Origin: Bacteroidota bacterium
GTDB taxonomy: Bacteria > Bacteroidota > Bacteroidia > Flavobacteriales_D > Sanyastnellaceae
Direction of reading: 5' to 3'
Length of the DNA: 43,472 nucleotides
Assembly: GCA_002746975.1 (NCBI GenBank)
Contig: NVXE01000004.1
Location: 191,990-235,461, forward strand
The position numbers and the translations under genes are program-made. Below the pieces are notes generated by a model that made no database searches, was not told where the DNA came from, and saw only the letters and a list, made by a program, of their open reading frames with translations. Positions 1-43,472 of this stretch are shown piece by piece. Numbering within the stretch: the first letter of the stretch is position 1; each line of letters begins with the position of its first letter.

Positions 1-1330
1 CTACAACAGAAGCTTTACCAGATGAAGCAGCTGTGAAAGATAGACTAGTGTTATCAGAGAATGGGTTAGGGTAAACGTTAACGCTAGAAGTAAGATCGTT
101 CTCAGTGATTCCAGTTACTGAAGTCACCTCCATGCCTGCAACTTCTGTTGAGAAGTCTGTTGTTCCGTCGTAAGACCAAACTTCACTAATGTAAGTAATA
201 CCGTCCATTGACACTACTGAAGCTGAACCGTCTGAGTAATCACCCCATTGTGAAGCCCAAAGGCCGTCACCGTATGCATCGTACATAGTGAAAACGTAAC
301 ACTCATTTAAATCGAGAGCAACGTCCCAAACAAATTCAGTATCAACTTGTCCACCTAGTGCACCCTCAGCGATACCATCAATAAACGTTCCATTAGTAGA
401 ATAGATATCCCAGTAAGTCTCTTCTGGCCAGTTATCTGTAGTAATACGTACCTGTACATAAGATGTAGATTCTGTAGATCCAGTAACACTAACGGCATCT
501 TCAGAAGACCAAGTAGAACCATTAACGGCTATTAAAGTGTAGTCTAACTCACCTACTTCAGTATATGTACCGAGGTCTACAGATTCGTTTCCTCCATTAG
601 AAAGAACCCCTTCCCACATTACGTCAGCTTGTGCAACACCATTGAGTGATACAGAGAAAGTCATAGCAATTACATCATCACTACCTAGGTTAGAAACAGA
701 AGTAGAAGCAGTCCATTCAGTTCCGCCACAAGCAGATGTATCGCCGTTGTATGACATTAAAGGAGCAGGTCCCGTAATTGCGTTAGCACAGTCTACGAAA
801 GCAGCAGATACGTGTCCATCAAAAGTAGCTTGTCCAGATTCTACAAGTGTGTACTCTATTTCACCAGTAGTTTCGTTAATCATTCCGTTAGGACAAACAG
901 TATAAATAGTAGGGTAGTAAGTGTTACCGTAAGTATCAAACAGCCCTTCCATATTATCGAACATAGGGAATGGAGTTCCAGTAATCCAATCACCTACAGT
1001 ATTAGATCCAGTTCCTGCTAAATCATCAGCGTTAGTAGCTCCATCTGACTCCAAAGAGAAAATGTAAAGGTCTCCAGTACCGTTTGGTCCGAAAGTTGAC
1101 CAAAGATCTTCTAGTATTCCAGTCTCCTTGTAAGACCAACACGGGCCACACCATGTAGCGTAGAAATCAAGGATTACAGTGTTTCCTCCATCAAGAAGGT
1201 CGTATAAATTCCACTCGACACCATTGATGTCAGTTGCAGTGAAATCAGGTGCGATAGATCCGTCAGGAAGTTGCGCAAGAGCAGTCGTACCTATGGTAAG
1301 TGCTGCGAAAAGAAGGTAAATATGCTTCAT
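1..1330 (-). CDS. T9SS-sorted thioredoxin-fold protein, 3' end beyond window
   Basis: The frame is open from an ATG at 1330 down to the left edge, giving 443 visible codons without the stop. A signal peptide ends near residue 20 (AxA-Q type). A thioredoxin-like domain follows, with the redox motif WCGPC (cysteines 61 and 64) after DFYAT and a later YYPTIY segment of the cis-proline type. The middle holds β-sandwich-like segments, including a YDAYGDG motif common in Bacteroidota secreted proteins. The last visible residues (VYPNPF onward) begin a T9SS type A sorting domain. I infer a disulfide oxidoreductase or peroxiredoxin-like protein exported across the outer membrane and held at, or released from, the surface. 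The substrate is unknown. A -7-like box lies 53 bases upstream. The two genes upstream on the same strand encode a DUF6029 barrel and a second thioredoxin-fold protein. Confidence 0.88.
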   Translation of the reverse strand, partial: MKHIYLLFAALTIGTTALAQLPDGSIAPDFTATDINGVEWNLYDLLDGGNTVILDFYATWCGPCWSYKETGILEDLWSTFGPNGTGDLYIFSLESDGATNADDLAGTGSNTVGDWITGTPFPMFDNMEGLFDTYGNTYYPTIYTVCPNGMINETTGEIEYTLVESGQATFDGHVSAAFVDCANAITGPAPLMSYNGDTSACGGTEWTASTSVSNLGSDDVIAMTFSVSLNGVAQADVMWEGVLSNGGNESVDLGTYTEVGELDYTLIAVNGSTWSSEDAVSVTGSTESTSYVQVRITTDNWPEETYWDIYSTNGTFIDGIAEGALGGQVDTEFVWDVALDLNECYVFTMYDAYGDGLWASQWGDYSDGSASVVSMDGITYISEVWSYDGTTDFSTEVAGMEVTSVTGITENDLTSSVNVYPNPFSDNTSLSFTAASSGKASVV

Positions 1331-1383
1331 GTTAAACAGGTTTAATGGTTTCAAAATCAGGTTTTTGCTAAAAAATATTGTCG

Positions 1384-1391
1384 CAAAAATA
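1384..1391 (-). promoter_or_regulatory. candidate Bacteroidota -7 box for the thioredoxin/T9SS gene
   Basis: Read on the minus strand, the octamer is TATTTTTG followed by C, a full match to the Bacteroidota -7 consensus TAnnTTTG. It lies 53 bases ahead of the ATG at 1330. No clear TTG element is visible at the expected -33 position. The same octamer occurs upstream of atpD. Confidence 0.45.
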
Positions 1392-1424
1392 GTAAATAAT
1401 CAGACTTAGAATAAATAAAAAGGG

Positions 1425-3098
1425 TTAAAAGCTCGAAGTAAAGGTTATTTCCATCCCATTTGATGCAGGAACAGCTCTGCAAACACCTCCAACACAGAAA
1501 ATTCCCTCGCGTCTTTTTCCATAACCGACACTTAATCTATGAGCCCCGTTTATATACCCGGCAGACCCGTAGATATAATGAACTCTTTTTGCTTCATCGG
1601 GATTGCCAAAGTTGTACTGATCCATTACACTTGCAAACCAGTGTGGACTCCAAGTATATTCAGCTACGACAGTAGCCCAATCGCCTTTGTCTTGTTCGGT
1701 TAATAGAGCTTGAAATTCTGTTCTTAAAGATTGACGTTTTGCTGTTTTGATTTGGGTTTCCAGAACGAAAATATCAGCAAATACTATCCCCTTGTAATCA
1801 GTTGTGACAGGAGTGGCTAATGTGTTGAATTGAAGATTCATATACATAATTTTCGCCTTGAAAGTTTTAGAGAATTTACGCTCCATTTCAAAGCTTATAT
1901 CTCGCACGTTAAGGGAGTCACCGAACCCCCAGCTATTCCTTTCATATCCATAAAGATCTCCGTTAACCCCTTCAAGAGCTGTAGTATCTAAGCTATACGA
2001 GGTCGCGTAAGCCAAACTCATCTTAGTTCCATATTTCCCACCTAATTTCGAACCTCTTTTAAGACTATAATAAAGCTCACCTCTAAGGCTAGACTCTCCG
2101 TTTACAACTGTTGCGTATGGGTATAATGTAGCCGCTAAATTATATGTGTGAGTTTTTGTAATAGCGGGAATGTAATTAACAGGAGCGTCAAACAGCAGAA
2201 GATTTCTGTCAGATCGGAAACTCATGTTATCTGTAGTAGACCTTTTAAATAAAAAATTGATGTCTTTTACATTTCCAGTTAGGAAGTACATTAAGGCACC
2301 TCCTTTTTTATAGATAAATCCATTATCTGCTGAAGGGTCATTAATTTTGGTAGCATAAGTTACCCCACCCCTCCAGGTGCCGTATTGAATAGTTGTACCG
2401 TAATCCCATACTCCTACATTTAAAGGAAGTTCAAGAATTAATGTATCCTTGATAATATTACCTCCTGCTTGAAAACGACTGACGAAAGAATAGTTGGGAA
2501 TAATTTTTAATTTGGCCTCATTTAATGTCGGTATTAATTCGTTTAGGTCTACCTCGACACTACCTCCTCTCAGGATGCCTTCTCCATTGATAAGACCGTC
2601 ATTAAAGTCAAGTCTTTGTTTACCATAAATCATCTTTAGAGTAATTGCCTCAACAGGGTTTAGTATAAGTCTTACTCCATCTAAAGCATTGTCAAGACCT
2701 AAATTCCTTGCTTCGTAGGTCCTTAATGTGAAGCCAGATCCGAATTGCTCATAAAAATTCCCTACTGTGACATCCACACCGTGCTCTTTATCATTCCATC
2801 TTGCATATCGATATCCTATGCCCGACCCTTTAAACCTACCAGGGAAACCTAGTACACTATTTAAGTATGACTCGTATCTAATTCCGGAAGAGAACCCCCC
2901 TTTAGTATAAATCAAGTTTGCATATGCATTAAACCCCGTTTTAGATGGTGGCACAACCGCACCTATAAGAGTATCCTCTTGATATGATTGCCACAGAACG
3001 GAAACGTTTCCAGTAATAACGCCAGGGTCACTTTCTTGAGCATTCGTTACACCACTTATAAGAAATACAAGCGTAACTAAAAGTGTTAATTCTCTCAT
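1425..3098 (-). CDS. DUF6029 family outer-membrane β-barrel protein
   Basis: The product is 557 residues: a signal peptide (cleavage near residue 20), then alternating aromatic/polar β-strand sequence typical of an outer-membrane barrel, and a C-terminal phenylalanine as in substrates of the BAM machinery. I recognise the DUF6029 family from its overall sequence and from the C-terminal FCVGGVCR signature. Its function is unknown. The only two cysteines in the protein are in that signature (C535 and C540). The start lies 5 bases after the stop of the upstream TlpA-like gene, so the two are probably co-transcribed. The T9SS thioredoxin-fold gene follows downstream. That context suggests a link to thiol chemistry at the envelope, but this is inference. 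Confidence 0.82.
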   Translation of the reverse strand: MRELTLLVTLVFLISGVTNAQESDPGVITGNVSVLWQSYQEDTLIGAVVPPSKTGFNAYANLIYTKGGFSSGIRYESYLNSVLGFPGRFKGSGIGYRYARWNDKEHGVDVTVGNFYEQFGSGFTLRTYEARNLGLDNALDGVRLILNPVEAITLKMIYGKQRLDFNDGLINGEGILRGGSVEVDLNELIPTLNEAKLKIIPNYSFVSRFQAGGNIIKDTLILELPLNVGVWDYGTTIQYGTWRGGVTYATKINDPSADNGFIYKKGGALMYFLTGNVKDINFLFKRSTTDNMSFRSDRNLLLFDAPVNYIPAITKTHTYNLAATLYPYATVVNGESSLRGELYYSLKRGSKLGGKYGTKMSLAYATSYSLDTTALEGVNGDLYGYERNSWGFGDSLNVRDISFEMERKFSKTFKAKIMYMNLQFNTLATPVTTDYKGIVFADIFVLETQIKTAKRQSLRTEFQALLTEQDKGDWATVVAEYTWSPHWFASVMDQYNFGNPDEAKRVHYIYGSAGYINGAHRLSVGYGKRREGIFCVGGVCRAVPASNGMEITFTSSF

Positions 3099-3103
3099 AA
3101 TTA

Positions 3104-3601
3104 TTAATCTACCAGCTTAAGAATCTCCTCATATAATTCCTCCTCATCTCCTTCTGCGTAATTGTTATGAGTCCAAACAATTTCCCCCTCTCCATTTACA
3201 AGAAAAGTATGAGGAACGTTAATTACTTGCATAGCTCGAGCAAACTCCTTTGCTGGATCAAGTAGAATGTCGAATTCCCACCCAGCACTGCTAGTATATG
3301 GCCCAACACGATTAGTAGAGCGACTATCATCTATACTTACTGCGATTATCTTTACTCCTGTTTCTTCTTGCCAATCAGCGTAGTAGTCCATGTAATTATT
3401 TAACTCTCTTTTACAAGGGCTACACCAAGTTGCCCAGAAACAAATAACGATAGGATTACCATCATTTTCGAAGGCTCCTGTGTCAATTGTGGTTCCTGTA
3501 AGGTCTTTAAGTTTTACAGAAGGAACAGTTTGTGCGCTAATGGTTGGGAGTAAAGATGAAGCGAAAAACACAGCTATAGCAAGGCTTTTTGCATAATTCA
3601 T
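3104..3601 (-). CDS. TlpA-family thioredoxin-like protein
   Basis: The product is about 165 residues, with a signal peptide followed by a TlpA/ResA-type thioredoxin fold. The motif CFWATWCSPCK carries the redox cysteines (C60 and C63 from this start), and VPHTFLVNGEG supplies the cis-proline loop. Such proteins reduce or shuffle disulfides in the periplasm, often for cytochrome c or envelope protein maturation. No membrane anchor or lipobox is clear. An in-frame ATG at 3625 would add eight residues. I prefer 3601 because it gives a compact signal peptide and has a -7-like box 5 bases upstream. The gene leads an apparent operon with the DUF6029 barrel and is divergent from the T9SS protein at 3699. 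Confidence 0.85.
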   Translation of the reverse strand: MNYAKSLAIAVFFASSLLPTISAQTVPSVKLKDLTGTTIDTGAFENDGNPIVICFWATWCSPCKRELNNYMDYYADWQEETGVKIIAVSIDDSRSTNRVGPYTSSAGWEFDILLDPAKEFARAMQVINVPHTFLVNGEGEIVWTHNNYAEGDEEELYEEILKLVD

Positions 3602-3606
3602 TCCGT

Positions 3607-3614
3607 TAAAATTA
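3607..3614 (-). promoter_or_regulatory. candidate -7 box close to the TlpA-like start
   Basis: On the minus strand this reads TAATTTTA, a one-mismatch form of TAnnTTTG, with 5 bases between it and the ATG at 3601. If used, the transcript would have almost no leader. A chance match in AT-rich DNA is possible. Confidence 0.3.
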
Positions 3615-3685
3615 GATTTAATCATGATACAATTTTTCTTAATAGGTGTTGCAAAGAAACGGCTTTCTCATCATAGTAGATGTAT

Positions 3686-3693
3686 TACCTTCG
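3686..3693 (+). promoter_or_regulatory. candidate -7 box close to the start of the T9SS protein gene
   Basis: The sequence reads TACCTTCG, a TAnnTTCG variant of the Bacteroidota -7 element, and ends 5 bases before the ATG at 3699. It favours 3699 over the upstream ATG at 3624 as the true start. Confidence 0.35.
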
Positions 3694-3698
3694 TAACC

Positions 3699-4496
3699 AT
3701 GTTTTATACCAAACTCAAAAACCTTGTTCTAGCGACTTTTATTTTGGCCGCAGGAAACACGTTCTCACAATCGATAATCTCACCGTCGGATACTATTTTC
3801 GCCGCTCTCGATACTTTAAACGAACTCCATTATGGAGAAATATCCATTCATTGGGACGTAATAAATGAGTCAGATACAGATATGGTTCTAATGTGCACTC
3901 GCAATTTTATAGATACGGTATCACCATTCAATTACCCTTATGTTCAATCAACGGAGGGGAATTTTATTCCTGGAGCTTATGAGAAGTTTTGTTGGGGTCC
4001 GCTATGTTACAATTTTGGAACAGACGCTTCTTCTTCAAATTCGTCTATGCTAGTTACAATACTTCCAAGTGAAATAAATAACACCTTTATAGCATATTAT
4101 TATCCGAATGATATTGTCGGAACGACAACCATGGAGTATTGTTTTCATCCAGTAGGAGATGATACGATGTCTTCGTGCAAACAAATGACTTATGTAATTT
4201 CAGCAACCGCAGGACTTGAGGAAGATATAGAAAATGATGTATCATCGGCAATAACTTCGGTGTATCCTAACCCATTGGATGGATCTGGATTTATAGAGTA
4301 TAATCTTAGAAAAGGCGAGGTAGGAATCTTGATTTTTCGTGATTTAACTGGAAAGGAAATTAAGAGAGTCGGAGGTTTGGTATATAGTGGAAAAGTGAAT
4401 ATTGAAGCAAGTGAATTTGTGCAAGGACTCAGTTTTTGCACATTGGAAGTTGATGGCGTAGCTGTTGATACAGAGAGATTTATCGTTATTCGATAA
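3699..4496 (+). CDS. secreted protein with T9SS type A sorting domain
   Basis: From the ATG at 3699 the product is 265 residues. It has a signal peptide (ending TFSQ), a roughly 160-residue β-rich domain, and a C-terminal T9SS type A sorting domain beginning at SVYPNPLDGSG and running to the end. The N-terminal domain contains six scattered cysteines, including an FCWGPLCY segment. I have seen this domain type in other Bacteroidota secreted proteins but know no function for it. The frame extends upstream to an ATG at 3624, but that would bury the signal peptide behind 25 extra residues and overlap the divergent TlpA-like gene. It lies 14 bases ahead of the malic enzyme gene. The neighbouring thiol oxidoreductase may help fold it, which is inference. 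Confidence 0.82.
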   Translation: MFYTKLKNLVLATFILAAGNTFSQSIISPSDTIFAALDTLNELHYGEISIHWDVINESDTDMVLMCTRNFIDTVSPFNYPYVQSTEGNFIPGAYEKFCWGPLCYNFGTDASSSNSSMLVTILPSEINNTFIAYYYPNDIVGTTTMEYCFHPVGDDTMSSCKQMTYVISATAGLEEDIENDVSSAITSVYPNPLDGSGFIEYNLRKGEVGILIFRDLTGKEIKRVGGLVYSGKVNIEASEFVQGLSFCTLEVDGVAVDTERFIVIR

Positions 4497-4504
4497 TATT
4501 TTAG
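4497..4504 (+). promoter_or_regulatory. possible -7 box ahead of the malic enzyme gene
   Basis: The sequence TATTTTAG (a TAnnTTAG form) overlaps the stop codon of the preceding gene and ends 6 bases before the malic enzyme ATG. It is a weak match and could be chance. It belongs to a recurring pattern in this window of such boxes lying directly before starts. Confidence 0.22.
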
Positions 4505-4510
4505 GTACAA

Positions 4511-6784
4511 ATGCAGGCACCAAATAAACAGGAAGCCCTCGATTATCATTCGAAGGGTAGGAAAGGTAAGATAGAGGTTATTCCCACAAAACCTTATAGC
4601 TCTCAACGAGATTTGTCATTAGCGTATAGCCCTGGGGTTGCAGTCCCATGTTTGGCAATTTCTGAAAACCCTGAGGACGTATACAAATACACAGCCAAGG
4701 GAAATTTAGTTGCAGTAATTAGTAATGGAACTGCTGTCCTAGGCTTGGGAAATATCGGTCCAGCAGCAGGAAAACCAGTAATGGAGGGTAAGGGAGTACT
4801 GTTTAAAGTGTTCGCTGATATAGATGTTTTTGATATAGAGGTAGATGCTAACGATGTAGATCTATTCGTGGCTACAGTAAAAGCAATTGCTCCAACATTC
4901 GGGGGTATTAATCTCGAGGACATTAAAGCTCCTGAAGCTTTTGAAATAGAGAGGAGACTGAAAGAGGAGTTGGATATTCCTGTTATGCATGATGATCAGC
5001 ATGGGACAGCCATTATCTCGGCAGCGGCTTTGTTGAATGCGTTAGAGCTAACGACTAAAGAAATAAAAGACATAAGAGTTGTGGTGAGTGGAGCTGGAGC
5101 CGCTGCGATGTCTTGTCTGGACTTATACATACAGCTAGGTCTTTCACTAAAAAACATTGCGGTATTTGATAGCCACGGACATGTTAATTTAAGTAGAGAA
5201 AATTTACATGAGAAAAAACAAAGATTTGCAACAAAGGCTGAATTCTCATCTCTTACTCATGCATTAGAAGGAGCAGATGTTTTCTTAGGCTTAAGTAAGG
5301 GTGGTCTTGTGAATGGTGATATGATAAAAGGGATGGCAGCTGACCCTATTGTATTTGCCCTTGCTAATCCAGACCCAGAAATTCCTTATGCTGAGGCTAT
5401 CGCTGCTAGGGAGGATATAATTATGGCTACTGGTAGAAGCGATCATCCAAATCAGGTAAATAATGTATTGGGCTTTCCGTATATTTTTCGTGGAGCTCTA
5501 GACGTCAGAGCAAAGGCTATAAATGATGAAATGAAATTGGCTGCTGTAAGAGCAATAGCTGATTTGGCTAAGGAGTCTGTACCAGACGAAGTGAGTGAAG
5601 CTTACGATGAGCGGTCGTTGGTTTTCGGAAGACATTTGATAATACCTAAACCTCTAGACCATCGGTTAATCACAGCAATTGCTCCTGCAGTTGCAAAAGC
5701 GGCAATCGATTCAGGTGTTGCTAGACATGCTATAGAAGACTGGGAAGCTTATAAATTATCTCTTTTAACTAGACTTGGTCAAGCGACTAATTTCTCTCGC
5801 TCTTTGAGTGATAGAGCTTCTAAAAATCCTAAGAGAGTTGTATTTGCTGAGGCAGAACACTATAAGGTTCTAAAAGCTGCAGAACAAACAGTAGCAGAGG
5901 GTATTGCACATCCAATTTTAATTGGACGAAGACACAAGATTGAAAAGTTAATAGAAGAAAATAATCTAGAACTTGGTTCAGCAACGATAATTGATCCTAG
6001 AAGTGAGGATGAGGCTGAGAAAAGGAAAGTTTATGGGAAACTCCTCCATGAAAAGAGAATGCGTCATGGCCTTACCGCTATAGAAGCAGAGAGAGCGATG
6101 AGGCAACGAAATTATTTCGGAGCAATGTTGGTCGAAACAGGTGAGGCAGATGCTTTAGTTTCGGGACTTACACGTAATTATCCAAAAGTAATTAGGCCTG
6201 CCCTTCAAGTAATAGGGAAGGCAGACGGAGTTAAGAAAGTAGCAGGGATGTATATTATGCAAACGAAACAAGGCCCTATGTTTTTTGCAGATACAACTGT
6301 CAACGTAAACCCTACTGCTGAGGAGATAGTTGATATCACAATCTTAATGGCAGAGGCTGTTCGAAGGCTAAGAATAGTTCCACGCATAGCATTACTTAGC
6401 TATTCTAATTTCGGGTCTTCTAAAGGAGAGGATGCTGAGAAAATGGCAAAAGCGGCTGAGATTTTACACAGAGATTATCCAGACTTAATAGTTGATGGAG
6501 AGATTCAAGCGAATTATGCGATTAACCAAGACCTACTTGCGGAAAGCTTTCCATTTTCCGACCTTCATCAGAGAAAGGTTAATACTTTAATATTCCCAAA
6601 CCTTTCAGCAGGAAATATTTCGTACAAACTTTTAAAAGAAATGGGGGGGCTTGAGGCACAAGGTCCAGTTCTGCTGGGGATGAAAAAGTCAGTTCATATT
6701 TTACAGATGGGTTCTTCTGCAAAAGAAATTGTCGATATGGTAAGGTTAGCCGTTGTAGATGCCCAAAATAAATCTCTCATATGA
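4511..6784 (+). CDS. maeB: NADP-dependent malic enzyme with phosphotransacetylase-like C-terminus
   Basis: The product is 757 residues, the usual length of the two-domain MaeB family. Residues 1 to about 425 form the malic enzyme part: [11 protein letters not shown] near the N-terminus, the HDDQHGTA segment, and a dinucleotide-binding [10 protein letters not shown] loop near residue 196. The remainder resembles phosphate acetyltransferase and usually has a regulatory role, sensing acetyl-CoA. The enzyme oxidatively decarboxylates malate to pyruvate with reduction of NADP in the cytoplasm. The stop overlaps the ruvA start by 4 bases (ATGA). The order malic enzyme, ruvA, sprA, gcvH is, as I recall, a conserved neighbourhood in Bacteroidota. 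Confidence 0.95.
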
Positions 6785-7371
6785 TTTATCATCTTAACGG
6801 ACGACTTATCGAGAAGCATCCAACCCATGTTGTTATCGAGTGTGGTGGAGTGGGGTATTTGGTCTCAATAAGTTTAACCACATTTGAAGCTCTTACTGAA
6901 GAAGAAAACATCTTCTTAAACATTCATATGGTCGTGAGAGAGGATGCTCAAACTTTGTTTGGGTTTGCTACAACCGAGGAGCGCAGGATGTTTTTACTTC
7001 TAATAGGAGTTAGTGGGGTAGGAGCGAATACAGCTAGATTAATCCTTTCTGCGATGGATCCTTCAACTACGACCTCCGTCATAGCTGCTGGTGATGCAGA
7101 TGCTATGAAGAAGGTTAAAGGAATAGGAGCGAAAACTGCTCAGAGAATAATAATCGATTTGCAAGACAAAGTTGGCGCCGATACTGGTGGTGGTGCCAAA
7201 TCAGAAATATCTTCGCCGCACAATACCGTAAGGATTGAAGCGTTAGGTGCTTTGGCTACTTTAGGTTTTGATAAGAATAAAGTCGAAAAAACTCTCGATA
7301 AAATTCTAGCTAAGGCGGATAGTGATATTACGCTGGAGGGTTTGATTAAACAGGCGTTAAAGGAGCTTTGA
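6781..7371 (+). CDS. ruvA: Holliday junction branch migration protein RuvA
   Basis: The product is 196 residues, normal for RuvA. The N-terminal OB-fold begins MIYHLNGRL. It is followed by helix-hairpin-helix segments (LIGVSGVGANTARLIL and VKGIGAKTAQRII) and a C-terminal three-helix domain that normally contacts RuvB. RuvA binds four-way DNA junctions and loads the RuvB motor during recombination and repair. ruvB and ruvC are not in the window. The ATG overlaps the malic enzyme stop by 4 bases, indicating translational coupling, and sprA starts 27 bases downstream. Confidence 0.95.
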   Translation: MIYHLNGRLIEKHPTHVVIECGGVGYLVSISLTTFEALTEEENIFLNIHMVVREDAQTLFGFATTEERRMFLLLIGVSGVGANTARLILSAMDPSTTTSVIAAGDADAMKKVKGIGAKTAQRIIIDLQDKVGADTGGGAKSEISSPHNTVRIEALGALATLGFDKNKVEKTLDKILAKADSDITLEGLIKQALKEL

Positions 7372-7398
7372 ACTAGAACAGAACAGTAGATAGAACAC

Positions 7399-10300
7399 GT
7401 GAATAGGGTGAAAATCAAAGGCACAGCGATTTTATTTGCTTTAGCGACTGTATTGTGCAGTTTTTCGGCTGAAGCACAAACTTCGACGGACTCTACAGAG
7501 ATAGATTTACCTTTCCCTCATGGGGGAGAAGACGCATATAATCCAATTGAATTTCCTGGGGGGATTTCATTAGATTGGCCATCTAACTTTAACTACAATG
7601 TTGTTTATGACCCTGTGTCCGGTCAATATATTGTAGCCCAAACCATAGGTGACACACTTGATTTCCGCCCTGCATCTCTATTTTCGTTAGACGAGTTTCT
7701 CAATTACGATATGCAAGGAAACCTATCAGAGTTTTGGGATCAATTACAAGAAGAAGATGACGAGGCAAGTAGAGGATTTGCTCCTAAGCTTGAGATAGAT
7801 TCTGAGTTGTTTGAAATGCTATTCGGAACAAATGAAATAGAGATAATTCCACAAGGAACAGCAGAGCTTACATTCGGAGTTAATAGTTCGAAAACAGACA
7901 ATCAAAGAATACCTGAACGACAACGAAGAGTAACTACTTTTAATTTCGACCAGAGAATTCAACTTAATATTTCCGGAAAGATTGGAGATAAGATTGAGCT
8001 AGGCACTCAATACAATACAGAATCTTTATTCGATTTTGAAAACCAAATGAATATAGGTTTTCAAGGCGAAGAAGATGATATCCTAAAGAATATTGAGGCG
8101 GGAAATATTTCTCTCCCGCTACAGGGAACTCTAATAACGGGCTCACAAAGTTTATTTGGTTTAAAGCTTGAAACACAGTGGGGAAGGCTATATAACTCTA
8201 CGGTTCTTTCGCAACAAAAGGGAGAACGTAAGGAGATTGAAGTAAAGGGAGGAGCTCAAACACAAGAGTTTGATATTCGTGCTGATGACTACGAAGCAAA
8301 CCGTCATTATTTTTTATCGCAATTTTTCCGTAATCAGTATGATAACGCCATGCGTTCGCTTCCCGTTCCTAACTCAGGTGCTGCCATTAATAGAATAGAG
8401 GTTTGGGTTGTAAATACCCAAGCTAATACTCAAGACGTAAGAAATATTATCGCTGTAACAGATTTGGGTGAGCATAAGGACTATATGTCCTCAAACCTTC
8501 CTATAACTCAACTAACTGATGGGCCGGGAACGTCTCCGACATCTAATAGAGCGGCAAATAATGCCAACAACGACATTTTTGAAGACCTTATAAATAACGA
8601 TGCGGTAATGGCTTTTTCAGGAGCTAACGCTGCCATTCTAGACATGAATATGGACTTCGTACAAGGAGTTCACTACGAGAGAGTAGGAAATGCAAGGAAA
8701 TTAATGGCTTCGGAGTACTCATACAATTCTAAGCTCGGATTCATCTCTCTTCGTCAATCTCTAAATAATGCAGAAGTACTTGCGGTTGCATATGAGTACA
8801 CTCTTAATGGAAATACCTATCAAGTAGGAACACTGTCTCAAGACGGTTATACTACAGGTTCAGGCTCTAACGAATCCATGGGAGCGCTCGTACTTAAAAT
8901 GCTTAAATCGAGTATTACTCAGCTCACCCTAAGTAATGGAGATCCATCACCACTTTGGACAGGAATGATGAAGAACGTATACTCTATGCGAGCTTTTGGG
9001 GTAAGCAATGAAGAGTTTAGACTAGATGTTTGGTATAATGACCCATCGACGGGTGTTGACCTAAATTACATTCCGCGATCTCCACTTGATGGAACGCTTT
9101 TAATACAGTTATTGGGCTTAGACAGAATGGATATAAATACCATGCCTAATCCAGATGGTGTATTCGATTATATCGACAATGCTGCTACAGAGGGTGGAAC
9201 AATTAATAGCCAAAACGGTAGAATTTTCTTTCCTTCAGTAGAACCTTTTGGAGATAATTTAAGAAAGATGATTAACGATAGGGTGTCTGACCCTAATCTG
9301 GCGGCATCTTTAATTCAAACGTTGGTTTTCGACCCACTTTACGATTCAACAAAGACAGCTGCCCAGCAAATACCATCTCTAAATAGATATCACATTAAGG
9401 GTAGGTTTCAGTCTCAAAGTAGTTCAGAAATTGCCCTCAATGCACTAAACGTTCCCGAGGGGTCAGTTACTGTTACGGCAGGTGGTGTTAGGCTTGTGGA
9501 GAATCGTGATTATACGGTGGATTACAATTTGGGACGTGTAAGAATTATTAATGATGGTCTTCTTGAATCAGGCCAAACTATTCGAGTTTCTCTCGAAAGT
9601 AATTCACTATTTAACATTCAAACAAAGACCTTAATTGGAACAAGATTTGACTATGTAGCGAGCGATGATTTTACAATCGGAGCTACTTTTTTAAATATGA
9701 AGGAAAGACCTTTAACTCAAAAGGTTAATATAGGTGATGAGCCAGTAAACAACACGATTCTTGGAACGGATTTCACTTGGCAAACGGAATCGCGCTTTCT
9801 TACAAATCTTGTCGATAAGCTACCTTTTTACGAAACTTCTGCTACCTCAACATTAGACATAAGTGCTGAGGGGGCATATTTAATTCCGGGACACAGTAGG
9901 GCGATAGGAGAAGAGGGAAATGCTTACATCGATGATTTTGAGGGTTCTCAATCTACAATAGATATTAGGTCTGTTTCAAGATGGTTCTTAGCATCTACAC
10001 CTAAACTTCAAAATGATCTATTTCCAGAATCTGCAATTGAAGATTCTTTATTGTATGGATATAACCGAGCGGCCTTAGCTTGGTACACAATAGACCCGTC
10101 TTTTTATTCTGGTAATGGGTTAGAGGATGGTCAAGTTTCTGACGAAGTGCGCCAGGATCATAGAATGAGACAGATACTCGAGCAAGAGATTTTTCCTAAC
10201 CGAGATTATCAGCCTGGAACTCCTAGAAATATACCGACCTTCGATTTATCATTTTGGCCTAGCGAAAGAGGCCCTTATAACTATGAGTTGCCAGAAGGAG

Positions 10301-13300
10301 CTGCAGGCTATTCATCTGGACTTTCCGAAAATGGGGGGCTTGAAGAACCATCTACGCGTTGGGGTGGAATTCAGAGAGCTCTTACTACTACAGATTTCGA
10401 ATCGGCTAATATTGAATATATACAGTTCTGGATAATGGATCCTTTTAATGAGGATTCGGATAATTCTACTGGGGGAGACTTGTATTTTAATATAGGAAAT
10501 GTTTCTGAAGATATTCTCAATGATAGTCAGCTAGAGTTTGAAAACGGTCTTCCTTCTTCTACGAATATAGATCTTCCCACAGATACGAGTTCATGGGCTA
10601 TTTACCCCGATCCTTCAACATTTAATGTTGTTAACGCTTTCGATAACTCATCAGGTAGTTATAGTATGCAAGATGTGGGGCTTGATGGTATGAGTTCATC
10701 AACTGAGCGGGAGTTTTTTTCAGACTGGTTACTCGAAGTTGAGGAATCAGGAGTTCTTACTCCTGAGGCAATGTCTAATATAGAAAATGACCCTTCGGGA
10801 GATGATTTCAGGTATTTTAGAAACCCCACTTCTCAAGCTTTAGAGGAGAACATCATCGATAGATACAGATACTACAGTCTATATGAAGGAAACTCAAATA
10901 CAAGCTCACCAGATGGTTATCCCATCACGTCTACAACTATTCCCAACAGTGAGGATATTAATCAAGATATTACGTTAGGTACCATAGAGAGTTATTATCA
11001 GTATAAAGTTTCTTTAAGACCTTCAGACTTAGGTGAATCAAATGTTGGTAATAATTACATTACGGATGTGTATGAAACACTAAGCCAAAGCGCTACATCC
11101 AATAACCAGAAACCTATAAAATGGTATCAGTTTAAAATCCCAGTAAAGGAGTATGAAAAGAGAGTAGGTACTATTTCGGATTTCCGATCAATTCGATTTA
11201 TGAGAGTGTTTATGAAGGGATGGAGTCAACCCGTTACATTACGGTTCGCACGTATGGAACTCGTACGCGGAGAATGGCGTAAGTACAGTGGTTCTTTAGC
11301 AGGAGAACAAGAGGTAGAGCCTGAAGATCCATCTGCGACGACATTTAATATATCAGCTGTAAATATCGAGGAGAACGGAAATCGTGAGCCAGTTGCTTAT
11401 GTCACTCCTCCAGGAATTATTCGTGAAATTGATGTAGCTACAGCTAACCAACGTCGTTTAAATGAGCAGTCGTTAGCAATGGAGGTTTGCGATTTGGTGG
11501 ACGGAGACGCAAAAGCGGCGTATAGAAATATAAATTACGACATGAGAATGTACAAGCGTCTGCGTATGTACTTTCATGCAGAACCCGGACCTGACGGGAC
11601 CACCCTTAATAGTGGAGATTTAACAGCTTTCGTCAGATTGGGAAGTGATTTCGATGCAAACTATTATGAGTATGAGATTCCGTTATCTGTTACACCGTGG
11701 TACACAGGTGATGCAGATTTGATTTGGCCTCAGGCAAATAACATGGATATAGAGCTTCAGAAATTACAAAATTTGAAGATTAATAGACCAGTGGGTCAGC
11801 CTCTTTTCCAAGAATATTCTGAGTATGACGGTGTTGCTAGAATATCGGTTAAGGGAAATCCTAATCTAGCCAACGTTGTTACAGTAATGATAGGAATTAG
11901 AAATCCGGATAAAGATTCAAATGTGTTTAGCGACTCGGATGATGGATTGAATAAATGTGCTGTTGTTTGGGCAAACGAATTGAGACTTGCCGATTTTAAC
12001 GAAAAAGGAGGTTGGGCTGCAGTAGCACGTGTCAATGCAACTCTTGCAGATCTCGGAAATGTTAGTGTGGCGGCAAACATGTCAACTCCTGGGTGGGGTG
12101 GACTTGAGCAAAGAGTGCAAGAACGTTCTAGAGAGACGATACGAGGTATAGACGCTAATGGTACGATTCAGCTAGGAAAGTTGCTACCCCAAAAATTAGG
12201 TGTTTCATTGCCCATGTATGTTGGGTATTCGGAGCAAGTTACTACTCCTCAGTACGATCCACTTTCCCCAGATATTGAGCTTGCAGATCTTGAATTGTCA
12301 CCTGAGCGTCTGGATAGAACTCAGGAGGTAAATAGACTAAAGAGTATAAATTTTGCGAGTATCAAGATAAACCCTCAATTTGGATCTGGTGGCGGTTCTA
12401 GTGATAGAAATAGTCGAAATAGAAGTGGTGATCGTTCCAAGGATGATGTAACATCTATGCGTGAGGGAATGGGCGGACAGGGAGCGATGATGAATAGTCG
12501 TGGAGGCGGAAGAGGAGCTTCAGGAGGGCGAGGTGGATCGGGATCGTCAGGGCCATTTTCTTTTTTAAAGATTAGCAATTTTACGGCTAACTACAGCTTT
12601 AATGAATTATATCGCAGGGATATAAACACTGAATTTCAATTAAATAGGGAGCACAGAGGAGGTTTGGCATATAACTGGCAGAATAGACCTAAGCAGCACA
12701 AACCTTTTTCAAATATCAAGCTTATTCGCGAGAGTGTAATGCTGAAATGGTTGAAGGATTTTAATTTCTATCTTCTTCCAAAGCAAGTTTCTATGAATAC
12801 TCAAATGAACAGGGTATATGAAACTAGTCGTGTGAGAAACAATACGGCTGATTTATTAGGTGTTGAGAATACACTTCTTGTACAAACTCAAGTCCTTAAG
12901 TCTTGGCAGTGGTCACGTAATTATTCTGTAAAGTACGATCTTACTCAGGCCTTAAAATTCGACTATACGGGACAAGCTTCCGCATTAGTAGGCGAGCCTG
13001 CTGGTGTAATTCCAGTATCAGGTGAGGATGGATATGATCACTACATAGATACTGTAAGGACGAATCTGTTAGGTGCAGGTGAAGTCACGACTTATAATCA
13101 CAGTGTGAATGGGTCTTATAAACTCCCATTCGATAAGATTCCGTTGATGGAGTTTATTACGGGTGATGTTAGGTACCAAAGCTCATTTCGTTGGGATAGA
13201 GCACCATTCGCTCAGGATACTTTAGGATCGACAATACAAAACTCTAGAAACCTAAGTCTAAATGGTCAAGCAAATTTTGTGAAGCTTTATAATAAAGTAC

Positions 13301-14844
13301 CTTATTTAAAGGAGATAAATAATAAAAGACCTAAGCGACCGAGTAATAGAAATGTCAATAATGAAAGGAGAGATGGGTTTGGTGAAATCATCGAAGAAGA
13401 GAAGGAGAAAATAGAGATTAACCCTATCGAGCATATTCTGCGTTTTGCTATGGGAATTCAAAATATTAGCGGAACTTTCTCTAGAAATGAAGGGATATTA
13501 TTACCTGGTTATGGACGATCAAGTCGTTGGGGCGGATTCGATGACGATCTTCAAGCTCCGGGATTGTTATTTCTAGTAGGGCACCAAAACACGGATGTTT
13601 TCGGAAATAGAACTTCGGATTTCGCAGTAAACGCAGCTCAACAAGGTTGGTTGGTTCAGCAGCCTTATTTGAATCAGCAATACACAGAGTCTTTTACTGA
13701 GAATTTCAATATTCGAATGAATATTGAGCCGATTAAACATTTTAAAATAGAGCTTACTGCTAATAGATCTACTTCTAGAAATCAACAAAGTTTCTTTAGA
13801 TATGACGAGGTAACGGAAGATTGGGTTTACGAATCGCCAAATGAGACAGGCAATTTTACGGCTACTATTATGTCTTGGCCTACTGCATTTATTGCTGACG
13901 ATGAGGAGTATAATTCTGAAATTTGGTCTGACTTATTACTAAATAGACTTGTCATATCATCACGTTTAAACGATGCAACGTTCAATGTAGACGAACCAAA
14001 TCCAACAGGATATTACCAAGGCTGGGGCCCTACTTCACAAGACGTTGCAATTCCAGCTTTTTTGAGTGCTTACTTAGGACTCGATCCTAATTCAGTTTCA
14101 TTAGACGTTATGAAGTCTCCGGTTGCACCTAACTGGAGAGTGACTTACGATGGGTTGAGCAAAATACCATCTTTAAAAAAGACTTTTAGAAGGTTTAATC
14201 TTACTCATACCTATCGCTCGACAATGAGTACGTCGTATACCACAAATCTTCAATATACTCAAGATGAAAATAACCTACCTACTTCTGTAGATAATGGTGA
14301 CTATGCAAATTATATATCTGAACGTCAATTTAATACAGTAAGTATTACGGAGCAATTATCGCCTCTAATAGGTTTGGATATGACCATCAAGACGGCCTCG
14401 GATAACGAGCCTCAAGTTAAGGTGGAGATTACTAGAGATAGAAATGTGAGCTTTGGTCTTTCTAATTACCAAATTACTGAAACTAAGAGTAAGGGAATAG
14501 TAATCGGTGTGGGATACAAATTTGCTGACGTACGAAATCCGTTCCTAAAGACATACGGAAAGCTACCAATCAAGATGTTTAAGGAGACAGATTTTCTTAT
14601 TCGCTGTGATATCAACATTCGCGATAATAGCACTGTAATTCGAAAGTTGGTTGAACGTCAGAACCAGATTACAGCGGGACAAACTCTAATTTCAATAAAA
14701 ATATCGGGAGACCTTGAGATTAGCGATAAGGTAACTCTACGTGCTTTTTACGACCAGCAGATTACTAAAGTAAAGATTTCGTCTTCATTTGACACTTCTA
14801 ATATTAATTCTGGAGTGGCAATTCGTTTTAACCTGACTCAATAG
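7399..14844 (+). CDS. sprA: T9SS outer-membrane translocon protein SprA (Sov)
   Basis: The product is 2481 residues, the expected size for SprA, which forms the very large β-barrel translocon of the type IX secretion system. It starts with GTG at 7399 and a signal peptide ending SAEAQ. A plug/N-terminal region follows (for example RRVTTFNFDQRIQLNISGKIGDK), then long β-strand-rich stretches and the family-typical segment YIDDFEGSQSTIDIRSVSRW. About residues 1660-1717 form a low-complexity insert rich in Gly, Ser, Arg and Asp, probably an exposed loop. In Flavobacterium SprA is needed for gliding and protein secretion. No other core T9SS gene (porK, porL, porM, porN, porV) lies in the window. 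The upstream gap of 27 bases suggests co-transcription with ruvA. Confidence 0.96.
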   Translation: MNRVKIKGTAILFALATVLCSFSAEAQTSTDSTEIDLPFPHGGEDAYNPIEFPGGISLDWPSNFNYNVVYDPVSGQYIVAQTIGDTLDFRPASLFSLDEFLNYDMQGNLSEFWDQLQEEDDEASRGFAPKLEIDSELFEMLFGTNEIEIIPQGTAELTFGVNSSKTDNQRIPERQRRVTTFNFDQRIQLNISGKIGDKIELGTQYNTESLFDFENQMNIGFQGEEDDILKNIEAGNISLPLQGTLITGSQSLFGLKLETQWGRLYNSTVLSQQKGERKEIEVKGGAQTQEFDIRADDYEANRHYFLSQFFRNQYDNAMRSLPVPNSGAAINRIEVWVVNTQANTQDVRNIIAVTDLGEHKDYMSSNLPITQLTDGPGTSPTSNRAANNANNDIFEDLINNDAVMAFSGANAAILDMNMDFVQGVHYERVGNARKLMASEYSYNSKLGFISLRQSLNNAEVLAVAYEYTLNGNTYQVGTLSQDGYTTGSGSNESMGALVLKMLKSSITQLTLSNGDPSPLWTGMMKNVYSMRAFGVSNEEFRLDVWYNDPSTGVDLNYIPRSPLDGTLLIQLLGLDRMDINTMPNPDGVFDYIDNAATEGGTINSQNGRIFFPSVEPFGDNLRKMINDRVSDPNLAASLIQTLVFDPLYDSTKTAAQQIPSLNRYHIKGRFQSQSSSEIALNALNVPEGSVTVTAGGVRLVENRDYTVDYNLGRVRIINDGLLESGQTIRVSLESNSLFNIQTKTLIGTRFDYVASDDFTIGATFLNMKERPLTQKVNIGDEPVNNTILGTDFTWQTESRFLTNLVDKLPFYETSATSTLDISAEGAYLIPGHSRAIGEEGNAYIDDFEGSQSTIDIRSVSRWFLASTPKLQNDLFPESAIEDSLLYGYNRAALAWYTIDPSFYSGNGLEDGQVSDEVRQDHRMRQILEQEIFPNRDYQPGTPRNIPTFDLSFWPSERGPYNYELPEGAAGYSSGLSENGGLEEPSTRWGGIQRALTTTDFESANIEYIQFWIMDPFNEDSDNSTGGDLYFNIGNVSEDILNDSQLEFENGLPSSTNIDLPTDTSSWAIYPDPSTFNVVNAFDNSSGSYSMQDVGLDGMSSSTEREFFSDWLLEVEESGVLTPEAMSNIENDPSGDDFRYFRNPTSQALEENIIDRYRYYSLYEGNSNTSSPDGYPITSTTIPNSEDINQDITLGTIESYYQYKVSLRPSDLGESNVGNNYITDVYETLSQSATSNNQKPIKWYQFKIPVKEYEKRVGTISDFRSIRFMRVFMKGWSQPVTLRFARMELVRGEWRKYSGSLAGEQEVEPEDPSATTFNISAVNIEENGNREPVAYVTPPGIIREIDVATANQRRLNEQSLAMEVCDLVDGDAKAAYRNINYDMRMYKRLRMYFHAEPGPDGTTLNSGDLTAFVRLGSDFDANYYEYEIPLSVTPWYTGDADLIWPQANNMDIELQKLQNLKINRPVGQPLFQEYSEYDGVARISVKGNPNLANVVTVMIGIRNPDKDSNVFSDSDDGLNKCAVVWANELRLADFNEKGGWAAVARVNATLADLGNVSVAANMSTPGWGGLEQRVQERSRETIRGIDANGTIQLGKLLPQKLGVSLPMYVGYSEQVTTPQYDPLSPDIELADLELSPERLDRTQEVNRLKSINFASIKINPQFGSGGGSSDRNSRNRSGDRSKDDVTSMREGMGGQGAMMNSRGGGRGASGGRGGSGSSGPFSFLKISNFTANYSFNELYRRDINTEFQLNREHRGGLAYNWQNRPKQHKPFSNIKLIRESVMLKWLKDFNFYLLPKQVSMNTQMNRVYETSRVRNNTADLLGVENTLLVQTQVLKSWQWSRNYSVKYDLTQALKFDYTGQASALVGEPAGVIPVSGEDGYDHYIDTVRTNLLGAGEVTTYNHSVNGSYKLPFDKIPLMEFITGDVRYQSSFRWDRAPFAQDTLGSTIQNSRNLSLNGQANFVKLYNKVPYLKEINNKRPKRPSNRNVNNERRDGFGEIIEEEKEKIEINPIEHILRFAMGIQNISGTFSRNEGILLPGYGRSSRWGGFDDDLQAPGLLFLVGHQNTDVFGNRTSDFAVNAAQQGWLVQQPYLNQQYTESFTENFNIRMNIEPIKHFKIELTANRSTSRNQQSFFRYDEVTEDWVYESPNETGNFTATIMSWPTAFIADDEEYNSEIWSDLLLNRLVISSRLNDATFNVDEPNPTGYYQGWGPTSQDVAIPAFLSAYLGLDPNSVSLDVMKSPVAPNWRVTYDGLSKIPSLKKTFRRFNLTHTYRSTMSTSYTTNLQYTQDENNLPTSVDNGDYANYISERQFNTVSITEQLSPLIGLDMTIKTASDNEPQVKVEITRDRNVSFGLSNYQITETKSKGIVIGVGYKFADVRNPFLKTYGKLPIKMFKETDFLIRCDINIRDNSTVIRKLVERQNQITAGQTLISIKISGDLEISDKVTLRAFYDQQITKVKISSSFDTSNINSGVAIRFNLTQ

Positions 14845-14846
14845 AT

Positions 14847-14854
14847 TACTTTCG
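14847..14854 (+). promoter_or_regulatory. candidate -7 box for gcvH
   Basis: The sequence TACTTTCG followed by C fits TAnnTTTG with one change and ends 20 bases before the gcvH ATG. It lies just downstream of the sprA stop, so it could give gcvH-vanZ-tonB its own transcript. No convincing -33 TTG is visible. Confidence 0.4.
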
Positions 14855-14874
14855 CGATAAATAATTTCATAGCT

Positions 14875-15252
14875 ATGAACGTTCCTTCGGATTTACGATA
14901 TACTACCGACCATGAGTGGGTAAAAATAGATGGAGAAATTGCAACAGTTGGTGTAACAGATTATGCCCAGAGTGAACTCGGGGATATTGTTTTCGTTGAG
15001 GTAGAAACTGAAGGGGAAACACTAGATGCAGAAGAAGTTTTCGGTACTATTGAAGCTGTCAAGACTGTAAGTGATCTTATGTTGCCTATTTCAGGAGAAG
15101 TTTTGGAGTTCAATAATGCACTAGAGGACGACCCTTCTCTAATTAATAACGATCCATTTGGCGCTGGTTGGATAATCAAGGTAAAAGTTTCAAATCCCAA
15201 TGAAGTTGAGGAATTGATGACTGCCGATGCTTATGAAACGTCTATCGGGTAA
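14875..15252 (+). CDS. gcvH: glycine cleavage system H protein
   Basis: The product is 125 residues, full length for GcvH. The lipoyl-attachment lysine is K63 in GTIEAVKTVSD, flanked by the expected DHEWVK and GVTDYAQSELGDIVFVE segments. GcvH shuttles the aminomethyl group between the P, T and L proteins during glycine breakdown and also takes part in lipoate transfer. The genes for the other glycine cleavage proteins are not in the window. It is followed after 14 bases by the VanZ-like gene. This detached gcvH beside sprA is, as I recall, usual in the phylum. Confidence 0.96.
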   Translation: MNVPSDLRYTTDHEWVKIDGEIATVGVTDYAQSELGDIVFVEVETEGETLDAEEVFGTIEAVKTVSDLMLPISGEVLEFNNALEDDPSLINNDPFGAGWIIKVKVSNPNEVEELMTADAYETSIG

Positions 15253-15266
15253 TCAATTCTTGAGCT

Positions 15267-15719
15267 TTGCCTATTCAATCTACTGCTAGAACTCCAAGAA
15301 TACTAATTCCTCCAATTTTTGTTACGGCATTAGTTATAGGTCTTCATTCACTTCCAGGAACGGATATTGACTCTTCATCTTGGTGGTCAACATACAATTT
15401 AGACAAAGTAGTTCATACATGTGCGTTCTCTCTTTTATCTCTATCATTAGCTATTTCGTTTTCTAAACTTCGGTTTTTAAACGATAATAAATGGTCATTA
15501 GTGCTTCTGATTGTCTCAAGTCTGACGTTTTTTGGCACAATACTTGAGCTAATTCAAGGAGAATGGATGGTAGGAAGAACGGCCGAATCCTTTGATATTC
15601 TTGCTGATTGTGCAGGTTCTGTAATTGGAATAATAATTTTTAGAGGACTGTATGGTGTTTTTCCAGGCAAAATTCCCATAAATGCGTTAATTTCGAACCC
15701 AATAAAATCTTCAATATGA
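15267..15719 (+). CDS. VanZ family membrane protein
   Basis: The product is 150 residues from a TTG start. Hydrophobic segments near residues 12-26, 48-66, 75-95 and 115-130 suggest about four membrane spans. The segment LPGTDIDSSSWWSTYNLDKVVH matches the conserved start of VanZ-like proteins (aspartate and histidine around the first loop), and a later FGTILELIQ segment also fits. VanZ-type proteins are integral inner-membrane proteins. One confers low-level teicoplanin resistance, but most have no assigned role. It lies between gcvH and tonB, and its stop overlaps the tonB ATG by 4 bases. TTG is chosen because no upstream ATG fits and this start precedes the first membrane span. Confidence 0.82.
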   Translation: MPIQSTARTPRILIPPIFVTALVIGLHSLPGTDIDSSSWWSTYNLDKVVHTCAFSLLSLSLAISFSKLRFLNDNKWSLVLLIVSSLTFFGTILELIQGEWMVGRTAESFDILADCAGSVIGIIIFRGLYGVFPGKIPINALISNPIKSSI

Positions 15720-16417
15720 TTAGCAGGAAGACACCCAAAGCAGATTTAGAGAATAAGCGCTCGACATGGAGAGCACTTGGATTTATTGCTTCTCTCGCAC
15801 TGATTTTAGTAGCTTTATCTTGGACTAGCTACGATGTAATTGTACATCAAGTTATTCATGCTGAAGCAGATCTTCTGGAAGACGAGGAAATACCCATAAA
15901 CGTTGTTACTCCCCCGCCACCACCCCCGCCACCTCAGCAGACAACGGTTATTGAAATTGTGGATGATGAAGAAGAGATCGAAATAAAACTTGAAATAGAC
16001 GATATCGAGTTAGATGAAGATACTGAAATAGAAATTATCGAAGATGACGATGACGTTGAAGACGACACTCCGTTTATGATAGTAGAAAACATGCCTGCTC
16101 TTGCTCAATGTAAAAGTTTGCGTGGTGATGAAAGACATCAGTGTACTCAAATGGAAATTATTAAGTATGTGTCTAAGAATACTAAATACCCATTAATTGC
16201 AAAAGAGACAGGTATTCAAGGAACAGTGTTCGTTTACTTCGTTGTAGGAAGAGATGGTTTCGTTAAAGATGTGAAAATCCTTAGAGAAGTTGACCCTAGA
16301 CTAGATAAAGAGGCCAAAAGAGTTGTCGAAACCCTACCTCGTTTTGAACCAGGTCAACAGCGTGGGAAAAGTGTTAGTGTACAGTATACAATCCCCGTAA
16401 AGTTTATTATTAGATAG
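15716..16417 (+). CDS. energy transducer TonB
   Basis: The product is 233 residues. One N-terminal membrane anchor (about residues 20-38) is followed by a proline run (eight prolines near residue 66) and a strongly acidic linker of about 50 residues rich in Asp and Glu. The C-terminal TonB domain runs from about residue 145 (YPLIAKETGIQGTVFVYF to VQYTIPVKF). TonB couples the proton motive force, through ExbB and ExbD, to outer-membrane receptors. Partner exbBD genes are not in the window. The linker is acidic rather than of the usual Lys-Pro/Glu-Pro type. The start overlaps the VanZ-like gene (ATGA). Confidence 0.92.
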   Translation: MISRKTPKADLENKRSTWRALGFIASLALILVALSWTSYDVIVHQVIHAEADLLEDEEIPINVVTPPPPPPPPQQTTVIEIVDDEEEIEIKLEIDDIELDEDTEIEIIEDDDDVEDDTPFMIVENMPALAQCKSLRGDERHQCTQMEIIKYVSKNTKYPLIAKETGIQGTVFVYFVVGRDGFVKDVKILREVDPRLDKEAKRVVETLPRFEPGQQRGKSVSVQYTIPVKFIIR

Positions 16418-16422
16418 AAAAA

Positions 16423-16962
16423 CTAAAAAATACTTATTGTCTCGAAATACCCATCAAGGGCGAGCAATAAATAAAGTGCAAAGAGGACAGAGCCGAGCTT
16501 TAGTCCTCTTTTTGCGTACAGGAAAATAGAAACGAGGTCAATGACTATCCAATATAACCAGTTTTCATGTACAAGATTAATCATCATCCAAGTTGCAATT
16601 ACACTAAAAACGGTAGTGAAAGCGTCAAGGTAAGGCATTGAGGCGTCTGTCTTTAACTTTAGAAAAGCACCTAAAATAAAAGTAAATATTGAAGCCGTGA
16701 TGAACCAAAATAAATGAGAATAGATAGTCCAAACTTCACCACTTCCCGGCTCAGAGACAATGTAAAATCCATAAGCGGCCATTCCGATATAAAATAATTG
16801 TAGGGCACTTTCTGCATATATTTTTTTTGTCCAACATAGAAAAGCAAAAATTCCAGCACCTATTCCAGCAGGAATATACCCTTCAGGTAAATACCCCTTT
16901 AAATACATCCAAGTATACGCAAGTGATAGAAGTACTGCTATAGCTTCAGCAACTTTATACAT
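16423..16962 (-). CDS. pnuC: PnuC-like nicotinamide riboside transporter
   Basis: The product is 179 residues with about six or seven hydrophobic segments. The sequence resembles the PnuC family: an AEAIAVLLSLAYTW start, then ESALQLFYIGMAAYGFY, and a final WIVIDLVSIFLYAKRGL segment. PnuC imports nicotinamide riboside by facilitated diffusion, driven by phosphorylation inside the cell. The upstream overlapping gene encodes a NadR-like ATPase that would supply that kinase. The ATG at 16962 overlaps the upstream stop by 8 bases. A TTG at 16989 would add nine residues and deepen the overlap, so I prefer 16962. Only 5 bases separate its stop from the convergent tonB stop. Confidence 0.85.
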   Translation of the reverse strand: MYKVAEAIAVLLSLAYTWMYLKGYLPEGYIPAGIGAGIFAFLCWTKKIYAESALQLFYIGMAAYGFYIVSEPGSGEVWTIYSHLFWFITASIFTFILGAFLKLKTDASMPYLDAFTTVFSVIATWMMINLVHENWLYWIVIDLVSIFLYAKRGLKLGSVLFALYLLLALDGYFETISIF

Positions 16963-17509
16963 GAAAACGTTTTTTAATTTCGCGCTCAATAAACTCTACT
17001 CTCTCACTAGTTGACATAACAGGAACCTCTATAAATGGCAGGTTTAACTCTTGTAATCTGCCTCTAAAGCGTCTATGAATTTGAACCCGTGTATTATAGT
17101 CAGGAATTACTCTAATAGGATCCATCTCCCATTCTTCAATTGTTGAACAAAGCAGGTATAAATCGACTTCAATTTTAGTGATTTCGTGGTCATAGTTGAA
17201 AATGCTTTCTCCGAATACTGATTTAGACCAAAAATCAAGAACGACTGGTCCAGTATCGCATAGTATTCCCATTGATTTGGTATTTACCCTAAGTTCATGA
17301 ACACGACTTTCATTCAACTTATGTAAATTGAGTAGAGTTTCAAATGTTTCATTACCATTTAAAACGTCCTCGTTCTCTCTACATAGTTCCAGAATATATG
17401 GCCAATTAAGCTTCTTAGCCAGTGGTTTTATTAAAGTCGATTTTCCAGAATTCTCAACTCCAGTAAGCACTACCCGAATGGGGCGAGTGCTCTTACAGTC
17501 CCTATTCAT
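16955..17509 (-). CDS. NadR-like AAA ATPase, probable ribosylnicotinamide kinase
   Basis: The product is 184 residues. A Walker A motif GVENSGKST lies near residue 17, followed by a family-typical helix and the acidic segment ELCREN, where related proteins have EYARE. A WEMDPIR segment lies further on, like the WExDxxR of NadR kinase domains. The family phosphorylates nicotinamide riboside to NMN. There is no adenylyltransferase domain, so NMN adenylylation would need another enzyme. The preferred start, ATG 17509, overlaps the stop of the LRR gene by 8 bases. An alternative ATG at 17551 would overlap it by 50. Its own stop overlaps pnuC by 8 bases, which supports joint function. Confidence 0.78.
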   Translation of the reverse strand: MNRDCKSTRPIRVVLTGVENSGKSTLIKPLAKKLNWPYILELCRENEDVLNGNETFETLLNLHKLNESRVHELRVNTKSMGILCDTGPVVLDFWSKSVFGESIFNYDHEITKIEVDLYLLCSTIEEWEMDPIRVIPDYNTRVQIHRRFRGRLQELNLPFIEVPVMSTSERVEFIEREIKKRFHV

Positions 17510-18094
17510 CGAACTTACAATTACAAGGGTCTGAAAATTCGAGTAACACATGTGGGAGAAGTTCTCTCAGCCACGTCTGTTCGGAATAAGTCATGTCATT
17601 GTATAGCAGATCTAAGGTTTTTAGATTTGGAATATCACTTAATGAAGCAGGAAAAACACGAATCAAGTTTGACCAAAGACCTAGCCACTCTAAATGTTCT
17701 AGATTGTCAATATTTATAGGAATGGAGGTTATTAAATTATCTCCTAAGTACAATCTTTTAAGGTTTTTCAAACTTAAAAGATGTTCGGGGAACTCTTCTA
17801 GCTTGTTTCTTTCGGCAGAAAAAATTTCGATATCGGTTAGTTCTCCCATCCAAATAGGCAGTTCACTAAGTCGATTCTTATCTAGATAAAGTTCTCTAAG
17901 ATGAACAAAATCTCTTACTTCTATCGGGACTGTCGTTAATTTCTTTCTTGTAAGATCAAGCCTTATAACTTTCAATCCATTTTTTCTTGCATTAATAGCA
18001 TCTTCAATAGATTCATACAGAGGCGTTTGAGATTGAGCAGCAACATTGAAAATGGTGACGGAAATTGCTAGAATAACTATGAAGATGGAACGAC

Positions 18095-18098
<4 letters not shown>
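17502..18098 (-). CDS. secreted leucine-rich-repeat protein
   Basis: The product is 198 residues from a TTG start that overlaps the ribF stop (TTGA). A signal peptide of about 21 residues is followed by about five leucine-rich repeats of 23 residues, with the pattern LxxLxLxxNxLxxLP (for example LRELYLDKNRLSELP and LKRLYLGDNLITSIP). A C-terminal cap has two cysteines (CNC). No membrane anchor or sorting domain is visible, so a periplasmic location is likely. Such repeats usually bind proteins, but the partner is unknown. Its place between ribF and the NadR/PnuC pair is unusual, because both neighbours act on cofactors. Confidence 0.82.
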
Positions 18099-20642
<2,544 letters not shown>

Positions 20643-20652
20643 GCGATTTAAC

Positions 20653-20886
20653 ATGACTGTAGATATTCTCACACCAGACAAACACCTTTTCGAGGGAGAA
20701 GCCACTTATGTGGGGCTTCCTGGGACTGATGGTAGTTTAGGGATATTGAGTAATCACGCTCCCTTAGTTACTACTCTTAAAATTGGCGAGATTATAGTTA
20801 AAACAGCTAATGAAGAGCTGACTTTTAAGGTTAAAGGTGGTACAGTTGAAGTACTGAACAATCACGTTACGATTTTAGCTCAGTAA
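20653..20886 (+). CDS. atpC: F1Fo ATP synthase subunit epsilon (short form)
   Basis: The product is 77 residues, corresponding to the N-terminal β-sandwich domain only (MTVDILTPDKHLFEGEA, then LPGTDGSLGILSNHAPLVT). The C-terminal two-helix domain that inhibits ATP hydrolysis in other bacteria is missing. There is a natural stop and no sign of a frameshift, and short epsilon subunits are common in this phylum. The subunit sits in the central stalk with gamma. It lies 10 bases after atpD, so it is co-transcribed. Its stop is 16 bases from the convergent rlmH stop. Confidence 0.93.
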   Translation: MTVDILTPDKHLFEGEATYVGLPGTDGSLGILSNHAPLVTTLKIGEIIVKTANEELTFKVKGGTVEVLNNHVTILAQ

Positions 20887-20902
20887 TTCAAGCTATTTAC
20901 TT

Positions 20903-21379
20903 TTATGGATGATGGTATGGTTCTCCTTTGAGAATTGTATGCGCGCGATATATTTGTTCTACAGCAAAAATCCTTATCAGTTGGTGGGGGAAAGTTAGTG
21001 GTCCTAAAGCCCATGTTTCATTAGCCATAGATTTTATTGTAGGGTCAAACCCGTATGGCCCGCCTATTAAAAACGCTATGTGCTTTAATCCTCTAACTTG
21101 AAGTTTCTCAAGATGTTTTGCGAAGCTAAGGGAATCGTAAACCTTACCATGTTCATCAAGTAATATTAAGTAATCTACGTTTTCTAAACACTTTTTTTGG
21201 TATACGGCCTCTTCTTTCATCACCTTTTTCGCATCTGCTTTTGCAAATTTACTTTTCAGGTTAGGTGTTTCTACAAAGGAAAAGCGTCCATATCGACTCA
21301 TCCTTTTTGTATATTCTTCCACACCGGATTTAATCCAAACAGTGTTCGTTTTGCCAGTTGCTATAATAGATATCTGCAC
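20903..21379 (-). CDS. rlmH: 23S rRNA (pseudouridine1915-N3)-methyltransferase RlmH
   Basis: The product is 158 residues, the standard length. The SPOUT methyltransferase signature is present: LLDEHGKVYDS, the S-adenosylmethionine-binding FLIGGPYGF loop, and the C-terminal HQLIRIFAVEQIYRAH followed by PYHHP. RlmH methylates pseudouridine 1915 in helix 69 of 23S rRNA on assembled ribosomes. The start is GTG at 21379, chosen because the family N-terminus aligns there. It is divergent from nadC, with 39 bases between the starts, so both promoters must be compact. It is convergent with atpC. Confidence 0.96.
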   Translation of the reverse strand: MQISIIATGKTNTVWIKSGVEEYTKRMSRYGRFSFVETPNLKSKFAKADAKKVMKEEAVYQKKCLENVDYLILLDEHGKVYDSLSFAKHLEKLQVRGLKHIAFLIGGPYGFDPTIKSMANETWALGPLTFPHQLIRIFAVEQIYRAHTILKGEPYHHP

Positions 21380-21383
21380 GTGG

Positions 21384-21391
21384 TGAAGTTA
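21384..21391 (-). promoter_or_regulatory. candidate -7 box close to the rlmH start
   Basis: On the minus strand this reads TAACTTCA, a TAnnTTYR-type element ending 4 bases before the GTG start. With only 39 bases between the divergent rlmH and nadC starts, any promoter must be this close. Confidence 0.3.
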
Positions 21392-21406
21392 AGGTTTGTA
21401 GGGCAT

Positions 21407-21414
21407 TATCTTCG
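21407..21414 (+). promoter_or_regulatory. candidate -7 box close to the nadC start
   Basis: The sequence TATCTTCG followed by C ends 4 bases before the first of two adjacent ATG codons (21419 and 21422). Transcription would start at about the initiation codon, giving a leaderless mRNA. Confidence 0.38.
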
Positions 21415-21418
21415 CACT

Positions 21419-22294
21419 ATGATGAACGAGGAAATGAGAACTTTTATCACCTTAGCTCTAAAAGAAGATTTAGGGAGAGGTGATGTTACATCGGAGTCTA
21501 GTGTGCCTAAAGATTTGGTACAAAAAGGATATATCCTTGCTAAGGAGGATGGTGTGGTTGCTGGTGTTGAAGTTGCAAAGGAGGTTTTTAAGCAGTTTGA
21601 TGATAATGTTCGATTTACAGTTTTAAAAAACGATGGTGAAAGAGTTGTATTCGGTGATGTAGTAATAGAACTAGAAGGATTAGCAAGAAGTATCTTGAGC
21701 AGTGAACGACTTGCACTAAATTTCATGCAAAGAATGAGCGGAATTGCAACACGGACTGATCATATCGTTAAGTCTTTGGAAGGAACTCCTACTAAGGTTC
21801 TAGATACTCGAAAAACAACTCCTGGGCTTAGATATTTCGAAAAGTGGGCTGTAAAAATTGGTGGTGGAGTAAATCATAGAATGGGGCTTTTCGATATGAT
21901 TTTGCTTAAAGACAATCATGTCGATTATGCTGGCAATATGGAAGCGGCAATTAAGACTGTATCAGAATATTTGGAAAAAAGGGATTCGAAAGAAAAAAAA
22001 TTACCTCTTGTTATTGAAACACGCTCCTTCCAAGAAATAGAAGATGCTATCGCGGGTTCCGAAAAATCAGGTATCACTATTGAAAGAATACTACTCGATA
22101 ATTTCAGTCCTGATAAAGTTAGTGAAGCAGTAGAAAAATATGCTCATCTGGTTACTTTGGAGGCTTCCGGAGGCATTACGCCCGATAACGTACGGGAATA
22201 TGGAGATGCAGGAGTGGACTTTGTCAGTATGGGGTATCTTACTCATTCTGTGAAAAGTTTGGACCTAAGTTTAAAGAGTACGCCTCATGTCTAG
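21419..22294 (+). CDS. nadC: nicotinate-nucleotide pyrophosphorylase (carboxylating)
   Basis: The product is about 291 residues. The quinolinate phosphoribosyltransferase signature is clear: ALKEDLGRGDVTSE at the N-terminus, the DTRKTTPGLR active-site strand, then KIGGGVNHRMGLFD and LLKDNH, and a GGITPDNV phosphate-binding loop. The enzyme makes nicotinate mononucleotide from quinolinate in de novo NAD synthesis. The frame stays open upstream to 21197, inside rlmH, but the family N-terminus begins at the paired ATGs 21419/21422. The stop overlaps the next gene by 8 bases. nadA and nadB are not in the window. Confidence 0.94.
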   Translation: MMNEEMRTFITLALKEDLGRGDVTSESSVPKDLVQKGYILAKEDGVVAGVEVAKEVFKQFDDNVRFTVLKNDGERVVFGDVVIELEGLARSILSSERLALNFMQRMSGIATRTDHIVKSLEGTPTKVLDTRKTTPGLRYFEKWAVKIGGGVNHRMGLFDMILLKDNHVDYAGNMEAAIKTVSEYLEKRDSKEKKLPLVIETRSFQEIEDAIAGSEKSGITIERILLDNFSPDKVSEAVEKYAHLVTLEASGGITPDNVREYGDAGVDFVSMGYLTHSVKSLDLSLKSTPHV

Positions 22295-23258
22295 TAATTC
22301 GACTAGAGAAAAAGACCGAAAGCTATTAGTTTGGTTGAAATCTAAAACGATAGTAAAGAAAACACAATCTCTTCTGATGAGAATTACTCCTTGGGGGGTT
22401 GAGGGAATGACTTTATATGACGTTTTGAGATTTTTCGGACTAGGTTTAATTAATGGGTCTGTATCTATAAGGGCTGCATCTATTTCATATAGGCTTTTGT
22501 TGGCTTTCTTCCCAGCGATGATACTGCTTTTAAGTATCTTACCTCATACTCCGTTAGATACAAACGACGTTATGGATGCTTTGCTTTTGTTTTTTCCAGG
22601 GGAAACAGTCTCGTTGTTTGAAATAACGGTGAGCGATTTATTAGAGAAGAGCCACGGTTCAATACTCTCTATAGGATTTGTTTTAACCGTTATTTATGCT
22701 TCTAGTAGTGTAAACGCAATTTTAACGGGGTTTAATGCTAGCTATCTTCTAGAGAAAAAGGGTAGTGCATTAGTTTATTATCTCGTTTCCCTAGTCTTAC
22801 TAGTTATTCTCGTAGTGATGCTAGGAGTGTCTGTTTTATTGATAGGGTTCAGCGGACAGGGATTGACATGGCTTTCATCAAATGGCTGGCTGCCTGGAGA
22901 GTTAGTTCCATGGCTCAACATGGCGAGATGGTCATTATCTCTAGTCCTTGTATATTTTTCTGTTTCTTTATTATATCATTTCGGAAATCCAGATAGAGAT
23001 AAGTGGCGAACGATTACTCCTGGAGCGACGATGACCACCATCCTAATAGTTGTTTTATCAATCGGTTTTGGAGCTTTTATTACATATTTGGACAGTTATA
23101 ATAGACTTTATGGGTCTTTAGGTACATTTTTACTTTTATTAGTGTGGATTAACGCAAATAGCGCAGTTCTATTATTAGGGTTTGAATTTAACGTAAGTGT
23201 TCATAAAGCCCGAAATGAAGCTCAGAGCAACTTGCAATCAAGCTTAAAATCAACGTAA
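22287..23258 (+). CDS. YihY/BrkB family inner-membrane protein
   Basis: The product is 323 residues with about six membrane spans after a basic cytoplasmic N-terminus of around 50 residues. The family pattern is visible: ASISYRLLLAFFPAMILLLS in the first span region, FVLTVIYASSSVNAILTGFN, YHFGNP, then TPGATMTTIL, and YGSLGTFLLLLVWINANSAVLLLGFEFN at the end (described in parts). The family was once called ribonuclease BN, wrongly. Its members are membrane proteins of unsettled function, possibly transporters. The ATG overlaps the nadC stop by 8 bases, so translation is probably coupled. The DUF2147 gene follows 8 bases later. Confidence 0.9.
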   Translation: MSSNSTREKDRKLLVWLKSKTIVKKTQSLLMRITPWGVEGMTLYDVLRFFGLGLINGSVSIRAASISYRLLLAFFPAMILLLSILPHTPLDTNDVMDALLLFFPGETVSLFEITVSDLLEKSHGSILSIGFVLTVIYASSSVNAILTGFNASYLLEKKGSALVYYLVSLVLLVILVVMLGVSVLLIGFSGQGLTWLSSNGWLPGELVPWLNMARWSLSLVLVYFSVSLLYHFGNPDRDKWRTITPGATMTTILIVVLSIGFGAFITYLDSYNRLYGSLGTFLLLLVWINANSAVLLLGFEFNVSVHKARNEAQSNLQSSLKST

Positions 23259-23266
23259 TTAGCGAC

Positions 23267-23722
23267 ATGATTCATTCTAAGCGCATTCTACTTTTAGGAA
23301 CTCTCTTCCTAGTTTCTCTTTTTTCTTTAGCCCAAACCTCAATTGAGGGACGTTGGAAAACTATTGACGATGAAACAGGACGAATTAAAAGTGTAGTTGA
23401 AATTACTGAGCGTGACGGACAATTTTATGGAACAGTTGTCGAGTTATTTAGACTACCCGAGGAAGAGCAAGACCCACATTGTGATAAATGTGAGGATGAT
23501 AGAAAAGGTAAAAGAATGCTAGGCTTAGAAATTGTTAGAAACATGGTTCTAGCTGAAGGTGAAACTCAGGAGTGGGAGGACGGAACAATTTGCGATCCTA
23601 AAAAGGGATCTATATACGACTGTGAAATGTGGTTCGAAGATGGGAATACAGACGTATTAAAGGTAAGAGGATATATTTGGTTTGTATTCAGAACTCAAGA
23701 TTGGATTCGCGTAAAAGAGTAA
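23267..23722 (+). CDS. DUF2147 family secreted protein
   Basis: The product is 151 residues. A signal peptide (cleavage after LFSLAQ, near residue 23) is followed by the DUF2147 domain, recognised by IEGRWKTIDDETGRIKSVVEI, the CDKCEDDRKGKRMLGLEI cysteine segment and the C-terminal WIRVK. The family is periplasmic or outer-membrane associated and has no agreed function. The CxxC pair sits in the typical place. The gene is probably in an operon with nadC and the BrkB-like gene. Its stop codon abuts the convergent glycosyltransferase stop with no base between. Confidence 0.9.
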   Translation: MIHSKRILLLGTLFLVSLFSLAQTSIEGRWKTIDDETGRIKSVVEITERDGQFYGTVVELFRLPEEEQDPHCDKCEDDRKGKRMLGLEIVRNMVLAEGETQEWEDGTICDPKKGSIYDCEMWFEDGNTDVLKVRGYIWFVFRTQDWIRVKE

Positions 23723-25030
23723 CTAGCTGATTAGCTTATTTAGGAGATGTGATAATGTTTCCGTTAAAGCTCGTCTTTCAAAGGGCGAGGCATCGATGAT
23801 TTTTTGTCCTTCTTTAGATGTTATTTGCCTAAGCATTTCATAGGCTGCCTTTTCATCATCATGGTCGCAATAAGGAAGATTCCACTCGTCTAATCGTGTG
23901 GCTAAATCACTTGGATTATTGCACACAGAAAAAATCGGTTTCTTACACGCTATATACTCATATAGCTTTCCAGGAGTGCATTTACGTGCGGGGTCTGTAT
24001 CGTTTTGGACTAAAAGAAGACCGTCACAATTCATCATTTCACGGACAGCTTCTTTATGGCCCATACCTCCTAGCAGTTTAATAGAGTCAATATTATTAAT
24101 GCTGTCCTTTATTTCATCCCCCACAGTTCCTACCAAAACCACTTCGACTTTGTCATTCTCATTTAGATTCCACTTTTTTACAGCTCTCCACAGTCCAGGG
24201 GCGTTTCGTGACCCATAAAGAGAACCGAAATGACCTAGCTTAAAGACTCCACGAGTTCCTGTTTTTTCATTAGGGTTTATGTCATTTGACGAAACGAAAT
24301 CATTCATATCCCATCCGTTTGGAATAAGTGAAGCTTTCGGGTCATTGTTAGAACCGAGTAGTGTTTTTGCTACTGAAGGTGAATTTATGATTACATGATC
24401 AGAAAATTTAATAACCTCCTTTTCCATAGCTACTAACTTTCGCATAGCTCTTTTACCCATCTTAAATTCATCTAGATAATCCATGTCTGACCAAGGATCT
24501 CTAAAATCGGACACCCATTTTATTTTAGGAAAGGCTTGCTTAACTTTTAATCCAATTAAATGCATGCTATGTGGAGGCCCAGTAGAGATTATTACATCTA
24601 CTCTATTTTCTTCTAAGTAGTTTTTCAAAAATTTATAGGACGGTCTAACCCATGTAACTCTTGCGTCGGGGACGAATATATTTCCTCTTACCCACCGACT
24701 AAATCCTTCAATAAATGATGATTTTTCATTAGGGCTTTTCGAGGCCCCTGTTCGACCCGTTGAGCTTCCTCCACCTAGTAAACTCACTACTCTAGATGGC
24801 TCAAAAATAGGTAGTTTAAGAACGACCAAATCATTAGGAATATCCTTAACGAGACTCTCGTCAAAAATTGGAACATCAGGATTTTCTGGGGTGTAAATTA
24901 TGGGCTCCCATCCGAACTCTCGTAGATATTTGGAAAATTTCAACCAACGTTGAACTCCAGCTCCACCTGATGGAGGCCAATAGTAAGTTATTATTAAAAC
25001 CTTACGCGAGATATTATTTACGTCTTTCAA
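23723..25030 (-). CDS. family 4-type glycosyltransferase
   Basis: The product is 435 residues with a GT-B fold layout. The N-terminal domain begins VLIITYYWPPSGGAGVQR, the glycine-rich acceptor-side loop typical of these enzymes, and the C-terminal domain holds LGHFGSLYGSRN and the donor-binding KLYEYIACKKPIFSV segment with its conserved glutamate. It would transfer a sugar to a surface polysaccharide or glycolipid; donor and acceptor cannot be read. It starts with TTG at 25030, 9 bases after the addB-like stop, so it is probably the last gene of the TPR-addB operon. The sequence around this start shares an almost identical 17-base stretch with the ribF start. Confidence 0.88.
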   Translation of the reverse strand: MKDVNNISRKVLIITYYWPPSGGAGVQRWLKFSKYLREFGWEPIIYTPENPDVPIFDESLVKDIPNDLVVLKLPIFEPSRVVSLLGGGSSTGRTGASKSPNEKSSFIEGFSRWVRGNIFVPDARVTWVRPSYKFLKNYLEENRVDVIISTGPPHSMHLIGLKVKQAFPKIKWVSDFRDPWSDMDYLDEFKMGKRAMRKLVAMEKEVIKFSDHVIINSPSVAKTLLGSNNDPKASLIPNGWDMNDFVSSNDINPNEKTGTRGVFKLGHFGSLYGSRNAPGLWRAVKKWNLNENDKVEVVLVGTVGDEIKDSINNIDSIKLLGGMGHKEAVREMMNCDGLLLVQNDTDPARKCTPGKLYEYIACKKPIFSVCNNPSDLATRLDEWNLPYCDHDDEKAAYEMLRQITSKEGQKIIDASPFERRALTETLSHLLNKLIS

Positions 25031-25039
25031 GGTTATAAA

Positions 25040-27886
25040 TTAATATGATTTAACCGGTGGGTCTAAGACAACGCAATATTCACAATAATGAGAGTCTTCA
25101 TTATGATAAAACTCTACATCCTCTTTTTGAAATTTATGAAGTCTTTCTCCTATCCAATCTATAAGCATGCTAACGTCTTCACGGGTTATTTCAGTTCGTT
25201 TGTCTATGCATAAGTTCAATAATCCACCTTTAGCATTACGCCCGGATCGAATACTAGCTTTTACAGATGTCTTTTCTTGCCCTTTGGTATTCTCACCACC
25301 ATTTAAGATCATTGCGCAATACACTAATAATTGCAGAGCTTTACTGGCTTTTCCTTTGTTTAGCTTGCTCCCCTCGGAACTCCAATCTTTCTTGAGAACA
25401 AGGTCTCCTTTTTTTGTGATTCCAGTTTTATAATCTACGATACGAGTAACTCCTTCCACAGATTCTAGTCTATCGGCGTAACCGAAAAATCTAACCTTAC
25501 TCCCATCTTTCAAGGTATAGGTTGCTTCAAGCTGCTCTTCAAGGCCAGTTATGATAATTTCATTGTGGCTATCAGAATCTAATTCCTGAAGTTCTTTATC
25601 AAGAAGTTTCTGAATTGTGGCTTTTGCGGAGCGAACGAGTAAGAAATTCTCACCTCTATTTGCAATGCCTGATTTATAATACTTTTTAATAGATTTATCT
25701 AACAAATCATCTAGGTTATTACAAATAGAGATAATATGATGCTTTTGTAAAGTTGTATTCAGAGCATCCTTAAGTCCGTCTTCGAATACTTGGTGAACAA
25801 TAGACCCAATAGTGCCACTCTGCATACTCTCCTCTAAATCAAACGGTTCTGAAAGTTTAAGTAGATATCGATATGTAAAATTCCTTTCACAGCTTACCAT
25901 TTTATTTAATGATGATGGTGATATACCCCCTTCCTTCCACTTGTCAAGTCTTTCTCTCATTTTGTCTGAAAGACGTAGAGGTGGGATATCGGGTCTTTCA
26001 CCTTTAATTAAAAGATTAAGCTTTGATTCTTCAATAGGTAGAGATTCGAGTTCTCCATCATTATTTACGCAAGGTTTAAATGAATTCAGAAACTGATAGA
26101 TATATCTACTTACTTCTGTACCGTCTTTTCCACTGGTTCTATGCAAAAGGTGAACTTCAGAGGACCTGTTAAGTAAGCGATATAAACTATATGCAAACGC
26201 AGCCTCTCTCTCATGTCTTCCAGGCATACCAAGTGAATTTTTTAAATCTCCGGGGATATAGCTGTCAATAATCTCGTGCTTGGGCAAAAGACCCTCATTA
26301 CAATCTAATACGAGCACTCTCTCGTAATCCAAAGCTCGTGTTTCCGTTAGTCCCATTATTTGAATCCCCTTAGCAGGCTCTCCTATTAGGTCAACTTTTT
26401 CAACACTTAAAAGTTTTTGGATTAACATCCTAACATCCTCAGCCGTTTCACATGGAGCATATTCTTTTTGGAGTCGGCCGATTATTCCTATAACTCTACG
26501 AACGCTCTTCCACCCTGCACTCACCCATGGGTTATTGCTTTTGCTAAGGCTTTCATCTATGCCCTTAGACCAAATCTCAAATGCTAGTATATAATCTGCC
26601 GCTATCTTCGTTTTAAGGGGCTCAAGTCTAGTAATTATTTCATATAATGGCCCTTTTGAATATGTGTTAAGAAGTGTAGGGCTAACCCAAACAGCATGCT
26701 CATCGGCTAAACGATGTAAAGTGCTGGTGGAATCAAATCTAAACTCGTCGCTTTCAGAACACTCAAGTACTAACTGTTGTGATGAAAATGACATCAAATC
26801 TTCAAATCGCCAATTACCACCCTTTGATGTCATTTTGTTAATGAGAGATAGAAAAGGAAATATAGGAGTCTCCCTAATACTAAGCCCCATAGTAATGTTA
26901 TACCCTTTCTCTTCATATGGAAGAGTCTGAAGAAGTACTGGAAGAGAGCTAGAATCCGGAACTACAATTACTGTTTGGTTTTTCTCAAAATCGTTCAATG
27001 ATGTCACCACATTTCTAATATACTGACATGAACTCATGACGCTACTACAGCCGATAATTTTAATTTTGGGAGGGTTATTACTGAGATTGTTTATTAACCC
27101 TTCTCTAGTTTTTTTTGTGAAAATCGCACTGTGATTACGAATGAAATATCCAGATTCAATTTGTGCGTTGTCAACATATGAAACGTCCGCATCGGGAATG
27201 TATTCTAACTTACTTACATCTTTCCATTTTTTTAAATACAGTTCTTCAGCAGGAGTTAGTGCAGCTAATCCAGCGGCATAAACCATGTCGTATTTATCGG
27301 TATTAGACCCTTCAGCAACCAATCTACTCAACTTTGATTTAGTAATGAGTCCATCGTTATTAAGACTTGCACGAAGTCCATTGTAAAGATGAGGGAGACG
27401 GTCCCACTGTTTCCTAAAGAGGGTTTGGTCTTCAGTGAGTTCTTTATCTGAATCAAAGCTCCACTCCTCAATATCTTTAATATCCTTAAGGTTTTTAAAG
27501 ACCTTTGCCGCGTCTAATAGATGATGATCGATTGAGTGGAAATCAGCTAATGCTATTGGAGCCCAATTTAAAAACGAATGAAAACCTTCTCTGCCCTCAG
27601 GCAAATCAAGCTGAACGGCATATAGCCTAGCTAGGGATTCTAAATGCTCAGCTAATACGAGCTCATTATCACCTTCCATAAATGCACCTAAAGTCATCAC
27701 ACGTGGGATACGACTTGCCCTACCTACTGCTATCGCAAATGCCCTTTTAAATGTTTGGACTGCTCTGAAGCTAGGAAGTACAACGGCACAATTTTCAGGT
27801 TTTTCACGCTCACATATCAAGCGAGCTAAATCGTCTAAAAAGGACGAAGAATTAAGTGTAAGTAGATGTGAGTTAGGCTTTTTCAA
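25040..27886 (-). CDS. AddB-like PD-(D/E)XK nuclease subunit
   Basis: The product is 948 residues. The N-terminal part resembles the degenerate helicase domains of AddB-type proteins (CAVVLPSFRAVQTFKRAF). The C-terminal nuclease has GYADRLE followed by VDYKTG, with D818 and K820 as the catalytic pair. AddAB resects double-strand DNA ends for recombination. AddB proteins often bind an iron-sulfur cluster through four cysteines. Here C666, C935 and C938 (CEYC) are present, but the fourth cysteine expected a few residues later is absent because the chain ends at residue 948. The start is TTG at 27886, 10 bases after the TPR gene. The partner AddA-like gene is about 10 kb away on the other strand. 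Confidence 0.85.
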   Translation of the reverse strand: MKKPNSHLLTLNSSSFLDDLARLICEREKPENCAVVLPSFRAVQTFKRAFAIAVGRASRIPRVMTLGAFMEGDNELVLAEHLESLARLYAVQLDLPEGREGFHSFLNWAPIALADFHSIDHHLLDAAKVFKNLKDIKDIEEWSFDSDKELTEDQTLFRKQWDRLPHLYNGLRASLNNDGLITKSKLSRLVAEGSNTDKYDMVYAAGLAALTPAEELYLKKWKDVSKLEYIPDADVSYVDNAQIESGYFIRNHSAIFTKKTREGLINNLSNNPPKIKIIGCSSVMSSCQYIRNVVTSLNDFEKNQTVIVVPDSSSLPVLLQTLPYEEKGYNITMGLSIRETPIFPFLSLINKMTSKGGNWRFEDLMSFSSQQLVLECSESDEFRFDSTSTLHRLADEHAVWVSPTLLNTYSKGPLYEIITRLEPLKTKIAADYILAFEIWSKGIDESLSKSNNPWVSAGWKSVRRVIGIIGRLQKEYAPCETAEDVRMLIQKLLSVEKVDLIGEPAKGIQIMGLTETRALDYERVLVLDCNEGLLPKHEIIDSYIPGDLKNSLGMPGRHEREAAFAYSLYRLLNRSSEVHLLHRTSGKDGTEVSRYIYQFLNSFKPCVNNDGELESLPIEESKLNLLIKGERPDIPPLRLSDKMRERLDKWKEGGISPSSLNKMVSCERNFTYRYLLKLSEPFDLEESMQSGTIGSIVHQVFEDGLKDALNTTLQKHHIISICNNLDDLLDKSIKKYYKSGIANRGENFLLVRSAKATIQKLLDKELQELDSDSHNEIIITGLEEQLEATYTLKDGSKVRFFGYADRLESVEGVTRIVDYKTGITKKGDLVLKKDWSSEGSKLNKGKASKALQLLVYCAMILNGGENTKGQEKTSVKASIRSGRNAKGGLLNLCIDKRTEITREDVSMLIDWIGERLHKFQKEDVEFYHNEDSHYCEYCVVLDPPVKSY

Positions 27887-27896
27887 TGCAGAGAGA

Positions 27897-28505
27897 TTAT
27901 TCCTTTAAAGTAAAGCCGTCTTTTATGAATTTTACCCAACTGCGGCGAATAGTTTTATCTGTAAAAACAGACTTGATTGTCCCCAAAAAGGTGTTGTGTT
28001 TTAAGGGTTTATGAGGCTTGTCTGTAATATTAATAGTTTTTTCTTCAGGGATAGAGTTTTTAGATAAATCAATTAATTCTTGTAACTCATCGGAGATCTT
28101 AAACCTCTCCTGAGCTTGCTTTTTGTATCCTTTTGCTTCCTCTAAAAGCCCTAGATTATTATGAGCTATTGCATCTTCGGGGTCCAAATAAATAGCCCTT
28201 TGATAATCAGCAATAGCTCCATCGGTATCCCCGTTAGACTGCTTCATCCACCCTCGTGACGCAAATCGGTAGCTATACTCAGGTTGTAAAAGCGCAGCTT
28301 TGTCCAAGTCGTCAATTGCTGCATCCGTTGACCCAGTGTGGAATTTACATATTGCACGGTCATGAAAGGCATTGGGGTCCTGGTTTTTATCGTTAGAAGA
28401 TTTAAACCAAACCTCCCAATCCGAAAGCGCTTTATCCCATTTATGAGCTTCCATAAATGCTTCTGCTCGACTTCTGATTTCGTTATTTGCTATTTCTAAA
28501 CTCAC
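27897..28505 (-). CDS. tetratricopeptide-repeat protein
   Basis: The product is 202 residues from a GTG start. About three to four TPR units lie between residues 15 and 140, clearest in SRGWMKQSNGDTDGAIADYQRAIYLDP and AHNNLGLLEEAKGYKKQAQERF (both shown in part only as landmarks). The C-terminus is basic and has no membrane segment. No signal peptide is seen, so it is probably a cytoplasmic protein-protein interaction scaffold. The partner is unknown. It heads a leftward operon with the AddB-like gene and the glycosyltransferase, and is divergent from the TerB-like gene, with 58 bases between. Confidence 0.82.
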   Translation of the reverse strand: MSLEIANNEIRSRAEAFMEAHKWDKALSDWEVWFKSSNDKNQDPNAFHDRAICKFHTGSTDAAIDDLDKAALLQPEYSYRFASRGWMKQSNGDTDGAIADYQRAIYLDPEDAIAHNNLGLLEEAKGYKKQAQERFKISDELQELIDLSKNSIPEEKTINITDKPHKPLKHNTFLGTIKSVFTDKTIRRSWVKFIKDGFTLKE

Positions 28506-28507
28506 AT

Positions 28508-28540
28508 GGCTAATTTATCATTTGTATTGTAATTTTAGCC
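28508..28540. repeat. short inverted repeat between divergent genes
   Basis: Arms GGCTAA (28508-28513) and TTAGCC (28535-28540) face each other across 21 bases, with partial symmetry extending inward. The element fills most of the gap between the TPR gene and the TerB-like gene, and each arm forms the end of a TAnnTT-type box (TAAATTAG on minus, TAATTTTAG on plus). It may simply be two opposed promoters with the same -7 ending, or an operator. Confidence 0.35.
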
Positions 28541-28563
28541 AACCATACTACTAAGATTTTACA

Positions 28564-29010
28564 ATGAGAATTACCGACCCTACTACACCTGAGTTTTTAT
28601 TAATGATTTCTGCATTAATCATCCTAATTGTTTTGATATTATGGAGGAAGCTTGCCCCGAGACATCTAAGGTCGAGAATGGAATTATCAAGTCAAGTAAA
28701 GAAAGCATGGTTGATGATGGATTCCGATGACGACAAAATTGCTTTTACTCATTTGATGATAGAGGCAATTAAGGCAAATGGTAAGGTTACGGCCGATGAG
28801 GCAGATACTTTATATGAGGAGATGACCCAAGAAATTAAAGTTAAGGCAAACAACATGGACGAAGAAACTATGTGGTCTATACTTTGTAAGTTTGATAGAG
28901 AAAGGAAGGATGATATTTACGCGGCCATTGAGGAAATATTGAGGTCTGACGGAATAATATCAGCAGATGAACATATTTGGTTTGCTGAAGTAATGAATAA
29001 GTTAAATTGA
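28564..29010 (+). CDS. membrane-anchored TerB-like protein
   Basis: The product is 148 residues. A single hydrophobic segment at about residues 12-28 is followed by a short basic stretch (RKLAPRHLRSR), so the C-terminal part is probably cytoplasmic. That part is α-helical and acidic, with the TerB-like pattern of two helical halves, each ending in a GKVTADE or GIISADE type acidic loop. TerB-like domains bind metal or act as membrane-linked scaffolds. The specific role here is unknown and the assignment is by pattern only. The stop overlaps the TTG start of murB by 3 bases (TTGA), so expression is coupled to murB. Confidence 0.7.
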   Translation: MRITDPTTPEFLLMISALIILIVLILWRKLAPRHLRSRMELSSQVKKAWLMMDSDDDKIAFTHLMIEAIKANGKVTADEADTLYEEMTQEIKVKANNMDEETMWSILCKFDRERKDDIYAAIEEILRSDGIISADEHIWFAEVMNKLN

Positions 29011-30035
29011 AAGTTGAATCAAAAACTGATTTAACGAACAAACTTACATTCCATGTCCCCGCGACTACTCGATTTTATGTTGAGGTTGCTACAGACGATG
29101 ATGTAAGAGAGGCTCTGCTTTGGGCTAGAAATAAAGGGTTAGAGATTTTAATATTAGGGGGTGGGAGTAATATGCTTTTTCATTCAGATTTCGAAGGACT
29201 AGTGATAAACATCGTTAGTACAGGGATGGCAATTGAGATGGATGATGGTAGGTTCGTTGAGGTAGTCGCAGAAGCAGGTGAAGTTTGGCATAAATTCGTT
29301 TTACAAACATTAGAAAACGGGTGGGGAGGCTTGGAGAACTTATCGTTAATACCAGGATGCGTGGGTGCAAGTCCTATGCAGAACATAGGCGCATATGGAG
29401 TAGAAATTAAAGACGTATTCTCTTGGCTAGAGGCGATAAATGTCGAAAATGGAGAGCTTAAAAGGTTTAACATAGAAGAATGTAAACTTGGATATAGAGA
29501 ATCGGTTTTTAAGAGAGAATTAAAGGGGAAGTGGGTGATTGTGAGAGTAGCATTTCATCTTGATAGAGAATCTGAGCTAAAAACAAGCTACGGAGCAATT
29601 GAATCAGAACTTTCAGAGATACCTACAGATTTAAGAACTCATAAAGATGTTTCTAATGCTGTTATAAAGATTAGAAATTCGAAATTACCTAACCCTGATG
29701 AACTTGGAAATGCGGGGTCTTTCTTTAAAAACCCTGTAATTATTGAGAGTGATTTCAAAATCATACAAAAAAACCATTCCGATATTCCTTTTTACCCTCA
29801 AGAAGATGGAAAAGTGAAGTTAGCTGCTGGGTGGTTAATTGATCAAGCAGGATGGAAGGGTCATGATAGAATCACACATGCAGTTCACGATAAGCAAGCC
29901 TTAGTTTTAGTGAACAAAGGAGGAGCTACAGGTAATGAAATATGGACTTTAGCTCTCGATGTGATGCGGAGCGTTGAGAAAAGGTTTGGACTACAGCTTG
30001 AAGTTGAGGTAAACCAAATAGGTATCAAGAGTTAG
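29007..30035 (+). CDS. murB: UDP-N-acetylmuramate dehydrogenase
   Basis: The product is 342 residues, typical of the longer, E. coli-like MurB class. FAD-binding motifs GGGSNMLF (near residue 53) and the GCVGASPMQNIGAYGVEIKD region are present, followed by the YRESVFK active-site loop and the catalytic GSFFKNPV serine strand. The C-terminal AGWLIDQAGWKG motif closes the protein. MurB reduces UDP-GlcNAc-enolpyruvate to UDP-MurNAc for peptidoglycan. The start is TTG at 29007, overlapping the TerB-like stop. The family N-terminus (an NTF-like segment) begins here. Its stop lies 16 bases from the convergent porP/sprF-type gene. Confidence 0.95.
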   Translation: MKVESKTDLTNKLTFHVPATTRFYVEVATDDDVREALLWARNKGLEILILGGGSNMLFHSDFEGLVINIVSTGMAIEMDDGRFVEVVAEAGEVWHKFVLQTLENGWGGLENLSLIPGCVGASPMQNIGAYGVEIKDVFSWLEAINVENGELKRFNIEECKLGYRESVFKRELKGKWVIVRVAFHLDRESELKTSYGAIESELSEIPTDLRTHKDVSNAVIKIRNSKLPNPDELGNAGSFFKNPVIIESDFKIIQKNHSDIPFYPQEDGKVKLAAGWLIDQAGWKGHDRITHAVHDKQALVLVNKGGATGNEIWTLALDVMRSVEKRFGLQLEVEVNQIGIKS

Positions 30036-30051
30036 CGTAGCTGTAAACGCG

Positions 30052-31083
30052 TCAGTTTTGAATGCAAGGGTGGTATGCAGGAGGTCCATCTTTCTTTCTA
30101 ACATCCCACAAATATTTGAGTGATATTTCATGTGATCCTCCTGAAGATGTTATGCCTAATTTGCTTAAAGAAAGGTCGTAACTATACCCCATTCGCCAAA
30201 TCTTATTCCCGAAACCGAAAATGACACTTACGGCGTCTATATCAGGGGAACCATCGGCCGCTTGCTGAATAACGGGAATACCACGGTACCAAACTCCTAA
30301 AGTCATAATGTCGAGGTCGTAGTAAGTACCGAAATCTAATTGGTCGAACAAGCCTTGGTTTGTATAATTAAAGGCAAAAACAACATCTCTTGAATTTCGA
30401 GATTTAGGCCCTGTAGTCAAAGGTATGCGCCCCCCTCCATGAGCTGAAAATCGAACAGGTAATTTTTCGGCATAATCTAGACTTAAACTTGAGTTAGGGG
30501 TGTTTATATGATCAGCAGATATGCCAAACCAAAACTCACGACTTACCAATAAAAATCCAGTTCCGATATCGATATACTGTTTTCCAGTTCCTAAACCTTG
30601 CTCTAAAGAAGTAGCAGCGTCGTTTCTAAGAAGTTGGTCCATAAATGTTAAGCCGGCTATATTAACAGCGCGACTCACAATTCCAGCTTGTAATGCGGGT
30701 CTTATGTATGTTCGAGATCCGAGCTTAAATTCATATGCGTATTGAAAAGCTACACGAGAAGTTCGAAGGGCTCCAGCTCCAGCTTCTTCATTACTAATTA
30801 AAATACCCAGTCCTCCATTATGGTCGAACGTAGGTCTGTCATATGCGAAATGAAATCCTGTAAAAGCTTGTGGAAGACTTGCCCACTGTGCTCTGTACAT
30901 TGTAACTGCTCGAGCTTGATTTGTGGCCCCAGCATATCCAGGGTTAATTGAAGTAGGAGCAGCGTTGAACTGTGTGAAATGCATGTCTTGGGCAGATACC
31001 GGAGAGGTAAACCAACCTAGAATTAGCAAAATAAAAGTTGCTATAATGGAACGTCTAGGGTCGAAGTGCAAGGACAAATTCAT
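30052..31083 (-). CDS. PorP/SprF family type IX secretion membrane protein
   Basis: The product is 343 residues. A signal peptide ends at about residue 31 (SPVSAQ), followed by the family signature DMHFTQFNAAPTSINPGYAG and a predicted 14-strand-like β-barrel sequence, with SLSKLG and SHEISLKYLW near the C-terminus. PorP/SprF proteins assist secretion or surface anchoring of specific T9SS substrates, often encoded beside the giant protein they serve. The gene lies 57 bases downstream of the PKD-repeat protein on the same strand, matching the sprB-sprF arrangement. The last residues (HPCIQN) are an unusual ending for a barrel, which normally ends in an aromatic residue. Confidence 0.92.
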   Translation of the reverse strand: MNLSLHFDPRRSIIATFILLILGWFTSPVSAQDMHFTQFNAAPTSINPGYAGATNQARAVTMYRAQWASLPQAFTGFHFAYDRPTFDHNGGLGILISNEEAGAGALRTSRVAFQYAYEFKLGSRTYIRPALQAGIVSRAVNIAGLTFMDQLLRNDAATSLEQGLGTGKQYIDIGTGFLLVSREFWFGISADHINTPNSSLSLDYAEKLPVRFSAHGGGRIPLTTGPKSRNSRDVVFAFNYTNQGLFDQLDFGTYYDLDIMTLGVWYRGIPVIQQAADGSPDIDAVSVIFGFGNKIWRMGYSYDLSLSKLGITSSGGSHEISLKYLWDVRKKDGPPAYHPCIQN

Positions 31084-31140
31084 ACTACTTTTACGTATAG
31101 AAGTAAGAAAAGGTTACCTTTTTTCAGGTTTTGCCAGCAA

Positions 31141-34100
31141 TTATTTTGCCATCAAAGTGATAGTCCCAGCTCGCTGAATCTTTCTCCCGTCACTAAGTAT
31201 AGCTACTGCTTTATACGCATAAACGTCTTGCGGAGCTAGATTGCCGTCTACATAACCGTCCCATCCGATATTTACATCGGAGGAGTAAAAAATTTGTTCG
31301 CCATTCTTATTAAAAACGAACAGCTCGTAATCTATAATCCCTGAGTGCATAGGTCGGAAGACATTGTTATCGTATGATTGAGGATCATATAGTCCACCGT
31401 TTCCTCCGCCCGTAAGAGGAGTGAAAGCTGTAGGAAATGTCATTATGCCTCCAGGTTTTGCAATTACTGCTTCAGCTAAGGTGAAAGTAGTTGAACACCC
31501 CCACTCATTGTCTGCAGTTAATGAAACTGTGTAAATGCCCGCTGTGGTGTATTCGTGTATGGGGTGTTCGCTGTTAGATATTTCTCCGTCTCCAAAAGAC
31601 CAAACAAAATCTGTCGCATCCGAAGATAAATTCATGTAGTAAATAGGCTCGCCTGGAGCGAAAACTTCAGTCGGGGTTAAGGTAAATGCTGCTTGAGCTT
31701 GTGGGTACACAGTTACAGTTGAGTAATGGATTTCATTGAGAACAGTACCTTCATATCCGTACACTTCTAGTTTTATATCGTAAGTTCCTGGTTGAGTGTA
31801 TGTGTGAGATGGATGTTCAGCGGCGTGGGTGGTTCCGTCACCGAAATCCCAGCGATATTCTTCAGCATATTGTGAGAAATTTGTAAAGGCTACAGTTAAA
31901 GGAGCACATCCTTCTCCTCCTCCCATAAAGCTTATTTCAGGTGAGGGAGCGAGAATTTGAACGGTTTGGGATGAATTATCTGAGCAATACCCATTACTAA
32001 CTTCAAGAGTAACGTTAAAAGTACCCCAAGATTCGTAAGTATGACTGCCGGGATTTTCATCAGTACTAACTATACCGTCACCGAAATTCCACATACTTGA
32101 ACTAGAATTTCCAGCAAGAGTAGTGTTTTCAATATTTACAGTTGCATTTGGGAATGTTTGTAAAATAGGGGTGGTATTGAATCCTGCAATAGGAGCGGCA
32201 TAAACCTCAATGTTAGTTCTTATTGTGTCGGTACAGCCGAAAGCAGAAGTTACAGTAAGTGAAATAGTGAAAGTAGTATCATCGTCTAAAGAAGGTGAAG
32301 TGAAGGTGTGGGAAGGTTCGAAACTACTATTCACAGATCCGTCACCGAAATCCCACTCGAATGAATTTGCACCTGAGCTATTATTTAAAAAAGTAACATC
32401 AAAGGGAGAACATCCCTGTTGTGGAACATCGAAAGACGCTTCAATTTCAGGAAGAACTTCAATCAAAACTTGATCTTGAGAAGAACATCCACTATTCGTA
32501 GATGCTGTTAACGTTGCCGTATATGTTACCGGCTCGTTTGAGGGATTGAAGTAATTAAATGTGTGTACCGCAGCCGTTTCGTTTGATATTTCACCTGTTC
32601 CGTAATACCAATCTAAATTATCCGCACCTTGAGAATTGTTGTTGAACGTCACCTCTAATGGATAACAACCTGTCATGGTTGCAATTTCAATATCGGCAAT
32701 AGGTGTCGCTAGAACTTCTACGTCTATTGAAGTAGAGCCAGAGCAGCCATAAATACTCGATCCATCTAGCGTTACGGTATATGTAGTATCGGAATAACTA
32801 GGATTAACAAATACGTGGGTAGGTTGATCTGCAGGTGATTCTGGAGAACCATCTCCGAAATTCCAAACGAAGCCTGCGTTTGAGTTGAGGCTTTGGTTTA
32901 CAAAAACAACATTTAATGGAGAACAAGAAGCTGAAGGAACGAGAAAGTTTGGAACTACTTCTGGGTATAGCTCTACAGAGATTACGTCTGTGTCAATACA
33001 TCCGCCTTCGCCTTCTACAACTAATGTTACTTCACGCATTACTGATCCCATTCCCTGATGCTCAAAGATATATTCATGAGAAGAATTTACTACCCCACTA
33101 CTTTGCCCACCATCACCATAAGTCCAGGTAAGGTTAACGGCTCTTTCACTACTATCTGTAAAATTTACCGTAAGTGGAGCACAACCGACTTGAATATCTG
33201 CCGAAAACTGTGCTATGGGCTGAGGGTTTACACTTATTTCAGTGCTGAATTGTCCTGGGCAACCAAATTCAGAAAGCCCTACCACTGATAATGTATGCGC
33301 TTCGACAAATTCTGTATTATTTGTGTACACATGAGTTGACATAGGTATCGTAGAGTCAGGTGAACCATCTCCGAAAGTCCAAGTAATATCTACTGCTCCC
33401 CCTAATGAAGGCATTTGGATTGCAAAAGGAGAACACCCCACATTTTCAGGAAGAATGAAATCAAAACCCGCTTCAGGATAAACAGAGACTCCCACAACAG
33501 TAGTATCGTGACATCCATTATCAGCATATGCTACAAGCTGAACAGGAAAGGTTTTCAAGAACCCAGTGGTGTTATCAAATGTATGTGTAGGGTTTGTATC
33601 AACACTCAAACTACCATCAGTAAAATCCCATGAGTATGATGATGCGTCAGTCGAGTTGTTTGTGAATATGACAGACATAGGAGCACAACTTGGTTCAGGA
33701 GCGATAAATGAAGATTGTGCACCAGGAAGAGTCGCAAGTAAAATAGTGTCACGAGCAATACATCCAAATGGGCTTGTTGCACTAACAACGGCTTCGAATG
33801 TAGTGCCAGCAAGACTTTGACTTAAATACGTATGCGAAATATTTGCTGTAGGTGAACCCAGTCCGTCGCCAAAATCCCACACCACATTTGCATCTAAATC
33901 ACTAAGCGCTTCGAAGTTTACTAAGAGGGGAGTACATCCATTCACAACATCGGAGGTTGCAGCTATGGAAGGAGCGGGTTCAACATTTATTGAACTAGTC
34001 AATGAATTAGTGCAATTGGTTGTAGAAATACTTAAAGTTGCATCGAACAAACCAGGTGTGATATATTGATGTGTAGGATGTTGAATTATAGACGTTAAAC

Positions 34101-35682
34101 CGTCTCCGAAAGTCCAATCCCACTGAATAATAGAGTCTCCTCCAGCTGCTAAAGATAGGTCGGTGAATGATGTTGGATTACCCTCACAAACTATCCCGCT
34201 GATAAAATCTACTGTGGGACTTTCAAACACTTCAGGAATAGCATTTACTGTCCTTACACAACCATTTGCTCCTGTTACTTCAAGACCCACTACGTAAGTT
34301 CCTGGCGTGTCAAAGAAAAGCTCAGGTGTTGTAGGCCCATTAAATGTACCTGGAGCTACGTTAAATGTCCAATCATAATTTATTCCCTCTCCGCTTGTTT
34401 CTTGTGCTATTGCAGAAAATGAGTCACACCCTACAGATTGAGAAAGCTCTATAATCGCAGCAGGAGCAGGCTTTACAATAATGTCAAACCGAGCAGTGTC
34501 ATTACATGAATTCGCTTGACCAGCTAACCCGACGACTCCTAGTACGGAAAAACTACCGGGATTATTAAATGTCCACGTCATAGACTGAGATCCACCAGGA
34601 TACCATTGTCCCACTCCATTATTAAAATTCCAATAGAAAGAAGTAGCCTCCATTTCATCATGAACGAAAACAGACGGGAGGCCCTCACAAACTTGGTTTG
34701 GCCCTGAAAGATTAGTAGAAAGAGGAGGACGAACAATTAATTCAATTTGAGTAGAGTCAATACCGCAATAACTTGAGTCATAAAGCATTACGATATAGCT
34801 ACCTATTCCAGGCAGAGCTAAATCGAATGGTGCGGAAGAAATCCAAGGTCTCCAGTCAATAATTTCATCGATGCCATCATTGTCTAAATCTCCAAAATTC
34901 CACTTTTCAAACCTTTGATTAGTATTTCCATTTGCCGTGCAGTTCATTTCTGTAATATTAGAAAGCTGGACGGTGGTGTCGGGGTAACATAGCTGGGTTG
35001 ATGAAGCTCCTATAATTGCATTATCTAAATCCCAAATATTGATATAGTCTATAGTAACGCTGGCTCCAGTACCAAACTCTTTATTACGACAAGCGTTTGT
35101 TGCATAAAGAGTTACCGGCCTATTACACCCAGTACTCCCTGCGAAGTAATCGTGGGAAACAGTTGCCCCAGCATTAGATGCCCCGAAGTTTACAGAAGCC
35201 CCGTCATCAAACCCCCAAGTAAATGTTGTAGTAGAGCTGACGTTAGTTGAAGAGTTTACGAAGCTTAAAGTTGCTGGAGCACAAGCGTCAGTAATCCACC
35301 CCTGAGGTATTGTTATAGAAGGATTTACCGGCTCCTCTTTAATCAATTCCCCTACCACTATACACCCGGTATTGCTTGTAAATGTTAATGTGTATACAGC
35401 CCAAACATCAGAATAGCTATGCGTCAATGCGTTTCCAGTTACCCAAGACCCGAACACTTCAGGAGCAGATCCATCACCCCAGTCCACAGTTAAACCAGCC
35501 CAATCACTTGAAGTTTGTATAAAAATGTCAAATACACCAGGATTACAATTATACCAAGTAGGTGTATTTGTAGCATTATCGAATGCGTCGATAAGATCAG
35601 GGCATTGCGCATTAGTGTTAATCCCTAAAAGAGTTAAGAGACCAAACGTTGCTACGACACGGAGAGATTTAGGACAATACAT
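31141..35682 (-). CDS. giant PKD-repeat surface protein with T9SS type B sorting domain
   Basis: The product is 1513 residues. A signal peptide (to about residue 25, NTNAQ) is followed by about sixteen PKD-like β-sandwich repeats, most with a WxFGDG motif and a later HxF/Y, and a C-terminal gliding-motility-associated domain (from about MTFPTAFTP to the end), the T9SS type B signal. Such proteins are carried across the outer membrane and act as adhesins; SprB is the known model for gliding. Nearly every repeat has one cysteine near its start (GCxPLxVxF) and one near its end. The paired PorP/SprF gene follows. Whether this organism glides cannot be read from the window. Confidence 0.93.
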   Translation of the reverse strand: MYCPKSLRVVATFGLLTLLGINTNAQCPDLIDAFDNATNTPTWYNCNPGVFDIFIQTSSDWAGLTVDWGDGSAPEVFGSWVTGNALTHSYSDVWAVYTLTFTSNTGCIVVGELIKEEPVNPSITIPQGWITDACAPATLSFVNSSTNVSSTTTFTWGFDDGASVNFGASNAGATVSHDYFAGSTGCNRPVTLYATNACRNKEFGTGASVTIDYINIWDLDNAIIGASSTQLCYPDTTVQLSNITEMNCTANGNTNQRFEKWNFGDLDNDGIDEIIDWRPWISSAPFDLALPGIGSYIVMLYDSSYCGIDSTQIELIVRPPLSTNLSGPNQVCEGLPSVFVHDEMEATSFYWNFNNGVGQWYPGGSQSMTWTFNNPGSFSVLGVVGLAGQANSCNDTARFDIIVKPAPAAIIELSQSVGCDSFSAIAQETSGEGINYDWTFNVAPGTFNGPTTPELFFDTPGTYVVGLEVTGANGCVRTVNAIPEVFESPTVDFISGIVCEGNPTSFTDLSLAAGGDSIIQWDWTFGDGLTSIIQHPTHQYITPGLFDATLSISTTNCTNSLTSSINVEPAPSIAATSDVVNGCTPLLVNFEALSDLDANVVWDFGDGLGSPTANISHTYLSQSLAGTTFEAVVSATSPFGCIARDTILLATLPGAQSSFIAPEPSCAPMSVIFTNNSTDASSYSWDFTDGSLSVDTNPTHTFDNTTGFLKTFPVQLVAYADNGCHDTTVVGVSVYPEAGFDFILPENVGCSPFAIQMPSLGGAVDITWTFGDGSPDSTIPMSTHVYTNNTEFVEAHTLSVVGLSEFGCPGQFSTEISVNPQPIAQFSADIQVGCAPLTVNFTDSSERAVNLTWTYGDGGQSSGVVNSSHEYIFEHQGMGSVMREVTLVVEGEGGCIDTDVISVELYPEVVPNFLVPSASCSPLNVVFVNQSLNSNAGFVWNFGDGSPESPADQPTHVFVNPSYSDTTYTVTLDGSSIYGCSGSTSIDVEVLATPIADIEIATMTGCYPLEVTFNNNSQGADNLDWYYGTGEISNETAAVHTFNYFNPSNEPVTYTATLTASTNSGCSSQDQVLIEVLPEIEASFDVPQQGCSPFDVTFLNNSSGANSFEWDFGDGSVNSSFEPSHTFTSPSLDDDTTFTISLTVTSAFGCTDTIRTNIEVYAAPIAGFNTTPILQTFPNATVNIENTTLAGNSSSSMWNFGDGIVSTDENPGSHTYESWGTFNVTLEVSNGYCSDNSSQTVQILAPSPEISFMGGGEGCAPLTVAFTNFSQYAEEYRWDFGDGTTHAAEHPSHTYTQPGTYDIKLEVYGYEGTVLNEIHYSTVTVYPQAQAAFTLTPTEVFAPGEPIYYMNLSSDATDFVWSFGDGEISNSEHPIHEYTTAGIYTVSLTADNEWGCSTTFTLAEAVIAKPGGIMTFPTAFTPLTGGGNGGLYDPQSYDNNVFRPMHSGIIDYELFVFNKNGEQIFYSSDVNIGWDGYVDGNLAPQDVYAYKAVAILSDGRKIQRAGTITLMAK
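31480..35560 (-). repeat. tandem PKD-domain array within the surface protein
   Basis: About sixteen diverged PKD-like units of roughly 75-95 residues lie in series. The core motif varies: WDFGDG, WNFGDG, WTFGDG, WTYGDG, and degenerate forms such as WYYGTG and WNFNNG. Units near the N-terminus are more diverged than those in the middle and C-terminal half. The DNA itself is not obviously repetitive, which suggests an old array rather than recent duplication. Confidence 0.8.
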
Positions 35683-35736
35683 GCTATTTCATACGCTTTA
35701 TATCCACTTTAGGTTACAAAACATCAGGTTTTATAA

Positions 35737-35746
35737 GCCTTAAGGC
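35737..35746. other. 10-base perfect palindrome upstream of the PKD protein gene
   Basis: GCCTTAAGGC sits about 55 bases ahead of the PKD protein start, in the 92-base gap to the cytochrome peroxidase gene. It could be part of an operator or a weak hairpin. There is no following T-run that would make it a strong terminator for the upstream gene. On the minus strand a TATTTTTAG box lies just before it, at about 35766-35774. Confidence 0.3.
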
Positions 35747-35774
35747 CAAAGCGGAAGTTATTGCCTAAAAATAA

Positions 35775-36884
35775 CTAGTGTGGATCTTGAAAATCGGGGT
35801 TCTGAGTAAATGTTGTATCGGTAAGAGCGTTCAAAAAGTCTATAATAGCTTCTTTCTGTTGAGGGGCTAATTCTAGCCCACCAGTGGTGTACTTCATAAA
35901 AGTATCTATTGTAGAAGAACTAACACCTCCGCTGTTGTAATGCTCGATGACATCTTCTAGGGTTGAGAACCGTCCGTCGTGCATATATGGGGCGCTTAAT
36001 GCAACATTTCTCAGCGTCGGAGTTTTGAAGAGTCCAGAATCTAGGGGAGAACCTGTGACGTTTACTCTTCCGGGATCCAACTCGAATGAAGGATCGAGAC
36101 CATTATTGTGGAACAAATAATCAGAAAATTGAAGGCCGGCCTCTCCGTGACAGTGAAAACAATCCGCGCCGAACTCTCCTCCAGGGTTTACTTCGGGGTC
36201 TCCTCCCTCTCTTAAAAATAATTGGTAACCTAGATATTCCGAGTCTGTGAGTTCGGTTTCACCACGTCGCCATTTGTCTATTTTACTGTTAGAACTAATC
36301 ATAGTCCGAATAAACTGGGCTATCGCTTTTACTGAATAATCTTCAGTAATTACACTTGTGCCGAAGGCGTCAAAAAATAGTTGTGGGTAATCGAGGTTAT
36401 CAAAATAATCATTCTCTAATCTATCCACGACTGCTTCCCACGAGATATTCATTTCTAGTGGGTGTACTACTGGGGCACGTATTTGGTCTTCAAGAGTCAT
36501 AGCTCTACCATCCCAAAAAAACGAGGAGGACCATCCTAGATTCACTATTACACTGGCATTACGGTGTCCTAAAGTGCCATTGACTCCAGCACTGAACTGT
36601 TCGGGATCCGAAAAATTAGAAGAAGGTGCATGGCAACTACCACAGGAAATGGAGTGATCTAAAGACAGTGCTTTTTCCCAAAAAAGAAGACGTCCAAGCT
36701 TAATACCTTCGACCGTCATCGGATTATCTTCAGGGATATCCATCGGGGGGAAGAAGGAAGGAATGATAACAGTGTAAGGAGTTGCTTCCCATGCAGGAGT
36801 TTTCCCACAATTACATCCGGAAGCGATAAATGTAAATATCAATAAAAACGCTAAGAAGAAATTTGAAATAGAAGGAGTCTTCAT
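35775..36884 (-). CDS. MbnH-like diheme cytochrome c peroxidase family lipoprotein
   Basis: From the ATG at 36884 the product is about 369 residues. A lipoprotein signal (IASGC, cysteine 24) suggests membrane anchoring in the periplasm. Two c-type heme motifs follow: CGSCH at residues 81-85 and CFHCH further on, with the family segments NASVIVNLGWSSSFFWDGRA, TPTLRNVALSAPYMHDGRFSTLEDVIEHY (landmarks only). The family includes classical peroxidases and MbnH, which oxidises a tryptophan of its partner MbnP to kynurenine. The upstream gene encodes an MbnP-like protein, so I favour the MbnH role. An alternative ATG at 36914 would overlap that gene by 19 bases and put ten extra residues before the signal peptide. 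Confidence 0.88.
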   Translation of the reverse strand: MKTPSISNFFLAFLLIFTFIASGCNCGKTPAWEATPYTVIIPSFFPPMDIPEDNPMTVEGIKLGRLLFWEKALSLDHSISCGSCHAPSSNFSDPEQFSAGVNGTLGHRNASVIVNLGWSSSFFWDGRAMTLEDQIRAPVVHPLEMNISWEAVVDRLENDYFDNLDYPQLFFDAFGTSVITEDYSVKAIAQFIRTMISSNSKIDKWRRGETELTDSEYLGYQLFLREGGDPEVNPGGEFGADCFHCHGEAGLQFSDYLFHNNGLDPSFELDPGRVNVTGSPLDSGLFKTPTLRNVALSAPYMHDGRFSTLEDVIEHYNSGGVSSSTIDTFMKYTTGGLELAPQQKEAIIDFLNALTDTTFTQNPDFQDPH

Positions 36885-36895
36885 TTTTTCAAGTT

Positions 36896-37669
36896 TCAAT
36901 TTTTCAAACTCCAAGCGTCAGTGATGTTGTCAACAAACATAATAGCGTTAGGCACTTCACCCATAGCATGGCCTACTTGTGAAAGGTCAATATCTCCGTA
37001 TGACCCTTCTATAGCTAAGCCCAAATCTAGATTGAGTAATACCTCTTCAATCTCTGCAGAACGTATAATAATGTTATTTGATAATTCTAACGTGATTTCA
37101 CGATAAAGAGGATCTGTGGCTGGATGAAGAGCAAAAGGAATATCAATTACACCACCAGTTTCGGCAGCAAGTTTACCCTCATGTTTTACGAAGAAATAAC
37201 TATTATCCATATCCCAACGCATTCCAGCAGAGCCATTAACACTCAAGGGATGACTATTGGGATACGAAGCAGGATCAACTCCTTGATTTAATTCTGAAGG
37301 TACTCCTAGGCCAAACCTTATTGCATTAAATTCGTGATGCTTCTTTAAGACGTCCCAATTTATTTCGCCTAATGCTTCAGCGCTTGAAACGGTGAAGTCA
37401 AGTCTTGAAATAGATGATGTGTTTATCCAAACTCCATCAAGATCCCTCAAGGAGATGTCACTTATATAGCAGTAAAGTTTCTCTGGTCGTACAGGCCTCT
37501 CTAAATTATCGTACACTGTGTCCCCAATAGCCATTTCTGTGCCATGCCAAGAAAGAGTAGTATGTAGATTTATCCATCCAGGATCTTTACTTCTACACCC
37601 TGAAGCAAAAAAGACAATAAGTACTACAACGATAGGTAGTAATGATTTTGATAAAATAGAATTTTCCAT
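36896..37669 (-). CDS. MbnP-like periplasmic copper-binding lipoprotein
   Basis: The product is 257 residues with a lipobox FASGC (cysteine 25). The domain matches the MbnP family: LYCYISDISL strand, LDFTVSSAE, FGLGVPSELNQGVDP, HPLS, and GMRWDMDNSYFFVKHEG. In methanotrophs MbnP (related to CorA) binds copper through a kynurenine made from tryptophan by MbnH. Here the usual GMxWxWxxGY motif reads GMRWDMDNSY (W152 kept, the second tryptophan replaced by methionine 154 and the glycine by serine). Whether that removes the modified residue I cannot say. The gene precedes the MbnH-like gene by 11 bases, and the pair forms an operon divergent from the AddA-like gene. Confidence 0.83.
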   Translation of the reverse strand: MENSILSKSLLPIVVVLIVFFASGCRSKDPGWINLHTTLSWHGTEMAIGDTVYDNLERPVRPEKLYCYISDISLRDLDGVWINTSSISRLDFTVSSAEALGEINWDVLKKHHEFNAIRFGLGVPSELNQGVDPASYPNSHPLSVNGSAGMRWDMDNSYFFVKHEGKLAAETGGVIDIPFALHPATDPLYREITLELSNNIIIRSAEIEEVLLNLDLGLAIEGSYGDIDLSQVGHAMGEVPNAIMFVDNITDAWSLKN

Positions 37670-37677
37670 AGTAACTA

Positions 37678-37685
37678 CAAAAATG
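37678..37685 (-). promoter_or_regulatory. possible -7 box ahead of the MbnP-like gene
   Basis: On the minus strand this reads CATTTTTG, one base away from the TATTTTTG boxes seen for atpD and the thioredoxin/T9SS gene, and ends 8 bases before the ATG at 37669. It is a weak call, made because the same pattern recurs. Confidence 0.25.
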
Positions 37686-37745
37686 CAAAATGTTATTTAC
37701 AATATGAAGGTTTAGCTCATAATTTGTTGTAATATTTGGGATAAT

Positions 37746-40700
37746 ATGACTAAGCAATCAGGAAATTTTGAAGTCGTAAGAGCATCAGCCGGCTCTGGAA
37801 AGACATACAGACTGGTACTTAGGTACTTAGAATGTGCTTTGCAATACGATAACCCTCGCTCTTTTAGTAGAATTCTAGCTCTGACTTTCACTAATAAAGC
37901 CGCAGCTGAGATGAAGGCAAGGATTTTAAGAGATCTAAAGGGAATTTCTGAGGGAGGAGTAGATAAAAAGGAAGAATTATCAAAACTATTAAATATTAGT
38001 GAGGAGACATTAATAGAAAAAGCAAAGGTGTTGCATATGGAAATGCTACATCGATATAGCGACATCGCTGTAATGACGATTGATAGTTTTGTAAATAGGC
38101 TGGTACGAAGTTTTGCTAGGGATTTAGCTTTAGAACAGGACTTTAGAATAGAACTTGATTCGGATAAGGTCATTGACGAAGCAGTGTCTCAGCTGTTAAA
38201 CAAAGTGGGTGAAGACGGAAATAAAGCCATTACGGATTTATTAGAGGGCTTTTCGAAATCACAAATCGAGGAAGACAAAGATGCGAGGGTGAGACAACCC
38301 CTGAATGATTTAGGCAAGTCGGTAGTTAACGAAAATATGAGGGACGTTGTAAACTCTTTAGCGGAAATTCCTCTGGAAAAGTTTAAGGTGTTAAGTCTTG
38401 AATTAAGGGAGATAACGAGAATACCTGAAAAAATTCTAAGAGAAGCTTCAAAAAAAGCGTTACTTGAAATAGATCGATTAGAGATGTCGGATGCCGATTT
38501 TTCTGGGGGTACAGTTCCGAAAAATCTTCGCAAGTTTAGGAATGGAAAAATCGTAGAGTTAAACAAAACTACTAGAAAGCATTTTCTAGAACCTGAGACG
38601 ATGGTCCGTAAAACGGCATCGAATGAATTAAAAGATAAGGCCCTTGAATTAGGAGGGTTTTTGTCTCCTGTTTACGAGGCGGCTATAAATATGCTGCCTG
38701 AAACAGAGTCTGGAAAGAGATATACTTTGGCTTTAAAACTTGGGAAAAGGATGGATTTAATGGGGACTCTTTCCGAACTTCATAAGGAGATTGAGAAAGT
38801 CCAAACAGATAATAATATCCGCACTCTTGGTGCTATGCATGAAATGATTTCTCGAATTGTAAGAAATAATCCAGCCCCATTTATTTTCGAAAGACTTGGG
38901 AATAGATTTTCTCACATTTTTATCGATGAATTTCAGGACACTTCGATAACTCAATGGCATAATCTAGTCGTTTTATACGACCATGCACTGAGCACTAACA
39001 ATAAAACCTTAGTAGTAGGTGATGGTAAGCAAGCAATCTATAGATGGAGAAACGGAGATTACAAGCAATTGATGACACTGCCTAAACTATTGGGCGATAA
39101 TCTCGGAATGGCATTAGAAGATGCTTCTTTAACATTAGAGAGAGAGATAATAAATGATGGTTTGGAAGATAACTGGAGATCGGGAAAAGAAATTATAGAG
39201 TGGAATAATGCATTGTTCGAAGAGATAAAGAATCACCTTCCACAAGAATTAAAGGAGGTTTATGACGGCCTTAGACAGAAGCCAAAAACGAAGTTTAATG
39301 GAGGCGTTCATTTGGAAACAATAGTTGAAGACAATGTTAGTGATAGAGAGTTAAAGCGGTCTGAAATTGTTGTCGATAGAATTAAAGATTATTTAAACCA
39401 AGGATTTAAGAGCAGTGATATCACCATTTTAGTTAGAACAAATAGGGAAGGGGCAGTTTTGGCACAAGATCTTTTGAAAGCTAATATTAAGCCTATGACT
39501 GAGGAATCTCTTCATATGGGAAGACATCCAGGGCCATTAGCTGTGGTGGCTTTAATGAGATGGTTGCTAAGGCCGGATGACCATAGACAAGGCTCGACTA
39601 TTTTACAATGTGCCGTTGCATTACGAGAGGGCGCTATGAAATTGATGAAGGATTCGGGTGAAGAGTTTGATGAGTCTCTGGAGTTAATTAACGAAGCGGC
39701 GTGTTTAGATAAATATGTAACAATTCTCGATAAAAAATCGGATGAAGAAGGTGGCAAAATAAGATCTTATGGTTCTTTTAAGACCCAGGAGATGTTGAAC
39801 GACATATTCCCTGAATTACGTGCTGTCGAGAGGTCTTCGGAGCCTCTTGTGGGCTTTGTAGGACATTGTTGTATGAGCTTAGGAATCACGAAATTTTACC
39901 CAACTTATGCAGAAGGAATGATAGAGCTTGCTCGTGAAATATCCGGCTCTGATGAAAGTGGATTGCATGGGTTTTTACGACTTTGGGATGGAAAAGGAAA
40001 AGATAGAAGTGTAGTTACTGGCGCGTCTAAGGATGCGGTACAGATAATGACAGTACATAAAGCGAAAGGTTTGGCCTTTACCATTACTATTGTAATTCTG
40101 TCAGCTAAGGATTTTTCAAAATTTAGAGGAGTTATTCCTGTTAAACTTGATGAAGGTAGTGCGATGCCTATCAGTGCTGCTATGTTAGGTAATTATGATA
40201 TGAGAGACACCTCTGTTGAAGATCAAAGAGTAGCTGAAGTAAACCGAGTTATACTAGATCAAGTTAACGTTGCCTATGTAGCTTTTACTAGGGCGATTGA
40301 GAGGCTTGATATCATTTTGGAACTTGAGAAAGACGATTTTAATAGAGATGAAGTTAAAACTGTAGGGGAGTTGATAGTGAAGTCGTTAGAAGTAATTAAT
40401 GATGGTAAAGACGTTTTGGAAGGGGGAGACTTGACTCCTGATAAAGGAGCTCCTCTCGAGATGCCTGAAGAAGTAAATAACGTTATTGAACTTGATAATC
40501 TTCAAACGGGCGAATCAGTTAAACACCTCGTTTCTATCCCGCATGATGAAAGATCAAACGTCGTTCACAATGGCCTGAACGCTCGAGAATTGGGGACTCA
40601 AGTACATAGCGTTCTAGAAAAAATAATCTGTGTGGACGATTGGAGTAAAGTGAAAAAGAAAATTTCAACAGGTTTAAATATTGGAAAACAGGATTTAAAA

Positions 40701-41006
40701 GAAATAGTTAGTCGGGTAGAGGGTGTGCTAAATCTTAAAGAGGCAAAGAGTTTTTTCAAAAAGGGAATTCATGTAGAAGCAGAGAGAGATTTTGTAAATG
40801 AAGACGGCAAGGTTGTCAGACCAGATAGAATAGTTAAGGATGGTGATGTTTGGCATGTAATAGACTATAAATCAACTGAAAGCGGGCAGGATAAGCATGT
40901 GAGACAAGTAGAAGACTATGTAAATATGCTGAAACAAATTGAAGAGTCAGAGGTGAAAGGCTGGATACTTTACACGGATCCCTTAAAACTCGTGTCTATA
41001 TTGTGA
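37746..41006 (+). CDS. AddA-like UvrD-family helicase/nuclease
   Basis: The product is 1086 residues with a complete superfamily 1 helicase followed by a nuclease. Walker A is ASAGSGKT (residues 13-20), motif Ia LALTFTNKAAAEMK, motif II DEFQDTS (from about 394), motif III GDGKQAIYRWR (about 425), motif V TVHKAKGLAF (769-778), and motif VI YVAFTRA (about 844). The C-terminal PD-(D/E)XK nuclease has RPDRIV and IDYKST, with D1040 and K1042, then a QVEDYVNML helix. It should pair with the AddB-like protein to process double-strand breaks. The start is ATG 37746, with a TAATATTTG box 7 bases upstream. The large T9SS-type protein follows after 35 bases. Confidence 0.93.
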   Translation: MTKQSGNFEVVRASAGSGKTYRLVLRYLECALQYDNPRSFSRILALTFTNKAAAEMKARILRDLKGISEGGVDKKEELSKLLNISEETLIEKAKVLHMEMLHRYSDIAVMTIDSFVNRLVRSFARDLALEQDFRIELDSDKVIDEAVSQLLNKVGEDGNKAITDLLEGFSKSQIEEDKDARVRQPLNDLGKSVVNENMRDVVNSLAEIPLEKFKVLSLELREITRIPEKILREASKKALLEIDRLEMSDADFSGGTVPKNLRKFRNGKIVELNKTTRKHFLEPETMVRKTASNELKDKALELGGFLSPVYEAAINMLPETESGKRYTLALKLGKRMDLMGTLSELHKEIEKVQTDNNIRTLGAMHEMISRIVRNNPAPFIFERLGNRFSHIFIDEFQDTSITQWHNLVVLYDHALSTNNKTLVVGDGKQAIYRWRNGDYKQLMTLPKLLGDNLGMALEDASLTLEREIINDGLEDNWRSGKEIIEWNNALFEEIKNHLPQELKEVYDGLRQKPKTKFNGGVHLETIVEDNVSDRELKRSEIVVDRIKDYLNQGFKSSDITILVRTNREGAVLAQDLLKANIKPMTEESLHMGRHPGPLAVVALMRWLLRPDDHRQGSTILQCAVALREGAMKLMKDSGEEFDESLELINEAACLDKYVTILDKKSDEEGGKIRSYGSFKTQEMLNDIFPELRAVERSSEPLVGFVGHCCMSLGITKFYPTYAEGMIELAREISGSDESGLHGFLRLWDGKGKDRSVVTGASKDAVQIMTVHKAKGLAFTITIVILSAKDFSKFRGVIPVKLDEGSAMPISAAMLGNYDMRDTSVEDQRVAEVNRVILDQVNVAYVAFTRAIERLDIILELEKDDFNRDEVKTVGELIVKSLEVINDGKDVLEGGDLTPDKGAPLEMPEEVNNVIELDNLQTGESVKHLVSIPHDERSNVVHNGLNARELGTQVHSVLEKIICVDDWSKVKKKISTGLNIGKQDLKEIVSRVEGVLNLKEAKSFFKKGIHVEAERDFVNEDGKVVRPDRIVKDGDVWHVIDYKSTESGQDKHVRQVEDYVNMLKQIEESEVKGWILYTDPLKLVSIL

Positions 41007-41041
41007 TTGGTACTTATATTCACAGTCTCAAGTATTTAGTT

Positions 41042-43472
41042 ATGACATTCTCTCCAAAATATATATCCTCAGTAATTTCATTTGTGTTTCTAGGTTTGTG
41101 GTCAGTGAACACCTTAGCCCAAAACCACAACCACAACCAAACTCGAATCACTTACCAAAAGGGTCTTCCCATACCCATTAACGAAGACATTATCCAAGCT
41201 CGTGTTGTAGCTGAATCGTGTGCGCCAGCTACGGCATTAAGGGATTTGGAATGGAATAATGTAAGAGCATTGATTGAGAATGGAGGAACTCTTTGGTATG
41301 ATAGAGCTATTGACAAAGGTGCTCATTTCGTACCTAAGGACGAAGGAGTATCCGTTGTTTATGGTGGAGCGTTATGGCTAGGAGGAATTTCCCCAGATCA
41401 ACAATTAAAGCTCGCAGCGGTAAAATATAGAAATTCAGGAAATGATTTTTGGCCTGGACCACTAACTAACACAGGAGAAGCTGAAGTTTCCGCGTCAACG
41501 TGCCTAGAATATGATCACTTCACGGTGACTTACAGGTCTGATGCGATGCGTCACCGACAATATTTTGACGCAGTGGCGGCAGGAACTGAAGAAATTGATT
41601 TTCCAGATGGATATACCATTCCCCCTTACTTTTCCGAATACCCAGCTCATGGTTCTCCTGCCTTAGGTCAAGATTTCTATCTAGCTCCTTTTAAGGATTA
41701 CAACGGGAATGGTGAATACGATCCTAATAATGGAGACTATCCATGGTACGATTTCCTTCAGGAAATTGATTGTCAAGAGCGTAGGCGTGAGGATATAGTT
41801 CCTCTTTTCGGAGACCAAAACTATTACTGGATTTTTAATGACAAGGGTAATATTCACTCAGAATCGCAAGGCGAACCTATAGGAATGGAAATTCGAGCTC
41901 AGGCTTTCGTTTTCTCTACTAATGACGAGATTAATAATATGACGTTTTATAATTACGTCCTTATTAATCAAGGTACTCAGACATTAACAGAGACTTACTT
42001 TGCACAATGGGTAGACTCTGATTTGGGCGGACACGTTGACGATTATGTGGGGTGTGATGTACGCCGCGGTCTTGGATATTCATACAATGGAGATCAGTTC
42101 GATGAGGCGACATCTTACTCAATAGGATATGGCTTACACCCACCTGCTATGGGTGTTGATTTCTTTGAGGGGCCATACCAAGATTCTGATGGAATTGACA
42201 ACCCCCTTACCACAAATTTTTCTGATGCAATAGACTCTCTAGGCATTCCGTACGAAGGAATAGGAATAGGATATGGTGATGGAATTATAGATAATGAACG
42301 CTATGGGATGCGTAAATTCTTGTACTATAATTGGAATTACGGTGTCAATGGCCAGCCCACTTTGTCCTCGCATTACTATAACTATATGCGAGGATTTTGG
42401 AAAAACGGACAACGAATGGCCTATGGAGGAGATGGAATTAATACTTCTACAGGAGCAAATTTAGGCATAGCTGCCGATTACATGTTTCCTGGAGATACTG
42501 ATCCATTCAGTTGGGGTACAGGTGGTGCTGTCGTTGATGACTGGTCAGAATTTGAAACAGGGAACCCTGCCGGCGACCGGCTTTTCTTACAATCGGCAGG
42601 ACCCTTTACTCTTGAGCCAGGAGATTATAACAATATCACTGTAGGAATGTTGTACGCTAGGGCTACAGGCGGTGAGCCATTTGAAAGTGTTAAACTTTTA
42701 CGTTTGGCAGATGATAAAGCCCAAGCCCTTTTTGATAATTGTTTCGAAATCGTTAGTGGCCCAGATGCCCCAGACCTAACTATACAAGAGCTAGAGAATG
42801 AAGTAATTATTTACCTCACAAATGAGAATCCCATTTCTAACAATTTTCAAGAAACTTATACTGCTATAGATCCTTCAATTCCCAATGAATTTGAAGATGG
42901 AACTCTGTTGAGTGATTTAGATAGATCTTATGTTTTTGAGGGATACCAAATCTACCAATTGTCTGATGCGGCTGTTTCACCGTCTGACCTAGGTAATGTC
43001 GAAAAAGCCCGTCTTATTTTTCAATGTGACCTAGAAAATGATATTGATAACGTAATTAATTACGTGTATGACGCTGAAATGGATGCTTCTGTTCCGAATT
43101 TAATGTCAAGTGGAGCTAATCAAGGAATACAACATAGTTTTAGAGTAACTACGGATGCTTTCGCCCAAGGCGACAATAAACTTGTTAATCACCGAACGTA
43201 CTATTTCATGGCGCTCGCTTATGGATACAATAATTATAGAACATTTAACCCTATGAATGGAATAGGCCAGGACGTGCAGTACAAAGCTTCTCGTAAAGGA
43301 GCTATCGGTTCTATCCGTGTTTATTCTGGTACTCCACATCTTCCTTCTCCAGAAGCAGGCGGCACTATTTCTAATTCCAATTACGGAGATGGTGTTATAG
43401 TTACTCGTCTCGAAGGAAAGGGTAGTGGTACTAATATCATTGAGATTTCTTCCGAGAGTGAGGTAGCTATTT
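41042..43472 (+). CDS. large secreted protein, 3' end beyond window (probable T9SS substrate)
   Basis: The frame is open from ATG 41042 to the right edge, 810 codons with no stop. A signal peptide ends near residue 27 (NTLAQ) and is followed by an Asn/His-rich HNHNQ stretch. The body contains acidic, calcium-loop-like segments (KDYNGNGEYDPNNGDYPWYD, and SDLGGHVDDYVGCDVRRGLGYSYNG as landmarks) and many aromatic residues. I recognise the type as a family of very long Bacteroidota secreted proteins that usually end in a T9SS sorting domain, but no function is known to me. The sorting domain itself would lie beyond the window. It is read in the same direction as the AddA-like gene, 35 bases downstream. 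Confidence 0.78.
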   Translation, partial: MTFSPKYISSVISFVFLGLWSVNTLAQNHNHNQTRITYQKGLPIPINEDIIQARVVAESCAPATALRDLEWNNVRALIENGGTLWYDRAIDKGAHFVPKDEGVSVVYGGALWLGGISPDQQLKLAAVKYRNSGNDFWPGPLTNTGEAEVSASTCLEYDHFTVTYRSDAMRHRQYFDAVAAGTEEIDFPDGYTIPPYFSEYPAHGSPALGQDFYLAPFKDYNGNGEYDPNNGDYPWYDFLQEIDCQERRREDIVPLFGDQNYYWIFNDKGNIHSESQGEPIGMEIRAQAFVFSTNDEINNMTFYNYVLINQGTQTLTETYFAQWVDSDLGGHVDDYVGCDVRRGLGYSYNGDQFDEATSYSIGYGLHPPAMGVDFFEGPYQDSDGIDNPLTTNFSDAIDSLGIPYEGIGIGYGDGIIDNERYGMRKFLYYNWNYGVNGQPTLSSHYYNYMRGFWKNGQRMAYGGDGINTSTGANLGIAADYMFPGDTDPFSWGTGGAVVDDWSEFETGNPAGDRLFLQSAGPFTLEPGDYNNITVGMLYARATGGEPFESVKLLRLADDKAQALFDNCFEIVSGPDAPDLTIQELENEVIIYLTNENPISNNFQETYTAIDPSIPNEFEDGTLLSDLDRSYVFEGYQIYQLSDAAVSPSDLGNVEKARLIFQCDLENDIDNVINYVYDAEMDASVPNLMSSGANQGIQHSFRVTTDAFAQGDNKLVNHRTYYFMALAYGYNNYRTFNPMNGIGQDVQYKASRKGAIGSIRVYSGTPHLPSPEAGGTISNSNYGDGVIVTRLEGKGSGTNIIEISSESEVAI

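Follow-up and report, generated by a model that had tools for sequence, protein, structure and literature searches.

A gene for a DUF6029 outer-membrane barrel, carried by a 43,472-nucleotide stretch of a Bacteroidota genome (hereafter the window), belongs to a set of four genes that we propose to be a thiol-redox module passing thiol equivalents across the outer membrane, a function to which we would give a little less than an even chance. The barrel's cysteine pair, combined with a co-inherited inner TlpA-like protein and with cysteine-pair proteins bearing surface signals, makes it a candidate outer-membrane thiol carrier. In the genome sequences the case consists of conserved parts and cysteines, gene linkage, gene fusion, co-occurrence and co-absence. 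The module stands as a real finding, on evidence stronger than the initial annotation of the window, made from its letters, could know.

Gram-negative bacteria can bear thioredoxins at their surface, HBP35 being the studied case, and we know of no route that keeps such proteins reduced outside the outer membrane. A pore accompanied by thioredoxins on both its inner and its outer side and by one more cysteine-pair protein would be a direct candidate for this route. If so, DUF6029 would gain a function, and thiols would join the means of carrying redox power over an outer membrane. Our search of the open-access literature, in the text that it makes accessible, found no description of such an outer-membrane thiol system; DUF6029 came up in one study of OPX proteins alone, whose accessible text hints at a role connected with polysaccharides (PMC9603273).

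The DUF6029 barrel and its conserved cysteine pair

The barrel gene (1425-3098, minus strand) encodes 557 amino acids, and PF19494 covers residues 1-557 of the product (E 8e-148; 493.8 bits against a cut-off of 27). Translation of the open reading frame agrees with the initial annotation in that C535 and C540 are the only cysteines. They form a C-x4-C pair, 22 and 17 residues from the C-terminus, in the hairpin FCVGGVCR (residues 534-541; 1476-1499, minus strand). This C-terminal motif was found in the present analysis and lies outside the Pfam definition of PF19494.

A PF19494 profile search gave matches in 98 of 395 genomes of the phylum. The profile-found set used here comprises 98 loci from 97 genomes; L129 (genome G227) was excluded, being below the cut-off and matching profile positions 2-110 only, and L128 (G183), also below the cut-off, was kept since its protein ends in the motif. 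A pattern search detected C-x4-C in 96 of the 98 loci, and in 97 once L066, a gene interrupted by two N's with the motif in its second piece, was read past the interruption (97/99 if L129 is included). The sole miss is a truncated gene, L068 (G226), where the DUF6029 match spans profile positions 1-355 only and the surrounding stretch contains no C-x4-C piece. The initial annotation had named FCVGGVCR as a family signature, correctly as it turns out, and the conservation of the cysteines among homologues, on which the initial annotation had staked its idea, thus brought no refutation. The inner residues of the motif vary (CVGGVC, CTSGIC, CIGGVC, CTNGVC and others) and both cysteines are constant. 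In an alignment of 41 profile-found sequences the pair is present in 41/41, the next-best cysteine column reaching 4/39.

C-x4-C is likewise found in 79 of 80 named loci (the best 80 of 587 relatives), the exception, L143, being cut by a contig end; these loci were partly fished with patterns from the cysteine hairpin and from loop 116-138, and their count is therefore no independent test of conservation. The alignment of named barrels covers 76 of the 80 (L139, L143, L158 and L197 were left out, L158 for no good reason). The named and profile-found sets overlap partly, and L043 and L166 look identical. Loci L109-L128, mostly of family f24, encode divergent barrels with CTSGICY (CNAGICY in L110) in place of C[VI]GGVCR. 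The operon also occurs in L132, on a contig labelled Euryarchaeota archaeon, with a barrel 70% identical to that of the window; this is probably a mislabelled bin.

Predicted structure of the barrel

Structure prediction, which the initial annotation had proposed as a check, gave a confident AlphaFold model of a barrel (mean pLDDT 93.2, pTM 0.85), with 24 strands by our own count on the DSSP assignment. Because strand 1, starting at residue 27, directly follows a signal-like helix, the barrel shows no plug domain of its own, and no plug-sized insertion was seen in the model either. The hairpin strands (532-536 and 539-543) are modelled within the loop joining the final two strands of the barrel, with C535 opposite C540. 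Provided that the C-terminus is periplasmic, which holds for known barrels of this kind, strand parity predicts that this loop, with its cysteine hairpin, is extracellular.

Among the 41 profile-found barrels, conservation is highest in the cysteine-hairpin loop (0.82) and in loop 116-138 (0.80), with 0.55 for the strands. Residues facing the lumen score a little higher than those facing outward (0.60 vs 0.51), the two classes having been assigned by hydropathy alternation.

The best structural matches of the model are usher pores, the match to FimD (3ohn_A; Z 17.8, rmsd 4.6, 374 residues aligned) spanning barrel residues 27-557. AlgE is also matched (Z 14.3), and the Foldseek matches include a chain of the Mtr complex (6r2q_B, E 2.4e-7) which we take to be MtrB. 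The absence of a family, for instance Wzi, from these match lists was not counted as evidence. Searching solved structures with the barrel's sequence returned nothing meaningful (best E 0.2), NCBIfam gave no family for it, and Pfam at E up to 0.1 gave PF19494 alone, with no usher family and no MtrB-type family.

The upstream TlpA-like gene: linkage and fusion

A TlpA/ResA-like thioredoxin-fold gene with a WCSPC motif (3104-3625, minus strand; PF00578, E 3.7e-21, and PF08534) ends 5 bp upstream of the DUF6029 gene on the same strand. Its product carries an N-terminal signal-like segment, as judged by eye, and combines an AhpC-TSA/Redoxin fold with WCxPC. The nearest solved chains are 2m72_A and ResA (ResA chains, E 7e-16), and the NCBIfam ResA subfamily NF002854 scores 76.4 bits against a cut-off of 170; on its sequence the protein is a relative of ResA and not ResA itself.

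Adjacency was counted on all open reading frames, as greedy calling hides TlpA genes behind antisense frames. In 78 of the 98 profile-found loci the gene immediately upstream, in the same orientation, is TlpA (77 before correction of an overlong frame); the others comprise one fusion, five divergent neighbours, two loci with one gene between, one contig edge and 11 without TlpA. For the named loci the figure is 75/80 (74 before correction), with two contig edges and three without. Pfam assigns AhpC-TSA to 77 of the 97 directly upstream genes (the remaining locus is at a contig edge) and Redoxin to equally many. Five places upstream, these families are found in at most 1/84 genes (neither is listed with at least two members), the 84 being those present in the stretches with at most 900 residues. 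A neighbourhood with thioredoxin-fold genes no more frequent than chance, which had been named as the other ground for rejecting the idea, is thus not what the genomes contain. By our own TlpA profile, the barrel has such a neighbour in 76 of 98 loci, against 29 of 904 for genes two or more places away from it, and 9 of 568 for such distant genes in the named loci; the profile was trained on adjacent WC.PC genes and so favours adjacency, a bias that the Pfam counts do not have.

In genomes G292 and G412, the two examined genomes of one genus, TlpA and barrel form a single chain with no intervening stop (667 and 671 residues, 67% identical to each other), and no second signal peptide was seen at the junction. 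In the family of G292 (60 genomes), matches to the TlpA part and to the barrel coincide in 18 genomes, and the remaining 42 lack both among the matches listed; a TlpA match was taken as at least 100 bits or a fusion, the next TlpA-part match listed scoring 44 bits. Other candidate fusions were rejected, G417, G406 and G430 on account of stop codons between in-frame gene pairs, and L062 and L135 as overlong frame calls.

Downstream and putative outer partners

On the other side of the barrel, a T9SS-tailed thioredoxin-fold protein with WCGPC is encoded by a gene that leaves the window (1-1330, minus strand; Por_Secre_tail, E 4.6e-10; AhpC-TSA, E 1.1e-6). It starts near 1330, 94 bp downstream of DUF6029, and its product has 498 amino acids when read from the genome. 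The initial annotation had placed the barrel between the WCSPC gene and this one; the order is true, but the WCGPC protein with its T9SS tail proves to be a local variant, found beside the barrel in a few close relatives only. A profile made from the 498-residue protein was promiscuous owing to its tail and was not used for counts. Beyond the window the locus continues with an Omp28-type lipoprotein (genome 190850-191716; PF11551, 72.1 bits against a cut-off of 34.9; CGNC) and then a small PF13568 barrel protein of 220 amino acids (L130:4292-4954). In several named loci, too, the gene behind the Omp28-type one is of similar size.

An Omp28-type lipoprotein is what most often serves as third partner. 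Among 96 genes directly downstream of the barrel (L072 and L075 were left out of the 98), 49 match Omp28, 20 AhpC-TSA, 14 DUF1223 and 21 Por_Secre_tail, multiple matches being possible; the partner in L091 matches both Omp28 and Por_Secre_tail. Behind the divergent barrels of L109-L128, Omp28 in most cases gives way to an AhpC-TSA-type protein whose motif is CPHC or similar, an assignment confirmed by Pfam for one gene. Omp28 and DUF6029 co-occur across the 395 genomes: 76 of the 83 with Omp28 also have DUF6029, against 20.4 expected, a figure that the relatedness of the genomes inflates.

In the 59 Omp28-type proteins picked by PF11551 on the barrel's stretch, a CxxC precedes the Omp28-profile match in the same reading frame without exception (59/59). 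In an alignment of 61 relatives, out of 64 candidates picked by a CxxCP pattern, these cysteines are present in 61/61, a circular result given that pattern; C21 (the lipid cysteine), H93 and P128 show no variation there either. Most Omp28-type partners show a lipobox by eye, the lipobox and T9SS-tail patterns being crude and having mis-sorted several proteins. The Omp28-type protein of L136 is predicted to consist of a thioredoxin domain and a beta sandwich (mean pLDDT 93.5), and this model best matches HBP35 (Z 24.0, rmsd 2.5, 219 residues aligned). In Porphyromonas gingivalis, we take PG_2174 to be the DUF6029 protein and PG_2175 the TlpA-like protein (PDB 2m72). The accessible parts of two reports place PG_2174 among vesicle proteins (PMC4335976) and name PG2173 Omp28 (PMC9722745) in this species.

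The fourth part of the module (3699-4496, plus strand), absent from the scheme of the initial annotation, is divergent from TlpA and contains FCWGPLCY; its end resembles a T9SS tail, with a Por_Secre_tail match (E 0.017) below the cut-off. We chose the start at 3699, the longest reading frame starting at 3624. Homologues occur in 90 of 178 loci, from four reading frames upstream to six downstream of the barrel, and 60 of 92 hits lie two or three frames upstream on the opposite strand. Only N57, C99 and C104 are invariant in the 32 aligned N-terminal domains (32/32); judged by its sequences, the fourth part is fast-evolving. It is present in 66 of the 395 genomes at E <= 1e-7, weaker matches having been dropped (27 of 93 genomes), and 60 of these 66 also have DUF6029, against 16.2 expected, subject to the same inflation.

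Genomes in which TlpA is not beside the barrel were searched for it elsewhere. A match turned up in all 12 of them, 11 that lack an adjacent TlpA and one at a contig edge; the best is 45-60% identical in nine and 34-35% in three, where it is a putative orthologue. In nine genomes (G287, G196, G160, G389, G109, G357, G369, G314 and G212) the distant TlpA adjoins a homologue of the fourth part, with the barrel elsewhere, and the operon is therefore split into two halves. An Omp28-type gene lies directly downstream of the barrel in seven of these nine.

A possible thiol relay and its alternatives

The outer-end hairpin and the thioredoxin-fold partners with surface signals suggest that thiol equivalents may pass from TlpA to the hairpin and on to the surface. 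The proposal of the initial annotation, a chain moving thiol/disulfide equivalents or a redox-gated barrel, has partial support; the fusion, the joint presence and absence in one family, and the recurrence across lineages of a thioredoxin-fold partner with a surface-type signal all fit it. DUF6029 would be a wide pore of about 24 strands that lacks an intrinsic plug. TlpA, on the periplasmic side, would dock at or inside the pore's mouth there and exchange dithiol/disulfide equivalents by way of the pore, whose own redox contact would be the C535-C540 hairpin at the extracellular end. In the source organism, the outer partners would be thioredoxin-fold proteins exported to the surface, either in lipoprotein form or through the type IX system, together with the protein encoded at 3699-4496, with its type-IX-like tail and its own cysteine pair. 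Electrons might run from an inner-membrane DsbD/CcdA protein to TlpA, the barrel hairpin, the surface thioredoxin and finally surface targets. We consider outward reduction the likelier direction, because TlpA resembles ResA-type reductases and because the barrel gene of G210 has a DsbD gene behind it. There, a complete DsbD (DsbD_N, DsbD_TM and thioredoxin; L034:4961-7024) is encoded 28 bases downstream of the barrel on the same strand.

One difficulty for a relay is that a lone cysteine pair, placed at one end of the barrel, does not suffice to bring equivalents through the membrane; it would have to be contacted by TlpA or by a surface partner. A wide pore without a plug should, we infer, leak unless filled, and TlpA is the candidate filler because it is the most closely tied partner and is fused at the plug position in two genomes. 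That TlpA acts as a plug in the 24-strand lumen, reaching the C-x4-C pair and reducing surface thioredoxins of the Omp28/HBP35 type, is put forward tentatively, at clearly lower confidence than the relay in general. By analogy, a thiol conduit with a TlpA plug could be a cysteine counterpart of porin-cytochrome wires, a comparison offered just as tentatively.

Several observations stand against a relay. Barrel and TlpA are unlinked in 11 of the 98 profile-found loci, and three of the 80 named loci have no adjacent TlpA; the f24 barrels have AhpC-TSA-type downstream genes and not Omp28; and among the genes called in the loci searched, full-length DsbD occurs in one locus only, that of G210. The near-invariant barrel cysteines could, moreover, form a purely structural disulfide. 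On this last point rests an alternative that we hold to be rather improbable, if not by far: C535-C540 would be a structural bond, and TlpA a private oxidoreductase making, repairing or isomerising it during assembly, much as Dsb proteins mature LptD. To the extension of this alternative, in which TlpA also serves the pair of the fourth part and the barrel's own job is something else, we attach the same rather low probability. The co-inheritance of TlpA and barrel in the family of G292 would follow from such a role, as would the nine genomes in which TlpA has stayed with the fourth part, whose cysteine pair is likewise invariant, while the barrel is elsewhere; the hairpin also sets its cysteines on facing strands of the model, where a disulfide would be natural. 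Dedicated maturation thus explains the tie to TlpA nearly as well as a relay does, but not the outer thioredoxins: a recurrent CxxC thioredoxin-fold partner with a lipobox or T9SS tail is left unexplained, as is the permanent fusion of an enzyme to its client in G292 and G412.

The pore might instead pass the Omp28-type lipoprotein or the thioredoxin to the surface, with TlpA as redox chaperone or gating plug. Usher pores pass folded subunits, and they are the closest solved folds of the barrel (FimD, 3ohn_A); TlpA is also fused N-terminally, in plug-then-barrel order. Partners with a T9SS tail (21 of 96 with Por_Secre_tail, L091 for example) would, however, need no second exporter, Pfam gives no usher family match, and export of the partner would explain the pore but not the cysteines. 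We regard this role as unlikely. By far the least probable reading is a polysaccharide-export or general porin. It is hinted at in the OPX study, whose accessible text reports strong HHpred similarity to DUF6029 among its Wzi barrel hits (PMC9603273), and AlgE figures among our structural matches. Against it, the OPX family PF02563 has matches in 55 of 60 barrel genomes, yet among the matches listed none lies within 20 kb on the barrel's contig, a linkage test limited by short contigs, with the nearest at about 28 kb (G196 and G247).

Comparison with known systems

A relay through DUF6029 would resemble DsbD/CcdA in that thioredoxin-fold partners receive thiol/disulfide equivalents from the other side of a membrane. 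DsbD is helical and sits in the inner membrane, whereas DUF6029 is a predicted outer-membrane barrel matching PF19494 only in Pfam. With MtrCAB and other porin-cytochrome conduits the module shares its layout, a periplasmic redox protein, a barrel sheath and an outer redox protein; it differs in having thioredoxin folds and cysteines where those have haem wires, and DUF6029 has no MtrB family match. C42 of MtrB is described, in the accessible text of one study, as needed for iron reduction, possibly through a disulfide to another protein (PMC12175506). FimD and PapC ushers are likewise wide barrels (FimD, Z 17.8), but identity is about 10%, and DUF6029 has neither an usher family match nor a plug-sized insertion.

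HBP35 of P. gingivalis shares with the Omp28-type partner the predicted fold of thioredoxin plus beta domain (Z 24.0); most of these partners show a lipobox, whereas the signal ascribed to HBP35 is a T9SS one at the C-terminus. The accessible part of its description reports a surface form and an in vitro thioredoxin activity dependent on its two cysteines, and its authors there call the physiological role of the thioredoxin domain unknown (PMC2907840). Etrx1 and Etrx2 of Streptococcus pneumoniae are, according to the text available, lipoproteins of the thioredoxin family that belong, at the cell surface, to a redox chain of the envelope (PMC3914529); unlike the present case, their host has no outer membrane to cross.

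Other genes of the window

A few genes from the module, the window encodes SprA (7399-14844, plus strand; PF14349 SprA_N, E 1.8e-175), the type IX translocon. Between the two lie a malic-enzyme/phosphotransacetylase gene and a ruvA-like gene, the latter recognized by eye. Further along, a 1513-residue protein with repeated PKD domains is encoded on the minus strand (31141-35682).
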